Source: Bacteroidota bacterium
GTDB taxonomy: Bacteria; Bacteroidota; Bacteroidia; Bacteroidales; UBA12481
Reading direction: 5' to 3'
Assembly (NCBI GenBank): GCA_018669475.1
Contig: JABHCC010000061.1
Span: 1 to 64,000, forward strand
DNA: 64,000 nucleotides
Shown: positions 1-64,000 of the stretch, piece after piece
How positions within the stretch are numbered: the first letter of the stretch is position 1
Layout: each line of letters starts with the position of its first letter
Notes under the pieces: generated by a model
What the model was told of the DNA's origin: nothing
Databases searched by the model: none
The model's input: the letters and a program-made list of their open reading frames with translations, nothing else
Translations under genes and position numbers: made by a program

Positions 1-354
1 CCCTTTAATGGTACCATTACCGAAATTGCCCGAACATGTGTAAGTCGGGAAAAAAGGAAAGTATTTAAAGTCAAAGTTGTGATTGAAACATCCGATCTCA
101 GGCTAAAACCAGGGATGACGGTAAGTTGCGAATACATATGCTACCAGGGGGACGATGAAATATTTGTCCCAAATGAGTGTGTCTTAAAGGAGGATGGGCT
201 GGCTTTTATCTTTCTGGATAAGGGTGGCAAAACAAAAAAGGTGGAAGTACTCGCCGGCCGATCAAACAGCCGCCACACTATGATCAGGGGAGATGTGAAA
301 GCCGGACAAGCTCTGATTCCATTTAAAGAAGCTTTAACCTCAAACAGTATCTGA
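1..354 (+). CDS. Periplasmic adaptor of efflux pump (HlyD/MacA type), 3' part
   Basis: The frame is open from the first base, so only the last 117 codons are visible and the start lies outside the window. The segment begins with GTITEI, the strand that returns from the lipoyl region, and carries LKPGMTVSCEY and VPNECVL. These match the beta-barrel and membrane-proximal parts of RND/MacA adaptors (the usual pattern is a PGM turn followed by a VP strand). Such adaptors bridge an inner-membrane permease and a TolC channel in the periplasm. The permease gene starts 2 bases after the stop and a TolC gene follows, which supports the call. The substrate cannot be read from this. Confidence 0.8.
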   Translation, partial: PFNGTITEIARTCVSREKRKVFKVKVVIETSDLRLKPGMTVSCEYICYQGDDEIFVPNECVLKEDGLAFIFLDKGGKTKKVEVLAGRSNSRHTMIRGDVKAGQALIPFKEALTSNSI

Positions 355-356
355 TT

Positions 357-1595
357 ATGCAACTTGGAGAAAATGTTAGTGTGGCAATTCTGGGATTAGT
401 TGATCACAAATTCAGGTCTTTTCTTACCATTCTGGGTATCATATTCGGTACCGCCTCAGTAATAGCCATGCTTGCCATTGGCGAAGGGGCAAAAAAACAA
501 GCCATTGCAAAATATCAGGATTTAGGTGTTAGCAACATCATTGTAAGAGATAAAGACCTCACAGATGGGGAACTTGAACAAATGAGATTAAAATTCTCAA
601 AAGGATTGTCGTTGGATGATGCCAAGGCAATCAGAAATATTATTCCGGGGGTAATTAGTGTTGCACCACAGGCAGAAGCAAAATTGGATGCCAAAGTAGC
701 AGACCGGTCCTCCAAATCAACAGTAATAGGGATCACACCTGATATTCTTAATATTCTTAACTACAGCACTGAAAAAGGTGAATTTATTAACTCCGATCAT
801 TATGAACGTCAGCTTAAAGTATGCGTTCTGGGAGCAACGGTATCAAAAGAGCTGTTTGGATATGAAAATCCAGTAAGTAAAAGTGTCAAGCTTGGTGATC
901 AGTGGTTCGAAGTAATAGGGCTTATGGAAACCAAAGCTCTCTTTACAGAAACTGTGGGGGAATTAGCATCCCGGGATCTGAATAATGATGTATATATCCC
1001 CTTATCTACATTGATAAAAAGAATACCAAAAGAAAATCCACTGGAAAGTGATATTAAGCAATTAACCGTACATCTGAAAAATTCGAAAGACCTGATTGAA
1101 ACATCTGTTGTAATCCGAAATATTATTAACCGACATCATTTCAATAATGAAGATTTCAGCATTATAGTACCCTATGAGTTGATGAAGCAAGAAGAGAGAG
1201 AAAGCAGGATTTATAATATTCTTCTTGCATCCATTGCTGCCATTTCATTGATTGTTGGAGGAATCGGAATTATGAATATCATGCTTGCCTCAATTCTTGA
1301 ACGAACCCGAGAAATAGGAATCAGGAGAGCTGTAGGGGGTAAAAAATCCGATATTCTGGGCCAATTTATCACAGAGGCAGTAGTTTTGAGCATATCCGGA
1401 GGAATTATTGGTGTATTTCTTGGTATTTTCCTTTCGCTCGGGATCACCTGGACAACAGAGATCAATACCTCAATCACTCTTTACTCCGTAGTAATTGCAT
1501 TTGGATTCTCCGTTCTTATCGGAATTACATTTGGTTACCTCCCGGCAAAACGGGCAGCCAACCTAAAACCTATTGAATCAATACGTCACGAATAA
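357..1595 (+). CDS. MacB-like ABC transporter permease (FtsX family)
   Basis: This 412-residue protein has the MacB layout without a fused ATPase. One N-terminal membrane segment lies near residues 20-45, followed by a periplasmic MacB_PCD domain to about 280, then three helices that form the FtsX domain. The motif ERTREIGIRRAVGG after the second helix is the coupling region typical of FtsX permeases. Its partner ATPase is not in view and is probably upstream of the window. The ATG sits 2 bases after the adaptor stop, so the two are co-translated. The likely role is mechanotransmission-type export of a toxic compound, peptide or lipid; the substrate is unknown. Confidence 0.88.
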   Translation: MQLGENVSVAILGLVDHKFRSFLTILGIIFGTASVIAMLAIGEGAKKQAIAKYQDLGVSNIIVRDKDLTDGELEQMRLKFSKGLSLDDAKAIRNIIPGVISVAPQAEAKLDAKVADRSSKSTVIGITPDILNILNYSTEKGEFINSDHYERQLKVCVLGATVSKELFGYENPVSKSVKLGDQWFEVIGLMETKALFTETVGELASRDLNNDVYIPLSTLIKRIPKENPLESDIKQLTVHLKNSKDLIETSVVIRNIINRHHFNNEDFSIIVPYELMKQEERESRIYNILLASIAAISLIVGGIGIMNIMLASILERTREIGIRRAVGGKKSDILGQFITEAVVLSISGGIIGVFLGIFLSLGITWTTEINTSITLYSVVIAFGFSVLIGITFGYLPAKRAANLKPIESIRHE

Positions 1596-1687
1596 TTGAA
1601 CAATCATTGCAAATCCATATTGGCAACTTAACTAATAATAAGTAAGAAAATATGGAACTCTTTTCAAAAACAGTAAACTAACAAATT

Positions 1688-3184
1688 ATGAAGATATTGA
1701 TAGCAAAAACTACAGTCGTACTGTTTATTTCATTTTCATCTCTGTGTTTTGGCCAGGAGATTCATCATATGGATTTGGAAACAGCAATAGAAGTTGCAAA
1801 ACAACAAAGCCCGACAATGCTCTCCTTAATGCGGCAAGTCGACGTAGCATCATATAATCTTAAGGCGACAAACAGTAGGTTTAAAACACGGGTAAGCATG
1901 AATGTGACCCTGCCACAGTACAACGAAACAATAAATAAGTATGAAGATAGCCTGGGGATAACCTTTTATCCTATTCGCCAAAGTTACATGAGTACATCAC
2001 TGAGTATCAGTCAACCATTACCAACCGACGGGAGTCTCTCTATAACAAGTGGGATAGTGAATTACACAGATTATTATGCCGACAATCGAAATGCTCAGGT
2101 GAGCACAAGTATTGGACTCAGTCAACCGATCGAAGCCCTTTTTGGGGTTAATAACATGAAGCTATCGATGAAGCAGGCAAAACTAAGTTATGATATGACG
2201 ATGAAACGTCTGAAAAGGCAGAAACTTGACCTGGTTTATATAGTTTCCCAATCTTTTTATAATCTACTCTCATCCAGAGAGGCAATGAAAATTGCTGACA
2301 TGAACATGGCCCGGCAACTTGAAGCATATGAAACAGCCAAAAATAAATATGAAGCAGGATTACTTCGAGAAGTCGAAGCCCTGCAAATGGAGGTTGATTT
2401 GACCAGCGCAACAAATCAATACGAGAATACAAAAACCTCTTACAAAAGTCAAACCAGACAATTCAAGGAAACGATCGGGATTGAGCCGACTGACAGTATT
2501 GTTCTACTCAATCAAATGGAGTATATAGTAATAAAAGTCAATCCTGAGGATGCAGTAGCCAGGGCTATGAAGCATCGTAATGAACTGCGTGAAAGTAAGA
2601 TACAGATAGAAATCAAAGAGATGAACCTAAAACGCCAAAAAGCAGCCGGACGAATCAGTGGGAATGTTAACCTGAATTATAATTTTATCGGAGTAGATAA
2701 AAGCAGCAGATCTATCCCGATCGGGACAACATTTGAAAACACCTGGCATAATCTGACAGATCGTCCGGGAAGCTTTGGAGTTGGTCTTACAGCACGAATC
2801 CCCTTAATTGATTGGGGTGAAAATAAAGCCAGGGTGAAATCGGCTGAATCGTCACTAGAACAAGATAAGATTGATCTGGGTAATACTAAAAGAAGTATCG
2901 AGAGAGAGATCAGGTCTTTGGTCGATCAATTGCACAATAGCCTGAGAGGTTTAGAAATAATGGAAAAAAGTGTGGTTATTGCTGAAAAAAGCTTTGATAT
3001 ATCCCGACAAAGATATGCGAATGATGAGATTGACTCACAAGCAATGGCATTAGAAAGAGAACGTTTGAATAAAGCCTACACGGCTCATTTATCATCCTAC
3101 ATTACATACAAGCTCAGCCTGTCTGACCTAATGAGAAAAACCTTTTTTGATTACGAAAGAAACGAGGAAGTAATTGACTTATGA
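1688..3184 (+). CDS. TolC-family outer membrane efflux protein
   Basis: This 498-residue protein has a signal peptide ending near FGQ (residue 23) and the repeated long amphipathic helices of outer-membrane efflux proteins. The AVARAMKHRNELRESK stretch and the late segment with RIPLIDWGENKARVKSA are characteristic of the family, in which PLxDxG precedes the second coiled coil. It would form the outer-membrane and periplasmic tunnel for the adaptor/permease pair just upstream, 92 bases away. Its stop codon overlaps the start of the next gene in an ATGA arrangement, so the UroD-like gene is translationally coupled to an efflux operon, which is unexpected. Confidence 0.9.
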   Translation: MKILIAKTTVVLFISFSSLCFGQEIHHMDLETAIEVAKQQSPTMLSLMRQVDVASYNLKATNSRFKTRVSMNVTLPQYNETINKYEDSLGITFYPIRQSYMSTSLSISQPLPTDGSLSITSGIVNYTDYYADNRNAQVSTSIGLSQPIEALFGVNNMKLSMKQAKLSYDMTMKRLKRQKLDLVYIVSQSFYNLLSSREAMKIADMNMARQLEAYETAKNKYEAGLLREVEALQMEVDLTSATNQYENTKTSYKSQTRQFKETIGIEPTDSIVLLNQMEYIVIKVNPEDAVARAMKHRNELRESKIQIEIKEMNLKRQKAAGRISGNVNLNYNFIGVDKSSRSIPIGTTFENTWHNLTDRPGSFGVGLTARIPLIDWGENKARVKSAESSLEQDKIDLGNTKRSIEREIRSLVDQLHNSLRGLEIMEKSVVIAEKSFDISRQRYANDEIDSQAMALERERLNKAYTAHLSSYITYKLSLSDLMRKTFFDYERNEEVIDL

Positions 3185-4236
3185 AACCCAGAGAACGATT
3201 TTTAAGCGCATTGAACGGAGGGATTCCGGACAGGGTTCCGATTTTTGAACATCTATTTAGCCAAAATCTGTTAAAAGAGCAATTAGGATTCACAACTGAA
3301 TTGTACGAAGGCGGAGCACAGACAAAGCTGGCTGCAAAACTGGGAATTGATTGTATATGGACACCACTAAATGGATTTTGTGGTATTGAAGACGTTTTTC
3401 ATCAGGAAAATGTAATATACACAGATGAGTGGGGTGTTACATATAAAAAAAACGGCTGGCCAATCATAGCACAGATTGATACACCAATAAAAAGCAGAGA
3501 AGATTGGGAAAAATACTCCCTTCCTAAAGTTGATGTACCAAACAGATTGAAGATTTTAAAGGAAACAATAAAAGCCAATGAAGATGAATTAGCGCTTGTA
3601 GTCGGATTGCTTGGCCCTTTTACAATGATGACCTGGTATTTCATGGATTTTGAACATTTTTCAATGAGCCTGTTCATGGATCCTGATTTGGTACACGAAA
3701 TGGTTGATGCATTTGTTGATTGGGCCTTAGCCGCAGCACTGTTAGCTGTGAACTCCGGTGGTGTTGATGTTTTCCAGATTTCTGATGACTGGGGCGGAAC
3801 AAATAGTCTATTGATTTCTCCAGAGCATTTTAGGGAATTCTTTATGAAACCATTTGGCAGCTTGGTAGAAGGCTTAAAAGCAATGGGAAAACCAGTCTTG
3901 ATGCACAACGACGGACAAATCTGGGATGTTCTGGATGATTTGGTTGCAACAGGTATTAATGGGTTTCACCCGGTGGAAAAAGCAGCAGGGATGGACTTGA
4001 AAATTGTCAAAGAAAAATATATCGGTAAAATATGCCCTGTTGGTAATGTGAACAACAAAACCACAATGGTTTCAGGTACTCCGGAAGAAGTTATTGCCGA
4101 AGTGAAAGAATGTATTGACATTGCAGCTCCCGGAGGCGGATATATTATTGCTACAGACCATAGCTTGCACGATGATATCCCAACTGGAAATGTATATGCT
4201 CTTATTGCAGCTGTCCATAAATACGGGAGGTACTAA
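3181..4236 (+). CDS. UroD-fold protein (methyltransferase MtaA/CmuA-like family)
   Basis: This 351-residue protein starts MKPRERFLSALNGG, the typical opening of the uroporphyrinogen decarboxylase superfamily, and keeps MHNDGQIWDVLDDL and ICPVGNVN, the strands around the active site. Members are either heme-pathway decarboxylases or corrinoid-linked methyltransferases. The divergence and the second homologue at 41657 favour the methyltransferase side. The zinc motif of MtaA/MtbA is H-x-C; here the sequence is H-N-D-G, so the cysteine ligand is replaced by aspartate and classical thiol methylation is doubtful. ATGA overlap with the tolC gene shows coupling. Substrate unknown. Confidence 0.75.
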   Translation: MKPRERFLSALNGGIPDRVPIFEHLFSQNLLKEQLGFTTELYEGGAQTKLAAKLGIDCIWTPLNGFCGIEDVFHQENVIYTDEWGVTYKKNGWPIIAQIDTPIKSREDWEKYSLPKVDVPNRLKILKETIKANEDELALVVGLLGPFTMMTWYFMDFEHFSMSLFMDPDLVHEMVDAFVDWALAAALLAVNSGGVDVFQISDDWGGTNSLLISPEHFREFFMKPFGSLVEGLKAMGKPVLMHNDGQIWDVLDDLVATGINGFHPVEKAAGMDLKIVKEKYIGKICPVGNVNNKTTMVSGTPEEVIAEVKECIDIAAPGGGYIIATDHSLHDDIPTGNVYALIAAVHKYGRY

Positions 4237-4301
4237 TCTCTATTTCCTCTTTTGTGTGTGTCTCTGAAGTTTTGTAAATTGAGAAAATAAATCTCTTGTA
4301 T

Positions 4302-6194
4302 ATGAGAAACTTTGGAACTTTAACGAGAATCGGTGCAAGCATAACCCTTTTTCTTTGCATTGTGGCCTTTTCTACTCAGGATTGGAATAATCACCTCCAA
4401 AAAGTAAAATCTTCAGAATTACCAATAGGATATAACGAGTTGTTTGCTGCCTCCGGCGAATGCGCAACTTGCCATAATAGCCAGGTTAGTCCTGAAGGAA
4501 AATCAGTAGCTCTGGCCAATGACTGGCGTTCGACTATGATGGCTAATGCGGCCAAAGACCCATTATGGAGAGCAAAGGTGAGTGTTGAGCTCAAAGAAAA
4601 TCCTGATTTTACAGCTATTATTGAGCAAAAGTGTACTAGCTGTCATGCCCCGGGAGGCAACTTTAATGCCCATCATCTGGGACAAGGGTATACATTTGAA
4701 AAGATGGACACTGACCTGATAGGCTTGGATGGTGTGCAATGTACGGTATGTCATCAGATCACTCCAGCTTCGATGGGACAGTATAGTGGTCATCTTGAAG
4801 TAGGTCAAAACAAAACCATATGGGGCCCGTTTACAAATCCATTTGGTATGCCGATGACAAATTTTACCGGCTATACCCCTGAGTACTCGGCACATATAAG
4901 AAGCTCTCAGTTGTGTGGCTCGTGTCACACCCTACTTACTCAGGCTATTCTGAAGGATGGTAGTCTTTCAGAAACCTTTTTTGTTGAGCAGTCAATTTAT
5001 CATGAATGGCTGAATTCAGCCTATCCTGAAGAGGGTAAAACCTGCCAGTTCTGTCACGTTCCAAAAATTGACGGACCAGTGAAGATAAGTGACAGACCCC
5101 CAGGCTTAGTCGAACGTGATGAGTTCGGACAACACCATTTTGTGGGTGCGAATTTGTTTATGAATAAGATCTTTTCAGATCATAGTACTGAGCTGGAAAT
5201 AAATGCCAATGCTGCTCAGCTTGATTCGACAAAGAATCGTATTACCAGAATGTTGCAAAATAATTCGCTTCAAATTCGTCTGGAAGAATTGTCCAGAGAT
5301 AACCAGAAATTGAGAGTCATACTTAATCTTCAAAACACAAGCGGACACAAACTTCCTTCTGGTTATCCCAGTAGGAGAATGTGGGTTGAGTTTTTAGCTG
5401 TGGATGCCTTCGGAGATACCCTTATGCATTCAGGTGCGCCTAAACCAAATAATCAGTTTGAAGGGGACAATGCAGGATATCAGCCACATTATCAACTTAT
5501 TTCAGAGAACCATCAAGTCCAGATCTATGAAATGATAATGGGCGATGAGGATGGTGAAATGACCACCAAATTGCTACGAGCAGTTAATCCGCTAAAGGAC
5601 AATCGTATTCCTCCTCGTGGATTCAGCAATCAACATCTTTCTTATGATACAGTTAGAATTATTGGGCAGGCTGATTTGGATTCAAATTTTAATAAAGATG
5701 AAGGGATGCAGGGTAGTGGATCAGATCAGCTGACTTATGAAATTAGTGTGAACCCTGGATCAGGTACGGTGAAGATAACAGCAAAAGTGTACTATCAGAC
5801 CATTTCAGAAAAATGGCTTCAGGATATCTTTGACAGTGGAACAGAAGAATCGGTGGATTTTAAGGCTATGTACGAAAACAGTAATCCTGAACCCACTATC
5901 ATGGCAGAATCCAGCATCATTTCACAAACTACCCAAACAGGAGATTTAATCAGGAACGACGCAATCCTGTTTTTCCCTAATCCTACTAATGGGGTCTTAA
6001 ATATTCATAACCTGAAATCGACAGCCAGCAAAATAGTCATATATTCTCTGAAGGGTAAAATGGTTCTTTCTGCTGAGACTGTAACAGAAAGCATTCAACT
6101 TGACTTGAGAAGAGAAGGTTTGAAAAGTGGTGTGTATCTATTAGCTATACAGCATGATGGTATTTCGTATTTTGAAAAAATCATTCTGAATTAA
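4302..6194 (+). CDS. Pentaheme c-type cytochrome with T9SS sorting domain
   Basis: An ATG at 4302 is preferred over an in-frame TTG 6 bases earlier. The product is about 630 residues. An N-terminal hydrophobic export segment is followed by five CXXCH heme sites starting near residues 54, 111, 147, 205 and 248 (CATCH, CTSCH, CTVCH, CGSCH, CQFCH), resembling the NapC/NirT or cytochrome c554 type of multiheme module. A middle region of beta-sandwich character follows. The C-terminus begins near FFPNPTNGVLNI and ends GVYLLAIQ...FEKIILN, a type A type-IX secretion signal. A heme protein must be matured in the periplasm before T9SS export, so it is probably surface attached or secreted. Electron partner unknown. 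Confidence 0.85.
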   Translation: MRNFGTLTRIGASITLFLCIVAFSTQDWNNHLQKVKSSELPIGYNELFAASGECATCHNSQVSPEGKSVALANDWRSTMMANAAKDPLWRAKVSVELKENPDFTAIIEQKCTSCHAPGGNFNAHHLGQGYTFEKMDTDLIGLDGVQCTVCHQITPASMGQYSGHLEVGQNKTIWGPFTNPFGMPMTNFTGYTPEYSAHIRSSQLCGSCHTLLTQAILKDGSLSETFFVEQSIYHEWLNSAYPEEGKTCQFCHVPKIDGPVKISDRPPGLVERDEFGQHHFVGANLFMNKIFSDHSTELEINANAAQLDSTKNRITRMLQNNSLQIRLEELSRDNQKLRVILNLQNTSGHKLPSGYPSRRMWVEFLAVDAFGDTLMHSGAPKPNNQFEGDNAGYQPHYQLISENHQVQIYEMIMGDEDGEMTTKLLRAVNPLKDNRIPPRGFSNQHLSYDTVRIIGQADLDSNFNKDEGMQGSGSDQLTYEISVNPGSGTVKITAKVYYQTISEKWLQDIFDSGTEESVDFKAMYENSNPEPTIMAESSIISQTTQTGDLIRNDAILFFPNPTNGVLNIHNLKSTASKIVIYSLKGKMVLSAETVTESIQLDLRREGLKSGVYLLAIQHDGISYFEKIILN

Positions 6195-6276
6195 ACCTAT
6201 TCAAAGCAGATTTTACAAACTATAAAGTGTCAACAGATGTCCGGATCTTTTTAATAAATTCTCTGAAAATTATCTC

Positions 6277-7308
6277 ATGAAATTTAGAGTGCTCTACTTA
6301 TTTGGTTTCATTCTGTGTGTAAGCGCTTGTCGTCAGGCAGATACTACAAGTGACTCATTACCGGCATTTAGACTTTATCATAAGGAGATTCAAACTCCAA
6401 AAAGCTGGTCAGATCTTGTTTCATCTAGCTTTATTGTATCTCTGGAAACTAAAAATGATGGCTTAATTGGTCGAATTAATAAAATACAAGCGGATGATTC
6501 TATTATGGTAATCCTGGATAAAACGAATCAATCAAGGGTAATGCTATTTGGTATGGATGGACAATTTATCCAACAATTGTCAAAAGCAGGGAAGGGGCCA
6601 GGAGAGTATGTTTATCCAGTTGATTTTAATATCGTTAAAAAAAGAAAAGAAATTTGGTTAATTGATGGGCCAAGCAATAAGTTGATGAAGTACAGTTATT
6701 CAGGAGAATATTTAAGTTCTCTGAGATTATCCTTTAATACACGTTTATTTAGTGTTTTGGAGGATGGGGGATTAGTTTGTGAAAGTGGATCGGATTCTTT
6801 ATTAGTTATTACTGATCCAACAGGTCAACCGAAATATGCCGCAATTCGAAGAAACCCAGATACACATAGTGGATTAGAGAGACCTTTTGATCACTTTCAA
6901 GAGCTGGTCAGGTATCATGTTCATCAAGATAATTCAATATACATAGCTAATGACATGAATTGCAAACTGGAGTGGCTACTGGATTTCTCACCAAAAATTG
7001 AATTAAAAGAGATCACGCATTTGATCCATTTTTCTGAATGCCAGGGAAATATTGAATTGCACTTCTACCGGGAGGGTAATCCCATTCAAAAAAGATACAT
7101 TGGTATCTTTGACAAAAACACTAATCAAATAGTAACTTTCGACATTACTCATACCAAGCCAGGCATTGCAGAATTTGGTTTCAGAATAACTGGTGAAAAA
7201 TATGGGGAGTATCGTATTGGATATGGCCAGTCTCTCGTCAAAGAAGAAAATGGACTCAATCCACAAATCATTTTTTATCGTTATGCCTCTTTTCCATCGG
7301 CCAACTGA
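6277..7308 (+). CDS. 6-bladed beta-propeller lipoprotein
   Basis: This 343-residue protein has a lipoprotein signal ending VSAC (Cys18). It carries the GKGPGEY turn and repeated aromatic/aspartate blade strands, seen in the large Bacteroidota family annotated as 6-bladed beta-propeller (DUF5128/DUF4934-like). Two relatives sit at 12449 and 53259. These are envelope proteins of unknown ligand. The start is 82 bases after the cytochrome stop on the same strand, so co-expression is possible but not required. Unlike its relatives at 12449 and 53259, it lacks the C-run leader element upstream. Confidence 0.75.
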   Translation: MKFRVLYLFGFILCVSACRQADTTSDSLPAFRLYHKEIQTPKSWSDLVSSSFIVSLETKNDGLIGRINKIQADDSIMVILDKTNQSRVMLFGMDGQFIQQLSKAGKGPGEYVYPVDFNIVKKRKEIWLIDGPSNKLMKYSYSGEYLSSLRLSFNTRLFSVLEDGGLVCESGSDSLLVITDPTGQPKYAAIRRNPDTHSGLERPFDHFQELVRYHVHQDNSIYIANDMNCKLEWLLDFSPKIELKEITHLIHFSECQGNIELHFYREGNPIQKRYIGIFDKNTNQIVTFDITHTKPGIAEFGFRITGEKYGEYRIGYGQSLVKEENGLNPQIIFYRYASFPSAN

Positions 7309-7684
7309 TTAAGCCAAAGACATTCAGAAGAGGCTGCTCAATAAGGAGAGTATCTTAAGGTAATGTGGTTTTACCCGATTGCCTTGGAGCAGTGACTGTC
7401 ACACAGAAGATAGTGATAAGTATTTCTGAATATTTGGTGTTATGCATCTTGAGATCATATCGACGCATTTGGACAATTATGATACTTCATTATAACTATT
7501 GTCCAACCTGAAGAACTAATCTGGCCTTATGTGATGATAGACAATCCGTTGGGCAGTAAAATTTTCTTTCAGATATTCAAGATTGACAATAAATAGGTCG
7601 TTTTCGTAAAGGCTGATTTGCTCGATTATTAGGTCAGGATAGCTGCCGGAGTAATTCTTTGTCCAAAATATTGCGTATAACTTC
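7309..7684. other. Intergenic region with an inverted repeat
   Basis: These 376 bases lie between the convergent propeller lipoprotein and hemerythrin genes. I see no supported gene. A perfect 9-base inverted repeat (TTGGACAAT at 7469-7477, ATTGTCCAA at 7498-7506) with a 20-base spacer could form a hairpin, but no T-tract follows, so a terminator role is uncertain. A 65-codon frame starting with TTG (minus strand, 7516-7713) overlaps the hemerythrin gene and has no recognisable similarity; I do not call it. Confidence 0.5.
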
Positions 7685-8470
7685 TTATTCAAATAAGGTT
7701 TCGAATTCTTCAACCATGACTAAATACTTTTGCGGAACATCAGGCAACATAGTGTCGACATTCATGAACTGTGAGTACATTTTACCAACAGTAGTAATAT
7801 CCATATTTCTGTCCATCCAAGGATACAGAATCTCATCTTCCTTTTTAATATGCTCCGTCAATAGATCTCGGTATTTTAATAAATTCACTCTCGCTTTTTC
7901 TGTGTTTTGTTCTTCAACTGCTTCAAGCATGGACTTTGCATAAGAGCGACCAGAAACATGATCCTTAAGCATTACCTGAATTATATCAAGAGATTGATCA
8001 TAATGTGCAAATAATATATCCTCTTCTTTGGCATGGTGAAACTTATCGGCATAGTTTTGAATGAAATCAACAATGTTTTTTACCCAGGATATGTTATCAT
8101 CTTTCGATAAATCTAATTTTTCAGATATGGCAGGAATCAGTACCAGTACTCTTTTTATGAGTTTGTGTTCATCTATCAATTTTACCAATGGAGGTGATAA
8201 AGGAGAATCAATAGCTTTTTTTTCCTTCGCAATACGTGGAATTTCAACTTTTTCACCCGGAAAAATAACATCAAATATCTGACTCAGCATCGTTTTTTCG
8301 TTCTGCTCATCCAGATTATGAATGTCAATAATGTCTCTCATCATACATGTACCTGAGGTGCAAGGCGCACAGCCTATGTCAAAACTATCTAAAATGTCTT
8401 GAACTTGAGGGTATTGATCCATGATGTCTTTTATATTGGTATCGAGGTACTCTTCTACTTTGTTTTGCAT
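7685..8470 (-). CDS. Hemerythrin-domain protein with ScdA/DUF1858-like N-terminus (RIC type)
   Basis: I use the ATG at 8470 (MQNKVEEYLD) rather than an in-frame TTG 15 bases upstream, giving 261 residues. Residues 1-60 resemble the small N-terminal domain of di-iron repair proteins, with three cysteines at 34, 37 and 42 in GCAPCTSGTC. The C-terminal half is a hemerythrin four-helix bundle with likely iron ligands in EHK (His102), KFHHAKEED (about 145-151), DH (His171) and EHIKKEDEILYPW (His207, Glu211). By family, the di-iron site repairs iron-sulfur clusters damaged by nitric oxide or oxygen, or senses those gases, in the cytoplasm. The gene stands alone, which fits a stress-induced function. 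Confidence 0.8.
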   Translation of the reverse strand: MQNKVEEYLDTNIKDIMDQYPQVQDILDSFDIGCAPCTSGTCMMRDIIDIHNLDEQNEKTMLSQIFDVIFPGEKVEIPRIAKEKKAIDSPLSPPLVKLIDEHKLIKRVLVLIPAISEKLDLSKDDNISWVKNIVDFIQNYADKFHHAKEEDILFAHYDQSLDIIQVMLKDHVSGRSYAKSMLEAVEEQNTEKARVNLLKYRDLLTEHIKKEDEILYPWMDRNMDITTVGKMYSQFMNVDTMLPDVPQKYLVMVEEFETLFE

Positions 8471-8699
8471 TATATAAATATTCAATAGTTAAAACCACAC
8501 TCACGATACAATTGGGCAGACAAAATGTTAATGTAGCCGCTAAAGTAAAGATTATTTTGTGTAGGATTTTGGATTAGGGTGTTGAATAACGAAAAAAATA
8601 ACGACTTGATATCAATGGCATAAGCCGGGAATGCTATCGAAAACAGCAAAGTAGATCAAACAAGTTGACCTGTTATGGTTATTTCAGCCAGATTGTTAT

Positions 8700-9449
8700 C
8701 TATAGTCCCGCCATAGCTCGAGAAACCACTTCTTTTCGTGCCCTGGAAATGGGGACTGAAGTTCCATCACTCATCTTTAAATAGCCTCCATCTCGTTTAA
8801 CGAGTGATACCACATGGATAGAATTGACTAAATGTGATTGATGTGTACGAATAAATTGACAAGATTCTAGTGCCAATTCAAAATCCTTTAGCGTTCGGGT
8901 GACCAGTACTACCTCAGCATTTTCCAAGTGGAAGCGAGTATAGTTCGACTCCGATTGACACCTAATTATCTTTCGCAATGGAATGAAATCAATCTTATCT
9001 TCTTGGGGTAAAGCAATTCTTTTTTCCTGATCCGGACGATCAAAGTTCTCCACAAGATTTTTCAGGCGGGCATTTTCCTCTCGGATCTGAATGGATTCGA
9101 CTGCCTTGCCGACACTACTAATTAGTTTTTGACTATCTATCGGTTTTAGCAAATAATCTAATGCGTTGAACTGAAAAGCTTTGAAAGCATATTCATCATA
9201 AGCTGTAATAAAAATTATATGGAAATCAATTTTTCTGATCTCCTCCAAAAGAGAAAAGATATTACCATCCGGCAGGCGAACATCTAGAAAAACCAAATCC
9301 GGGCTAGTGCTATTTAATAGAGCTAATGCTGATGTGTTAGAATCTGCTTCTCCGATAATATCAACCTCCGGACAATATCGCTCCAATAATCCTACAAGGT
9401 TTTCTCGATTCGCCGGATTATCTTCAACAACTATAGATTTGATTCTCAT
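8700..9449 (-). CDS. LytTR-family response regulator
   Basis: This 249-residue protein has a receiver domain with Glu9/Asp10, phospho-acceptor Asp56 (FLDVRLP), Thr82 and Lys102 (LLKPI), then a LytTR DNA-binding domain from about residue 150 (FIPLRKIIRCQSESNYT) to the end. It is the partner of the kinase directly upstream: the start ATG overlaps the kinase stop as ATGA, so the two are co-translated. LytTR regulators bind direct repeats in promoters. The target is not evident, although the kinase/regulator pair is transcribed toward the hemerythrin gene. Confidence 0.93.
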   Translation of the reverse strand: MRIKSIVVEDNPANRENLVGLLERYCPEVDIIGEADSNTSALALLNSTSPDLVFLDVRLPDGNIFSLLEEIRKIDFHIIFITAYDEYAFKAFQFNALDYLLKPIDSQKLISSVGKAVESIQIREENARLKNLVENFDRPDQEKRIALPQEDKIDFIPLRKIIRCQSESNYTRFHLENAEVVLVTRTLKDFELALESCQFIRTHQSHLVNSIHVVSLVKRDGGYLKMSDGTSVPISRARKEVVSRAMAGL

Positions 9450-12301
9450 TGAATTCCTTTTTGAATAGGTAATCTAAAGGTAACAGTTGTTCCTGAATAT
9501 TCTGCTGTCGTAAATTTGTTGCCTGTTGAAACCTCAACCGAAACGTCATCACCAAATTGTTCCTTCATGAGATCAATTCGCTGACGAGTCAATTTCCAAC
9601 CCTGTCCTAATCCTCCATTTTCTATTTGCAATTCTTTATAGCCTACTCCATTATCAATAATTTCGCAAATCAAGTGATTGTTCTCAAAACGGATTGCCAA
9701 AATCAGTTTCCCTTTATCCCCAAGGGTGGAAATCCCATGAAGGATCGCATTCTCCAGATGCGGTTGTAGCAACAATGGAGGAATCTCAATAACAGTGGGA
9801 TCGACAGTTGGTTCAATTTCCAGAGTAAAGGAAAATGGGAATCCGAGTTGCTCCAATTGAACATAGGTTTGAATCAATTCCAGCTCCTCATCTAAACCAA
9901 TAACTGATTTTGAGGATTGTGACAGGATGGTTCTGACCAGTTCACCAAATCGAGCCAGGTAAATACTTGCCTCCTGGTTCTTCCCTTTGTTAACGAGGTT
10001 CTGGATGGATCCCAGAGCGTTGAACAGAAAGTGGGGATTCATTCGGGCTCGTACAGCATCCACTTCCAATTGAGCAATTCTACGTTTGAGATTAATTCTA
10101 GTCTCTCTGCGCTTGCTTCGGATGCGGATACTTAACAGAATGCCCAGGCTCAGAACCAACACTCCTGCTAACGAGTAAGCAAATATGACTAAACTTATTG
10201 TTCTTCCCTCTTCATCTTCAACCGGTGGCCAGGTAATCACCTTTCCCAAATACATAAATCCCCGGTAAACTATTCTTCCCTTAGTCCCTAGAAATAGAAA
10301 ATCGTTTGGATAACCTTCTAAGAATTCAGCCAACTCCTCATTCTCCTCAGGCCCTGCTAAAAAAGTCAGAAATTCAGTAGAATCAGATTTTGAATAAGCC
10401 TCACGTATAAGCGAATCCGGAGACCAAACAAAGATTTTAATTGGATATTCCTGACCATGGTTAAAATTTTGAATTGAGCGAAACTGCTGGTAATTACTCT
10501 CTATGGATTCATCGGCAACAAATATGCCCCAGTGCTCTCCCTTAAGATTCTTAATGTTACGTTCTGTACCATCGATACACTTCAATTTAGATTTAGGTAT
10601 TTCTCTTCCGACTTCCCATTTCTGATTTCTATAATAGATGCTCTCTAAATCCTTCTGGTAGGGAGTCTCTGGATACAACTCTTTGAAACGCAGGTAAGCA
10701 TCCTGATCCAGATCATTTAGCATGTATTCTTGCGTCCAATAGGCTCTATACCAGTACAGGTCCCAGTCGATAAATAGTGAGGGAGCAAAATTCAGGAAGC
10801 TTTCAGTTTTAGGACCAAACCTAAAAAATGTGGTGTAAGCATAAGAAGTAATAAACTTCTTATAAGAATCAGAAAGGTAGCCTTCCTGATCTCCAAGATA
10901 TTTTCGATACTTTCGGATACTATCAGTGTGAGTACTTCCACGGCGCATCCACTGAATTTGGCGTCTATATTCAGTATACTGATTTTCCCTTCTTAAAAAT
11001 GTCACAAAGTATGGATCCAAATCTTCCCGAAGTGATTCTTCTGGATTTAAATCTACGGAATTCAGAACCCTTTGCTCTTTGAATAGATTACCCTGATATT
11101 CAATACTATTAACATGATTCAAATCCCCTGCAAAAAGAAGAGTATCTCCAGGTCTAACAAACAGTTTCAACAAAATGTCATCCTGTGATTCTTGGTAAAT
11201 ATCAACCAATCCAGCCTTAATATCCATCTCAAAATCAAGCTGAAATAAACCTTCTTCATCCGTATTTACCTTTATTATCCTCTTCGTAATCCCAGAACCT
11301 GGCAAGGCTAAAGTTAGTTCCTGATTTGAAAACCAGGGTAACTCACCTGCTATCTGAACTGGCTTCAAATAGGAATCGGTGTGATAAATATTGATTATTT
11401 CGACAGGAGACACATCCATTAAAGAGGGGTTTTCCATATTAAAATTCCCGGCATAGAAAGTGACTGGAGAATACCCCATATATTTTAGTTGAACAGGGAA
11501 ACCTAAAGTCCTGGGCCACGTAATAATATAATCATAGGTCACATCTTCAGGTAAGGTTGGATGGGGCTTTGATCTTTCAACATCCATATTAAACTTAAAG
11601 GACTTCCGTAGTTCAAATTCCTGACTATCTGGCATTCGATTTGCAACATTCTCCCAATGATTAAGCCGTGTAACTCTATTTTTTCCTGATTGAAAGCTTA
11701 TCGAATCCGCATTTCCATTGGGGATATGAGGAAAAAACTCACTTATTAAGTAAGCGTACTTTTGATAGCTAAAATATTCTTCAATATCCGAGTACATTAG
11801 AATGCCCTTGAAACCAGGATTTTTTTTTGCTCCTGCGAAAATATCTTTCTGAATTTTTTCATATCCTCGAATTTCCAGAATCTTTCCTTTGGAATTAATT
11901 TTAAAAGAAATAGGATTATTCATTTCGGCATTCATCCAAATCATAACCTTATGTATAATAGTCATAGGAGATCTTAGCTCTGAGTTGATCTGTGCGGTTT
12001 GATTAGATATAGAATAGGAATTACCCATGAACCATCCCAACATCTGTAAGGTCATAGAATAAATATCGCCCTCAAGCTCATCAACAATAAAACGATATTT
12101 AGCAACAGGAGCTTGTTCATCATCCTGAGGAGCATTCCTTAGCTCATACTCCATCATTTCTCCCTTTCTAAAGCTATACCTTAACTCCTGTGCCCATATA
12201 GGTGCCAGAAACACAAAAAGCAGGATCAAACATAATAGGATAGATTTCGAGAATAGAATAGCAAGCCATCGAGATTTTGCATAATGCTTCAGCTTTGTCA
12301 T
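9446..12301 (-). CDS. LytS-type histidine kinase with TlpA-like periplasmic sensor
   Basis: This is a 951-residue protein. Residues 1-38 are a signal peptide or anchor. Residues 40-300 form a periplasmic domain that I do not recognise. Residues 310-400 look like the beta-sandwich with FVRPGDTLLFAGDL seen in Bacteroidota TlpA-like proteins. Residues 565-685 follow the thioredoxin-fold pattern of TlpA (LKCIDGTERNIKNLKGEHW, then KIFVWSPDS and GRIVYRG), but the CxxC site is replaced by a segment without cysteine. A membrane helix lies at 702-724. The cytoplasmic kinase has His757 in RARMNPHFLFNALG and an ATP-binding domain with Asn851 (PHLENAI). It probably signals to the adjacent LytTR regulator. 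A sensor rather than an enzyme role for the thioredoxin fold is inferred. Confidence 0.88.
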   Translation of the reverse strand: MTKLKHYAKSRWLAILFSKSILLCLILLFVFLAPIWAQELRYSFRKGEMMEYELRNAPQDDEQAPVAKYRFIVDELEGDIYSMTLQMLGWFMGNSYSISNQTAQINSELRSPMTIIHKVMIWMNAEMNNPISFKINSKGKILEIRGYEKIQKDIFAGAKKNPGFKGILMYSDIEEYFSYQKYAYLISEFFPHIPNGNADSISFQSGKNRVTRLNHWENVANRMPDSQEFELRKSFKFNMDVERSKPHPTLPEDVTYDYIITWPRTLGFPVQLKYMGYSPVTFYAGNFNMENPSLMDVSPVEIINIYHTDSYLKPVQIAGELPWFSNQELTLALPGSGITKRIIKVNTDEEGLFQLDFEMDIKAGLVDIYQESQDDILLKLFVRPGDTLLFAGDLNHVNSIEYQGNLFKEQRVLNSVDLNPEESLREDLDPYFVTFLRRENQYTEYRRQIQWMRRGSTHTDSIRKYRKYLGDQEGYLSDSYKKFITSYAYTTFFRFGPKTESFLNFAPSLFIDWDLYWYRAYWTQEYMLNDLDQDAYLRFKELYPETPYQKDLESIYYRNQKWEVGREIPKSKLKCIDGTERNIKNLKGEHWGIFVADESIESNYQQFRSIQNFNHGQEYPIKIFVWSPDSLIREAYSKSDSTEFLTFLAGPEENEELAEFLEGYPNDFLFLGTKGRIVYRGFMYLGKVITWPPVEDEEGRTISLVIFAYSLAGVLVLSLGILLSIRIRSKRRETRINLKRRIAQLEVDAVRARMNPHFLFNALGSIQNLVNKGKNQEASIYLARFGELVRTILSQSSKSVIGLDEELELIQTYVQLEQLGFPFSFTLEIEPTVDPTVIEIPPLLLQPHLENAILHGISTLGDKGKLILAIRFENNHLICEIIDNGVGYKELQIENGGLGQGWKLTRQRIDLMKEQFGDDVSVEVSTGNKFTTAEYSGTTVTFRLPIQKGIQ

Positions 12302-12448
12302 AATCCAGTTTTCTATTTTTTTGCAAGTCTAAAGTAGTGTCTCTAAAAATAGCTATTCTTACAAAATTAGAATTCGGGGCTTTTGAGAAAGAATTTAGCA
12401 AGTAACAAACTGAGCAGTTTCAAACATCCAATATCCTGTGGGTGTACA

Positions 12449-13579
12449 TTACAAAGTAAAGAAGAACAGCAAAGGATTATCCTCTTCCTCCATTGCTTCA
12501 ATGATATCCTTAAATCCTTTGGGATAATCAAAGTCCTGATTGAGAAGGATACTATCCCGTGCTTCATTCATATAGGCCGGACTAATTACTGAGACCAGCT
12601 CACTATTGTAAGTTATTATCATTGCATACTGCGCATTTCTGAATACAATATCATCTTTATACCTGACAAGTTCTCCGCTTTTCTGATCCATTCGAATCAT
12701 ATCCTTTCCATAATATTTACTTTCTTTTTGCCTCATGAGTCCGAAATACAAATAATCAGATGTTTCAAGATAGGGATTCTCCAAAAAGAATTTATTCGGT
12801 GGATAATACCTGTTTTTCTCCATCGCATTCCGGAGTTCTTCAGCTGAACATGACTGAGAACCAAAATCAAAACAGAACCGGGCGTACACATCCTCTGCAT
12901 CAATCGAATAAATAGTATCCATCAAAGTTGATGAATAGTTGAAATGACCAGGTTCGCTTTTATAAAATAGCTTGCCTCCAACTGACATCTGTCCGGCTGT
13001 CCATTTAATTGTATCCCGATACATCCCTGTTTGGATATCACCAAATTTGAAATAATGAGAACGATTATTTATAGCAACATAATCATCCTTTCCAATAAAC
13101 TCGAGATCGCACAGATATGTTGGAAGGCTGATATCACGTATGAATTCTCCGTCCAGTGAATACGCGCAAAGCTTTTTATCATTATACGAAACCAGATAAA
13201 TGGTCTTTAAATCTTTTGAAAACGAGAAGCCGATTAGCTCAGAGAATTCACCCGGACCTTTCCCAACCTTCCCGAAATTATATAAATACTTGCCCTGCTG
13301 GTCAAAAACCATTACTCCATTCGTTTTTGTATATGGCAAAATGAAAATCTTGTTATCAACTTGATTTACTTGTGATATACGGTCAAAAAAACAAGACTCA
13401 TTGGTTTCAAGGGCGACCAGTCTTACCGAGTTCACATCTTCTGAGAGTAGCTTCTCTCCAGGAAAATTATCTTTACTCAATTCAATTAAAATCGGATATT
13501 CATTAGAATTTTCCTGATCTGTTCCCAAACAAGAAGCCAGAGAAGTTAACAGGATAAGAGCAATAACCTTATTATTCAT
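12449..13579 (-). CDS. 6-bladed beta-propeller lipoprotein
   Basis: This 376-residue protein has a lipobox LASC (Cys17), the GKVGKGPGEF turn and YSLDGEFIRDI-type blade repeats, placing it with the 6-bladed beta-propeller lipoproteins at 6277 and 53259. It should be anchored in the outer or inner membrane, facing the periplasm or the exterior. The gene lies 147 bases upstream of the LytS kinase start and on the same strand. A C-run leader element (13600-13617) lies 20 bases before its ATG, which links it to other envelope genes in this window. Function unknown. Confidence 0.78.
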   Translation of the reverse strand: MNNKVIALILLTSLASCLGTDQENSNEYPILIELSKDNFPGEKLLSEDVNSVRLVALETNESCFFDRISQVNQVDNKIFILPYTKTNGVMVFDQQGKYLYNFGKVGKGPGEFSELIGFSFSKDLKTIYLVSYNDKKLCAYSLDGEFIRDISLPTYLCDLEFIGKDDYVAINNRSHYFKFGDIQTGMYRDTIKWTAGQMSVGGKLFYKSEPGHFNYSSTLMDTIYSIDAEDVYARFCFDFGSQSCSAEELRNAMEKNRYYPPNKFFLENPYLETSDYLYFGLMRQKESKYYGKDMIRMDQKSGELVRYKDDIVFRNAQYAMIITYNSELVSVISPAYMNEARDSILLNQDFDYPKGFKDIIEAMEEEDNPLLFFFTL

Positions 13580-13599
13580 GGAAGTTTAGCTTTAATTCT

Positions 13600-13617
13600 G
13601 GGGGGCAATCGAAGTTA
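13600..13617 (-). promoter_or_regulatory. C-run leader element, copy 1
   Basis: On the minus strand this reads TAACTTCGATTGCCCCCC: a TAnnTTTG-like box (one mismatch) followed after a short gap by TG and six C. An ATTG at 13637-13640 lies 19 bases upstream of the box, close to the usual -33/-7 distance of Bacteroidota promoters. The C-run ends 20 bases before the ATG at 13579. Six related elements occur in the window; see the findings. Confidence 0.5.
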
Positions 13618-13680
13618 GTAAAATCCATTTAGATGACAATGGAAAAAATTTACCCATAGAATTTATTTGATCTAATACCA

Positions 13681-13830
13681 ATGAATTTCATCAGAATTAT
13701 TAGCGTATTGTTAATATTAAATATCGCATTCTCTTGTATCAACGAGGACAGAAACAATTTGGAGACTACTACTATTGATTTCAACGAATACGAAATTATA
13801 AGTATAGACACACGAGAAGTCTCTTTTTAA
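13681..13830 (+). pseudogene. Truncated lipoprotein, 49 codons
   Basis: A short frame begins with an ATG and a convincing lipoprotein signal: MNFIRIISVLLIL, then AFSC with Cys19. It stops 30 residues later. The start of the mature part, with EYEIISIDTREVSF, looks like the head of a larger lipoprotein such as the propeller family, cut off by a stop at 13828-13830. The 219 bases that follow hold no continuing frame I can support. It is either a decayed gene or a very small lipoprotein; decay is favoured because the neighbourhood also holds a broken helicase. The rest of 13580-14049 shows nothing else. Confidence 0.45.
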
Positions 13831-14049
13831 TTGGAGATGCCAATTCCACCGACTTTATAGCTTTGCCATGTTTTAACCGATAAGCTTTTTAGAATTAGTC
13901 CGATTTGACCAGATTATCTAATTAGTTAATACGCCCTAGTAACGGAAACCCATCTACCTGAATAAGGGATGATCCAAAAATCCATAGATATTCAAAATAA
14001 TATATCGGCATTTCAAATGCGGTATGAAAATGCAAGGACTTATTTGTAT

Positions 14050-14382
14050 TCAGGACATCAGAGTCTTAAGCTCTTCTAGCAGTATTGGTATGTGGCGTAC
14101 AATTGTACCCCAAACAATTTCATCATCTATCTTGTCATATCCGTGAATCACCCTGTTCCTCATGTTGGTAATTTGCCTTTTGCTCGTAATTTGAATGTTA
14201 GGATCGATCTTATTAATTCGAGACATTGCCTCACCAATAATTTCAAACTCTCTTTCAATGGCGCGGCGTAACATCTTGTTCGATTTGTAGATGTTGAGAT
14301 CCGAAATATCACCCAAATAGTTCTGAATCGATTCAGCAGCTTCACGGACATCATGAAGATATTTCAATATCTCATTGCTCAT
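14050..14382 (-). CDS. hepT: HepT-like HEPN toxin (DUF86)
   Basis: This 110-residue, all-helical protein has the HEPN RX4HXY motif complete as RNRVIHGY (Arg75, His80, Tyr82). It matches the HepT half of HepT/MntA toxin-antitoxin systems, where HepT acts as an RNase and MntA adds AMP to the tyrosine to inactivate it. The start ATG overlaps the end of the upstream nucleotidyltransferase gene by 11 bases, so both are made together. All three motif residues are intact, so the pair may be functional. Confidence 0.85.
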   Translation of the reverse strand: MSNEILKYLHDVREAAESIQNYLGDISDLNIYKSNKMLRRAIEREFEIIGEAMSRINKIDPNIQITSKRQITNMRNRVIHGYDKIDDEIVWGTIVRHIPILLEELKTLMS

Positions 14383-14677
14383 AAATCAAGGTCTTAGTTT
14401 GATTCACCGATTCAATGAAGTATGGATTTGAAAGGGAGTTGTTAGTAATAAGGTCTACAGGTCGATGGAACAATTCTTCAAACTCATCGGCTATCTTAAA
14501 AAACGAATCCGCATAGTCTCCATAATCCATTGTATTAAACGCTATCAGAAGATCAACATCACTTTTAACAGTGAAGTTCTCAGTGCATACAGAGCCGAAA
14601 GCATAAAGTGTTTTCACATTGTACTCAAGACAAAGTTTTTCAATGCAATGCTTATTATCTGCTATTATCCGATTCAT
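14372..14677 (-). CDS. mntA: MntA-like nucleotidyltransferase antitoxin
   Basis: Starting at 14677 (MNRIIADNKH; an ATG at 14683 is an equally possible start), this is a 101-residue minimal nucleotidyltransferase. It has the exact GSX10DXD signature: Gly28, Ser29, then Asp40 and Asp42 (GSVCTENFTVKSDVDLL). By family it AMPylates the tyrosine of the HEPN toxin and so acts as the antitoxin. A longer frame reaching 14818 would add residues unlike the family, and I reject it. The gene comes first in the pair, with the toxin overlapping its 3' end. The 243 bases between this gene and 14921 hold nothing I can support. Confidence 0.82.
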   Translation of the reverse strand: MNRIIADNKHCIEKLCLEYNVKTLYAFGSVCTENFTVKSDVDLLIAFNTMDYGDYADSFFKIADEFEELFHRPVDLITNNSLSNPYFIESVNQTKTLIYEQ

Positions 14678-14920
14678 TTCCATACGTTCCAAAAGTACTA
14701 AAATTGAAGGTTTTGCACAATTGCTGACACAGAAAATACATAAAATAAAGAACTCTATGACATCTACCGGCATGCATATAGCAGCTACACTTGATAAATG
14801 TATGAAAACCAAACACACAAAATGTATCCTGGTATAGCTTTAGAACTATATCAATACTTATATTTCGTGAACTGGAAATACTAATTATTCGGAAGTTCAG
14901 TTCATACAATAAGGTGTGAT

Positions 14921-16840
14921 TTATTTCGACACAACCATGCGTCTTGTATCCACAAACTTCCCAGCTCTCAGGGTGTAGAAATATATACCAGAATCAATGG
15001 TAGTAAGATTTATACTTATGGTGTGTTTTCCAACTGATTGATAACCTTCATCTATTTTCATCACTTCACGTCCAGTCATATCAAGTATTTCAATAAATAC
15101 TTCAGATGCATGAGTGAGTTCATAGCCTATTTCTGTCGAGAAACCAGCAGGATTCGGATAATTTTGATCAAGTTGATTCAGGGCAGATGGAATATCAATG
15201 CCGTCTATAATATTTGAATGATCATTGAGATTCAGTCGAACCATGAAATATCCTTGAGTATAATAGCTCCACCACCAAATACCTTCAAATGGGCCTAATC
15301 TTGCCCTGTTTACCGGGTCTTTCAGCTTATGGCCTTTGTCATATCCAATAGTGAAATTCTGATACTTTCTATACGGGTCTTTCTCTTCATGCCAGTTCCA
15401 ATACTCAACACCAGCATAAATAACATCACCCGCAAAGAGTTTTTCAGTGTATCCATCTTGTTCAAAAGGCAAAGTGACCCAGGTATTGAACATTGATGAA
15501 TCAAGTGGAATTATTTCAGATACCAACCGCTCAATAGGTTCCTGGCCATTCCAATAATTCTCAGGAGGCAGAAATAAAATTGCCCCTCTAAATTCAATTA
15601 ATCCATCTGCCAGGCCCCCAACTACATAAACTGAAACTGAGCTAACTTCTGTATCGCTATAAATTGGAAAGACACTGCCAACGAAAGCCTGTTCATCAGT
15701 CTCTCCTTCGGGTTCAGACCAAGTATACCCATACATCAAATCTTGTTCCGATATATCGTCACAGTATGAATAAACAGAGTCAGTTACATTAAAAAACATC
15801 TCGATAGAATTGTCTTCAGGAGTTTGATCGGGCTCATCAAGGTTCAGTTCATAAGAGATTTTGTAATGCCCAAAATCTGATGGATAGAAAGTGCTATCTA
15901 ATACTAATGTATCCGTATAAGTAGAAAAAATCCAAGTGGGCTCTGTAGCATTATGCCAAATGCTTTGATGATTTTTGCTAATATCTACATCAAGGTAAAC
16001 ACCATTCAGGTCATATTCCCCAGTGTTAAATATTTCTATGCCAAAATTAGCAAAGGCTCCACCTAATTGTGACTTAGGAATATTGTACATAAAGCTGACC
16101 TCTGTATCAGGATTACCATCATCCCATTCAAGAGAATAATTCAGCATTCTGAGGTCATAATCAAATGCTTCTGCCAATTGAAAATCATCGATTAACCAAT
16201 AATAATACGAGGAATTCCACCAATAAAACTTTATGACCACGCCGGCAGAACCAGCAGCTACTTCAGATATATTAGTTTCAAAAATAGCTGATCCACCCGA
16301 TAAGATACCATCCGGTCTTTCCTTATGCCCACATCCGAAACCTACTTTCCAAACTGCCCAATGTACTCCATAATTACCGGATACTCGCATTTCCATTCCA
16401 CCCGTATTACCACCCATAAAATTTGTTTCATATCGAACAATAACAGATGATCTGTCACTACAATCAATCACAGGAAATTCAATAGCATTATTAACCATTG
16501 ATTGGGCTGTATCATAAGAAATCCATCTGTCAAATCCATCTAAGAATAGACCAAGATGTCCGTCTTCAGGAGAACTTGATTGAAACGGGGGCTCTTTCGT
16601 ATGTCTTGAGATCAGGCTATCATTTGGATACCAATGCCAGTTCAGACCTTTGTGCAGAGGATCATAAAACTTAAATCCTTCCGGTGCCTTCCAGCCTAAC
16701 TCTTTTGTCGAATCTTTCCAATCAAAAGTTTGGTGATAAAAAACTTCTCCAGAGCCTTTCAGTTGAGATTGTGAATAGGAATACTGACTAAAAAACATAA
16801 GCATCCCTATAGCTAACAATAAGTGAGCGAAGTGTTTCAT
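14921..16840 (-). CDS. Secreted beta-sandwich protein with T9SS sorting domain
   Basis: This 639-residue protein has a signal peptide (cleavage near SYS, about residue 23) and a type A T9SS tail beginning at LDQNYPNPAGFSTEIGYEL and ending FVDTRRMVVSK. In between lie jelly-roll type segments, with many Trp/Tyr/Asp residues (for example ELGWKAPEGF and HKGLNWHWYPNDS), that suggest carbohydrate or adhesion binding. It is a paralogue of the protein at 47843: the two share the N-terminal GSGEVF/GNGEVF segment, YWWNSS/WRGTS, and SNIIDGID/SNIIDGVD near the tail. Probably extracellular or surface bound. No catalytic residues recognised. Confidence 0.82.
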   Translation of the reverse strand: MKHFAHLLLAIGMLMFFSQYSYSQSQLKGSGEVFYHQTFDWKDSTKELGWKAPEGFKFYDPLHKGLNWHWYPNDSLISRHTKEPPFQSSSPEDGHLGLFLDGFDRWISYDTAQSMVNNAIEFPVIDCSDRSSVIVRYETNFMGGNTGGMEMRVSGNYGVHWAVWKVGFGCGHKERPDGILSGGSAIFETNISEVAAGSAGVVIKFYWWNSSYYYWLIDDFQLAEAFDYDLRMLNYSLEWDDGNPDTEVSFMYNIPKSQLGGAFANFGIEIFNTGEYDLNGVYLDVDISKNHQSIWHNATEPTWIFSTYTDTLVLDSTFYPSDFGHYKISYELNLDEPDQTPEDNSIEMFFNVTDSVYSYCDDISEQDLMYGYTWSEPEGETDEQAFVGSVFPIYSDTEVSSVSVYVVGGLADGLIEFRGAILFLPPENYWNGQEPIERLVSEIIPLDSSMFNTWVTLPFEQDGYTEKLFAGDVIYAGVEYWNWHEEKDPYRKYQNFTIGYDKGHKLKDPVNRARLGPFEGIWWWSYYTQGYFMVRLNLNDHSNIIDGIDIPSALNQLDQNYPNPAGFSTEIGYELTHASEVFIEILDMTGREVMKIDEGYQSVGKHTISINLTTIDSGIYFYTLRAGKFVDTRRMVVSK

Positions 16841-16862
16841 AAGCAGGATTTTGCGCTTACAT

Positions 16863-16891
16863 CAAAGTTATAAAAAAATTGGTTATCCAAA
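16863..16891 (-). promoter_or_regulatory. Candidate Bacteroidota promoter for the T9SS gene
   Basis: On the minus strand, TTTG (16888-16891) is followed after 17 bases by TAACTTTG (16863-16870). This fits the TTTG / TAnnTTTG pattern of the primary sigma factor in Bacteroidota, with a slightly short spacer. The box ends 22 bases before the ATG at 16840. Confidence 0.45.
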
Positions 16892-16981
16892 ACTGGAAAA
16901 TCTGACGTAACTGATTACCCTCTGCCAGAATCTACCTTCCTTCCATTAAGAGAGGATAGCTGGTTTTCAATACCGATTAAC

Positions 16982-17385
16982 TTAAGTAGAGAAGAAGCCT
17001 TGGAGAATCTGACCAAAATATATGTTTCTATCGCTGCCGCCTGCCCTCGAAAGAATAAGTTCATTTTCTGCCCGGGTTAAGGGCTACATACAGCACCCTC
17101 CTCTCTTCTTCAATTTCTTCGGCACTTCCCATTGATCTGGAATGAGGATATACTCCGGGAACCACCTGGGGAATCATACAAATCGGTGCTTCTGTGCCCT
17201 TGGCGCTGTGAATAGTTATGATCGATACTGCATCATCAACAACTGGTTGATTGTGATTTTTGTTATAAACCGGATCCAGGGTGTAGGTCTCCAGAAACTC
17301 AGCAAGCTTAGAATATCGTTGAGATAATTGCTCAATCAGATCCGGCAAGCAGCCAATTGGCCAAATCAAGTATTTCTTGAATACG
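16982..17385 (-). pseudogene. Remnant of a UvrD/Rep-type helicase
   Basis: On the minus strand the frame carries VSIITIHSAKG and EEIEEERRVLYVAL, which are motifs V and VI of SF1A DNA helicases. At about 17065 the frame breaks: one extra base turns the expected ALTRAENELILSR into another frame that soon stops. Skipping that base restores LTRAENEL and reads to a TAA at 16982-16984. Near 17340-17380 another shift joins EILDLANWLLAGSD to the main part. Only the C-terminal 120 or so residues of a protein that is normally 600-750 long survive. The gene is dead. The flanks (16841-16981 and 17386-17512) hold nothing else I can support apart from the promoter at 16863. Confidence 0.8.
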
Positions 17386-17512
17386 AATACAAATTCAGAA
17401 TAACTGAGGCCTTCGGAAATTTCTTATTAGCCTTGTCTTTGAGTAAACGCCCACACAATAGCTTTATCAAACTCAATATGAAATCGTGATTGCATTCTTA
17501 TCAGATTATCCT

Positions 17513-17531
17513 TACCTTTAACTGTCCCCCC
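17513..17531 (+). promoter_or_regulatory. C-run leader element, copy 2
   Basis: TACCTTTA at 17513-17520 is followed by ACTG, T and six C (17526-17531), with TAACTAAAC after it. ATTG at 17489-17492 sits 20 bases upstream of the box. The ATG of the downstream gene is 79 bases further on. That longer leader contains an 8-codon frame (17573-17599, MYYWASCL) ending shortly before the start. Confidence 0.55.
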
Positions 17532-17610
17532 TAACTAAACTTAATTAGCCATACAATAACAGAACGCTTGAAATGTACTATTGGGCTAGTTGCTTGTAAA
17601 ACTCCATTTG

Positions 17611-18912
17611 ATGATCACAAAAAAAATTAATAACCTGGTATTAGCACTGGTTTTTCTGGCATTAGTATTTCCTGCCGGATGGGTGAGCGGCCAAACAAGA
17701 ACAAATACAATATCAGGAACAGTGAGAGATTCTATCACACAAATTCCTATTGAAAATGTCAATATAATTGTTGCTGGCAGCACCGGAGGAACTACAACAA
17801 ATAAGGATGGAGAGTTTATCCTGAATGACGTCAGATATCCTGCCTTGCTGTATTTTAGTCATCTTGGCTATGCCATCCAAAGCACTTATCTGAGCAAGCG
17901 TTCTAATAAACCCCTCAGCATTATATTGAGTCAGGAGCGCAAAATACTCGATGAAATAAGCATAAGAGGAAACAAACTACAGAAAGTTATTACAGAAGAT
18001 ACCCTGATTATTCTTGACTATGAATTAATCGAGGATGGCTTACTTCTTATTGGCAGTCCCTTTAAATTCAACAGACAAATTAATTTGTATCTAACCGATC
18101 CTCAGGGCAATCCCAAATTCTTTAAACCCTTGAAACAAGCCGGCAAATTGATTAAATATCCCGAAATCAGAACTCCTCTCCTGACTTTTCTGTTTAAGGA
18201 TTTCACCGGTAACATAAGGCTCCTAAGTAAAAATGAAGTGTTGGAAATAAACTATACTTCCGATTCAATATCACTCAATTATCCTGAATCATATACTGAT
18301 TTTCTTCAATTCGTATTGCCAATGAAGTGTGAAATGGCCGGAGCACTTTATTATCAGGTCTCCAGTCAGACAAAGAATGTAACTATGTGGCTTGAAAATA
18401 CTTATGCGGGTTCAAAAATGCTGAAAACAGTTATTGATCCCTTTGGCATGGGTAGATATATTAGCTTTGGCAACAAAGAATTTCATAAATATGTGGCTGC
18501 TCCGATATACAGAATAAATAATCATATAGCGATCTTTGATTTCTTTGATAATAATATTGAATTCTTCGACCGTCAAGGTAAATCAGTAAAAAGTGTGCCG
18601 ATGACCTTTCAGAATAAAACCCGATCTGAATTTTTAGGGCCTGATTATCAGGATATCGACCAGTATAACTTTACCCAACAGGTAGTATTTGACCGCCAAA
18701 CTCAAAAGGCCTATGCCTTTTTCAGACTCAGAAAAAGCGGAGTTCAAACCTTACGAGAAATAGATTTGAACACAGGAAAAATTGTTCGGATAATTGAAAT
18801 CCCTGATCTGCCAAACATTTCGAAACTTCAGGTTCATGATAACACTCTGTATTTTATGTACGACCTCAAAGTGTATCCGTATAATCGAACTTTGTATAGA
18901 ATGGCTATCTAA
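17611..18912 (+). CDS. CarboxypepD_reg-domain envelope protein, family A
   Basis: I prefer the ATG at 17611 (MITKKINNLV) over a TTG 21 bases upstream, giving 433 residues. A signal peptide ends near SGQ. Residues about 28-110 form a carboxypeptidase-regulatory beta-sandwich (ISGTVRDSITQIPIENVNI, then GEFILNDV). This is followed by LDEISIRGNKL and a C-terminal region of about 300 residues with repeated beta strands, possibly a propeller. The same architecture and closing pattern (a VHDNTLYFMYD-like strand then RTLYR near the end) occur at 21937 and 44811, so these three are paralogues. A C-run element precedes all three. Function unknown; surface or periplasmic. Confidence 0.72.
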   Translation: MITKKINNLVLALVFLALVFPAGWVSGQTRTNTISGTVRDSITQIPIENVNIIVAGSTGGTTTNKDGEFILNDVRYPALLYFSHLGYAIQSTYLSKRSNKPLSIILSQERKILDEISIRGNKLQKVITEDTLIILDYELIEDGLLLIGSPFKFNRQINLYLTDPQGNPKFFKPLKQAGKLIKYPEIRTPLLTFLFKDFTGNIRLLSKNEVLEINYTSDSISLNYPESYTDFLQFVLPMKCEMAGALYYQVSSQTKNVTMWLENTYAGSKMLKTVIDPFGMGRYISFGNKEFHKYVAAPIYRINNHIAIFDFFDNNIEFFDRQGKSVKSVPMTFQNKTRSEFLGPDYQDIDQYNFTQQVVFDRQTQKAYAFFRLRKSGVQTLREIDLNTGKIVRIIEIPDLPNISKLQVHDNTLYFMYDLKVYPYNRTLYRMAI

Positions 18913-18929
18913 ACACTCTCTACGAAGAC

Positions 18930-20150
18930 CTATAGCTGTCTGGCAAGTTCTCGTACTTTTTCCTCTCGCACAAAATCACGTGGCACCATTCTTATGATCC
19001 TGGTTCTGTTGTCATGATGCTTCCAAAAGATTTGTCCTTTTTGGTTTTGTATAGTTCCGTCCCGATTGAATTCTACCCTGCCGGATGATAAACTGAGTGT
19101 GGCAATCAAATCATCTGCCCGTGTTGGGGTATCTTTCTGGTCATGAAACACAAAAATAGTATCTGGCATTGAAAATAATTTTGAACCATGTGCTGCAGAA
19201 TCAATTTTTTCGTCAAGAGGATAGCTCTCTGTGGCAAAATAATACAAGAATCGCGAGCTTTTCATGCGCGAATCCCAGGTATAGATGCTGTCAATATTAA
19301 TGGTTTTTATACGCAACATCGATGAACTCAGTTGTTGGGTATATTGAATATCATCATAACCCTGCCATGCCTTCATCGTACGAAAACCCTCCTGCGCGAT
19401 AGTATTAGTATATAAACTGGCTAAAAAATGACGTAAACTCCCCTGATACTCTTTCTCACGGTTCAGTCTCCAATTGGTGGTTCTAAACCAGGACTTCGAT
19501 TCCCTTGAGGTAAAAAGAGCCACCCCCTCAAACGCATATTGATCTCCTAGCCTATTGAAGATATCATCCCCTGTATCCGACAGGTATTTAAAATAATCGA
19601 GGTAATAGATCAATTCATATCCAAGATATCGATTGCTAATTTTCAAAGGCTTTTTCGCCACTCCCACCAACGCATCTCCTTCGTAATAAAAGATCAGATC
19701 TTCAGGATTGCTAATCCGACATTGTCTGCTTTTGGGATCGCCCAAAAAGAATTCCTGAAACAATTTAAATCCATAATCCCAATCTGCCAGTTCAACCGAT
19801 TTTATAACCTCATCAAGTTCTACTTTCTTCACATCGAGAAGCACATGCAGCCTCAGATCCTTGTTATTTTCTACCACTACCAGAAGCTTTTGTGGTTCAA
19901 ACGACAAATGGCGTATCTCAAGGTTGTATTGTCCGGCTCTTATCCGTGGCAAAACAAAATTTCCATTAGCATCAGTAATTACACCCACCGATGTATAAGG
20001 AATGAAAACAGCTACATTAGCCAGGCCCTCACCTGTGGCCCCATCACACACCTGGCCATGTACTCTCCCAACCTGGGCATTTACCTGATTATTTATTATG
20101 AATGCAATGGCATAGAGAATTGCAAACAGAATCATTCGTCGATTTCTCAT
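18930..20150 (-). CDS. CarboxypepD_reg-domain protein, family B
   Basis: The start is taken as the ATG at 20150 (MRNRRMILFAIL), 20 bases after a C-run element. A frame extending to 20216 would put that element inside the gene. The 406-residue product has a signal peptide ending VNAQ, a carboxypeptidase-regulatory domain (GRVHGQVCDGATGEGLANV, then GNFVLPRIRAG) to about residue 110, and a C-terminal region with PEDLIFYYEGDAL and LGYELIYYLDYF. That combination recurs in Bacteroidota proteins of unknown role. It converges on the gene at 17611 with a 17-base gap. Confidence 0.72.
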   Translation of the reverse strand: MRNRRMILFAILYAIAFIINNQVNAQVGRVHGQVCDGATGEGLANVAVFIPYTSVGVITDANGNFVLPRIRAGQYNLEIRHLSFEPQKLLVVVENNKDLRLHVLLDVKKVELDEVIKSVELADWDYGFKLFQEFFLGDPKSRQCRISNPEDLIFYYEGDALVGVAKKPLKISNRYLGYELIYYLDYFKYLSDTGDDIFNRLGDQYAFEGVALFTSRESKSWFRTTNWRLNREKEYQGSLRHFLASLYTNTIAQEGFRTMKAWQGYDDIQYTQQLSSSMLRIKTINIDSIYTWDSRMKSSRFLYYFATESYPLDEKIDSAAHGSKLFSMPDTIFVFHDQKDTPTRADDLIATLSLSSGRVEFNRDGTIQNQKGQIFWKHHDNRTRIIRMVPRDFVREEKVRELARQL

Positions 20151-20170
20151 TTGAAGTGATATTAAACATT

Positions 20171-20190
20171 GGGGGGGACAGTTAAAGATA
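20171..20190 (-). promoter_or_regulatory. C-run leader element, copy 3
   Basis: On the minus strand this reads TATCTTTAACTGTCCCCCCC: box, ACTG, T and seven C. It lies 20 bases upstream of the ATG at 20150 and decides that start. No TTTG at the standard distance. Confidence 0.5.
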
Positions 20191-20276
20191 GAAATAATCA
20201 CAAAAATACCGGCCATTTTTACAGCATTTCTATGCCCTCATTATTTATAAGAGAAATTCACATCCAGCATTAATAT

Positions 20277-21725
20277 TCACTGTCCATCAGGATAGCCGGA
20301 GATATCATTATTTCGTACTTCTTTCAATTTGATTACTAATAAATCCTTAAAATGATTCAAAGTTTCAGCGTGCTCGGGTTTATTTGCGAGGTTGGTCATT
20401 TGATATGGATCTTTCATCATGTCAAATAATTCATAGCCTAAACTGCCATCTTCATTGTACGACATAAATGCCCACTCACGGGTTCTCAACAGAAATGATC
20501 GTCCACCCTGAGTAACCGTGAAAACCATATCCCTAACTTCTGCCTGCGGATCATCGATAGTTTTCACAATGCTTTTTCCCTGAATGTGTTTTGATGGAGT
20601 TAATCCCGCCAACTCTGCCACGGTAGGATACAGGTCAATTAACTCAACAAAGGAATTACATATGGCAGGTTTTTTACCCGGAACTTTTATAATTAATGGT
20701 ACGCGAACCGACTCCTCTTTCAGGCTCACCTTCATCCAAAAACGATGCTCAGCCAGATGAAAGCCATGGTCGGAGGTGAAAATAACAATAGTATTATCTT
20801 CTAATCCTTCTTCCTTAAGGGCATTCAATACTTTTCCAACCTGGGCATCCATATAAGAAACCGATGCATAATAGCCAGCTATCGCTTTCTTCTCCTGAAT
20901 TGGATTCATCTTTGCATTTACGCTGGTCACATAATTGATAGCTCGTTTGGGAATATCAGCCCAATCATCGTTATAGCTTATCGGAAAAGCCATTCTCTCC
21001 CAGGGAAATGCATCGAAATACTTTCTTGGGGCAACAAAAGGCACATGGGGGCGAACAAATCCAACTGCCAGAAAGAATGGCCTGTCTTTGTTCTCTTTAA
21101 TTAATTGAATTGCTTTTCTGGCTGTTTTGCCATCAGATAAAACATAATCATCTCCATCAGCTTTCACAATCGTCATCACATTCCCATCTGCAATAGGCTT
21201 GCTGCCATCCGGATTATTCTGAACCAGCTCACCATCTCCTGGTGCCTGAAACTCCGGGGCTTTGCTATTATATCTTTCATCCCATGAGAGAGAGTCGTCT
21301 TCACCATTAGTTCCTAAATAAATTCCTTTAGGCACAGGCATATGGTAAATTTTGCTTACCCGCATCGATTTGTATCCCTTTTCCATGAATAATTGAGACC
21401 AGCTTTTCCTGTCTCCAACATTTTCTCGTCCACTTATATATCCAAAAGTTTTTGTGGCATGCGGATAATAGCTAAACATTAGTGAAGCCCGGGAAGGCCC
21501 ACAAACCGGATACTGACAATAAGCACTTGTATACTGAACACCCTCAGAGGCAAGTTTATCAATATTTGGTGTAAAGCATGCTTTATTTTCATATGACGAA
21601 AGAGCTGTGGCAGTTAAGTCATCAGAAATAATAAAAAGAACATTAGGCTTTTCCTGAGCATGCAATGTCATCACCAAAAAACCCAATAACACAAATACCG
21701 CTAATGATGGTTTATTCTTTAACAT
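20277..21725 (-). CDS. Sulfatase of the iduronate-2-sulfatase-like S1 group
   Basis: The ATG at 21725 (MLKNKPSLAVFV) is chosen over a longer frame whose extra residues precede the signal peptide. The product is 482 residues with a signal peptide ending LHAQ. Metal ligands are Asp35/Asp36 in FIISDDL and the SDHGFHLAEH segment. The formylglycine motif is CGPSR at Cys75, matching CxPSR, so activation would need an anaerobic (anSME) or FGE maturase, which is not in the window. It hydrolyses sulfate esters, probably on glycans, in the periplasm or outside. Nearby fucose genes suggest sulfated fucans, but this is inference. Confidence 0.88.
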   Translation of the reverse strand: MLKNKPSLAVFVLLGFLVMTLHAQEKPNVLFIISDDLTATALSSYENKACFTPNIDKLASEGVQYTSAYCQYPVCGPSRASLMFSYYPHATKTFGYISGRENVGDRKSWSQLFMEKGYKSMRVSKIYHMPVPKGIYLGTNGEDDSLSWDERYNSKAPEFQAPGDGELVQNNPDGSKPIADGNVMTIVKADGDDYVLSDGKTARKAIQLIKENKDRPFFLAVGFVRPHVPFVAPRKYFDAFPWERMAFPISYNDDWADIPKRAINYVTSVNAKMNPIQEKKAIAGYYASVSYMDAQVGKVLNALKEEGLEDNTIVIFTSDHGFHLAEHRFWMKVSLKEESVRVPLIIKVPGKKPAICNSFVELIDLYPTVAELAGLTPSKHIQGKSIVKTIDDPQAEVRDMVFTVTQGGRSFLLRTREWAFMSYNEDGSLGYELFDMMKDPYQMTNLANKPEHAETLNHFKDLLVIKLKEVRNNDISGYPDGQ

Positions 21726-21898
21726 AATATTTTTTTCTGCATTTGAATTCGTTGCAGAAGATAGCAAGAAAAGTCCTGAGATTCTATTATTCCCGGATTT
21801 ACATCTGATCGGCTTACTTTAATTTGCTTTAGTTACATGCCAATTTCTTTGGCAAAGACTGATCAGACTGATGATTTCTTATATCCGGCAATTATGGC

Positions 21899-21917
21899 TA
21901 ACTTTAATGAGTCCCCC
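21899..21917 (+). promoter_or_regulatory. C-run leader element, copy 4
   Basis: TAACTTTA at 21899-21906 is followed by ATGAGT and five C (21913-21917), then TGACTAATACC. The run ends 19 bases before the ATG at 21937. This is the most divergent C-run (five, with a different preceding TGAG). Confidence 0.45.
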
Positions 21918-21936
21918 TGACTAATACCTAAAACTG

Positions 21937-23346
21937 ATGAACACAATGGTATCCATATTCAGGGTCTTTTTGATTTCTGCTTTCTTACTGCCGGGGCTGT
22001 CAATTAGTGCCCAAGTAAACATCACTGGAAACGTAACTGATGCCAAATCTGGCCTGTCAATTAAAGACACTCATGTATTCTCTGCTGACGATTTGACTGG
22101 AACACATACAGATAGTACAGGATTCTTTAGTCTTAGAATATCAGGTTTTCCTATCATTATATCACTTTCTCATTTATCCTATCACACAAAAGATATTCTC
22201 ATTTCTTATGATCCGGGAGGTGATTATGAAATTCGCCTGATTCCATTGATCATGCAAATTGACGAGGTCGCCATTACAGGAGCTGACTACCGTAAATATT
22301 TGACAGAGGACTTTTTTTATGTACGTGATTATTCTTTTACAAACAGGTATATATGGGTCACAGGTTACCCTAACAAGAATATCTCCCTTCCAGAATTACG
22401 AGTAATGAGCTATTCTGGTGAAACTCTGGCAAAAGTAAAAGTTGGTAAACAGCCTGAACTATTTCCGGATGCCTTTGATTGTGTGCACCTGATTGAATCA
22501 GATTCGATTTTTCAATTGTATTACAACGATGAGATTCAAAAGCTATATGCTCACAAGAAAGAAACGGCTTATAAGGATCTGATGTCTATCCAATACATCG
22601 ATACAAACAAAGCCATTTTGAGAGAAGCGGCAGGAGAAGAAAACATTGTAGAATATAAAAGTTTTAACTTCTCAGATTCTGTTACTAATGTTTTTCACGC
22701 ATCGTTCGATCAAAACCTTTTCAAGAATGCCGGGGAGGCCAAAAAATATAAACACGGACCAATTCCCAGTACTGGTGGGGGATCGCCAATGCCTCTTCCA
22801 ATTGAGATACAACTTGAAATGATAAAAGAACGAAGCCCGATTTTTGTCAATAAAAGCATTGAGGAATTAAAAGAGTGGATCCAAAGCACAACAGGTAAAC
22901 CTCCTATGGCTGATGGCAGTTTTCTTAGTACAACAACTGCTTTCACCAATTATGCTCTGAAACGACAAATACACAAGCCCATCGTTTCAAAATTATTTCC
23001 ATACGATACCTCATTTGTAATTTTCGAAGACAGAGATTTTTTACTGTGGATCTATGGAGAGGATTTGAAAGAAGTTGCCTGCTATGAAATCTTACTTCCT
23101 GAGAATGCATCCGACCTGAATATGATCCAGGATAAAACAACGCAAAGCCTTTACATTACTTATGGTGTAAATGGTCTCTATGAAGTTGCCGAAGTAAACC
23201 CAAGCTCTGGGGAAGTTCTGAAAATTAAAAGTCTCAAAGGTTTTGCCTTCGTTGAAAACATACAAATTTATAGGGGCCGTGTTTATTTCACACATCAATC
23301 CCCACTCGGAAGAAGAACAATGAACCTGTATTCAACAGCATTCTGA
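21937..23346 (+). CDS. CarboxypepD_reg-domain envelope protein, family A paralogue
   Basis: This 469-residue protein (ATG at 21937; 21946 is also possible) has a signal peptide ending SAQ and a carboxypeptidase-regulatory domain (ITGNVTDAKSGLSIKDTHVF) to about residue 105. It then shows IDEVAITGADYRKYL followed by strands ending RGRVYFTHQ and RRTMNLYS. It aligns in layout with 17611 and 44811. It is divergent from the sulfatase, with 211 bases between the two starts. Function not recognised. Confidence 0.72.
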   Translation: MNTMVSIFRVFLISAFLLPGLSISAQVNITGNVTDAKSGLSIKDTHVFSADDLTGTHTDSTGFFSLRISGFPIIISLSHLSYHTKDILISYDPGGDYEIRLIPLIMQIDEVAITGADYRKYLTEDFFYVRDYSFTNRYIWVTGYPNKNISLPELRVMSYSGETLAKVKVGKQPELFPDAFDCVHLIESDSIFQLYYNDEIQKLYAHKKETAYKDLMSIQYIDTNKAILREAAGEENIVEYKSFNFSDSVTNVFHASFDQNLFKNAGEAKKYKHGPIPSTGGGSPMPLPIEIQLEMIKERSPIFVNKSIEELKEWIQSTTGKPPMADGSFLSTTTAFTNYALKRQIHKPIVSKLFPYDTSFVIFEDRDFLLWIYGEDLKEVACYEILLPENASDLNMIQDKTTQSLYITYGVNGLYEVAEVNPSSGEVLKIKSLKGFAFVENIQIYRGRVYFTHQSPLGRRTMNLYSTAF

Positions 23347-23447
23347 AGGTGTTTATCAAAGCTGAAATTATGCCATGCAGATTAACCATCCAGCATCGGA
23401 TCCTTTGTTTAAGCAAAAATTTTACCAGTTCTCCCTTTTGATTTGAT

Positions 23448-24386
23448 TCAATTGTTTATATGCCGGGTATTTAGCCAGTCTAAAACTAAATGATAAACTT
23501 CTTCTTTGTTGATTTCGTTCAGCATCTCATGCCTTCCCTCAGCAAAGAGCTTGATGTTAAGATCTGTATGGCCTGCTTTTTTGAACTTTTCATACACAGC
23601 TTTAACTCCTTTTCCATCGTCTCCTACCGGATCATTTTCACCCGAAAAGATTAAAACAGGTAGAGTTAATGGTATTTTGTTGATGTTTTTTTGCTGGCTT
23701 ACGAACAGAATTCCTCCAAGCATATCTTTAAAAAACCCAATACTAAATATGCCTCCACAATAAGGATCTGCAATATATTTGTCAACCTGATCATCGTCGC
23801 GACTCAACCAATCAAACTTAGTTCTGTTTGGTTTAAATGCTTTGTTAAAGGCTCCAAAACTTAACTTGTCCATAAATGGAGACGGACTTTTGGCCGGATA
23901 AAACAGCATCATTAAGCGTGTAAGAAGTATGCCAACCTTGCCTAGCATTCCCGGGTCATCTGCTGTACCTGAGAATATCGCACCCTGAATTTCAGTATCG
24001 GCGGCCGTTAAATAATTTCTCACAATAAAAGATCCCATGCTATGCCCCATAATATAAAGGGCCTTGTCTTTGTGTTGCTCTTTGCTGTATTTACCTACCT
24101 GAGCAAAATCATTTACTACCCTGGCCCAGCCGTCTTTAGGAGCAAGAAAACCAACATTCTCAAGTTCTCCGGCAGTTTTTCCATGACCACGATGATCATT
24201 CGCATATACAGCGAAATCATTATCCGTCAGGAATCTTGCAAAGTTCTCATACCGACCAGCATGTTCAGCCATGCCGTGCGCAATTTGAATTATGGCCTTA
24301 ACCATGTGAGGATCATCTGGCAACCATTCGTAAACATGGATATTAATACCATCTGAACTGACTAGCTTGAATTCTTTTGATTGCAT
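23448..24386 (-). CDS. Alpha/beta hydrolase, monoacylglycerol lipase-like
   Basis: The ATG at 24386 (MQSKEFKLVSSDG) is preferred to an upstream TTG. The 312-residue product has the alpha/beta hydrolase core: HGMAEHAGRY near the oxyanion loop, nucleophile Ser in GHSMGS, Asp in FSGENDPVGD and His in EGRHEML. This matches the lysophospholipase/monoacylglycerol lipase family. No signal peptide is seen, so it should act in the cytoplasm on small esters. It lies 72 bases downstream of fucI on the same strand and may be transcribed with it. Confidence 0.88.
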   Translation of the reverse strand: MQSKEFKLVSSDGINIHVYEWLPDDPHMVKAIIQIAHGMAEHAGRYENFARFLTDNDFAVYANDHRGHGKTAGELENVGFLAPKDGWARVVNDFAQVGKYSKEQHKDKALYIMGHSMGSFIVRNYLTAADTEIQGAIFSGTADDPGMLGKVGILLTRLMMLFYPAKSPSPFMDKLSFGAFNKAFKPNRTKFDWLSRDDDQVDKYIADPYCGGIFSIGFFKDMLGGILFVSQQKNINKIPLTLPVLIFSGENDPVGDDGKGVKAVYEKFKKAGHTDLNIKLFAEGRHEMLNEINKEEVYHLVLDWLNTRHINN

Positions 24387-24458
24387 AGTGTTGTTGTATT
24401 GGGTTGCAGGTCGTCTTAATTCCAAAAATAAGAATAAAATAGGATCAGAACTACGTTT

Positions 24459-26240
24459 TTATGAATACAAAGGTCCGTAAGTTTCACAAGCCCGATAATC
24501 AGAACCCTCTTTGTTTTCACCATAGGCAGCCCATGCAGCCGGACGGAAAACTTTGTCATCATCTACATTATGCATGCTTACAGGTATTCTTAGCATTGAT
24601 GCAAGCGTAATCAGATCAGCTCCAATATGTCCGTAAGATATTGCACCATGATTAGCTCCCCAGTTTGCCATTACTGAGTATACATCTTTAAAAGCTCCTT
24701 CCCCATCCGTGCGTGGTACAAACCAGGTAGTTGGCCAGGTAGGATTGGTTCGTTTATCCAGAACCGCATGAATATCATCCGGCAGTTCAACTGTCCAACC
24801 TTCAGCAATTTGCAGAACAGGCCCGATTCCCTTAACCAGATTAACCCGAGACATAGTTACAGGCATTTCACCCTCTGTTTTAAACTGTGATGAGTATCCT
24901 CCTCCTCTGAAATATCCCCGGTCAGCCTGAGGCCATTTCGTTTTATCTAAACATTTCTGAGCTTCTTCTTCAGTAATTTCCCAATATGGTTTCATAGCCG
25001 GATTGCCCTCAGAATCCCTTTGCTGAGCTGTTGCATCAAGAGTAGTTGATCCTGAATTTATCAGGTGAATAATGCCATTCTTTGCAGTTCCTGCTAATTC
25101 TTTGCCTGTCACTCTTTTCACTGCATCCGGACTCCAATATGTACGAACATCAGAGAAAATTTGTGCTGTATTTGTCAGCAGGTGACCGAATAGCATTGGT
25201 ACGGCATTAAGGCTATCATTTTCAGTTGCAAAAATAAAGGCCTCCCGGATACCGTTCCAGTCGAATGAAGAGTTCAGAATAGCTTCCGGAAAATCCGCAT
25301 TCGGCTGGTAGTCTGTCCATTGACGCTGTCCCTGAAATCCGCCTAAAATGGCATTTCGTCCCAGGCCTTCTTCGCGGTGACCCATTTCAACCAACTTAGG
25401 ATTACCAACCATTAAATCACGACAAATAAGAGCAACTTTCACAACTGTTTCCCACTCATGTTGTTTGCGAGCTGCATCGACCTGATTTTCTGGCCGATTC
25501 ATATCTTCTCCTTCTTTACAGTTTTCTTTAGTCCATGCCAGAGCCTTTTGGTATTCTTCATTATCATATAGCCCCTCATCAATTCGTCTGAGGATTTCAA
25601 CCGACTCAACAAATTCGGTACGGATACCCAGGTAATCCTGAAAGAAATTGGTGTCAACCATAGAACCGGCTATACCCATTGAGCTGTATCCAATTGACAA
25701 ATAAGATTTGCCTTTCATCTGAGCAACAGCTAATCCTGACTTCACAAAACCCAGCACCTTTTCTTTCACATCTGCCGGAATTGAGGTGTCACCGGAATCC
25801 TGCACATCTCTGCCATAGATTCCGAAAGTAGGTAGTCCTTTCTGAGCATAACCTGCCAGGGCAGCTGCAAGATATACGGCTCCCGGACGCTCGGTTCCGT
25901 TAAATCCCCATACTGCTTTAGGCAAAAGGGGATCAGTATCCATCACCTCGGTACCATAGCACCAGGCTGGCGTAACTGTGAGTGAGACCCCAACTCCTTC
26001 TCGCTGGAATTTATCTGCACACATGGCTGCTTCAGCTACTCCTCCAATATTGGTATCGGCAATAACACATTCCACTTTTTCGCCACTTGGGAATCGGAGA
26101 TTCTCTTCAATGAGCCTGGCCGCAGCTTTGGCCATATTCATACATTGATCTTCTAATGATTCTCTGACTCCACGTTCCCGACCATCAATTACCGGACGAA
26201 TTCCTACTTTGGGTAATGCCCCGATTAATCTGTTTGACAT
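24459..26240 (-). CDS. fucI: L-fucose isomerase
   Basis: This 593-residue protein matches the full length of the FucI family (about 590). It starts [19 protein letters not shown] and carries [47 protein letters not shown] and [19 protein letters not shown], the conserved blocks containing the Glu/Asp/His metal site. It converts L-fucose to L-fuculose (EC 5.3.1.25; also D-arabinose in many enzymes) in the cytoplasm. The start lies 25 bases after the LacI regulator stop, so lacI-fucI form one transcript. Fuculokinase and aldolase genes are not in view. Confidence 0.95.
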
Positions 26241-26265
26241 AATTATTTTTTTAGTATTGTTATCA

Positions 26266-27279
26266 TTAACATGAGTTTCGTATAATCAATTCTCCTTTAT
26301 AAATCCTTCTCTCCATTACATATTCTTCACTATTCTCAATTTTTTCATATATCGTTTTAACTGCCCGTGAGCAAATTAATTCAATTGGCTGCTCATAGCA
26401 GGTAACTCCTGGTGTAGAAACTGAAAAAGCATCAGGATTATCAAAACTTACTAATCCCGGATCCTCGCCAATTGCGATGCCCATTTCATTCAGAATCTGA
26501 ATACTTTTAAGAGCAATACTATTGTTCGCAAAGAAAAGTGCCTCACAACCTTTATCAAGAGTCTTCAGTAAAGCTGGTTTCAGTTGTGATTCAAGTTCAT
26601 CATATCCGATCACTGAAACAGAACATGCATTTGATCCGGAAGGATGGTCAGCCATTCCAGCCTGAAAACCCTTTATCCGGTCGATGTTATTAGATAACAC
26701 ATCATCCAACACAAATGCACCAATCTTATCATAGCCCTTTTTCAGTAAATGCCTTGTCAATTGCAAGGCTCCATCATAATTATCGGCGCAGCAAACATCT
26801 TCGTCCACACCATCACAATAGCGGTCGATGTACACAACAGGTATGGGCTGCTTTTTCAATTCAAGCAGATAATCAAGACTATTTTTAACCGGTACGATAA
26901 GCATTGCATCCACCTGACGGGATAAAAAAATATTGATCAGACTATTCAGTTTATCAGGATTCTCATCCGAGCTTCCGAACATCACATGATAGCCAATTTT
27001 TGAGGCTTCGTTTTCAATGAATCTTGCCATTTTTCCGAAAAAGGGATTCGCGATATCTGCCACAATAAGACCAATAATCCCTGACCGACCTGTTCTCAGC
27101 CCCCTGGCAAGCTGATTTATCTGGTAACCCATCTCCCTGGCTTTCAGGATAACTTTCTGGGCTTTGGCGTCACTTATCCGATTCTCCTTGCTTTTTCCTG
27201 ATAAAACAAGAGATACCAGTCCAACAGAAACGTCAAGTTCCCTGGCTATATCAGCTAATTTGGTTTGTCTTCGAACCAT
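26266..27279 (-). CDS. LacI-family transcriptional regulator
   Basis: This 337-residue protein has an N-terminal helix-turn-helix (about residues 7-26: [20 protein letters not shown]) and hinge, followed by a periplasmic-binding-like effector domain starting [19 protein letters not shown]. The family responds to sugars. The gene is just upstream of fucI on the same strand, and a perfect 16-base palindrome of LacI type lies 43 bases before its ATG. It therefore probably controls itself and fucI in response to fucose or a related sugar. Confidence 0.93.
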
Positions 27280-27322
27280 TTTGAATAGAAAAGCAGCATA
27301 AAAGTAACAGAAAAAGCCATTA

Positions 27323-27338
27323 GCTAAAACGTTTTAGC
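27323..27338. promoter_or_regulatory. LacI-type operator palindrome
   Basis: GCTAAAACGTTTTAGC is a perfect 16-base palindrome with the central CG typical of LacI/GalR family operators. It lies in the 222 bases between the divergent LacI gene (ATG at 27279) and ABC ATPase gene (ATG at 27502). Binding there would fit autoregulation of lacI-fucI, and could also affect the ABC gene. Confidence 0.8.
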
Positions 27339-27501
27339 AGTTTTTAATTGAAGATTTTAGAAATACATGAAAAGGAGAAGATCACAATACATGATATCCA
27401 ATAACCATCGATATCAGGTCCTGCTTTATATGAGTAGCAATCATTTGAGTTGATTTATCTTTCTTCTTTTATATATCTTTAAAAAAAACATAATCCATTT
27501 T

Positions 27502-28398
27502 ATGGCTGTAATCGAAGTCAATCACTTGTATAAATCCTATTCCGGCAAAGATGCGGTTAAGGATTTAAGTTTTTCGCTGAAAAAAGGAGAGATTCTGGGT
27601 TTGATCGGACCCAATGGTGCAGGCAAAAGCAGTACCATCAAAATTATCTTAGATTTTATGAAACCTGATTCTGGTGAGGTGAGAATCTTTGGTCAGCCGA
27701 TGAATGAAGGATTTAAAAATCGTATTGGCTACTTACCTGAAGAGAGAGGCCTGTACAAGAAGCTGACTGCTATCGATCTCATCGTTTATCTGGCGTCATT
27801 GAAAGGAATGAATAAATCCCTGGCGGATAAAAGAGCCCATACCTTGCTTGAGCAAACCGGGATGCTCGAAAACAAAAAGATGAAGAACAAGGAGATGAGT
27901 AAGGGAATGGGACAGATTATCCAATTTATTGTAACAATTATTCACGATCCTGAGCTGATCATTATGGATGAACCTTTTTCAGGTCTGGACCCTCTGAATA
28001 CAGAAATCATTAAGAATATTATCGCAAAACAAAGAGATGAGGGTAAGGCTATTATTCTTAGCACCCATCAAATGGACAAGGTAGAGGAACTCTGCGACAG
28101 AGTATTGATGATTAACAATGGTGAATCAGTTTTATATGGTGATTTGAAAGAAAGCAAGGAGAAGTTCGATAAGAATTCTGTTATGGTAGAAGTGGATGGA
28201 GAGATTGGGAAACTATCCGGCATTGTTGAACAAAGGATTAATAATGGTTGTTATGAACTAATTTTAGGCTCGGATGCAACACCGCAGGACATCCTTGATC
28301 AATTACGGAAGAAAGGAAAAATTATCAGGCGATTTGAGATCACTACCCCATCACTGAATGAAATATTTTTGGGAATAGCAGGAGGGCACAATGAATAA
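27502..28398 (+). CDS. ABC transporter ATPase, NatA-like
   Basis: This 298-residue ATPase has Walker A GPNGAGKSS (Lys42) and Walker B LIIMDEP (Asp156, Glu157), a signature loop altered to MSKGMGQ (132-138) instead of LSGGQ, and a switch histidine in STHQMD. The C-terminal extension from about 220 is the DUF4162-type tail of Na+ or antibiotic exporters. Its stop overlaps the permease start by 8 bases. By family it energises efflux of sodium, peptides or drugs; the substrate is not evident. Confidence 0.88.
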   Translation: MAVIEVNHLYKSYSGKDAVKDLSFSLKKGEILGLIGPNGAGKSSTIKIILDFMKPDSGEVRIFGQPMNEGFKNRIGYLPEERGLYKKLTAIDLIVYLASLKGMNKSLADKRAHTLLEQTGMLENKKMKNKEMSKGMGQIIQFIVTIIHDPELIIMDEPFSGLDPLNTEIIKNIIAKQRDEGKAIILSTHQMDKVEELCDRVLMINNGESVLYGDLKESKEKFDKNSVMVEVDGEIGKLSGIVEQRINNGCYELILGSDATPQDILDQLRKKGKIIRRFEITTPSLNEIFLGIAGGHNE

Positions 28399-29608
28399 AA
28401 CTTATCTGATATTCAAGCATGAATTTCTGCAAACAATTAAAAAGGGTGGCTGGATTATTATGACTCTGGCTGTTCCGGTACTTGCTTTATTGGGAATCGG
28501 ACTTATATCCTTAATGAACAATATATCTGATTCGGGCACGGATTCAGTCGGATCAATAGCTTATGTTGATGAAGCAGGCATAATTACCACTTCAAACACT
28601 GAAGAAGAGACAATGCTGATCCCATATAATTCAGTTGATGATGCCAAAGAGGCCATGCTGAATTCCGAGATCAGCGAATATATTCTCATTCCGGAAGACT
28701 ATACCAGCACCGGTATTATTCATCGCTACACTCTTGAGAAAGAGCTGGGAACATCCCCGCTTACCATAGCTCTTATAAAAAGCTTCCTGACCAGAAACTT
28801 ACTGAAAGATCAGGTGTCACCCCATCTGATCTCTTTAATCAATTCCCCGCTAAAGCTACAAGTTACACGAGTAACACAAGAGGGTGACATCTCAAAAGAG
28901 CAAAACAGTATGGCTAATCTCCTGGTTCCCGGAATTTTTTCCCTGTTGCTAGGATTGTCACTTATGATAGGCTCCATGTCCTTGATTACTGGTTTAGGCG
29001 AGGAAAAAGAAAGTCGTTTGATTGAAGTATTGTTTTCGTCAGTTTCAATCCGCCAATTACTTGTCGGCAAAGTATTGGCTCTGGGTACAGCCGGCCTCTT
29101 ACAGGTTCTATTGTGGTTAATCACAGCACCATTTTTGGTCGATCTTGCGGTCTCCGCATCCGGGGGTGCAATAGGTAGTATTCAGATACCAGGCAGTTTT
29201 CTGGTTCTCGGAATTGTATATTTCATTTTGGGCTATCTTCTTTTTGCCGTTTTGTCAATAGGAGTCGGCGCCATTAGCAACAATGGGCAGGAAGGAAGCC
29301 AATTGTCGATGATCTACACAATGGCAAACTTCATTCCGCTATGGTTTGCTGCTTTATTAATTGCTTTTCCTAAAAGTCCGATCTGGATTATCCTCACACT
29401 ATTCCCAATAACAGCTCCAGTTCAAACGATGGTCAGGTTGGGTGTATCAGACATCCCATCATGGCAAATTCTGGCAAGTATCATTATATTGCTTATCTCC
29501 ATCCTTGGAGGCCTCTCGATTGCAATTAAAATTTTCAGAATGAACATGTTAATGCATGGTAAAAGGCCAGGTCTTACTGAAATTATCCACAGTCTGAAAA
29601 AAGCCTGA
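28391..29608 (+). CDS. ABC-2 type permease, NatB-like
   Basis: This 405-residue membrane protein has one N-terminal helix (WIIMTLAVPVLALLGIGLI), an extracytoplasmic loop of about 150 residues, and five or so C-terminal helices. The EEKESRLIEVLFSSVSIRQLLVGK motif region is the coupling segment typical of the ABC-2/NatB group. Together with the ATPase just upstream it forms a two-gene exporter. It ends 32 bases before a palindromic AT-rich repeat in the convergent intergenic region. Confidence 0.87.
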   Translation: MNKTYLIFKHEFLQTIKKGGWIIMTLAVPVLALLGIGLISLMNNISDSGTDSVGSIAYVDEAGIITTSNTEEETMLIPYNSVDDAKEAMLNSEISEYILIPEDYTSTGIIHRYTLEKELGTSPLTIALIKSFLTRNLLKDQVSPHLISLINSPLKLQVTRVTQEGDISKEQNSMANLLVPGIFSLLLGLSLMIGSMSLITGLGEEKESRLIEVLFSSVSIRQLLVGKVLALGTAGLLQVLLWLITAPFLVDLAVSASGGAIGSIQIPGSFLVLGIVYFILGYLLFAVLSIGVGAISNNGQEGSQLSMIYTMANFIPLWFAALLIAFPKSPIWIILTLFPITAPVQTMVRLGVSDIPSWQILASIIILLISILGGLSIAIKIFRMNMLMHGKRPGLTEIIHSLKKA

Positions 29609-29640
29609 GATTGGAATTTCATATGCTATGAATTCTGGAT

Positions 29641-29680
29641 TTAATTACGTAATTAATTATATAGTTAATTACGTAATTTA
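29641..29680. repeat. Tandem AT-rich palindromes forming a larger inverted repeat
   Basis: A perfect 16-base palindrome, TTAATTACGTAATTAA (29641-29656), is repeated 24 bases further on as TTAATTACGTAATTTA (29665-29680). The whole of 29643-29678 is itself a near-perfect 36-base palindrome. It lies between the convergent NatB-like and heme kinase genes. There is no GC-rich stem, so an intrinsic terminator is not the obvious reading; a protein site or a cruciform-prone element is possible. Confidence 0.7.
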
Positions 29681-29716
29681 TTGCCAGATAACAAAGGTGT
29701 TTTTTGTAATAAACTC

Positions 29717-31252
29717 CTAACTATCCACTGGCAGGATCACTGTAAATTTAGTGCCATGCCCAAGCTCTGATTCCACACTAACTTCCCCTCCCAGAGCTTC
29801 AGACAAGTTTTTGACAAGAGATAAACCTAATCCTGCTCCTCTTCTTGGATCACTTGGCCCTTTCTCCAGGCGTCTGAAAACCTTGAATATGTTGGTTAAC
29901 TGCTCAGGTGGAATTCCCTGACCAGTATCCCGGACAAATATCCTGATGCTGGCTTCATTCTCCCAGGAGTAGCCAAAACTGATAACACAATTTCCGGTAT
30001 ATTTTATTGCATTCTCAATAAGGTTAGAAATTATTTGACGAATTCTCTGCTGGTCTGATTGCACTATTGATTGGGTAGGTGTAACATCCAATTGCAGTTT
30101 GATATCCCTGATGTCCTTAATTTCTAAATGCTTTGAATATTCAAGGTGTATTGACTCAAGCAAATGCTTGATATCAAAAAGAGATTTATCAGTAACAAAC
30201 TGACCTGCTTCAATGAGTGAAATATCCAGAATATCATTAATAATATTGAGAAGGTTATCTCCATTATCCTGAATAAGTTTCAGGTAAGTCTTTTTTTCAT
30301 CCTGCTGAATACTAACGTCTTCAAGAAGATCAGAAAAGCCCATAATAGCATTGAGAGGTGTTCGGATCTCATGCGACATATTGGCAAGAAAAGCTGATTT
30401 TAATTTATCGCTTTCTTCAGCTTTAATGAGAGCAATATTGAGCTCCTTTTCCTTCTCCAATGTTGAACTCAGGCTATTCTCACTAACAACCAGGGCACGC
30501 ACGATTTTCATCTCAAAAAACTGCACCAGGCCAACTATTAATACTAAGAGGGCAATATGCCATGGCAGAAGTGTCAGAATGGTTCTGCTTTCAATTTTTT
30601 GAAATGAATCATAAGGCATCAACAAGCTAATGCCGCCCCGGATCTGACCACTTGAATATCCCTGTTGAGCATGGCATTTTAAACACGCTTCTTCGACGAA
30701 CAAGGGCTTCATGAATCTAAAATAGGTTTTATCATTAAGGCTGATGAGTGAGTATACCTCCTCAACACTGTCTCTGAATGAATTCAGGGCAGCTGTTTCC
30801 CACTCATCTGCTTTGTTCTCAGGTCTTATAGGATTAAGGCTGGTAATATGATTACTGATAATCCCTTTTTTCGCAGTAATTTCATATACCTGCCTGCTCA
30901 TATAAGCAGGATTCATCAAGGTGAGTTTCTTTCCACTGGGTGTTTCAATATCCCTTTCCTCAACTTGATCCAGATACGGATTTGCTTGAGTTTCCTCAGT
31001 GACAGGAACATAGAAACCACCATGACTGGCAGCCCACAATCTGTATTCCAAATCTTTCTCAAAACGGTGTTGAGCCGTGATAAGTGCCATTCCCCTAATC
31101 CTGCTTTTAGCTGCTGAAAATTGAATAAAAAAAGAAGCCAGCAAAATGAGAAATACACCTAAATGAATTGCGCCAAGAAGTCCCCTCAGTTCGCGCTTCT
31201 TAGTTTTCAAAGTTTGAAAACCCCTACCCCTATTTTGTTGTAATTCAGACAT
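29717..31252 (-). CDS. Histidine kinase with DUF3365 heme-type sensor domain
   Basis: This 511-residue protein has helices at about 24-46 and 228-247 enclosing a periplasmic DUF3365 (Tll0287-like) domain with one CXXCH heme motif, CLKCH at 190-194. The cytoplasmic part has HisKA with His294 (NMSHEIRTPLN) and an ATP-binding domain with NLIENAIKY, DTGQGIP and GAGLGLSL. There is no receiver domain and no response regulator beside it, so it is an orphan kinase. Covalent heme suggests sensing of redox, NO or oxygen. Output partner unknown. Confidence 0.9.
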   Translation of the reverse strand: MSELQQNRGRGFQTLKTKKRELRGLLGAIHLGVFLILLASFFIQFSAAKSRIRGMALITAQHRFEKDLEYRLWAASHGGFYVPVTEETQANPYLDQVEERDIETPSGKKLTLMNPAYMSRQVYEITAKKGIISNHITSLNPIRPENKADEWETAALNSFRDSVEEVYSLISLNDKTYFRFMKPLFVEEACLKCHAQQGYSSGQIRGGISLLMPYDSFQKIESRTILTLLPWHIALLVLIVGLVQFFEMKIVRALVVSENSLSSTLEKEKELNIALIKAEESDKLKSAFLANMSHEIRTPLNAIMGFSDLLEDVSIQQDEKKTYLKLIQDNGDNLLNIINDILDISLIEAGQFVTDKSLFDIKHLLESIHLEYSKHLEIKDIRDIKLQLDVTPTQSIVQSDQQRIRQIISNLIENAIKYTGNCVISFGYSWENEASIRIFVRDTGQGIPPEQLTNIFKVFRRLEKGPSDPRRGAGLGLSLVKNLSEALGGEVSVESELGHGTKFTVILPVDS

Positions 31253-31342
31253 TAGCTATCCCAAAACATGGCAATATAAGCCAGACTTCACTATTATACA
31301 AGTCTAAAAAGCGTTGTTAGTCAAAAAGTTATAGAGAAAATA

Positions 31343-32155
31343 CTACAATTTTACAAAACTTGCCGGTTTTGATCTATAGTGGGGAGTTATGACCTCGTAA
31401 AAATATATTCCAGATGGCAATTCAAGTAAATTAAGATTGTCTTCAGTACTGCCTTGTTTAAGCATGGTTCTGGACTTTAAGCTTCCTGATTCATCCCGAA
31501 TAATTAACCAGGCATCCCGGGAAAATACACTCTGATCAGTTCTTATACTCACCTCCCCTGAAGTAGGATTCGGATAGAATGTAAAAGACTCATTTGGAGA
31601 GTTAACATCAGAAATGTCAATTTCGGGTTTTCCGAGAAGAATTCCTGGTACACCATACACCTTAGTCTCTACTGAGTATGGAAAACTGGAATAATCATAA
31701 ATATAAAGGAAAAGCTTGCTTCCTGAATCTTCCATTTTTTTCAGGTCAGCATAAGCTCCTCCGGGTTCAGAAATCAAAACTGTCCCATTTTCGTTTATTA
31801 CCTGGCTTGTATAAATGTAATAATAGGAATTACCCACTTCAACGTACTGATAATAAATAATCAGAACTTCAAGCAGGTCATCGCTATTAAAAACATGCTG
31901 AGATACAAACTTAACATCCGTAAGATATCTGTCATTCGGAATATTAAATTTAATAGTTTTCCAATGGCTGTAATCCATATTATAGATTTCACACTGCTCG
32001 CCTAAAACATTCATAAGAAAAATCTTCTGGCCGTCTACCTCCAATTGAGTTGTAGTAGCTGAATGATTGTAGCTGTGCTCAAATTGAATTTGTGATTTTG
32101 CCGGAAATACAGAAACCATTATAAATAGCACAAGAGTTAGCGTAATATGTTTCAT
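31343..32155 (-). CDS. Small secreted protein with T9SS sorting domain
   Basis: The ATG at 32155 (MKHITLTLVLFI) gives 270 residues; a longer frame adds residues in front of the signal peptide. The signal ends KSQ. The middle of about 150 residues is beta-rich and not recognised. The tail starts FTFYPNPTSGEVSI and ends with SGIYFYEVITP and FVKL, a type A T9SS signal. It is likely exported to the surface. It lies downstream of the seven-gene operon with a 97-base gap, so co-transcription is possible. Confidence 0.75.
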   Translation of the reverse strand: MKHITLTLVLFIMVSVFPAKSQIQFEHSYNHSATTTQLEVDGQKIFLMNVLGEQCEIYNMDYSHWKTIKFNIPNDRYLTDVKFVSQHVFNSDDLLEVLIIYYQYVEVGNSYYYIYTSQVINENGTVLISEPGGAYADLKKMEDSGSKLFLYIYDYSSFPYSVETKVYGVPGILLGKPEIDISDVNSPNESFTFYPNPTSGEVSIRTDQSVFSRDAWLIIRDESGSLKSRTMLKQGSTEDNLNLLELPSGIYFYEVITPHYRSKPASFVKL

Positions 32156-32252
32156 TCGTTTATATTTAATTTTATTTTTCGGATGGAGCTCGCACAACAA
32201 AAACTATCATCCGTGTGTGTGTTAAAATATTTTTCTTTTTGTCATGCTCGGT

Positions 32253-33263
32253 TCATAATTTAAAATGTTGATCTTTTAATAAGAAAACTAAAATAGTGGA
32301 AGTTGCTGAAACAGCAACAAAGCCAATAAAATAAGCCCAGAGGCCCAGTTCCTGATAATAGAAGCTGGCCAGATTACCAATAATTAACCATTGAATAACA
32401 TAAAATCGGGTCAGTTTTTTACCAGCAAACTGAATCCATGCGGAAAAACCTCCCCTTCTCAAAACCGGAAACAGACTTAGCAAGGCAACTAGTGCCAGGG
32501 TGTGGGATATTCCCCAAACAAAAACCATTATGCCATGGTGATAAAAAGGTGAAAGATCTTCCAGATCATTCCAGTTGAAGATATAAGCAAGAGAGGATAT
32601 TGCTAGTGTCACAGTCAGGAATAATATCTTCTTCACAGCTTTTATCTGCTTGAAAGAAAACCTATTCAGGAGCAGAGCAAGAGAATACCCTACGATGGGA
32701 TAAGAAAGCCATGGAAACAAAGGGAAAAATGACCACTCTGCCCTGCTTCCCACAAAAGCCAGGAGATAGCTTTGCGGATTGATTTTATCCATTAAATCAG
32801 TCATCCACGGAGAAATAGCCGCGATTCCAACAGCAATAACCAGGCTTAGCCAAATAGAGAGTTTCAAATAACGGATTATTCCGATAATTATTAATGAAAA
32901 CCCGGCCAGGTACAGAATATCAACTGCAAATATCGCCTCAAGTATCTGACCATCTATTTGTTTGCTTACAATTCTTATAATAAAATTAAGGTTAAGACCA
33001 ATATTTAACAGTAATCCCCAAAATAAAACCTTGAATCCCCTTCCAATTAGTTTTCGTGAATTTGCTTTCGTATGGTGGGCCAAAAATCCCATAAGCAGCA
33101 TAAAAATAATTGCTGCAGGAAAGTTGTTGAAAAAGCGAATAACCTCCCCAACAGGTGTATTCAATATATCCTGCCGGATCCAGGTTTCAAATATGTGAGC
33201 CTGGATCATAATGATCACTGACCAGCCTTTCAGGTAGTCTGGTATCCACAGTCGCTTTTCCAT
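32253..33263 (-). CDS. HGSNAT-like multi-pass membrane acyltransferase (DUF1624 type)
   Basis: This 336-residue protein with about ten hydrophobic helices starts RLWIPDYLKGWSVIIMIQAHIFE and carries FFPLFPWLSYPIVGYSLALL, both typical of the heparan-alpha-glucosaminide N-acetyltransferase/DUF1624 family, which moves acetyl groups across membranes onto amino groups. It is the last gene of the seven-gene operon and begins 5 bases after the TPR gene stop. The active-site histidine known in human HGSNAT cannot be assigned with confidence; AHIFE near the start is a candidate. The substrate here is unknown. Confidence 0.65.
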   Translation of the reverse strand: MEKRLWIPDYLKGWSVIIMIQAHIFETWIRQDILNTPVGEVIRFFNNFPAAIIFMLLMGFLAHHTKANSRKLIGRGFKVLFWGLLLNIGLNLNFIIRIVSKQIDGQILEAIFAVDILYLAGFSLIIIGIIRYLKLSIWLSLVIAVGIAAISPWMTDLMDKINPQSYLLAFVGSRAEWSFFPLFPWLSYPIVGYSLALLLNRFSFKQIKAVKKILFLTVTLAISSLAYIFNWNDLEDLSPFYHHGIMVFVWGISHTLALVALLSLFPVLRRGGFSAWIQFAGKKLTRFYVIQWLIIGNLASFYYQELGLWAYFIGFVAVSATSTILVFLLKDQHFKL

Positions 33264-33268
33264 CTTTG

Positions 33269-33892
33269 CTATCGAATAAGACTTAAACCTTCAAGACAGG
33301 ATTTATCTCCAGGACGATATAATAATCCTTTATTAAACAGAGCCTCAGCTTCCTGAGTTTTTCCTAAACGTAGTTTGGTCCATGCCAGCATGTGAAGTCC
33401 GTCATAATCAAATGGATATAAGTTTACTGTTTTGGAGAAAAGGATTTCAGCTTTCCCATAATCAGACTGCCCGTAATAAACTAGCCCAAAACGATAGTTT
33501 GCCAAACTATTTTGTGGATCTATCTCTAATATTTCCTCGTATGTTTGAATTACCTGCTTCCAACTCCCTAAGGAAGTCAAAGGATAAACTAATCCGAAAC
33601 GAGCCTCCAATCCGTAGGGCATTAACTGAACTGCTCTTCTGTAGTAGCTCTCTGATTCATCGAGTAAGCCTGCTTTAAAACTTAACCATCCCAAACGCAG
33701 GTTTATTTCGTATGAATCTTTGTCAAAGACATTCTTAAGAGCCTCTGATGCCTTAGAATAGTCACCTTCAATTTCAGCTTTATAACTCTCAGCAAAAGCT
33801 GTTATCAATTCCTGTTGGTTTTGTGCTTTACCAAACTGGACTGAGATAAAAACAATAAGGATTATTCCGGTAATTTTCTTTAAAAGTTCCAT
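33269..33892 (-). CDS. Exported TPR protein
   Basis: This 207-residue protein has a signal peptide (GKAQ near residue 24) and tetratricopeptide-like repeats from about 30 to the end, including NLRLGWLSFKAGLLDESESYY, ANYRFGLVYYGQSDYGKAEI and LHMLAWTKLRLGKTQEAEA. It probably works as a periplasmic scaffold for the outer-membrane barrel encoded just upstream, whose gene it overlaps by 13 bases. No enzyme motif. Confidence 0.8.
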   Translation of the reverse strand: MELLKKITGIILIVFISVQFGKAQNQQELITAFAESYKAEIEGDYSKASEALKNVFDKDSYEINLRLGWLSFKAGLLDESESYYRRAVQLMPYGLEARFGLVYPLTSLGSWKQVIQTYEEILEIDPQNSLANYRFGLVYYGQSDYGKAEILFSKTVNLYPFDYDGLHMLAWTKLRLGKTQEAEALFNKGLLYRPGDKSCLEGLSLIR

Positions 33893-35205
33893 GTTATGCC
33901 TCCAAAAATGCTAGTAGATTTAAAATTAAGTAATACAGGATCAATACTTCCATCCGGCAGGTATACATCAGCATAATGATCTCTTTGTTGTAAATATCCT
34001 GACAGACTAATCTGAAGCTGGGGAATAAGTCCTGAAATAACAAGACTAATTCCTGTTCTTGATCGAATGGGATGAACAGTATTAAACAGGTAGTATCCTC
34101 CTGCATCTGCCCAGTTAGAAAGGTTACCAAACAGATGACTGCCTTCAATGTAAAAGCCTTTAAAAAGTTTTGCTCCTGCGAGCAATTTCCAGGCTTCTTC
34201 TGTATTGGATGAATCAGATGGGTTCATTCGGTCATATGTTACATTTACATAGTAATCAAGACTGCCAAATGGATAATAAACAAGAGAGGTACCTGCTTGG
34301 TAGTAAACACCTTGCCAAAAATTGTTTTGAGAAAAATGAAAATTTACATCCATATTTGTAAAGTGCTTTCCTAAATAGCCCCCAACAAAGCTTTGCTTGT
34401 AAATTTCATTGGCATCCGTAAAATTATACTGCCCTGAAGGATTTGACTGATAGCTTGTAACTGAATATACTCCTGAGATATTATGAAGAGAAGCCCCAAA
34501 ATACCATGATTTTGGTAAGCTATACTGATAGCCTAAGTATACACCTGTTTGCCTGCTTGTATGTTTGAAATCAAATAATTCTCCGGATGTATATACATTC
34601 TGTAAAGCTTGTCCATCATATAGCTTACCTGCGATTGTCAAGCTTGATTTATACCCCAGGTTAATACCGATACTGGCATTCGCATAGTTCATTTTGGTAA
34701 TAAAATAGCTGCTCACGAAATCACCCGTTGGCATGCCAGCTTGCAATTCATCTACCGAATTATTTGTAAAAACTCCCCCTTCAGCAAAAACTCCACGAAC
34801 AGAATACTCTCTTAATGCCTTCATTTTTGTTCGCTCTGCCACTGGAATTTCTCCCAGTAAGATTCTAGCTTCTCCATATCTACCACTGAACAGATTAGAA
34901 TAATATAAATAATACATCGCAGTTGGATCATTGGGAGTAAAAGAAAGAGCCTTAAGCAGTTCAGTACGAGCCCTTTCATATTGTCTCAAAGAGTACCAGG
35001 CTATGGCGAGGCGCATTCTGAGATAATAATAATCATACCCAAGCTCCAGTGCATAATTTCCTTTGTCGATTAGGATTCTCCAATCCTGACGTAAATAAAG
35101 TTGATAGGTTTCCTCATCTATTTGGATGCGATTGGGAACATCCTGAGCCTGGATGGTTATTCCCATTACAAGAATACATGCTAATATTATAAGTTTCTTT
35201 CCCAT
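33880..35205 (-). CDS. TPR plus outer-membrane beta-barrel protein
   Basis: This 441-residue protein has a signal peptide ending IQAQ, TPR-like helices at about 40-130 (LAIAWYSLRQYERARTELLK), then alternating aromatic strands to a terminal FGGITWNF that ends in Phe, as outer-membrane barrels do. The combination resembles PgaA or YaiO, in which periplasmic TPRs precede an export barrel. Its gene overlaps the neighbours by 19 bases upstream and 13 downstream. Export of a polymer or peptide is a plausible role, by analogy only. Confidence 0.7.
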   Translation of the reverse strand: MGKKLIILACILVMGITIQAQDVPNRIQIDEETYQLYLRQDWRILIDKGNYALELGYDYYYLRMRLAIAWYSLRQYERARTELLKALSFTPNDPTAMYYLYYSNLFSGRYGEARILLGEIPVAERTKMKALREYSVRGVFAEGGVFTNNSVDELQAGMPTGDFVSSYFITKMNYANASIGINLGYKSSLTIAGKLYDGQALQNVYTSGELFDFKHTSRQTGVYLGYQYSLPKSWYFGASLHNISGVYSVTSYQSNPSGQYNFTDANEIYKQSFVGGYLGKHFTNMDVNFHFSQNNFWQGVYYQAGTSLVYYPFGSLDYYVNVTYDRMNPSDSSNTEEAWKLLAGAKLFKGFYIEGSHLFGNLSNWADAGGYYLFNTVHPIRSRTGISLVISGLIPQLQISLSGYLQQRDHYADVYLPDGSIDPVLLNFKSTSIFGGITWNF

Positions 35206-37403
35206 TTTAACTGGATTTTTGAGGACTCTGACTGTCCGTCAACCTCAATCCCTTCCTCACTCAGATTCATGCTGAATTTCCAACTTTGGATAATTTGATC
35301 GAATATACACAGCCTTACATCAGAATTAAGATGAACTTCGTCATTGCCGAAAAGATCCTTCTTTTCAGGCAGGTTTAATGAATATTTACCAACCAGGTAT
35401 ATTGCAAACGGTGCAAGGAAATCCTGGAAAATCATCGATACTTTAGAGAAAACCTGATTAGGCGGAAATTGATCTGCAACTTTTGTCTGCTTCCCATAGT
35501 AAAGCGGTACTTGGAAAAATGCGAGATAAAAAAAGTATAATGGAGACTTTCTGTTCCCTTCAAAGTGTACAAAATAGAATACCTGGCCGTTCATTTGGTA
35601 AAATGCCTTTGAACCTGAATCCTGACATACAATATAACTTTCATTAAACGGAGTGGTTTTGATTTCCCATACAACATTCCGTTCTTCATTGTTCAGTACG
35701 AAATTAAGTTTAAGTCTCTGACCCGGAACAAAATCGAAAAGTTTATGTAGCAATTGCATTGGTTCCGGATTCCTGATTGATTCAGTTTGCTTTGGTATGC
35801 TGAATGCTTTGGATTCATATCCACCATGATCCTTTTTAAGATAATAAGAGATTGGATATTCCAGAGTGCTTGACTCTATATATGGCGTAGCTTGCATTTG
35901 AAAATGGATATGTGGTTCAGGACTCCGTCCTGAGTTTCCACAAGTTCCAAGTTGCGTTCCACGTGTCACCCAGTCACCTTTTCTTACTTTTATTGAGCCC
36001 TTTTTGAAATGGGAAAGCTTAGCATAAAGCTGCTCATCATGTTTTATAATGACGGTATTTCCCCAATTGTTTTTCAGATTTACCTGTCCGACCAGATTAT
36101 CCGGGATGCCTTCAACTACTTCAACTATATAACCATCCGCAGGCGATAAAACAGGCTTGTCATAAGCAAGGAAGTCAGATAGTTTTGTCCCTTCATTTCG
36201 GTAAGTATTACCATCCTCTCCAATCATTACAAAGTCCCAGGCATGACGCCAATCACCACGATGTGTAATTTCTCCATCATATCCCTGACTAACAAACCAA
36301 TCACCCCAAAAAGGAAGTGAGAGGAGAAATGGCCGGTGTTCCTCAAAACGAGTATTGTAATTCACAAAGGCATATAGATTCTTTTCAGGCGAATTTTGCT
36401 GAATTTGCACTTCTTGTAAATTCTTACCTTTTTCAAATCGCCACTTCATCACGTAAATAAATAAAATTGTTGTGATATTAAATGGCAGTGCATACACAGA
36501 TAATTGCCAATTGGCCAGGAGCTCACTAAATCCAATAGTGATAATTGCTACAATTGGCGTCAACAAAATAACCCATAGTATACTTGTCTTTGTGGGTATA
36601 TTATAAAAACCACCTACAGCGATTGCAGTAAGCATATAATTGAACCCGATATATGCATAATCAGCTTCAGTGATTCCCATTCCCATAAGCAAATAGAAAC
36701 CATAAGCTGCGCTGAATCCAATTATGGAAAGGATAAAAGAAATCCTGGATGCTAAAAGCAGTCCGAAAGCAATAAAAATTCCGCCGGCAATTGAATTTTG
36801 AAAGAAAATAGCAGATAATGAAATCAAATAGGCTTTCACAAAGGCCCCAACCCTTAGGTTTTGAAACCATTCGTATACACCAACAAGCCATGTTCCTCCA
36901 ATTCCATAAAGTTCATTTAACTGATAAATATTCTGCCCATTGAATTGTAAGGCTTCAAATTCACGAGTTGCAAGTACGAGAATCCAAATAATCAAGACAA
37001 AGGGCAGGCTTAGAAAAGGTAACTGATACTTAGCCAGTATACCCTGAACAGCGATAGTAAGCAGGAAAGTAAACAGAGAAACCACCACAACCAGCACCCA
37101 GAAAGCTAGTCCGGGCTCATAAAATAAACCTAAAGGCAGGGTGGCTAAAAGCGCATTGTATCCCCAAAGCCCTTTGACAGTTTTACGTCGGTCAAATCCC
37201 ATATAGAAAGCGAGTAGCGAAGTCAAAAGAACGCTTAATAAGCCTGCAAATCCCGCCAGAGGGAAGAAGAAGGTTGTAAGCAACAGGATCAACCCAAATA
37301 GCCTATGATCTGAGAAAAATATCTGGCCATAGGCATTTAGGACCGATTGTACTAATTCATTTGGCTTTGGCCACTTCATGGTATGGGAGGGACTTTGACT
37401 CAT
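35187..37403 (-). CDS. Urea-transporter/M23 peptidase fusion
   Basis: This 738-residue fusion has an N-terminal membrane part (about 20-320) with both internal repeats of the urea transporter family: GYNALLATLPLG and LPFLSLPF, then GFNYMLTAIAVGG and ALPFNI. Residues 375-510 are an M23 metallopeptidase domain with candidate ligands His381, Asp390 (HAWDF), and His498/His500 (HIHF). The remaining 200 residues are not recognised. The start overlaps the decarboxylase stop as ATGA. The peptidase should sit on the periplasmic side and cut peptides or peptidoglycan; the channel may pass a small product rather than urea. Confidence 0.85.
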   Translation of the reverse strand: MSQSPSHTMKWPKPNELVQSVLNAYGQIFFSDHRLFGLILLLTTFFFPLAGFAGLLSVLLTSLLAFYMGFDRRKTVKGLWGYNALLATLPLGLFYEPGLAFWVLVVVVSLFTFLLTIAVQGILAKYQLPFLSLPFVLIIWILVLATREFEALQFNGQNIYQLNELYGIGGTWLVGVYEWFQNLRVGAFVKAYLISLSAIFFQNSIAGGIFIAFGLLLASRISFILSIIGFSAAYGFYLLMGMGITEADYAYIGFNYMLTAIAVGGFYNIPTKTSILWVILLTPIVAIITIGFSELLANWQLSVYALPFNITTILFIYVMKWRFEKGKNLQEVQIQQNSPEKNLYAFVNYNTRFEEHRPFLLSLPFWGDWFVSQGYDGEITHRGDWRHAWDFVMIGEDGNTYRNEGTKLSDFLAYDKPVLSPADGYIVEVVEGIPDNLVGQVNLKNNWGNTVIIKHDEQLYAKLSHFKKGSIKVRKGDWVTRGTQLGTCGNSGRSPEPHIHFQMQATPYIESSTLEYPISYYLKKDHGGYESKAFSIPKQTESIRNPEPMQLLHKLFDFVPGQRLKLNFVLNNEERNVVWEIKTTPFNESYIVCQDSGSKAFYQMNGQVFYFVHFEGNRKSPLYFFYLAFFQVPLYYGKQTKVADQFPPNQVFSKVSMIFQDFLAPFAIYLVGKYSLNLPEKKDLFGNDEVHLNSDVRLCIFDQIIQSWKFSMNLSEEGIEVDGQSESSKIQLKWERNL

Positions 37404-38749
37404 TTCTTCAGATGCTCAGGAACTTGCTCTAATTCTTGCATATATTCAAGGTTCTCTTCTTTTCTTATCATATGAACCTCTTGATTTTCATCAATTAAGT
37501 ATATAGCCGGACGGAAGGTAATAAATTGCATCCATTGGGTCATATTATAAGCTCCAACACGGGGAATAACCACAGGATCTCCTGGTTCCAGCAATGGATA
37601 CTTCAAATTCTTACGTATAACATCAATGTTCATACAGAGAGGTCCTACAATATCAGTTTCATCTGTAGATTGAGTTGTGTCAAAACCCGGATGCACTTCC
37701 AGTTCATACCAGAAACTTGTGAAAAGCATATTTATCCCAACATCAAGAATCAGTGCTCTGCGTCCATCTGACAGTCTTTTCGTTGCCGAAACTCTACTGA
37801 GCAGATAACCTGCCTCATCAACCAAAGCTCGGCCAGTCTCAAGTATGAGATAAGGTGGGTCTCCACCAGGCCAGTTTTGCTGCAGAATAGCCGAAGTAAT
37901 TGCATCAGCATAAGCATCAAAAGATGGTACCACGTCGGCAGCAGCATGATAAGCTCCTTTCAGAGTATTAGCAGATGCAAATCCACCGCCCAAATCGAGA
38001 TATTGAATTGAATGTCCATAGCTATTATGAATGTCCATTGCAATGCCACTCATTTTTTGAGCAGCTATTCTGTATGCCTCAGTGCTTAAAATATATGTTC
38101 CAATATGAGTATGAAGACCAACAAGATCAAGAAACTCACTTTGCATTATGAACTCTATCGCTTTCCAGGCTTCCCCGTTTTCGAAGTTAAATCCGAAACG
38201 ATCCCACTTGGGAAATATTCCTGTATCCATATTTATCCGAATAGCTACACGAGCTTTCTTCTTTAAGCTATCAGACAAACGGATCAAATCAATCAATTCA
38301 TCGAAATGATCAATATGAATGACCGATTGATTTTCTATCGATTTTGTCAGTTCATTCTCTGATTTCATCGGACCATTAAATATGATCTGATTCCCAGGAA
38401 CCTCGTTGAACAGAGCCTTGTCATATTCAAATCCGGAAACTACCTCCGCCCATGCTCCTTCCTGATGAAAAACCCGACAAACTGCATTAATGTAGTTGGT
38501 TTTGTATGACCAGGCAAACTGCACCTTGGGGTAGCGAGAGGAGAAAGCCTGGTAGGCTTTGCGGTATGTTTCTCTTAACTTGTTTTCTGAAATAATAAAG
38601 AATGGAGATCCATACTTCTCAATCAGACTACTTACTGGTATTCCTTCAATGTCTTTGATCGGGGCATATCCTTGTCCCATACCGGTTTTACCAGGCATGC
38701 CTGGTTTCACAACCTGAATAACAGGTACTTCAAATTTTTTCTTTTCCAT
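37400..38749 (-). CDS. Fold-III PLP decarboxylase (DAP/ornithine decarboxylase family)
   Basis: This 449-residue protein has PLP lysine Lys83 in FAWSYKTNYINAV, His213/His215 in GLHTHIGTY, GGG at 254-256, ETGRALV at 304-310 and GPLC (Cys372) with Asp376 behind it, then GAYNMTQWMQF. This is the diaminopimelate/arginine/ornithine decarboxylase fold with both halves of the active site present, so it should be active on a basic or carboxylated amino acid. EPGR is changed to ETGR, so the substrate may differ from DAP. It overlaps the ATP-grasp gene by 20 bases, and the fusion gene by 4. Confidence 0.88.
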   Translation of the reverse strand: MEKKKFEVPVIQVVKPGMPGKTGMGQGYAPIKDIEGIPVSSLIEKYGSPFFIISENKLRETYRKAYQAFSSRYPKVQFAWSYKTNYINAVCRVFHQEGAWAEVVSGFEYDKALFNEVPGNQIIFNGPMKSENELTKSIENQSVIHIDHFDELIDLIRLSDSLKKKARVAIRINMDTGIFPKWDRFGFNFENGEAWKAIEFIMQSEFLDLVGLHTHIGTYILSTEAYRIAAQKMSGIAMDIHNSYGHSIQYLDLGGGFASANTLKGAYHAAADVVPSFDAYADAITSAILQQNWPGGDPPYLILETGRALVDEAGYLLSRVSATKRLSDGRRALILDVGINMLFTSFWYELEVHPGFDTTQSTDETDIVGPLCMNIDVIRKNLKYPLLEPGDPVVIPRVGAYNMTQWMQFITFRPAIYLIDENQEVHMIRKEENLEYMQELEQVPEHLKK

Positions 38750-39809
38750 TGTTCTCTCTATTTAATGTGCCGGTGGCTGTAATATCTTGATAATCTTCTA
38801 ATTGGGCAATATTGTCATATGAATATCGTACAAACATGGTGCCTACACGGTAATCAGTATAGGGCTCTACATCATTACCGAGAGCCAGGTCAACCATAGC
38901 TTCAGGTAAATTTTGACCAGCTCCAACCGCCAGGTAAACCCAGGCTGGAATTCTCGGATTTATTTCAATCAGATACATATCATTATTGTCAGTTCGGATT
39001 AGTTCTAATTCCATCCCTCCGCCCCATTTCATAGAGCTAATAATATGATCAGTAAGCTTCATCATTTCTTCATTGGCAATGGTAATGCCTCCCCAGGCTT
39101 TCCCTTTATCTGTAATGTATTGCTTTCTCATAGGAACAGCACCAATAGTTCGTCCTTTGCCATCGCCTAATGCGACCACATTTACCTCGGTCCCTTTGAC
39201 AAATTCTTGTAGAATAACCGGCAATCCCCATTTCATGCTTATCCGGTAGAATTGAGCAAGTGCCTGCTCGAGACTATGAACCACTGAGGCATCATACATA
39301 TTTCCCTTGATTACAACAGGATAGCTCAATTCACGCATTACCTGATGTATATCTCCAGCCGATGAAAGCGGAAAACTCTTTGGAACAAGAACCCCATATT
39401 TCTCTCCAAAAACAGGAAGAACCGACTTGTGCCTTTCTTCATAATTCTGAAGCGATGGTAATAACATGTGAATCCCTAATTCAAGAAGATCATCCTCAAG
39501 TTTTATCATTGAGATTAGCTCAGAGTCGAAATTGGGAATTAAAACATCAATCCCTACCTCATCGTTTATTTGCGCAAGACGATAGTAAACTGCCTGAATC
39601 CCATTCGAGGGATAAGGCATGATATATACCTGATCAGCAATTCCCTCCATATATATTCCCGGCTCAAGAGTCTCATATACCAACCCGATAATTCTGACAT
39701 CAAACTTGGCAGACTCCCTGAGTGCCCTTATTACCGGCACCCCCGGACCTGGATTATCAGTGTTGTTCAATCCAGATACTGCAACTGTTATTTTTCTCTT
39801 TTTAGTCAT
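38730..39809 (-). CDS. ATP-grasp ligase (CarB/PylC-like)
   Basis: This 359-residue protein has a Rossmann-like N-terminal part starting ITVAVSGLNNTDNPGPG, a middle VVIKGN lysine strand, ILQEFVKGTEVNVVALGDG, and the metal-binding end ELELIRTDNNDMYLIEINPRIPAW (Glu/Glu/Asn). By family it activates a carboxylate with ATP and joins it to an amine, as in amino-acid or peptide ligases. It lies between a PqqD-like gene (8-base overlap) and a decarboxylase gene (20-base overlap), so it is probably part of one biosynthetic unit. Substrate unknown. Confidence 0.87.
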   Translation of the reverse strand: MTKKRKITVAVSGLNNTDNPGPGVPVIRALRESAKFDVRIIGLVYETLEPGIYMEGIADQVYIMPYPSNGIQAVYYRLAQINDEVGIDVLIPNFDSELISMIKLEDDLLELGIHMLLPSLQNYEERHKSVLPVFGEKYGVLVPKSFPLSSAGDIHQVMRELSYPVVIKGNMYDASVVHSLEQALAQFYRISMKWGLPVILQEFVKGTEVNVVALGDGKGRTIGAVPMRKQYITDKGKAWGGITIANEEMMKLTDHIISSMKWGGGMELELIRTDNNDMYLIEINPRIPAWVYLAVGAGQNLPEAMVDLALGNDVEPYTDYRVGTMFVRYSYDNIAQLEDYQDITATGTLNRENNGKEKI

Positions 39810-40047
39810 GGCTGATCAAATGATTCTTGTCTAGTAGAGCAACAAAATCAATAAATGCTTTCTCAAAACCCCACTCGTCAATCTCATAATTTTCGAGATA
39901 GAACTTTTTAATCTCGTCCTTACTCTGTCCCAGATGCAAGTATTTGAGCATCTCTAGTCCAATCGGATTAAGGGTGTAAGATTGCCCTGTTACCGGATCA
40001 AAAACAAACCCGTTGTCATTGATGGCTAAGCTGTTTTTTATTTTCAT
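39802..40047 (-). CDS. PqqD-family small protein (RiPP recognition element)
   Basis: This 81-residue protein carries FVFDPVTGQSYTLNPIGLEML, the typical PqqD-type beta-strand/helix pattern, followed by a helix with FLENYEIDE-like residues. PqqD proteins are winged-helix domains that bind peptide precursors and deliver them to modifying enzymes. It is the first gene of the seven-gene operon and overlaps the ATP-grasp gene. The 148 bases upstream contain no small precursor gene that I can see, so the peptide partner, if any, is elsewhere. Confidence 0.8.
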   Translation of the reverse strand: MKIKNSLAINDNGFVFDPVTGQSYTLNPIGLEMLKYLHLGQSKDEIKKFYLENYEIDEWGFEKAFIDFVALLDKNHLISHD

Positions 40048-40195
40048 GGCATCAAATTATATAGATATATGACTATGTTAAAAGTATTTGGTTTAAGATT
40101 AAGGTAACTTTTTTTGAAAATAATGATTTATGACCACTATTACAAAAAACTAAGGCACACTATACTGTTGAAATTAAAAAAGTCTGGAATAATTT

Positions 40196-41650
40196 TCAAG
40201 CCTTTTTGTTTACTTTTCCAAGCCAGTACTTCTCAATAGTTTCCAAAGACTTACCCTTGGTTTCGGGAACAAATTTCCAAATGAACCAAATCGCCGGAAG
40301 GGTGAGAATAGCATAAAGGAAGAAAGTGCCAGATGGACTGATGACTTCCAGTAAAACAGGATTGGTAAGGGTTATAAAAAAACCAGTCACCATAAGAGAA
40401 AAACTACCTATTGATACCGCTAAACCCCTAATACGGGTTGGGAAGATTTCACTAATAATAACCCATACAATTGGGCCAAAAGAGAAAGCAAAACTAGCCA
40501 CGTAGAAAAGCAGGGGAATTAAAACCAGATTGGAGCCAATAGCAAAAAGAATTCCGACCCCTGACAAGGAAAGGAAAGCTCCACTAACACCAATCAAAAG
40601 CAGTTTTCGCCGGCCAAACTTCTCAATATAAAGAATGGCAACAAAAGTAAAGAGACTATTCACCACGCCCACCAGTACAGCACCCAGGAAGGAGCTCTCG
40701 ATACTATTTAGAGCTTCATTCAGGATATTAGGTGCAAAATACATGATGGCAGCAATACCACTCAGATGAGAAAACATTGGCAGTAAGAGTCCGATTATGA
40801 GAGGCCTCCGCAAATAAGGTCTAAGCAATTCCTTAATTCCTTTAGATTTTACTTTTGCAGTTTCTTCAATTTCCATCATTTGTATCTCAGCCTGTTCCTT
40901 ACCCGCAACCCGAATCATTATCCGCCTTGCTTCCTCTGATCTTTTCTTTGAAACCAACCACCTGGGGCTTTCAGGAGAGAACAACAAGAGAATCAGAAAG
41001 AGCAATGCAATAGGTATCTCGGTGCCAAACATTCCTCTCCATAACTCTTCCACAAATAACCAATTCCAAAACCCACCACTTTCGCCAGTAATAACACCAG
41101 CCTGTTCACCAGCATGGTTCAGTACAAGCCAGTCAACCAAAAAAGCTAAGAGAATACCCAGAGTTATTGATAGCTGATAAATTGAAACAAATTTTCCTCT
41201 GTTTTTTGGCAAGGTCAGCTCTGAAATATATACAGGAGCAACAACTGAAGTGATCCCCACCCCAATTCCGCCAATTAATCGAATAATTATCAGGAAATTA
41301 AAAGCAAAATCCGCATCTGACTGCATCCATAATAAGGATTCAGAATTCCCCAAAAATTCCGGGGTTAGCATTGATCCTATGGCAGAAATGCTAAGCAAAG
41401 ATGCAGAGGTGATCAGGGCCTTCTTTCTTCCAAAACGATCGGTTATAGTCCCCGAAACCACACATCCAAGAATAGTCCCAAGCAAGGCAGAGGAAACAAC
41501 CCACCCAAGCATGGCAGAAGTCAGCTGAAAATGAGATTCAAGAAAAGAGTTACATCCGGAAATAATAGCCGTATCATAACCAAAAAGAAAGCCCCCTATA
41601 CTTGCAACAAAACTAATTGCAATGAGATAAACCGATGATTTTTTCTTCAT
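40196..41650 (-). CDS. Sugar porter family MFS transporter
   Basis: This 484-residue, 12-helix protein has the sugar porter signatures GGFLFGYDTAIISG, DRFGRKKAL, PESPRWLVSKKRSEEARR and PETKGKSLETIEKYW. By family it is a proton-coupled importer of pentoses or hexoses such as xylose, arabinose, galactose or fucose, in the inner membrane. The start is 6 bases after the UroD-like gene stop, so these two share a transcript. The next gene downstream, the PqqD-like one, follows after 148 bases without a clear terminator. Confidence 0.93.
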   Translation of the reverse strand: MKKKSSVYLIAISFVASIGGFLFGYDTAIISGCNSFLESHFQLTSAMLGWVVSSALLGTILGCVVSGTITDRFGRKKALITSASLLSISAIGSMLTPEFLGNSESLLWMQSDADFAFNFLIIIRLIGGIGVGITSVVAPVYISELTLPKNRGKFVSIYQLSITLGILLAFLVDWLVLNHAGEQAGVITGESGGFWNWLFVEELWRGMFGTEIPIALLFLILLLFSPESPRWLVSKKRSEEARRIMIRVAGKEQAEIQMMEIEETAKVKSKGIKELLRPYLRRPLIIGLLLPMFSHLSGIAAIMYFAPNILNEALNSIESSFLGAVLVGVVNSLFTFVAILYIEKFGRRKLLLIGVSGAFLSLSGVGILFAIGSNLVLIPLLFYVASFAFSFGPIVWVIISEIFPTRIRGLAVSIGSFSLMVTGFFITLTNPVLLEVISPSGTFFLYAILTLPAIWFIWKFVPETKGKSLETIEKYWLGKVNKKA

Positions 41651-41656
41651 AATTTC

Positions 41657-42760
41657 TTATTCATATTTACCAAACTCATCCACCAGCTCGGCAACTCGTC
41701 TGACCCTGCTTTCCATTCCATCCGGAGGAACCTGATCGGCTACCCCCAAAACATATCGTGGCTCCTTAACCATTATCTTTATCACATGCTTTACATGCCG
41801 CTCGAACTCCTCCTCAGAAGTATTGGGCGTAAAATATACTCCTGGAATCCCTCCCCAGATAATACTTTTTGATTCGCCCATATAATCTATAAGTTCTTCA
41901 GTTTTCAAATCACCTACCGGATGGGGTGTCAGCGCTTCCAATACGCTGAAACCAACTGACGCTTCTTCTTTTAATAAGCCCCTGAGAGTGCCGTCGATAT
42001 GAATGAAAGAATACTTGCCTGCCTCCCTGATCTTTGAGACCCATTCCTCCTGGTATCCCCGCATATATTTTTCAAAAAAAGCCGGTCCCACCATTTCTGA
42101 TGAAAGGTTTTCAGGAATCATCAATACTTCAGCAGGGGAATCAAGGGCTATCCGGGCCGCCTGATCAAAAGCCTTTTTCATCACATCTAACAACTCCTGA
42201 AACTCTTCTTCATGCATCAAGGCCATCATGGTAACTGCCATGACTCCAGCTTCCAGAGCCAGAAGGTGCATAAACGGACTTTTAGGCAAATAGCAAAGCA
42301 CAACTCCCTGATCCCCCACCTGTTTTTTTCGTTTTATTGCGAAATCATAATCAGCTTCAAAGTGGGTATTCTCATAAATATGCTTCAAAATTGGTAAATC
42401 AGCCTCAGTTTTCAGAAAGTGCTCCACCGGACCCTCAGAAAAAGATGCCGGAATGTATTCCCAGCACTCCCTGACAGATCCATACTCTGTTTTTATTTCT
42501 TTATATTTTCTATGCCCATCAGTCCATTCAATAATCTCACAATTATCAATGACTTGTTCGTATGGGAAATAGCCCTGCAAGTAAAAACCTACCCCCAGCT
42601 CACGGTGCCACTTGATGTAATCATCCGACAGGATAAAACCTTCAGGCTTCATGCCTCTTTTAATAAGAGAATTTGCCCAATAATCCAAATCACCCGCCCA
42701 GGGTAATTGGTCGGGTTTTTCACCTTTCAGGATAGCCAGAATTCTTTGTCTCGGGGTCAT
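41657..42760 (-). CDS. UroD-fold protein (methyltransferase-like)
   Basis: This 367-residue protein opens MTPRQRILAILKGEKPDQLPW as in the uroporphyrinogen decarboxylase superfamily and keeps FIHIDGTLRGLL and IIWGGIPGVYF, the active-site strands. As with the homologue at 3181, the zinc-ligand motif is H-x-D-G rather than H-x-C. Its partner is a sugar porter 6 bases downstream, not a heme gene, so a heme role is unlikely. It may be a methyltransferase of C1 metabolism or an unrelated enzyme on the same fold. Confidence 0.7.
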   Translation of the reverse strand: MTPRQRILAILKGEKPDQLPWAGDLDYWANSLIKRGMKPEGFILSDDYIKWHRELGVGFYLQGYFPYEQVIDNCEIIEWTDGHRKYKEIKTEYGSVRECWEYIPASFSEGPVEHFLKTEADLPILKHIYENTHFEADYDFAIKRKKQVGDQGVVLCYLPKSPFMHLLALEAGVMAVTMMALMHEEEFQELLDVMKKAFDQAARIALDSPAEVLMIPENLSSEMVGPAFFEKYMRGYQEEWVSKIREAGKYSFIHIDGTLRGLLKEEASVGFSVLEALTPHPVGDLKTEELIDYMGESKSIIWGGIPGVYFTPNTSEEEFERHVKHVIKIMVKEPRYVLGVADQVPPDGMESRVRRVAELVDEFGKYE

Positions 42761-42859
42761 TCAAGGATACGGATTAAACGCTGAAAACATTTTATTCAGC
42801 TGAATGCCTAAAGCTAATATGCCTTTTGGGAATATCAAATAAAAAACTCTGTTTCCTAC

Positions 42860-44560
42860 TTATTCCAGAATTATCATTTTACCGCTTTGCGCTCTATTAC
42901 CATTCTGAAAGATATAGAAATACTGACCTGGCAATTGTGTACTTGAATCCCACTCCACGACTTGTTTCCCCGAAGGAAGTTCCTCATTTACTAATGTTTC
43001 AAGCAATTGTCCCTTCATATTGTAAACGGTAATTAATATCTTTTCAGGCTTCGAGAGCTGAAATACGAATCTACTTATATCCTTTATTGGATTTGGATAA
43101 ACATTAATATCGACCTGACCATCTGAAAGATAATGATCAACATTCTGCGACTGGCCAAAATAGGCAAGCAGAGTGTCTGGTGATGAAGGAGCCAGTGCAG
43201 CTGTGATTACCACGTAAAGGCTGTCTATCTGATCCAGTTCACCAGGTAAAAACCCCAGTGGGACAATAAACTGTGCGGAACTGCTACTTATTTGATGATG
43301 AAACCATGCTGTATCAGTCATATTATCACCAAAAATCTCAGTGTAAATCCAATCCGAATCATCCACCATACGATTAACTGTAACAGGAAATATAACTGTA
43401 TCGTTAATTGGCTCGAATAAACCTGTTTCAAATGTCCAGCTTGCCGTTGGCCTGAAGTCACCATGCCTTACAACACATTGGGCAGTATCTATAGTCTCAC
43501 CTGAAGACATCCCAGTACTTGAGGGATTACCTCTACCGGTTCGAATAAATGTAAGGTCAAATAAAGTCTGATCTGCAAATTGCTCAGGATACTTGTATGC
43601 GTAACTCACAAAATCCTCGGAATTATCAGAGACGATAAAGTTGGGCATTTCAGGGCTTCTCACTTCCACCCCATCCCCTCCGATAAAGGCCACAAAAGAT
43701 GAGTCAACCTCACCCTTACTCCAGAAAAGGGTATCGGATGGGGTGAGTATTGCTGATTTATCTATCTCCGCACTGACCTCATCCATCCAGGCTTCAGTTG
43801 TTTCCATGTTCTCATAATTCCAGATCGCGAATATCGAATCTCCATCTTCCCCCTGCTCGACAATGAATTCATGTTCTACACTATCCCCCGGGGCCAGCAC
43901 CCCTTCAAAAACGCCAATGGAAATCAATTCTTCCTTTTTTTTCAGGAAAGATTCCATTGCATATGCCACGCTATCAGTATTATTGAGCTTACAACCAGCC
44001 CGCGATTGATTTGCGCCTCTTGGCGGAGTAGTAATGTATTTGACCTTAACATAATAATTGGGATCACCTTTTATGTTAATTGGCATTACTTTACTGATTC
44101 GCTTTTTTCGTCCATCTGTCCACCAATACTCACCGGTAAAGGATGTCTCCTGATCAGCTTTCCCAAAGAAGTATTTTGACATTTGGAATTGAGCAATTGT
44201 GCCTGGTTTGACAGAAGCAGGATCACCCAAATTAAAACTGACTCCATTTCTTACTTTCTTCGGATATTTCTGTCCCCAAATTCTTTTACTCCTTATTGGA
44301 TACCCTTCATTCCACAAATTGCTAATAAGCATGCTTCCTCCATTCGAGATCATCTTCAAACCGGTGTTTGCCCAACGCCCATTTTCGGGTCCATTGGTTT
44401 TAAAATAAATATCATTTGCATCAACTTTCAAATGATTTTTGATCGTAATGGTATAAGTGTACTTTGTACTATTGACGCGAATAGACTGTGCTTTTACCTG
44501 ACACAAAAAGCATGTAACAAATACAAAACACAAAGCCATTTTGAAATGTAATGAGCTCAT
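42860..44560 (-). CDS. Secreted protein with T9SS sorting domain
   Basis: This 566-residue protein has a signal peptide ending VKAQ. The body contains beta-sandwich segments and NGRWANTG, with PNYYVKVKYITTPP-like strands, and is not matched to a family. The tail starts INVYPNPIKDISRFVFQLSK and ends GQYFYIFQ and KMIILE, a type A T9SS signal. Probably a surface or secreted adhesin or binding protein. The gene lies 99 bases downstream on the transcript side of the UroD gene start, but the two read independently. Confidence 0.75.
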   Translation of the reverse strand: MSSLHFKMALCFVFVTCFLCQVKAQSIRVNSTKYTYTITIKNHLKVDANDIYFKTNGPENGRWANTGLKMISNGGSMLISNLWNEGYPIRSKRIWGQKYPKKVRNGVSFNLGDPASVKPGTIAQFQMSKYFFGKADQETSFTGEYWWTDGRKKRISKVMPINIKGDPNYYVKVKYITTPPRGANQSRAGCKLNNTDSVAYAMESFLKKKEELISIGVFEGVLAPGDSVEHEFIVEQGEDGDSIFAIWNYENMETTEAWMDEVSAEIDKSAILTPSDTLFWSKGEVDSSFVAFIGGDGVEVRSPEMPNFIVSDNSEDFVSYAYKYPEQFADQTLFDLTFIRTGRGNPSSTGMSSGETIDTAQCVVRHGDFRPTASWTFETGLFEPINDTVIFPVTVNRMVDDSDWIYTEIFGDNMTDTAWFHHQISSSSAQFIVPLGFLPGELDQIDSLYVVITAALAPSSPDTLLAYFGQSQNVDHYLSDGQVDINVYPNPIKDISRFVFQLSKPEKILITVYNMKGQLLETLVNEELPSGKQVVEWDSSTQLPGQYFYIFQNGNRAQSGKMIILE

Positions 44561-44771
44561 AAAGTTTGTTTATTGATTAGGGTACTTGCTAAATTACGAT
44601 AATTTTCTTACTAACAAAGCTTTATGGCGGCTAAGCAGAATAACAAAGTTGATTTTTAATGCGATATTTATTCATGGAATCCCTAATAAACTTTATTGTA
44701 ATTTGACAAAAATCCGATATAATAAACAGTCAATATTGCAAATCCTGGCAATTGTATAAAAGAAAAATCAT

Positions 44772-44793
44772 TACCTTTAGTCTGTCCCCCCCC
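44772..44793 (+). promoter_or_regulatory. C-run leader element, copy 5
   Basis: TACCTTTA at 44772-44779 is followed by GTCTGT and eight C (44786-44793), the longest run of the set. ATTG at 44751-44754 is 17 bases upstream of the box. The run ends 17 bases before the ATG at 44811. Confidence 0.55.
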
Positions 44794-44810
44794 ATACGAA
44801 CCGAACAACT

Positions 44811-46109
44811 ATGTATTACAAATTCATGCTGGCCGTGATTCTGATTATCACTGCTACTTCCATCCGGGCTCAGGATCGCAAAATACAGGGGCAAATAATT
44901 GATAAAGAAACAAGAAATCCTGTTGTAGAGGCACATGTAACTACAACAAATGGTTTAGTAGTAGTTACTGACGATTCAGGACTATTTGAACTTGAAATCC
45001 CAAAACCACCTACAGTAATCCGAATCACTCACATCACTTATGGAATCATTGAATATCAGGTAGACACCTCGCCAAAAGGCACTTTGGTAATTCAGATTGA
45101 AGCCAGAACAAGCAATCTGGATGAAATACAGATTAGTGGGGAACGCCTACGGATATTAACAAAAACAGACAATTTCTCTATCCAGGAATTCGAAATTGAT
45201 CAGGGTGTGATATGGTTTCTCGGACATATGAATAATCAGGCAAACAGACAAAGACTCTTTCTTGCGAATTTGTATGGAGATACATTAAAATCCATTCCGG
45301 TAAAACGAGCGCAAAGCCTGTATCAGGATGTGTTCGATAATATCCACATTATATTTAAAGACTCCTCTTTTCAACTCTTCAATCCGGCAGGAGATTCAAT
45401 TCTCTTTCTTTACCCGATTGAAACGACTCGATTCTTCAACATAATGGGAGATGTGTTAGCGGCTTTTAATAATAAATTGATATTCAAGCAAGAGATGCCC
45501 GGATCGTACGCTGTAAAATTCTACTATTTACAGCAAGATGACCCTGTTCAGCATGTGCTGACAGTGATGACGGATACTCTGGAAGCCGATCGTGAATGGG
45601 TTACCAATAAAAAAGACAGACTAATGGCCATTTATCGAATCCCCGAACTGGCCAATATGTGGAAAACCGTACTCAGATATACTAAAAGAGGAACGAAGTT
45701 TGATCAGGTCATCAGACATCATGTACCTTTTGAATTATTTCATACAAACAATGATTTATACATCATCAATTACCTGAATGATTCACTGCTTTGCTATTCA
45801 ATTGATGGAAAGTTCGTAAAGGGATTACCCATTAAGTTCCACAAAGAAATGTTTTTGGCTGGTACTGATTACAAAGATCTTACTTTTTTAATCGATCCCA
45901 TCAGTCAAAATGCTTACCTGCTTGAAAGGTATATGACCCGATGGGTTTTAAGTCAGATAAATCTTGCCACAGGCAAAAAAGGCACCACCATTCCGCTCCC
46001 TGATTATTCTGGAATGGATGGAATTTACGTATACGACAATGCAGTATATTTCACCTACCATGAGAAATTACATCCATACTACACTCGCCTCTATCGTTAC
46101 CAATTGTAG
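44811..46109 (+). CDS. CarboxypepD_reg-domain envelope protein, family A paralogue
   Basis: This 432-residue protein has a signal peptide ending IRAQ and a carboxypeptidase-regulatory domain (IQGQIIDKETRNPVVEAHV) to about residue 100. Then come LDEIQISGERLRIL and beta-strand repeats ending in AVYFTYHEKLHPYYTRLYRYQL-like strands. The layout equals that of 17611 and 21937, with the same closing YF.YH pattern. It is the third member of the family in the window and also has a C-run element 17 bases before the start. No catalytic residues. Function unknown. Confidence 0.72.
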   Translation: MYYKFMLAVILIITATSIRAQDRKIQGQIIDKETRNPVVEAHVTTTNGLVVVTDDSGLFELEIPKPPTVIRITHITYGIIEYQVDTSPKGTLVIQIEARTSNLDEIQISGERLRILTKTDNFSIQEFEIDQGVIWFLGHMNNQANRQRLFLANLYGDTLKSIPVKRAQSLYQDVFDNIHIIFKDSSFQLFNPAGDSILFLYPIETTRFFNIMGDVLAAFNNKLIFKQEMPGSYAVKFYYLQQDDPVQHVLTVMTDTLEADREWVTNKKDRLMAIYRIPELANMWKTVLRYTKRGTKFDQVIRHHVPFELFHTNNDLYIINYLNDSLLCYSIDGKFVKGLPIKFHKEMFLAGTDYKDLTFLIDPISQNAYLLERYMTRWVLSQINLATGKKGTTIPLPDYSGMDGIYVYDNAVYFTYHEKLHPYYTRLYRYQL

Positions 46110-46269
46110 TTCGGACTGCTAGATAAGGAAGGTGTATGTTTTGGTGGCAAGCATTTCATATACATCATGGCCACAACTGCACCAAAGAAATAAGAGATTC
46201 TGACTTTTTTCCTGCCGGATGATATATGGGATGATCCGTATAATTTGGAGCATTCAAAACAAGCCAATA

Positions 46270-46282
46270 GCTAAAATTTAGC
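46270..46282. promoter_or_regulatory. Inverted repeat upstream of the zeta-type toxin
   Basis: GCTAAAATTTAGC (46270-46282) is a perfect 6-base inverted repeat with one central base. It lies 53 bases before the toxin ATG at 46336. Toxin-antitoxin operons often repress themselves through such sites, so an operator is possible, but it is short and AT-rich. Confidence 0.35.
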
Positions 46283-46335
46283 CTCCCCGGTTTGCTATGC
46301 TGAGGAATTCCAGGGAAAAGCTATCTTTAGAAAAT

Positions 46336-46932
46336 ATGCCAAATCTGTATGTTATATCCGGATGCAATGGTTCCGGGAAAACAACCGCATCATTTACGGT
46401 CTTACCCCAAATGCTCGACTGTGATGAGTTTATTAATGCTGACGAAATTGCACGTGGGCTATCTCCATTAAACCCGAACAGGTCAGCTATCGAAGCCGGA
46501 CGCTTATTGATCGCAAAAATTGACAAGCTAATTGAGGAAAAGAAAGATTTTGCCTTTGAAACTACTCTTGCTACAAGAAGTTATACAAGAACGATCCAAA
46601 AAGCAAGGTCATACGGGTATCAAATAACACTCCTGTTTTTTTGGTTAGACTCTGTTGACCTTGCATTTGAAAGGGTTAAAACCAGAGTGCTTGAAGGAGG
46701 TCATGAGGTACCCAACACGGTTATTCAAAGGAGATATTACTCAGGGATTACCAACCTTTTCAAGTTATATATTCCAATTTGCGACTATTGGATGCTATTT
46801 AATAATTCCTTCACGCCATCTGAACTAATTGCAGAGGGCTATGCTGATAATAACCCGCTTATCAAAAATTATACTACATTTGCTAATATTAAACAACTGT
46901 CTCTACATGACCCCAAAGCAAAATCCTATTAG
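46336..46932 (+). CDS. Zeta-toxin-like P-loop kinase
   Basis: Starting at MPNLYVISGCNGSGKTT (ATG at 46336; an ATG at 46297 adds 13 residues), the 198-residue protein has Walker A GCNGSGKTT with Lys15, DEFINADEIARGLSP and FAFETTLATRSY, the zeta-toxin nucleotide-kinase core. Zeta toxins phosphorylate UDP-N-acetylglucosamine and block wall synthesis. The following small gene overlaps the end by 26 bases and probably encodes its antitoxin, in the reverse order from the classic epsilon/zeta pair. Confidence 0.82.
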   Translation: MPNLYVISGCNGSGKTTASFTVLPQMLDCDEFINADEIARGLSPLNPNRSAIEAGRLLIAKIDKLIEEKKDFAFETTLATRSYTRTIQKARSYGYQITLLFFWLDSVDLAFERVKTRVLEGGHEVPNTVIQRRYYSGITNLFKLYIPICDYWMLFNNSFTPSELIAEGYADNNPLIKNYTTFANIKQLSLHDPKAKSY

Positions 46933-47068
46933 AGAAAAAATTCTTAAGGGACTTGAAATCAGTCACAAGAAGCTCATCAAATCCAAAAAAGAGAGAAACT
47001 TCGATCTGGTTATATCAGACAATGGAAAGGTAATTCGAATTCCTGCCAAGGATCTTGTATCTGTTTAA
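46907..47068 (+). CDS. Small antitoxin-like partner of zeta-type kinase
   Basis: This 53-residue protein, starting MTPKQNPIREKILKGLEISHKKLI (ATG at 46907), is lysine rich. It ends FDLVISDNGKVIRIPAKDLVSV, which matches the short partner found next to single-domain zeta-like kinases in Bacteroidota. The start overlaps the toxin gene by 26 bases. A frame that extends upstream is a shadow of the toxin gene and is not used. Antitoxin function is inferred from position. Confidence 0.65.
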   Translation: MTPKQNPIREKILKGLEISHKKLIKSKKERNFDLVISDNGKVIRIPAKDLVSV

Positions 47069-47083
47069 GTATTATAATTAAGC

Positions 47084-47629
47084 TTATAAACCCTCCGTAA
47101 TCCAGTTTAGGATTCTTTCATTATCAGGTTTAGTCTTTGGTGATACATAGCCATCCAGTTTCCCCTGCTCATTTATCATAAATTTTTGGAAATTCCATTT
47201 AACAGGAGCATCAACAACACCATTATTTTCTTTACTGGTTAGCCATTGATAAATGGGATGCATTTTCTTGCCCTTTACATCAATCTTCTCCATCATCTGA
47301 AAACTTACTCCGTAATTAAGACTACAGAAGTTTTGAATATCTTCATTGCTGCCCGGTTCTTGCTTAAGAAAATTATTTGCCGGAAAACCTATGATTGTGA
47401 ACGATTCACCTCCATACTCATCGAATAGTTTTTGCAAACCTTCATACTGAGGTGTTAATCCACATTTAGAGGCGGTATTAACTACCAGAACTTTCTTTCC
47501 TTTCAATGTAGAAAAATCAAAATCCTTTCCATCAATAGTTTTCGCCTCAAAATCATAAAGCGTTTTATCCTGGGCGGAAACCGAAATAAATAATACTGTC
47601 ATTATCAGTAATACTAATGTTTTTTTCAT
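47084..47629 (-). CDS. Glutathione peroxidase family, exported
   Basis: The ATG at 47629 (MKKTLVLLIM) gives 181 residues with a signal peptide ending SAQ (residue 20), so it acts in the periplasm. The peroxidase core has catalytic Cys56 in NTASKCGLTPQY, Gln90 in GFPANNFLKQEP, the Trp in PVKWNFQKF, and a second Cys102 (NFCSLNYGVSF) that could resolve as in thioredoxin-dependent enzymes. It reduces peroxides. Convergent with the toxin pair, with a 15-base gap. Confidence 0.93.
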   Translation of the reverse strand: MKKTLVLLIMTVLFISVSAQDKTLYDFEAKTIDGKDFDFSTLKGKKVLVVNTASKCGLTPQYEGLQKLFDEYGGESFTIIGFPANNFLKQEPGSNEDIQNFCSLNYGVSFQMMEKIDVKGKKMHPIYQWLTSKENNGVVDAPVKWNFQKFMINEQGKLDGYVSPKTKPDNERILNWITEGL

Positions 47630-47790
47630 AATCAAAATTCTTTTTGTAATTTTCTCAGATATCTATCAATATATACACAAAATGAGCTTTTTTGTTTTAC
47701 TGAACTGAGCAGGACAAAAAACCGAGCTCTGATATTATTCTACTTTATTGCCAATCTTATCCAGGATTAGTACCTTCGTTCACTTGTCCT

Positions 47791-47815
47791 AATAGAATAG
47801 AATAGAACAGAACAG
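47791..47815 (+). repeat. Five tandem pentanucleotide repeats
   Basis: Five copies of AATAG/AACAG (AATAG x3, AACAG x2) run from 47791 to 47815, 27 bases before the ATG of the T9SS protein at 47843 and just after TACCTTCG (47771-47778). The array sits in the likely leader and could vary in length by slipped-strand pairing. Confidence 0.75.
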
Positions 47816-47842
47816 CTATCCGTTAATTTAAAAATTACTCTT

Positions 47843-49756
47843 ATGAAAAAAATGTTACTCACAATTCTTCTGACTGGTCTGGTAGGCTTAAGCTTTGCTC
47901 AAAAAACTACTCAGCCGGGTCAGAATACATTAAAAGGCAATGGGGAAGTCTTCTTTCTGGAGACTTTCGATTGGGAAAATCCTGCTGATGAGCGAGGATG
48001 GACCGCACCCGAAGGCTATTACATGGAAGACCCGGGAGACACTGGATTCAACTGGCATTGGTGGCCATACGACAGTTTAGTAACACCCAGACTTACACGT
48101 GAACCAGCCATGGAATCGACAACAGGACAGGATGGAAGTTTATGTCTTTTTGCCGACTTGTACAATCTGGATCAGGATCCGAGAATCAACATTGACAATT
48201 CAATTGTGTTTCCTATGATAGATTGCAGTGAGCATTCATCAGTCATCGTACGTTTTGAAACCTGTTTCATGAACTATGCCAGTGCCTGGGATATGTTACT
48301 TGAAGTTTCTGTCGATGATTGGGTCCATTCAGCACAATTCGACGTAGGATTTGGTTGCGGACACAAAGGTCGTCCTGATAAAACAGTTCCTGGAAAACCA
48401 GCTATTTTCGAAGCCAATATTTCTCAAATAGCTGCCGGAATGTCAAATGTCGAATTCAAGATAACGTGGAGAGGAACTAGTCTATATTGGTGGCAAATAG
48501 ATGACTTCCAACTATCAGAAGCCTGGGACAATGACCTCAGACTAAAATTTGCAGAAATGGAGTGGATTGATAGTGATGATCAAACTTTCGTTACACCTTC
48601 ATTTATGTATCCAATATCTCAGGTGGAAGGTGGATCTGTAAGCAATTTTAAAGCTTCTTCAATTAACTTCGGAGAATATGATCAGGAAAACATTTACCTC
48701 GAACTGGATATTTCAAAAAATAACCAAAGTGTTTTTAACGAAACATCCGATCCTGCTGATTTATACACTTTAGACCTCGACACTTCTCTGATAACAAATT
48801 CATATGTACCAGAAGAGTTTGGCCACTACAAAGTGAGTTTTAACTATAAGCAAGACCAGGCTGATGACACACCAGCTAATAATCTTAAAGAGACTTTCTT
48901 CCATGTAACGGATAGCATATATGCCCGTGCTGATGATAGCTCTGAAGAGGCATTTTGCTGGGGAATGGAAGCATATGGTCCGGATGAGGAACCAAATATC
49001 GCACATGTCGTATCAACGATCTATCCGATTTATCACGACTGTGAAGTTAATTCAATCTCAGCATATATAGCTGGAGGTAAGGCCGATGGCATGATTGACT
49101 TTAGGTTTGTTCTTTTCCTAAAGCCAACTGAAGGTGAGGATCTGACTCCTATCGAATGGCTTTTCACTGAAGGAGTGTACTATGATTCAACAATGATTGA
49201 CACCTGGGTTACTTTACCTTTTGACAAAGATGGTGAATCAGAATTTTTACTCGAGGGCGATCTTGTTTATGCGGCTGTTGAATACAACAACATGAATACC
49301 GATTTAATTAGTCACCGTTATGACAATCTGAAGATTGGAGCTGACTACAATACCCGATTACTTGATCCGGTAAGTGCAGCCCGTAATCGTGATTTGGCAT
49401 GGTCATATGGTGGATATGTGGGAGAACGTAATCTTATGATCAGGCTCAATACGAACGATAAAAGCAATATCATTGATGGTGTTGACCTGACCACTTCAGC
49501 GGCTTCACTGAGTCAGAATTATCCGAATCCATTCAATGCAAGTACTGAAATTGCTTATGAATTGGGACATTCCTCTGATGTGCAAATTGAGGTAAAAGAT
49601 CTGACAGGCAGAACGCTGATCCGCTTAGACGAAGGTCAAAAACCAGCCGGTAAACATACCAGTTTAATAAAAGCCACTGATTTGCCTCCTGGTATCTATA
49701 CATATACTCTTACCGCAGGAGATTTCAGAGAAACAAAGAAAATGATAGTTAGATAA
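47843..49756 (+). CDS. Secreted beta-sandwich protein with T9SS sorting domain
   Basis: This 637-residue protein has a signal peptide ending SFAQ and a tail starting LSQNYPNPFNASTEIAYEL, ending FRETKKMIVR. The body is homologous in order to the protein at 14921: ERGWTAPEGYY, GFNWHWWPYDSL, FGCGHKGRPD, and SNIIDGVDL. The two are a paralogous pair, far apart on the chromosome and on opposite strands. Likely carbohydrate- or metal-binding and surface exposed; no known catalytic pattern. A TACCTTCG box and a pentanucleotide repeat precede it. Confidence 0.82.
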   Translation: MKKMLLTILLTGLVGLSFAQKTTQPGQNTLKGNGEVFFLETFDWENPADERGWTAPEGYYMEDPGDTGFNWHWWPYDSLVTPRLTREPAMESTTGQDGSLCLFADLYNLDQDPRINIDNSIVFPMIDCSEHSSVIVRFETCFMNYASAWDMLLEVSVDDWVHSAQFDVGFGCGHKGRPDKTVPGKPAIFEANISQIAAGMSNVEFKITWRGTSLYWWQIDDFQLSEAWDNDLRLKFAEMEWIDSDDQTFVTPSFMYPISQVEGGSVSNFKASSINFGEYDQENIYLELDISKNNQSVFNETSDPADLYTLDLDTSLITNSYVPEEFGHYKVSFNYKQDQADDTPANNLKETFFHVTDSIYARADDSSEEAFCWGMEAYGPDEEPNIAHVVSTIYPIYHDCEVNSISAYIAGGKADGMIDFRFVLFLKPTEGEDLTPIEWLFTEGVYYDSTMIDTWVTLPFDKDGESEFLLEGDLVYAAVEYNNMNTDLISHRYDNLKIGADYNTRLLDPVSAARNRDLAWSYGGYVGERNLMIRLNTNDKSNIIDGVDLTTSAASLSQNYPNPFNASTEIAYELGHSSDVQIEVKDLTGRTLIRLDEGQKPAGKHTSLIKATDLPPGIYTYTLTAGDFRETKKMIVR

Positions 49757-49778
49757 GTATTAAAGAATTTTATCAGAT

Positions 49779-49820
49779 AAAGGCTCCTGTTGCTTATTGC
49801 AGGGGCCTTTACTCTTTTTT
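49779..49820. terminator. Bidirectional intrinsic terminator
   Basis: AAAGGCTCCTG (49779-49789) pairs with CAGGGGCCTTT (49800-49810) over a 10-base loop with one G-T wobble, followed by CTTTTTT toward 49820. It separates the convergent T9SS gene at 47843 and the DUF4249 gene at 49809, whose stop it overlaps. Confidence 0.85.
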
Positions 49821-50741
49821 AATTACTATTCGGTGTGTTGATCCTGCGCTACTTGCCAACAAGCCAAGCCCCTCTTCAACGTTACCAAATACCTGAACCT
49901 GTTCAGCAAAAGGATTGCCTCTTGTTTGCAGATAATCATTGTATGAATCAACAAATAAGTAATATGATTTGGAGATCTCGAATAAGCTAATATCCAGCAT
50001 AACTGAATCAAGTAAGTCAAATGAATGTATATCTAATGAAAATTCTAATTCAGTTTGTCTCCCATTGAAAAGCAGGTCAGAGAAAAACAATTTATCTCCA
50101 AACCTAATATCATCATCTACATCAAGAACGCTGATGTGCTCCGAAAATTCACTACCTCCCTCCAGATTTGCATATCGAACATATCTCACCAGACTATCCA
50201 TGGCTATATCATGTTCATAATCTATCTGCTGATGAGATTGATACAGCATGAGTGCATAGTAGTTTTCTTCTTCCCCCGAATCGGCCATTGTAAGCCTCAA
50301 TGATAATTCTGTGCGGTAATTTCTCCTCCAGTTCATGCTTGTATCCAAAGCAAGGATCTGAGCCGGCTTAGGAATCATCGTCTCACAACTCACCGGAGGT
50401 AGTTCCCCACTAGAAACTACTAATTGATAAGTATTGCCAACCACTGGATAAAACCCTTCCAGGCCAAAGTAAGAATTTCGCAGATGTGATAACTCAGAAG
50501 TATACTGTCCATTTTCGTAAAGTTTAACTACAACATCATCAGGGGGCAAGGAGCATTTCAGGAAATTGTGTGAAAAGCTCTTTGATATAGAAACAACAAT
50601 AGAGCTATCAGGATTAAATTCTCCAATAACAACAATCTTGCTTTCGTTTTCTACAATATCCAGAAGGATCTGTTTTTCACAAGATTGAAATAACATCCCA
50701 ATAAAAAGAAAACTAAAAATGAATAACTTATTTGATGACAT
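49809..50741 (-). CDS. DUF4249 lipoprotein
   Basis: This 310-residue protein has a lipobox FQSC (Cys21) and a body with VIPKPAQIL- and DIRFGDKLFFSDLLFNG-type strands, as in the DUF4249 family. These proteins are encoded next to TonB receptors, where they probably act as surface-exposed partners in place of SusD. The ATG follows directly on the receptor stop, so the pair is one unit. The ligand is unknown. Confidence 0.82.
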   Translation of the reverse strand: MSSNKLFIFSFLFIGMLFQSCEKQILLDIVENESKIVVIGEFNPDSSIVVSISKSFSHNFLKCSLPPDDVVVKLYENGQYTSELSHLRNSYFGLEGFYPVVGNTYQLVVSSGELPPVSCETMIPKPAQILALDTSMNWRRNYRTELSLRLTMADSGEEENYYALMLYQSHQQIDYEHDIAMDSLVRYVRYANLEGGSEFSEHISVLDVDDDIRFGDKLFFSDLLFNGRQTELEFSLDIHSFDLLDSVMLDISLFEISKSYYLFVDSYNDYLQTRGNPFAEQVQVFGNVEEGLGLLASSAGSTHRIVIKKE

Positions 50742-53132
50742 TTACTTGATATTAAAGCTGTAACTAATCGACGGAATAATTGGGAAGAGACTATACTGCG
50801 TATAACTTACCTGATTCGTATTCAAGTTTACGTGCCGTCTCATTGTGTTTATATACAAGGGATTCTGTCTATTGTAAGCATTATATAACCCAAATGACAA
50901 TGTACGGGTACCCCATTTCTTTTCCTTCCGGATGTTTACACCAATATCCAGACGATGATAAGCAGGCATCCTGTGTGAGTTGCGATTTTCAATTTGATCT
51001 ATCGTTGCAAAATGTTTACCCGGCCATAACTCAAACTGATAAGATTCGTAGGGCAAAGTTATAGCATTGCCTGTGCCATAAAACCATGTTAATCCCATAT
51101 CTATCCGTTCGTTGATTTTATGGTTTAACACAATAGACAGATCATGCCTTCTGTCATATCGATATGGGAACCACTCCCCAAAACTTATTTCAACAAACTG
51201 CCGGCTGGTTTTTGAAAGGGTATAGCCAATCCATCCTGTTGTATTGCCAGTTGATTTGCGTAGAAAAAACTCCATACCAAATGATTTACCCCGGCCAAAT
51301 GTTATCTTATCCTGCCAATCGTCCTGAACAGAAAAAAAACTGGATCCTTCCTTATATTCAATCAGATTATCCATGCTTTTATAATAGCCTTCCAGGCTTA
51401 GTTTCCATCCGGCAGGGGATTCAAAAACACTACCTATTGTATATTGTACAGATTTCTGAGGTTTTATATAGGCAGTTGATGGCACCCACAGATCGGTTGG
51501 GAGCCCAATAGTTGAATTAGTCAACAGGTGTATATGTTGGGCCATTTGAGAGTAGGCTCCTTTAACACTCCAGTTTTCATTGATAAGAAACATGCCAGAA
51601 ACACGAGGCTGCAATGAAAAATATACCGATTCGTCTACAGAAAAGGCTGATCCGTGCAGTCCAAGATTCAGTTTGACACGCGATCCGATCTTCCACTCAT
51701 CTTCAATATACAGTGCGCTTTCACCAGCAAAAATATTCTCTCCACCAAAACTGGTTTCGATTGTTGGCAAGGCAGGGCTCTCAACCATTTGATAAACCGT
51801 TACCCCCGGACTGAAAGTATGGAAGATGTAATTCAGTCCGAATTTCATTGCATGATTCTGATGAGGGTTTAAGTCAAAATCAATTCGACTTGTCAGATCC
51901 CTTATCCCTGAATTATAAGAGAAACTGGTCCCTTCAACAGTGGTGTCACAAACAGTCTCTGTTAAACCCATTTCGGTGAGAAAATTATAATCGCTGTAGG
52001 TCAGAGTGGAATTACAAAACAATTTTGGGCTCAATATGTAATTCCATCTGAGTGCAGTTGTGGCATTACCCCAAACCAAACCAAAGTCCTCTCTAAATGT
52101 TGCATCACCATCATGTTCACGTATGTGGATATTAGCCTTATCCTTACCGAGATATGTACTTAAATACAAACGGCTACGATCTGAAAAGCGATGATTGATT
52201 TTAGCCGAGAGATCATAGAAATAGTATCCTCCGGTTGATCCTCTCACATCCTCATCTGCAGCTAAAATCTTAATAAGCGGTTGAGCCAAAACATCAATAT
52301 ACGTTCTCCTGCCGGATACTATAAAAGAGGTTTTACCTTTACTTATTGGGCCTTCAATTGTCAGTTTTGAAGAAATCAGGCCAATACTACCCCGGGCTGC
52401 AAATTTCTTGTTGTTTCCCTCTTTCAATCGAATATCCAGAACTGAGGATAGCCTCCCCCCATAACGGGCCGGAAAGCCTCCCTTTACCAGTTTCACATTC
52501 TGTATAGCATCGGGATTGAAAACTGAGAAAAACCCAAACAGGTGATTAACATTATAAACAGGTACTCCATCGAGAAGAATCAGGTTTTGGTCAGGACCCC
52601 CACCCCGGACATAGAAGCCACTTGTTCCCTCATTACCCGATTGCACTCCAGGAAGAAGTTGCAGGGTTTTCAGAACATCCTTTTCCCCCATGAAAACCGG
52701 AAGTTTCTGAATAGTCTTTGCACTCAATTCATTCATACTTAACTGCGTACTAAGCACCGATGATCTGCTTTGGCTCGCTGCAATTGTAACCTCCTCTAAA
52801 TCAATCGTAGGTCGCAAATTGAAATTAATGATTGTATCATTCTCAAGCAGGAGTTTCACCTCAATTGACTTGTAACCAATATATGAACACTTTATTACGA
52901 TGGCACCGGCAGAAACAGAGTGACTGTAATAACCATAAGCATTGGAAACACTTCCCCGGCCATTAGCCTTAACATACACATTTGCCCCAATCAAACGTTC
53001 ACCCGAGCTAATATCTTCAACAGAACCACTTATTGTAAAATCCTGAGAAACACCGTATTGAAAACAATTAATGAATGAAAGAAAGAAAATGCCAAAAATA
53101 AAAGGGTATTGAATAATTCGATTTATTCTCAC
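50742..53132 (-). CDS. TonB-dependent receptor with CarboxypepD_reg domain
   Basis: This 796-residue protein has a signal peptide ending near VSQ and a carboxypeptidase-regulatory domain at about 32-110 (ISGSVEDISSGERLIGANV). A plug domain with FYVRGGGPDQNLILLDG and PARYGGRLSSVLDIR follows, then the barrel to the end (YSLFPIIPSISYSFNIK). It is an outer-membrane importer energised by TonB. The paired DUF4249 gene follows with no gap. It lacks a SusD partner. The homologue at 56598 is the second copy in the window, transcribed the other way. Confidence 0.9.
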   Translation of the reverse strand: MRINRIIQYPFIFGIFFLSFINCFQYGVSQDFTISGSVEDISSGERLIGANVYVKANGRGSVSNAYGYYSHSVSAGAIVIKCSYIGYKSIEVKLLLENDTIINFNLRPTIDLEEVTIAASQSRSSVLSTQLSMNELSAKTIQKLPVFMGEKDVLKTLQLLPGVQSGNEGTSGFYVRGGGPDQNLILLDGVPVYNVNHLFGFFSVFNPDAIQNVKLVKGGFPARYGGRLSSVLDIRLKEGNNKKFAARGSIGLISSKLTIEGPISKGKTSFIVSGRRTYIDVLAQPLIKILAADEDVRGSTGGYYFYDLSAKINHRFSDRSRLYLSTYLGKDKANIHIREHDGDATFREDFGLVWGNATTALRWNYILSPKLFCNSTLTYSDYNFLTEMGLTETVCDTTVEGTSFSYNSGIRDLTSRIDFDLNPHQNHAMKFGLNYIFHTFSPGVTVYQMVESPALPTIETSFGGENIFAGESALYIEDEWKIGSRVKLNLGLHGSAFSVDESVYFSLQPRVSGMFLINENWSVKGAYSQMAQHIHLLTNSTIGLPTDLWVPSTAYIKPQKSVQYTIGSVFESPAGWKLSLEGYYKSMDNLIEYKEGSSFFSVQDDWQDKITFGRGKSFGMEFFLRKSTGNTTGWIGYTLSKTSRQFVEISFGEWFPYRYDRRHDLSIVLNHKINERIDMGLTWFYGTGNAITLPYESYQFELWPGKHFATIDQIENRNSHRMPAYHRLDIGVNIRKEKKWGTRTLSFGLYNAYNRQNPLYINTMRRHVNLNTNQVSYTQYSLFPIIPSISYSFNIK

Positions 53133-53258
53133 GACAAGTAAATTGTTTGTTCAGTAGGTTCGTAAATCGGAAAAACTTCCGGGTCTTAGTCAATACAACG
53201 CTTATCTTTTATAATTCTTGCAACCAGCAGATCATTTTTTTTGATTTTGCACTGATGA

Positions 53259-54452
53259 TTATTGATTATATTCTTTCAGATGAAAAACACGAACAATGGC
53301 ATTGTCATCAATTGAACTTTCTTCAATGAGCTGAATAAGCTGTTTTTGTTTTTCGGGAAAAATGAGTTCTGTCAGATAGTCACCCTCACCAAGTTTCTCT
53401 TTCAGATTAATTACATCCAGTGCTTTAATGACAAAACCCTTAGGCTCATCAGGGGAAATCCAGACTTCACCAAATCCATCAATGTCATTAAGTGTATTGT
53501 CATTGCTGGGCCGTACAATCTCGCCTGTTTCCCTATTACAGAAATAGGTGCTTATCGTTCCATCATCAATATACAGTACCGTTTGACACATGAAATATTT
53601 ACCGATCATACTCAGCCAGATGAAGGTGTCGAATTTTTTGCTAATCGGTGAAAAATAGCTGGTTGGACTATTATCAGTATAGTTGAAATGGTACTTTGGT
53701 ACAAATTGATTCTCTTTTTTCTGGAATAAGGTGTCATAAAAGCCTTCACGCAAAAACAGTTCATCATTTTCTATAAGCAGGGTTGCCTTTCCTGCCGAAT
53801 CATAGCCATTTGATTTCTGCTTACTAATATGAAAGCTTTCTTCAACTAATGTCAGGTTCTCATCAAGAATTCTTAGAATAGGATATTGTTCAACGGCCTC
53901 CATCGGTCTGTAGAAAATCAATACAATCTGTTGATCTGAGTTGATTTTAAAGTCGCTCAGGCGATTATCTGCTGTTTGGCTATACACATAAGATCTCAGG
54001 AAAGTGCCATCCTTCGAGTATTGAAGGAGCTTTTTTGCGTCTGAATCATGTACGATTACCCATTCCTCATTCGGAGCAATTTTTGCCTGAGGATGGGTAG
54101 TAATATATTCACTGGGTCCTTTGCCCTGTTCGCCTATCAGAGTGTGTAATCGTCCATCCCTTTTAAAAAGCATCACTTGCGAAGGATGATATCTGTTACT
54201 GATCAGAAGAAAATTTTCAGAAATATCGAACCGGCCATTGCTAATGAAACAGTCATTCCTGGTCTCAAGCTTGATATATTCGACATCATCCACAATCTCA
54301 CTCAATTTAAACTCTTTTTCATTCCTGTCACCATCGGTAATGTCTATCTCTATTATATCAGAATCTTCCTCTTGACTATTACATGACAAGAATGTTACAA
54401 TAATGATGGAGAACAAAAAAGCGACAAGCATCTTACTGATTGTATTTTGCAT
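53259..54452 (-). CDS. 6-bladed beta-propeller lipoprotein
   Basis: I take the ATG at 54452 (MQNTISKMLVAFLF) because it places the lipobox FLSC at Cys24; an ATG 48 bases upstream would give an unusually long signal. The 397-residue product has EQGKGPSEYITT and KLLQYSKDGTFLRSY-type blade repeats of the 6-bladed propeller family, as at 6277 and 12449. It lies 126 bases upstream of the TonB receptor start on the same strand. A C-run element precedes it by 103 bases. Function unknown. Confidence 0.78.
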   Translation of the reverse strand: MQNTISKMLVAFLFSIIIVTFLSCNSQEEDSDIIEIDITDGDRNEKEFKLSEIVDDVEYIKLETRNDCFISNGRFDISENFLLISNRYHPSQVMLFKRDGRLHTLIGEQGKGPSEYITTHPQAKIAPNEEWVIVHDSDAKKLLQYSKDGTFLRSYVYSQTADNRLSDFKINSDQQIVLIFYRPMEAVEQYPILRILDENLTLVEESFHISKQKSNGYDSAGKATLLIENDELFLREGFYDTLFQKKENQFVPKYHFNYTDNSPTSYFSPISKKFDTFIWLSMIGKYFMCQTVLYIDDGTISTYFCNRETGEIVRPSNDNTLNDIDGFGEVWISPDEPKGFVIKALDVINLKEKLGEGDYLTELIFPEKQKQLIQLIEESSIDDNAIVRVFHLKEYNQ

Positions 54453-54555
54453 AACAATTTTCTTTAAGCAGATTATATTGAATTTCAAGTAACTACTCAT
54501 TCGAGAAACGCTTAGACTTCCTCGATTACTGGTGAGAAAGTGAGATTTACATATC

Positions 54556-54577
54556 GGGGGGGACAGAATCAAATATA
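54556..54577 (-). promoter_or_regulatory. C-run leader element, copy 6
   Basis: On the minus strand this reads TATATTTG, then ATTCTGT and seven C (54556-54562). The box matches TAnnTTTG exactly. The leader to the ATG at 54452 is 103 bases and includes a start-stop ATGTAA just after the C-run. Confidence 0.55.
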
Positions 54578-54631
54578 GTAAGAGATTTTGGAATTATTTT
54601 AAACTTAGCCAGACAAATGCAGGATTTTTCC

Positions 54632-54650
54632 TACCTTTAGCTGTCCCCCC
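54632..54650 (+). promoter_or_regulatory. C-run leader element, copy 7
   Basis: TACCTTTA at 54632-54639, then GCTGT and six C (54645-54650), then TTACTAAACC. The run ends 20 bases before the ATG at 54671. It is divergent from copy 6, only 54 bases away, so the two may act as one control region. Confidence 0.55.
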
Positions 54651-54670
54651 TTACTAAACCGATTAGTCAT

Positions 54671-55633
54671 ATGCGCAGGCAATTGCAAATTTTATTGCTA
54701 ATAGGCATGCTCGCCATTTGTGGATCATGCAGCAAAAACGAACAGCCCTTTGCGATATTTCAGATTTCTCCTGAGCGAGGTCATTATTCACAGAAATATA
54801 CTTTTGATGCAACTGACTCCCATGACCCTGACCACAGAGCTCATGAACTACAGTTCAGGTGGGACTTTGAGGCTGATAAGATCTGGGATACTGAGTGGGC
54901 TTTACAGAAAATTACATTCCACTATTATCCCGAAAGAGGAATATATACTGTTATTATGCAATGTAAAGATCCGGCAGGAGATATTACTGAAACCAAACGC
55001 GAAGTGGATGTAAGTATACTAAACCTAAAAGGCATTTTGACTGACCCGCGAGATGGTTATAACTACAAAACAGTTTTAATAGATTCAATTTGGTGGATGT
55101 CTCAAGATTTACATCATGGTAAATGGCTATCAATGTGGGCAAGGGAAGAACAAATTGATAATGGAATAATTGAGAGGTACGGACGAACCGATTTTGAAGA
55201 TATTGACCGCTATAGCGGGTATTACAATTATGATGAAGCCATGGATTACAGCTATGGTGAGAAAACTCCGGGAATATGTCCTTATGGATGGTATATTCCC
55301 TCTAATGATGAATGGATTAGTTTAGTCGACCATGTAGGAGACAAAAAAGACCCTGCCATTTTTCTGAGTGTATTGGGCGATGAGGGAGTCAATCTTGGAT
55401 TTCCAGGCCGGAGATATATTGGCTGGGGACAAAATGCTCAGCAGCCTGGGGGTCTGTATTGGTCCTCAAGTGGAGTTTATATTCCCCTGCCTCCTACTAT
55501 AAATCTGTTTTTCTTTCCGAAAGATACATCATATCTCCGGCCAATAACTTTATCTCCTCAAGACTCAATGTACCACGAATATCATGAGAAATATGCTATC
55601 GCACTGAGATGTGTAAAAAAGAATAGCCAATGA
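54671..55633 (+). CDS. PKD-FISUMP lipoprotein
   Basis: This 320-residue protein has a lipobox CGSC (Cys20) and a PKD-like domain at about 30-115 (YTFDATDSHDPDH, then RWDFEADKIWDTEW). From about 125 a FISUMP domain follows, with TDPRDGYNYKTVLIDSIWWM, GICPYGWYIPSNDEWISL and AIALRCVK. The FISUMP domain is an extracellular module with conserved WMxxDL and CPxGWxxPSxxEW patterns. The stop overlaps the DUF4249 start as ATGA. It probably presents a binding domain at the cell surface. Confidence 0.83.
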   Translation: MRRQLQILLLIGMLAICGSCSKNEQPFAIFQISPERGHYSQKYTFDATDSHDPDHRAHELQFRWDFEADKIWDTEWALQKITFHYYPERGIYTVIMQCKDPAGDITETKREVDVSILNLKGILTDPRDGYNYKTVLIDSIWWMSQDLHHGKWLSMWAREEQIDNGIIERYGRTDFEDIDRYSGYYNYDEAMDYSYGEKTPGICPYGWYIPSNDEWISLVDHVGDKKDPAIFLSVLGDEGVNLGFPGRRYIGWGQNAQQPGGLYWSSSGVYIPLPPTINLFFFPKDTSYLRPITLSPQDSMYHEYHEKYAIALRCVKKNSQ

Positions 55634-56610
55634 AACGGATGAAGCTAATTCTAATTACTATTCTTGGCTGTTTACTCATGAGCACAGCATGCCAACTTGA
55701 GTTTACGCCCGAGCTTGACTTAGAGGAAAAAACCATATTGTACGGACTTTTCAATCATCATGACTCCAAACATTATGTTCGTATTTCAAGAAGCTTCGTC
55801 AGGCAAGTATCCGGAGATACTCTTACTGCCCCGACTTTTCATCCCGATTCTCTTGAAGTTTGGTTAGAAGTTTATCGATTTAATCAGAGAGTTGGCTACC
55901 CCATCGTGATGGTTCCTGAATTGCTGACAAAAGAACCAGGCATGTTTAAGCGGGAAAATCAGTTAGTGTATTCTGCTGAAGTAAAATTGATTGGTGATTC
56001 TGAATGTCGGATTTTGGTATTGAATAAGCAAAGCGGAGAGAGCATTTCTTCTTCATGCAATTTGTTCAGTTTACAGGAATTCAAACCGATGTTTTTGTCT
56101 AATATGTCACGAATGGAATTCTATAGCCTGCCGGATGTTTACTTTTATGAAGTTACTTGTGAATTTAGCTATGTTGAAGTTACAGAAACTGACACAAGCT
56201 TCCAATCCCTCACCTATCCGGTAGGAATAATCTTTAACGGATCAAAAGAGCCAGACTTAATCATGAGTATTTCTCTCAATCGTCCGGATTGGTTGAACTT
56301 TTTAGTTCAAAACATTCCTGTAAGGCCCGATGTTACTCGCTATGCTCTTGCACGACCCCTGGAATACAAATTGCTTGTTGGAGACCAGTATCTGTACGAC
56401 TATCGAAGAAGTTTCTCTGGTAAGGAAACCGTGTTCCATACCGGGCAATCTATCAGTAACATACAGGGTGGGCTTGGAATCTTCACCGCTTTTGACAAGC
56501 TTACTCTGTTCAGTCTGCCCATGTTACCACATTGGTATGATAAGCTTGCCAACTATCCTGAAACGAAGGATTTAAATTTTATCAATTATCCCTGGGGATG
56601 GAAAAACTAA
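55630..56610 (+). CDS. DUF4249 lipoprotein
   Basis: This 326-residue protein has a lipobox STAC (Cys21), a body starting EEKTILYGLFNHHDSKHYVRIS, and a later YDYRRSFSGKETVFHTG segment, matching the DUF4249 layout of the gene at 49809. It overlaps the upstream gene by 4 bases and the TonB receptor gene by 13. It is the presumed surface partner of that receptor. Confidence 0.8.
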   Translation: MKRMKLILITILGCLLMSTACQLEFTPELDLEEKTILYGLFNHHDSKHYVRISRSFVRQVSGDTLTAPTFHPDSLEVWLEVYRFNQRVGYPIVMVPELLTKEPGMFKRENQLVYSAEVKLIGDSECRILVLNKQSGESISSSCNLFSLQEFKPMFLSNMSRMEFYSLPDVYFYEVTCEFSYVEVTETDTSFQSLTYPVGIIFNGSKEPDLIMSISLNRPDWLNFLVQNIPVRPDVTRYALARPLEYKLLVGDQYLYDYRRSFSGKETVFHTGQSISNIQGGLGIFTAFDKLTLFSLPMLPHWYDKLANYPETKDLNFINYPWGWKN

Positions 56611-58904
56611 TTAAAACCTGCATAATAAGCTGCCTGATCTTACTGGCAATTTTGCCTCAGGCCACCGGACAAACAAGCACAATCAGAGGATTTATTTTTG
56701 ATAATGAATCTGATGAAGCCATGGTACTGGCACATGTTTATTTAGAGAACACTACACTGGGCGCGATCACCGATAAAGATGGATATTACAGCATAGGTAA
56801 AATTCCTGCTGGTACATACACCCTGATCAGCCAATCATTAGGGTATTTAAAACAAGAGATAAGTGTTGAGATAAGTGCTGGTGAAATCATAAGCAAGAAC
56901 ATACATCTGGAAAAATCCAAAGTTCAGCTGGATGCTGCAATAATCTCCGGGACAGCAATGGAAAGGAGATCCAGAGTTCAACTATCGCAAATACGCTTGA
57001 CCCCAAGCCAGATTTATAAAATACCAACGATGGGAATTAGTGCTGATTTAGCACAATATGTTCAAATCTTACCAGGAGTAATATCAAGCGGTGATCAGGG
57101 AGGACAATTATATATCAGAGGCGGATCACCAGTTCAGAATTTAGTCCTGATGGATGGTATTCCCCTGTACAATCCATTTCACTCAATGGGAATGTTTTCT
57201 GTTTTTGACACTGATATGATTAGCAATGCAAACATCTCAACAGGTGGATATCCGGCCAAATACGGAGGACGAATATCCTCTGTCATGGATGTAAGCCTTA
57301 AAGATGGTAACAAGAATCGCTTGGGTGGAAAAATTGCTCTTGGAACAATGAGTGCAAACCTGGCATTAGAAGGTCCTCTCAGATTTTCAAAAAAGGCAGA
57401 ACCAATCACCTTTCTGCTTTCGGGTAAATACTCTTTTATTGATAAAACAGGAGAATACCTCAATCCCAAATTGAAGGAACAAAATCTTCCGTTTAGTTTT
57501 TATGATTTCATAGCAAAGCTAAGCTATAAAGGTAAAAGCGGAAGTAAAATAAGCACAACCGGGTTTCACTTCAATGATAAGGTAAAACTATCTGAGGACC
57601 AATTATATGAATGGTCAAACTATGGAATTGGTTTACAGGCTGTAATCCTTCCACCAGCATCAGCAGGCCTTATCAGAACCGAGCTGAATTTCTCTAACTA
57701 TTCGATGAACTTGTCTGAGAGCTTTAATAATAAAAGATATTCAGAAGTGGAAGACATTAAGGTTGGAATGGAGTTTATGAATCACTTTGCCAATCATGAA
57801 TTAAGAATGGGTGTTCAGGTGCTTGGCGTTCATACTGATTATTACAATGAAAATACATTTGGATATTCCTTAGATGAAAAAACAAACACTACCGATCTGG
57901 GTGCCTTTCTGTCAATTCAATTAAACTATCCTAAATTGCTAATCCATCCAGGATTCAGACTTAACTACTTCGCATCACTTGGACGAATTTTCCCCGAACC
58001 CCGGATAGGCTTAAAATGGCTATTGAACGACAAGATCCGTCTTAAAGCAGGAGGTGGATTTTATTCACAGAATCTTGTAAGTGGCAAATCAGATCGCGAT
58101 GTAGTCAATTTCTTTACCGGATTTCTGATGGATCCATCAAATATTGCCAATGATACCGGACAAAAGCAATTACCACACAGATTGCAAACTTCATGGCAGG
58201 GTATTTTGGGCTTCGAGTGGGATCCAAGCACTTACATCATGATTAATATTGAAGGCTTTTATAAATATTTCCCTCAATTGATCTCTCTGAATAGTAACAA
58301 AAGATTCACAGGAGAAATTAATCACTGGGACATGCCGGGTGTTTTCTATAAAGATTTTATAACTGAAACTGGTAATGCCTATGGAATTGAAGGTTTAGTG
58401 CAATACGAAAGAAAAAGAACATATTTCTGGATGGCTTATTCCTATTCTATTTCCAATCGATTTGACGGACTACAGTATTTCCATCCTCATTATGACCGAC
58501 GTCACAATCTTAATTTGGTCGGATCATACCTGTTTGGCAAAAACTTAAATTGGAAAGTATTGGCCCGTTGGAATTTTGGATCCGGATTCCCCTTTACTCC
58601 GACGAATGCTATCTATGAGAAATTACGACTAAACGCGAATTCATCATGGGATATGTTAATTGAAAATGGCTTGATTGGAATAAATTTTGGGGCATACAAT
58701 TCAGCCAGATTACCAAACTATCATCGTCTGGATATATCACTAAAGTACATTCACCACTATTCTGAACAAAATTCTTTAGAAGCAGTTTTCTCAATAAGCA
58801 ATCTCTATAACAGGGAAAACCTATTCTATTTCAGTCGTGAAGATTACAAAAGGATTAATCAATTACCCCTGCTACCCAGTGGTGGAATAATCTGGAGGTT
58901 TTAA
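56598..58904 (+). CDS. TonB-dependent receptor with CarboxypepD_reg domain
   Basis: This 768-residue protein has a signal peptide ending TGQ and a carboxypeptidase-regulatory domain at about 28-105 (IRGFIFDNESDEAMVLAHV). A plug domain with LYIRGGSPVQNLVLMDG and AKYGGRISSVMDVS follows, then a barrel to LPSGGIIWRF. It overlaps the DUF4249 gene, and the next gene begins 2 bases after its stop. It is the counterpart of the receptor at 50742. Confidence 0.9.
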   Translation: MEKLIKTCIISCLILLAILPQATGQTSTIRGFIFDNESDEAMVLAHVYLENTTLGAITDKDGYYSIGKIPAGTYTLISQSLGYLKQEISVEISAGEIISKNIHLEKSKVQLDAAIISGTAMERRSRVQLSQIRLTPSQIYKIPTMGISADLAQYVQILPGVISSGDQGGQLYIRGGSPVQNLVLMDGIPLYNPFHSMGMFSVFDTDMISNANISTGGYPAKYGGRISSVMDVSLKDGNKNRLGGKIALGTMSANLALEGPLRFSKKAEPITFLLSGKYSFIDKTGEYLNPKLKEQNLPFSFYDFIAKLSYKGKSGSKISTTGFHFNDKVKLSEDQLYEWSNYGIGLQAVILPPASAGLIRTELNFSNYSMNLSESFNNKRYSEVEDIKVGMEFMNHFANHELRMGVQVLGVHTDYYNENTFGYSLDEKTNTTDLGAFLSIQLNYPKLLIHPGFRLNYFASLGRIFPEPRIGLKWLLNDKIRLKAGGGFYSQNLVSGKSDRDVVNFFTGFLMDPSNIANDTGQKQLPHRLQTSWQGILGFEWDPSTYIMINIEGFYKYFPQLISLNSNKRFTGEINHWDMPGVFYKDFITETGNAYGIEGLVQYERKRTYFWMAYSYSISNRFDGLQYFHPHYDRRHNLNLVGSYLFGKNLNWKVLARWNFGSGFPFTPTNAIYEKLRLNANSSWDMLIENGLIGINFGAYNSARLPNYHRLDISLKYIHHYSEQNSLEAVFSISNLYNRENLFYFSREDYKRINQLPLLPSGGIIWRF

Positions 58905-58906
58905 TT

Positions 58907-60148
58907 ATGAAAGTTATGAAAGCACTGACAGCCATTGGTTTTGTTATTTGTCTGGTTTTCACCGCCTGCATCAAAGAAGGACAAGCACCTGTTCCTGATT
59001 TTACTTTTTTTCCGGAATCAGGATCCAGATTCAATATTTTTTATTTCGATGCCTCCTTGAGTTTTGATCCCGACAACTCGGTGTACAGCTTGAAATACAG
59101 ATGGGACTTTAACGGAGATGGAATATTTGACACCGATTTTTCTAATATTCCCACAGCCTCATACAAATTCCCTGAGATAAAATGCTATCAGGTGAATCTG
59201 GAAATTTCTGATCCTGAAGGACATGTCTCAGAGAACTCCAAACAAATATGCTTAAATAACAATAATAATGCACCATTTCCAGCATTTGCAATAGTCCCCC
59301 CCATTGCATCTTTAGGAACAGAGGTGCGCTTAGATGCCAGCAGATGTTTCGATTATGAAGAAGTACCGGAAAAACTACTTATTCGCTGGGATTTTAACGG
59401 GGATAAAAACTGGGACACTGAATTCAGCAATCAGAAAATTGTACTGCGTCAATTCAATCAGCCCGGATATTATTCTATATCCATGGAAATTATAGATTCG
59501 GATGGCGCTTCAGCTGAGCTAACAAAGGTTCTGGAAGTTGCCAATACATACAACAGGTACGATTACATCACAGATTTTCGCGATGGAAAGGTTTACGGGA
59601 TTGTTGAAATCGGAAAGCAATGGATTATGGCACAGAACCTGATTTATGGCACTTTTGTAAAAAACTACATTACCCCACTAAATAATGGTATTTGTGAGGT
59701 TTTTGCTTATCAAGATGAGGAAGAAAACCTAAACAACTTTGGCGGTTTGTATTTATGGGATGAGGTACTTGATTATACTGATCAAGAGGGAGGAAAAGGA
59801 TTTTGTCCTGAAGGTTGGCACCTGCCATCTGATCAGGAGTGGAAAGAATTAGAAATAAGCCTGGGTATTGAGTACAATTTGGTCGACTCAATTGGCTGGG
59901 AAAGAGGGCTCGGACTTGCTTCTCAACTACTGAAGAATGGACTTAGTGGATTTGAAGCCGGGCTATGGGGTTTCCGCTATCCTTATAGAATTTTTAGTGA
60001 CTATGGTTCAGAAACCCATTTTTGGTCCTCCACTATGGAAGAGGATGGTAGTGTGTGGGTTCGTGGTCTGTCTAATTGGTCAACTGGAGTTTTCAGAGGA
60101 AGAATGAGAAACAATTATGCTCTTGCAGTGAGATGTTTCAAAGATTAA
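58907..60148 (+). CDS. Double PKD-FISUMP lipoprotein
   Basis: This 413-residue protein has a lipobox FTAC (Cys21) and two PKD-like domains at about 30-115 and 125-210, each with RWDFNGD. A FISUMP domain from about 220 follows (ITDFRDGKVYGIVEIGKQWIM, then GKGFCPEGWHLPSDQEW). It is related to the protein at 54671 but has an extra PKD. The start is 2 bases after the TonB receptor stop, so it belongs to the same transcript. Confidence 0.83.
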   Translation: MKVMKALTAIGFVICLVFTACIKEGQAPVPDFTFFPESGSRFNIFYFDASLSFDPDNSVYSLKYRWDFNGDGIFDTDFSNIPTASYKFPEIKCYQVNLEISDPEGHVSENSKQICLNNNNNAPFPAFAIVPPIASLGTEVRLDASRCFDYEEVPEKLLIRWDFNGDKNWDTEFSNQKIVLRQFNQPGYYSISMEIIDSDGASAELTKVLEVANTYNRYDYITDFRDGKVYGIVEIGKQWIMAQNLIYGTFVKNYITPLNNGICEVFAYQDEEENLNNFGGLYLWDEVLDYTDQEGGKGFCPEGWHLPSDQEWKELEISLGIEYNLVDSIGWERGLGLASQLLKNGLSGFEAGLWGFRYPYRIFSDYGSETHFWSSTMEEDGSVWVRGLSNWSTGVFRGRMRNNYALAVRCFKD

Positions 60149-60257
60149 GAATACATGTATCCTTGAAAACGTGTAGTTAAACTTATTCCCTCATATAGTA
60201 ATTTTCGCTATTTTGCTTTTGAATTCGAATTCAATGCATCTCAAAAAAGCAAAATAA

Positions 60258-61703
60258 ATGAATCCCTCTCATTACACGGACATGATCAGGCCCAGTTTGG
60301 ATTTGCTCACTTCTGAGCAAATGAAAGCTATTCACTCTTACTCGATAAATATTCTGGAAAAAACCGGTATACAGGTAGAATCGAAAGATGCCCTCAGAAT
60401 ATTTGAGAAATCAAATGCCGTAAGAATTGATAATCACACAGTTTTTATACAGGCTGAACTTATCAACCATGCTATTGAACAAGCTCCGTCAAGTATTGAT
60501 ATATATAATAAAACGGGTGAGCATGCTTTTACCCTTGGCGAAAAGCAGGGACGTGAGACCTTTTTTGGTATAGGAGTAACCAACAGTTATTTTCAGGATA
60601 TTATGACGGGTATTCCACGTCCATTTACCCGAAATGACATGCAGGTATCCACCAAATTAGGTGATATTCTCGACAATTATGATACGGTATCCACTTTAGG
60701 TATACCATCTGATGTGGATGCCCGAAAACTGGATTTATTCTCCGCTCTGGATATGTATGCTAATACGTCCAAACCATTGGTCTTATTGATATCCGGAGAG
60801 AATACAATTGCTTCAGTTTTTGATATCCTCTCCTATTTGCACGGGGATATATCCAAGAAACCCTTTATAATACCCTACCTGAACCCAATCACTCCGCTTG
60901 TATTAAACAAATCCACTACCGACAAAATGATGGTCTCCATCGATCATCAGCTACCGGTGATGTTTTCTAATTACTGCATGTATGGGGGTTCATCTCCTGT
61001 TACTGAAGCGGGTACCCTGGCACTTTTAAATGCAGAGTTATTAGCCGGACTGGTATTCAGCCAGGTGTTCAGGGAAGGGAGTAAAATGATTCTGGGTAGT
61101 CTCCCTTCTGCCTTCAACATGGCCACAATGAGAAGTTCATATACACCCACCAGCTATTTATTGAATCTGGCCATTGCTGAGATGATGCATTTCTATAATA
61201 TTCCGCACTGTGGAACATCCGGTAGTAATAATGGATGGGAAGCTGATATTCTTGCATCAGCCGACTTATGGCAGAATCACCTTAGCTCTTGCATTGGAAA
61301 AATCGGATGTGCACCTTTTGTAGGAGGAAATCTTGATTCAATGGCCTTTTCCCCTAATTCTGTTGTTTTATCGAACCATATCATTGGGGAGGCAAAAAAA
61401 TTCTCCAGAGGTTTTAGTTTAAATGATGAAAGCGTCAATCTCAATGAGATTCACTCGGTAGGACATGGGGGCAATTATTTCACCTCCGAACAAACTCTGG
61501 CCTCGATCATGGGGATTAGCAGTGAGGAGGAAATCTGGCCTGCTCTGAGCCTGGATTCATGGGAGAAAATGGGTAGACCAAAGGCTGAGAACTACCTTAA
61601 AGACTATAGTTTGAATCTCTATAATCAGGCGAAGAAAGAATCGGAAGAATATGCTGACATAATAAGAAAAGGGGATGAGTACATCAGCAATTTACCTGAT
61701 TAA
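60258..61703 (+). CDS. MttB-superfamily methyltransferase, non-pyrrolysine type
   Basis: This 481-residue protein matches the trimethylamine/quaternary amine methyltransferase superfamily: LTSEQMKAIHSYSINILEKTGIQV at the start, TKLGDILDNYDTVSTLG, and MFSNYCMYGGSSPVTEAGTLA. There is no in-frame amber codon, so it is not a pyrrolysine MttB; non-Pyl members such as MtgB act on glycine betaine. It would transfer a methyl group from an amine to a corrinoid protein. No corrinoid protein is encoded nearby, but a permease follows after 32 bases. Substrate unproven. Confidence 0.85.
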   Translation: MNPSHYTDMIRPSLDLLTSEQMKAIHSYSINILEKTGIQVESKDALRIFEKSNAVRIDNHTVFIQAELINHAIEQAPSSIDIYNKTGEHAFTLGEKQGRETFFGIGVTNSYFQDIMTGIPRPFTRNDMQVSTKLGDILDNYDTVSTLGIPSDVDARKLDLFSALDMYANTSKPLVLLISGENTIASVFDILSYLHGDISKKPFIIPYLNPITPLVLNKSTTDKMMVSIDHQLPVMFSNYCMYGGSSPVTEAGTLALLNAELLAGLVFSQVFREGSKMILGSLPSAFNMATMRSSYTPTSYLLNLAIAEMMHFYNIPHCGTSGSNNGWEADILASADLWQNHLSSCIGKIGCAPFVGGNLDSMAFSPNSVVLSNHIIGEAKKFSRGFSLNDESVNLNEIHSVGHGGNYFTSEQTLASIMGISSEEEIWPALSLDSWEKMGRPKAENYLKDYSLNLYNQAKKESEEYADIIRKGDEYISNLPD

Positions 61704-61735
61704 ATATTTCAAATTCCGTTTCGAATTGATTTAAT

Positions 61736-63058
61736 ATGCCCACACAAACAAAAACGAAAGCAAAAGCAAAATTAGGTTTTTGCTTAAGCACCTCACTGGT
61801 TGTTGGAAATATGATCGGGTCGGGAATTTTTCTCTTGCCAGCTGCATTGGCATTTTATGGTGGGATCAGCATTTTCGGTTGGTTGATCACTGCAATAGGT
61901 TCCATTTTCTTTGCTCTGGTATTCTCTAGACTAAGCCGTCTCATTACCAAAGCGGGTGGGCCATATGCCTACGCCCAAGCAGGATTTGGAGATTTTACGG
62001 GCTTTCTGGTTAGTTGGGGCTATTGGATTTCCATCTGGTGTGGTAATGCCGCTATTTCTGTTGCCGGAGTTGGCTATTTGTCTGTTTTCTTTCCGGCCCT
62101 TAAAGATAATTTTCTACTTTCTGCCCTGGTGGCAATTGCAGCAATCTGGTTTTTCACTCTTGTCAATACGAGAAGTATCCGAAGTGTTGGAATAGTACAG
62201 CTCATCACGACCATCCTGAAAATTCTCCCTCTTGTATTAATAGGAAGTTTTGGATATTTATATTTCAACAGTGAGCACTTTTCACCATTGAATGTTAGTA
62301 CAAGTTCAAGCTTTGAAGCCATTTCGGCAACTGCTGCTTTGACATTATGGGCATTTCTGGGCCTGGAATCTGCAACCATCCCATCTGACAAGGTAAAAAA
62401 CCCTCGCAAAACCATCCCCAGAGCTACAATAGCAGGATTGTTAATTGTTGCATTAATCTATATTGCCAGTACTGTGGCCATAATGGGAATTATGCAAGCA
62501 TCAGAGCTGCAAGACTCAGCAGCTCCATTCGCTGATGCAGCCCAAGAAATCTGGGGGGATGGAGCTTCATATTTGCTTGCTCTGGGAGCTGCAATTTCTT
62601 GCTTTGGGGCTTTGAATGGCTGGATCCTTATTCAGGGACAATTACCATTGGCCGCCGCCAGTGATAATATTTTTCCAGCAGCATTTAAAAAACTGTCAAA
62701 GAATGGAATTCCAATTACAGGGATCATTATTTCGAGTATTCTGGCCAGCCTGCTCGTAGGCATGAATTACTCTAAAGGACTTGTAAAGATGTTCACTTTT
62801 ATTATTATGCTCTCCACTTTGACCTGCCTATTGCCCTATCTGTTTTCATCTTTAACTGAAATTTCTCTTCACCTTAAAAGAAAGATTCCATACAATAAGA
62901 GAAAGTTTACTATTGCAATAATAATATCTATCCCTGCTTTCATTTATTCCATGTGGGCAATCTGGGGATTAGGAATCGAAATCATTGGCTGGGGAATAGC
63001 CCTCCTCTCAGCAGGAATACCAATATTTCTCTACAAAAAATATTCGGGTAAGAAGTAA
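61736..63058 (+). CDS. APC amino acid/amine permease, AdiC-like
   Basis: This 440-residue, 12-helix protein has GNMIGSGIFLLPAALAFYGGI, AGGPYAYAQAGFGDF and LWAFLGLESATI (Trp205, which matches the AdiC substrate Trp202). It resembles the AdiC/PotE branch of the APC superfamily. It follows the MttB-type gene by 32 bases, so it probably imports or exchanges the methylated amine used by that enzyme. It converges on the T9SS gene at 63089. Confidence 0.88.
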   Translation: MPTQTKTKAKAKLGFCLSTSLVVGNMIGSGIFLLPAALAFYGGISIFGWLITAIGSIFFALVFSRLSRLITKAGGPYAYAQAGFGDFTGFLVSWGYWISIWCGNAAISVAGVGYLSVFFPALKDNFLLSALVAIAAIWFFTLVNTRSIRSVGIVQLITTILKILPLVLIGSFGYLYFNSEHFSPLNVSTSSSFEAISATAALTLWAFLGLESATIPSDKVKNPRKTIPRATIAGLLIVALIYIASTVAIMGIMQASELQDSAAPFADAAQEIWGDGASYLLALGAAISCFGALNGWILIQGQLPLAAASDNIFPAAFKKLSKNGIPITGIIISSILASLLVGMNYSKGLVKMFTFIIMLSTLTCLLPYLFSSLTEISLHLKRKIPYNKRKFTIAIIISIPAFIYSMWAIWGLGIEIIGWGIALLSAGIPIFLYKKYSGKK

Positions 63059-63074
63059 ATTCTACCCGAATATT
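63039..63074. terminator. Bidirectional stem-loop terminator
   Basis: AATATTCGGGTA (63039-63050) pairs perfectly with TACCCGAATATT (63063-63074), giving a 12-base stem with a 12-base loop between the convergent permease and T9SS genes. The permease stop codon lies in the loop. It has no long T-tract on the plus side; the A run before 63041 provides a T-tract when read on the minus strand. Confidence 0.7.
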
Positions 63075-63088
63075 CTTATCAGATGATT

Positions 63089-64000
63089 CTATTGCTTCAA
63101 AATTCTTATTCTCTTATGTTTTTGATCTGAAGTAACAACTTCAAGCAAATAGAAACCCCTGGGACCAGGTATATCAATACTGATTATCTTACCTGCCATT
63201 CTGCTACGGTTCACTATAACCTGACCAACAATATTTCTAAGTGTGATAGTTATTAATTCACTAGTATCTCCACCATCTATATAAACAATTCCAGTAGTAG
63301 GATTTGGGTAAACAACTATGGATGAAATCATCTCATCATCGTAAATACCAGTACTTAGTGTTTCATAAAAATAGGCCGAACCTGCATCACCCATAAAATT
63401 TCCTCCTTGCAGATCATGATCTTCTAATGTTGCCCCAATAAGAGCAGTATTGCCACTTATGGCAACAGAAGATCCGAAACTGTCTCCATACTCCCTGTCG
63501 GATGGTACAATCTTCTCCATGTGATTCCAGATGCCAGCTTCATTTCGTTTAAAAATATGAGCTCCCCCTGCAGCACGCAATAAATTTTCACCAGAGGCAT
63601 CATGTGATTCTACCCGACTGCCAACAATAGCATAATCTCCTTCGACACATACTTTCTCACCAAATACATCACCTCCGGAGCGATCAACTCCAACAATCTT
63701 TTGAGTTTGGTTCCAGCTGCCAATTGCATCCCTTTCAAAAATATAGGCCGAGCCGGCTGCATTGACAGAGTTCTCTCCCAGAGCATCCTCATCTTCCCAG
63801 TGGGCCCCAACTATTGCATAACTTCCACTTAGAGAAACTGATATTCCAAAAATATCATTGGCTGCCCTGTCGGATGAAATAATTTTCTGTTTCTCAAGCC
63901 ATTCTCCACCAGAATTTCTTTCAAATACATAAGCCGAACCAGCCCTGTTCAGATTATTCCCTCCGGCAACATCTTCCTCTTCATTGGATGCGCCAACAAG
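63089..64000 (-). CDS. Secreted FG-GAP-repeat protein with T9SS sorting domain, 3' part
   Basis: The frame is open up to 64000, so the N-terminus lies outside the window; 303 codons are visible. Three or more copies of a repeat of about 60 residues are seen, each with a pattern like DIFGISVSLSGSYAIVGA and AGSAYIFERD, as in FG-GAP/integrin-like beta-propeller repeats. The C-terminus, from SSIVVYPNPTTGIVYI to RIRILKQ, is a type A T9SS signal. The protein is likely secreted or attached to the surface. Shorter frames with internal starts at 63580 or 63810 are parts of the same gene. Confidence 0.8.
   Translation of the reverse strand, partial: LVGASNEEEDVAGGNNLNRAGSAYVFERNSGGEWLEKQKIISSDRAANDIFGISVSLSGSYAIVGAHWEDEDALGENSVNAAGSAYIFERDAIGSWNQTQKIVGVDRSGGDVFGEKVCVEGDYAIVGSRVESHDASGENLLRAAGGAHIFKRNEAGIWNHMEKIVPSDREYGDSFGSSVAISGNTALIGATLEDHDLQGGNFMGDAGSAYFYETLSTGIYDDEMISSIVVYPNPTTGIVYIDGGDTSELITITLRNIVGQVIVNRSRMAGKIISIDIPGPRGFYLLEVVTSDQKHKRIRILKQ

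Follow-up and report, generated by a model that had tools for sequence, protein, structure and literature searches.

A conserved six-gene cassette in which a lasso-type RRE appears to read the N-terminal tail of a decarboxylase

In the gene cassette described here a PqqD-like RRE appears, from sequence comparison, to read the tail of an enzyme, whereas stand-alone RREs, which have been used to find peptide natural products, are assumed to be readers of precursor peptides. The cassette lies in the window (the whole 64,000-nucleotide stretch of DNA that was analysed), where seven ORFs occupy positions 32253–40047 of the minus strand with overlaps of 8, 20, 4, 19 and 13 bases and a last gap of 5 bases, as an earlier sequence-only reading had described. 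The whole is probably best explained as an RRE-guided type of biosynthesis and export system in which the leader has moved onto an enzyme, and its product would seem to be a small molecule derived from an amino acid. RREs are helper proteins otherwise employed in the making of peptide antibiotics.

Conservation of the cassette

By homology, the conserved unit is a set of six genes encoding a PqqD-like RRE, an ATP-grasp ligase, a decarboxylase, a fusion of a UT channel with an M23 metallopeptidase (UT-M23), a TPR-barrel and a TPR protein. The complete set is present in 43 of the 44 named-genome loci with enough DNA, and gene order is identical in all 54 complete sets from named genomes. In a sample anchored on the decarboxylase (the 80 top matches out of at least 583 named loci, counted on loci with enough flank), PqqD and ATP-grasp each occur in 61/62 eligible loci, UT-M23 in 65/65 (as two ORFs at locus L058), the barrel in 49/50 and the TPR protein in 50/50. 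Of 395 genomes from the phylum, 40 matched when UT-M23 served as the anchor: six via the M23 part only and 34, counting that of the window, through the channel part as well. The other 33 channel-matching genomes yielded 34 loci, which all contain PqqD, ATP-grasp and the decarboxylase, while 31 contain the TPR protein, 11 a sequence-recognisable barrel and three the acyltransferase; with greater distance between genomes, the first four genes are kept (34/34) and the barrel diverges. Since the set recurs from two separate anchors, the arrangement is more than chance. Counted by decarboxylase, the cassette is found in 75/395 genomes of the window's own class and 46/294 genomes of another, classes that, judging by named relatives, are probably Bacteroidia and Ignavibacteria.

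These results agree with the proposal of the sequence-only reading that the genes form one functional unit, for which it had named co-occurrence as the refuting check: the families do co-occur in other genomes. Its seven-gene unit, by comparison, holds for six genes conserved as a set; the HGSNAT/acyltransferase-3-like membrane protein (32253..33263, minus strand; HGSNAT_cat PF07786, E 5e-12), which it had counted as a core gene, is an optional member found in 5/115 loci. It had also known of no described pathway with this set, and we found none in the literature searched.

A plasmid-borne cassette was considered and rejected: UT-M23 is matched by 42 plasmid records, in no case over 80% of its length, and the 10 matches listed fall in the M23 part. 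Promoter-like sites numbered 30 against 30.6 expected by chance, and terminator-like sites, 11 against 8.8, were also close to expectation. The upstream neighbours vary by lineage, including AraC-type regulators with a CxxC-like N-terminus, LytTR regulators, GNAT and DUF2202 proteins, and the genes upstream gave no clue common to the lineages.

The RRE and the decarboxylase tail

The first cassette gene (39802..40047, minus strand) encodes a stand-alone PqqD-like protein of 81 aa that matches PF05402 with an E-value of 8e-6 (26.5 bits, cut-off 23.4). The best match of the RRE family profile is TbiB1 (5v1u, E 8.9e-12), with further matches to TfuB1 and PbaB1; the structure entries behind 5v1u are 6jx3 (E 4.5e-8) and 9x90 (E 6.4e-5), and by profile the protein is a discrete lasso B1-type RRE. 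It shares its family, pocket positions and a [Y/F]xxPx[I/L/V] ligand motif with the discrete B1 RREs of the lasso/LPP systems (TbiB1, TfuB1/FusB1, PbaB1 and LppB). Discrete lasso RREs read the leader motif [Y/W]xxPx[L/V/I/F/A] (PMC13381572), and D70 of LppB bonds the leader Tyr. Position 64 of the cassette RRE aligns with PbaB1 Q79, which corresponds to LppB D70, while position 27 aligns with PbaB1 G42 and is probably equivalent to LppB N33. Pocket positions 27, 54, 68, 72 and 77 are conserved, position 27 being Asn in 184/185 loci with one gap.

In the cassette the leader motif sits on the decarboxylase instead of on a precursor peptide. The first 34 residues of the window's enzyme (38648..38749, minus strand) form a leader-like tail with the core F6-E-V-P-V-I11 followed by K21-x-G23, and a tail of the form [Y/F]xxPx[IVL]x9K is found in 115/115 decarboxylases, whereas the genome's own LysA begins without one. 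The tail matches the lasso-RRE leader motif with Y or F in first place; Phe, which replaces Tyr/Trp in part of the cassette family, is absent from the published lasso motif at this place, and the Phe loci have an altered Tyr-binding residue. Other features speak against the lasso parallel. We know of no lasso counterpart to the "KFG" part of the tail, the tail glycine lies 8 residues after the Pro, and the tail lacks the conserved penultimate Thr of lasso leaders (PMC10368454).

The first residue of the tail and RRE position 64 agree in 185/185 loci (146 Tyr, 39 Phe). Position 64 is D/N in all 146 Tyr-tail loci and in none of the 39 Phe-tail loci, the window itself pairing Ala with a Phe tail, and it is the only column of 861 with a perfect Tyr/Phe partition. 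With weighting and average-product correction, the pair ranks first of 63,261 RRE-versus-partner column pairs (z 15), compared with only 566th by uncorrected mutual information. On a tree the pair changes about three times, the two labels coinciding since they agree in every row; the tree test of covariation yielded one or two independent pairs on supported branches, too few for the sign test to reach significance (p 0.5).

The 185 loci derive from 226 decarboxylase entries (115 + 111), the 115 loci carrying 113 distinct decarboxylases. Left out were 12 entries without a PqqD in the available DNA (8/115 and 4/111), three with tails missed by the search expression, and repeats, several genomes being drawn by more than one search; an earlier count of 107 loci still included the repeats. 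L032 and L082 share one decarboxylase, have contigs of equal length and were counted as a repeat, and the decarboxylases of L061 and L065, which lie at opposite ends of a single contig, are identical, perhaps through an assembly repeat. The three missed entries combine a Tyr tail with Asp at position 64, fitting the pattern, and one of them (L169) has Gln in place of the tail Lys. As P, K and a hydrophobic residue were fixed in the expression, along with Y/F subject to a relaxed fallback, conservation of these letters within the 185 is partly by selection. Anchoring on the later GSP plus Pro, which covers 223 of the 226 entries, gives Tyr in 180 and Phe in 43, with Lys and Gly in 222 each. Motif and covariation strongly suggest that the RRE binds the decarboxylase tail, and the evidence favours the enzyme's own N-terminus as ligand over the separate peptide that PqqD had been thought to bind.

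The ligase and the decarboxylase

Both the amide-forming and the decarboxylating families recognised in the earlier reading are present in the operon. The ATP-grasp ligase (359 aa; 38730..39809, minus strand; PF15632, PF02655) belongs to the carbamoyl-phosphate-synthase-like group, with profile matches to 1a9x and 2pn1 and a score against NF009405 of 89 bits, below the cut-off of 390. Enzymes of many functions fall in this group. The fold III PLP decarboxylase (449 aa; 37400..38749, minus strand; Orn_Arg_deC PF02784/PF00278) has N-citrylornithine decarboxylase as its nearest solved relative and matches FslC (3e-59) ahead of LysA (1e-43), scoring 221 bits against NF041039 (N-citrylornithine decarboxylase), far under the curated cut-off of 500. 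GPxCM replaces CES in 115/115 decarboxylases, CES[GS]D occurring in none. A role as the diaminopimelate decarboxylase LysA was ruled out by this absence of CES, by a score against TIGR01048 of 222.7 bits (cut-off 297.9 not reached), and by a separate LysA-like gene in the window genome, which has CES and adjoins an aspartate-kinase-like gene.

The nearest relatives, the FslC/FigC clade (SbnH, AcsE, MccE and BtrK), share the GPxCM motif and act on conjugated amino acids; the cassette enzyme differs in its conserved N-terminal tail, and no siderophore synthetase is seen in the cassette. In butirosin biosynthesis by BtrJ-BtrI-BtrK, ATP-grasp loading precedes decarboxylation of the tethered amino acid, a logic that the cassette may share. 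Unlike that system it has no acyl carrier protein, and the enzyme's own tail would have to be the carrier.

The channel-peptidase fusion and the envelope proteins

The envelope side of the operon is likewise present, albeit with assignments that differ from those first made. The UT-M23 protein (738 aa; 35187..37403, minus strand) combines a UT channel (PF03253, E 1e-58), an M23 metallopeptidase (Peptidase_M23 PF01551, E 7e-15) and a C-terminal beta domain (about residues 550–738) that lies outside the structural alignment rows. Its UT domain aligns full-length with known urea channels and has the same complete fold as the urea transporters dvUT, UT-A and UT-B (Z 36, 2.7 Å over 312 residues), the score against TIGR03441 urea_trans_yut being 130.2 bits, with the cut-off of 274.6 not reached. 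Because the alignment covers the whole length, the M23 domain is placed on the side of the N-terminus, and Lys/Arg density is higher on this side in 55/55 sequences. The M23 domain is accordingly predicted to be cytoplasmic, from homology and charge counts with loop limits set by hand, which speaks against its having been assigned to the processing of an exported product. The M23 pattern of H, D and HxH zinc ligands plus a catalytic H is present, H381, D390, H465, H498 and H500 being invariant in 55/55 aligned sequences; when the set was widened to 103 UT-M23 sequences, loosely written text motifs for these sites matched 101, 96 and 92, so that the sites were not recovered in every copy. A peptidoglycan hydrolase would sit outside the cytoplasmic membrane; the charge count predicts the cytoplasm, and relatives occur in haloarchaea.

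The layout predicted for UT-M23 resembles that of peptidase-containing ABC transporters, which likewise join a peptidase on the cytoplasmic side to a channel for export, theirs being a C39 cysteine peptidase; UT-M23 differs in having a UT channel and an M23 zinc peptidase. The UT pore is narrow, with a constriction of 2–3 Å (PMC10541013), which limits what could pass.

The TPR-barrel protein (441 aa; 33880..35205, minus strand) has an apparent signal peptide, TPR-like helices matching TPR below curated cut-offs, and a predicted outer-membrane barrel. It had been compared to PgaA, and polymer exporters of the PgaA/secretin type are 16-strand TPR-barrels. The model instead shows 14 long strands, and the structural lists are headed by barrels of the FadL type: the polysaccharide secretins PgaA, PelB and BcsC come lower in the Foldseek list (PgaA-type 4y25 at rank 39), and PgaA is absent among the 50 VIA-align rows listed. 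As modelled, the barrel looks FadL-like. The last conserved gene (33269..33892, minus strand) encodes a 207 aa protein with a TPR domain match and an apparent signal peptide, as judged by eye.

Putative mechanism and alternative readings

In the scheme we favour, the RRE would grip the decarboxylase tail and so join ligase and decarboxylase. With an amino acid, or else the tail's conserved lysine, as acceptor, the ligase would form an amide, and the decarboxylase would strip the carboxyl group from the conjugate, by analogy with FslC/FigC and BtrK, which act on conjugated substrates. By analogy with a peptidase-containing exporter, the cytoplasm-facing M23 domain would cut the product free and the UT channel pass it to the periplasm. 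More speculatively, the TPR proteins and the FadL-like barrel might carry it through the outer membrane, where a T9SS-secreted surface protein might receive or sense it. A bolder and rather unlikely version makes the decarboxylase both enzyme and precursor, with its tail as RiPP-like leader and carrier: the ligase would load the tail lysine with an amino acid, the RRE present it as a swinging arm to the active site of the decarboxylase, and the cytoplasmic M23 peptidase cut, so that the small product enters the peptidase's own channel directly. The L169 decarboxylase, with Gln instead of the tail Lys, speaks against an obligatory lysine acceptor.

That substitution sits more easily with a non-covalent metabolon, to which we give somewhat less than an even chance and which overlaps our favoured explanation, being its plainer half. 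Here the tail would be a docking tag and the RRE the glue between ATP-grasp and decarboxylase, with M23 otherwise employed, for example in the turnover of peptides entering the cytoplasm. Docking alone would explain the tail-RRE covariation, and a separate core peptide was not found in the 115 loci; however, the Lys and Gly of KFG are nearly invariant (222/223 each) beyond the RRE-binding core, suggesting a second role, and the peptidase is fused to the channel throughout the 65 eligible loci, the split at L058 apart. The lasso B1 type of the RRE would suit a conventional RiPP pathway with its precursor elsewhere in the genome, the decarboxylase tail copying the leader for RRE recruitment, and ATP-grasp ligases do make the lactam and lactone links of graspetides (PMC8939145). 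This we regard as improbable. A leader expression run over the 25,201 ORFs of the 115 loci gave 135 matches, 102 of them decarboxylases and the other 33 judged unrelated by eye, and among four matches to the strict motif in the window's own genome the decarboxylase alone lies in a called ORF. Nor does the cassette, in contrast to lasso/LPP systems, show a gene for a cyclase, a B2 protease or a precursor. A small conserved ORF ahead of PqqD that might serve as precursor was considered and rejected: among the best 40 matches no candidate was general, the conserved ORFs being the ends of large flanking T9SS proteins, one of 114 aa confined to a single group, and a short pair shared by two near relatives.

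Two further readings turn on the envelope genes. Known examples of FadL-type barrels and of UT channels serve in uptake, and the structural matches to both would fit an uptake system in which a small amide or urea-like compound is imported and assimilated by the cytoplasmic enzymes. We think this decidedly improbable, since the ligase and leader-type docking look biosynthetic and UT-M23 departs from urea transporters beyond its fused peptidase: the equivalent of what we take to be dvUT Glu187 is Ala, Ser or Gly in 55/55 sequences (that of Gln24 is kept in 39/55), and a true urease occurs in 1/34 cassette genomes, with five borderline weak matches and none in 28, on which count urea catabolism was rejected as a role. 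Quite unlikely, too, is a modification system in which the product would be joined to, or travel on, the small secreted protein adjoining the cassette (31343..32155, minus strand), a possible dedicated partner with a T9SS sorting tail (Por_Secre_tail PF18962, 35.3 bits, cut-off 27). It is the sole match in its own genome at E 0.01, and four other cassettes have a homologue within or next to them, in two cases after the TPR gene and in two directly ahead of the decarboxylase; against this, its family occurs in only 5/115 loci, and homology to the other small cassette-side T9SS proteins is unsupported (hhalign probability 9.8). SprA is present in the window genome, and all 34 UT-M23 cassette genomes are in the SprA list, read by eye, against 303/395 overall, a count confounded by shared ancestry as SprA is common.

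Implications

If the RRE-guided system with its leader on the enzyme is confirmed, the roles of RREs would be widened and a peptidase-channel architecture added. Genome miners would have reason not to infer a RiPP simply from an RRE next to an ATP-grasp gene. Were the decarboxylase indeed its own precursor, a carrier-peptide pathway with neither carrier protein nor separate precursor would represent a novel route to small molecules. Confirmation would also offer an initial foothold in an envelope pathway that is widespread and unexplored.

Gene content and distribution of the cassette

The seven minus-strand ORFs between 32253 and 40047, and the junctions between them, are exactly as the sequence-only reading described. 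Domain searches identify among their products a PqqD-like protein, an ATP-grasp enzyme and a fold-III PLP decarboxylase; the fourth ORF encodes a fusion of a urea-transporter (UT) fold with an M23 peptidase (UT-M23), the sixth a TPR protein and the seventh a product resembling HGSNAT/acyltransferases. The fifth product gives a weak TPR signal in these searches, and its predicted model (mean pLDDT 94.1) consists of TPR-like helices followed by a barrel of 14 long strands, for which FadL-type channels head the structural list (Z ~20).

UT-M23 used as query against 395 genomes of the phylum matched 40: in six the match is confined to the M23 part, and in 34, counting the window's own genome, it covers the channel as well. 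In the UT-M23-anchored set (34 loci from 33 genomes besides the window's own), PqqD, ATP-grasp, decarboxylase and UT-M23 are each present in 34/34, the downstream genes being less uniform (TPR 31/34, sequence-recognisable barrel 11/34, acyltransferase 3/34). Seventeen of these loci have a nearby gene, mostly immediately after TPR, for another family of ~280 residues whose sequence is barrel-like by eye only, and in one locus (L064) an extra gene separates PqqD from ATP-grasp. Loci L061 and L065, cassettes with an identical decarboxylase, occupy the two ends of one 3.74 Mb contig and are perhaps an assembly repeat. At L058:8944-11198 the UT-M23 gene is split into two overlapping ORFs, with barrel and TPR genes ~6 kb further on.

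Named genomes searched with an alignment of the decarboxylases contain at least 583 relatives, the best 80 of which were analysed further. Among the hosts are Algoriphagus, Cognataquiflexum, Mucilaginibacter, Pedobacter and Lutibacter, plus bins of Balneolaceae and Chlorobiota and a single Neomarinimicrobiota bin. Where these named loci have enough flanking DNA, PqqD and ATP-grasp are each found in 61/62, UT-M23 in 65/65, barrel in 49/50 and TPR in 50/50, with gene order the same in 54/54 complete cassettes. Of the seven families proposed as a set, six do co-occur (43 of 44 eligible named loci); the acyltransferase-like gene, present in 5/115 loci, is therefore an optional member. At E ≤1e-100 the decarboxylase occurs in 75/395 genomes of an even sample of the window's class and 46/294 of a second class, and in 0/14 same-order genomes among those listed. 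The earlier supposition that no described pathway has this set agrees with searches of open-licence PubMed Central papers, which yielded no description of such combinations (PqqD, ATP-grasp, urea transporter, M23, decarboxylase, RRE); nor do the available portions of two RiPP surveys (PMC8939145, PMC10352776) and an RRE survey (PMC12710340) mention such a cassette.

The decarboxylase tail and the RRE

The cassette decarboxylases carry ~30 additional N-terminal residues, a tail that the separate LysA-like protein of the same genome lacks. Its commonest form is K-x-x-[Y/F]-E-R-P-V-I-x-K-x-x-x-G-x-x-x-K-F-G, and the core expression matches 115/115 decarboxylases. Discrete lasso-peptide RREs read the ligand motif [Y/W]xxPx[L/V/I/F/A], with contacts described in the accessible part of PMC13381572, and the cassette PqqD-like profile retrieves from the PDB the lasso-type RREs TbiB1 (9e-12), TfuB1 (5e-8) and PbaB1 (6e-5). 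In the alignment, position 64 of the PqqD-like protein falls on PbaB1 Q79; the residue equivalent to Q79 in LppB is D70, which forms a hydrogen bond with the leader's tyrosine. Position 27 falls on PbaB1 G42, making it by inference the equivalent of LppB N33; the PbaB1 double substitution G42N/Q79D gives much better binding of a Tyr-containing leader (PMC13381572, same part). Position 27 is Asn in 184/185 loci, with one gap, and the pocket positions 54, 68, 72 and 77 are mostly conserved.

Across 107 loci, without exception, a tail Tyr accompanies Asp/Asn at RRE position 64 (74/74) and a tail Phe accompanies other residues (33/33), as in the window itself (Phe, with Ala at 64). The pairing extends to 185 distinct loci (146/146 and 39/39), and three loci outside this count likewise fit. 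Shared ancestry is a concern, as a FastTree tree of decarboxylase body and ATP-grasp contains just three changes per trait, with just two independent pairs on supported branches. A same-ancestry control compared RRE position 64 with 861 columns drawn from the RRE, the tail, the decarboxylase body and ATP-grasp; the tail residue alone predicts it perfectly (0.743 bits, the full entropy; second-best column 0.457 bits). When RRE columns were paired with those of the tail, body or ATP-grasp (63,261 pairs), this pair came top once sequences had been weighted and the average-product correction applied (z 15); normalised mutual information also puts it first (0.751 vs 0.550), and plain weighted mutual information 566th. 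These sequence patterns argue strongly for the tail as a ligand of the RRE.

A separate precursor was looked for in the upstream regions of the cassettes and none was seen. The leader expression matches 135 of 25,201 ORFs (≥20 residues, 115 loci), 102 of which are decarboxylases and 33 apparently unrelated, judged by eye; in the window's own genome the strict DNA form of the motif has four matches, the sole one within a called ORF being the decarboxylase.

The nearest solved relative of the decarboxylase is N-citrylornithine decarboxylase (E 3e-59), with diaminopimelate decarboxylases behind (1e-43), and GPxCM replaces the LysA CES motif in 115/115 sequences (113 distinct). According to the accessible part of PMC7857480, the citrylornithine enzyme belongs to a clade with SbnH, AcsE, MccE and BtrK, most of them acting on amino acids already conjugated; DAP and D-ornithine decarboxylases also belong to this clade. 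The cassette enzyme is therefore likely to take a conjugated substrate as well. Four cassettes have an initiation-factor-2B family gene (PF01008) between decarboxylase and UT-M23 (L093:7538-8368, L099:11443-12276, E 1.3e-24, L114:11364-12311 and L145:5039-5788); the four copies group together and may hint at the substrate.

The channel-peptidase

The UT-M23 model (mean pLDDT 90.9) aligns with urea channels over residues 9-351 (Z 36) and with M23 peptidases over residues ~357-535 (Z up to 15). Ten helices cross the membrane in the UT fold (PMC10541013), so the peptidase should lie on the N-terminus side. With loop limits set by hand from the model, loops on that side average 9.4 Lys/Arg vs 2.7 for those opposite, and 55/55 sequences have their higher density there, which predicts a cytoplasmic peptidase. 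The zinc ligands of this peptidase do not vary among the 55 aligned sequences, and loose text motifs for the zinc site match 101, 96 and 92 of 103 UT-M23 sequences. M23 proteins resembling the domain occur on plasmids of Thermus and of haloarchaea, which lack peptidoglycan (L264:2258-3121, L265:2141-3100, L266:2216-3142; two of three with N-terminal hydrophobic segments).

At the position equivalent to dvUT Glu187 the channel has Ala, Ser or Gly in 55/55, and the dvUT Gln24 equivalent is retained in 39/55. A true urease is present in 1/34 cassette genomes, so a role in urea supply is unlikely.

Surface proteins and neighbouring genes

The next gene in the window (31343-32155) encodes a small protein bearing a T9SS sorting tail, the single match in its genome. 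In L076 and L081 a homologue follows TPR, in L084 one is located between the ATP-grasp and decarboxylase genes, and in L104 one immediately precedes the decarboxylase, at a contig end. SprA, from a list read by eye and confounded by ancestry, is in all 34 cassette genomes vs 303/395 overall. Many loci of the second class, presumably Ignavibacteria-like, have T9SS-tailed proteins of ~280 residues immediately upstream of PqqD (among others L043:5339-6187, L045:5417-6262, L047:5123-6199 and L054:4218-5057); comparison with the window protein could not establish homology.

Immediately upstream of several cassettes lie small AraC-type regulators whose N-terminus bears a CxxC-like segment (L066:54-641, Pfam HTH_18; L067:792-1382, L068:4501-5094, L072:8070-8660 and others), replaced in other lineages by a LytTR regulator. 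A DUF2202 protein (PF09968, E 2e-45) is encoded upstream at L107:7552-8142, and related ORFs occupy the equivalent place at L106:2-553 and a few other loci.

Putative mechanism

The boldest reading, in which the decarboxylase is both enzyme and precursor and the tail lysine a covalent carrier, seems improbable to us; a natural Gln variant of this lysine (L169) counts against it. Because the downstream genes vary among the UT-M23-anchored loci, we hold both this reading and the overall explanation with slightly less confidence than we otherwise would.

The sequences establish a conserved cassette, the tail and its covariation with the RRE, and, in the aligned proteins, the catalytic motifs. We consider it reasonably probable overall that RRE-tail assembly is coupled to release and export by a cytoplasmic peptidase-channel. 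Binding of the tail by the RRE would plausibly assemble the ATP-grasp ligase and the decarboxylase, and the peptidase fused to the channel would, with similar plausibility, release and export the product, which might conceivably then pass the barrel, with some role for the T9SS protein.
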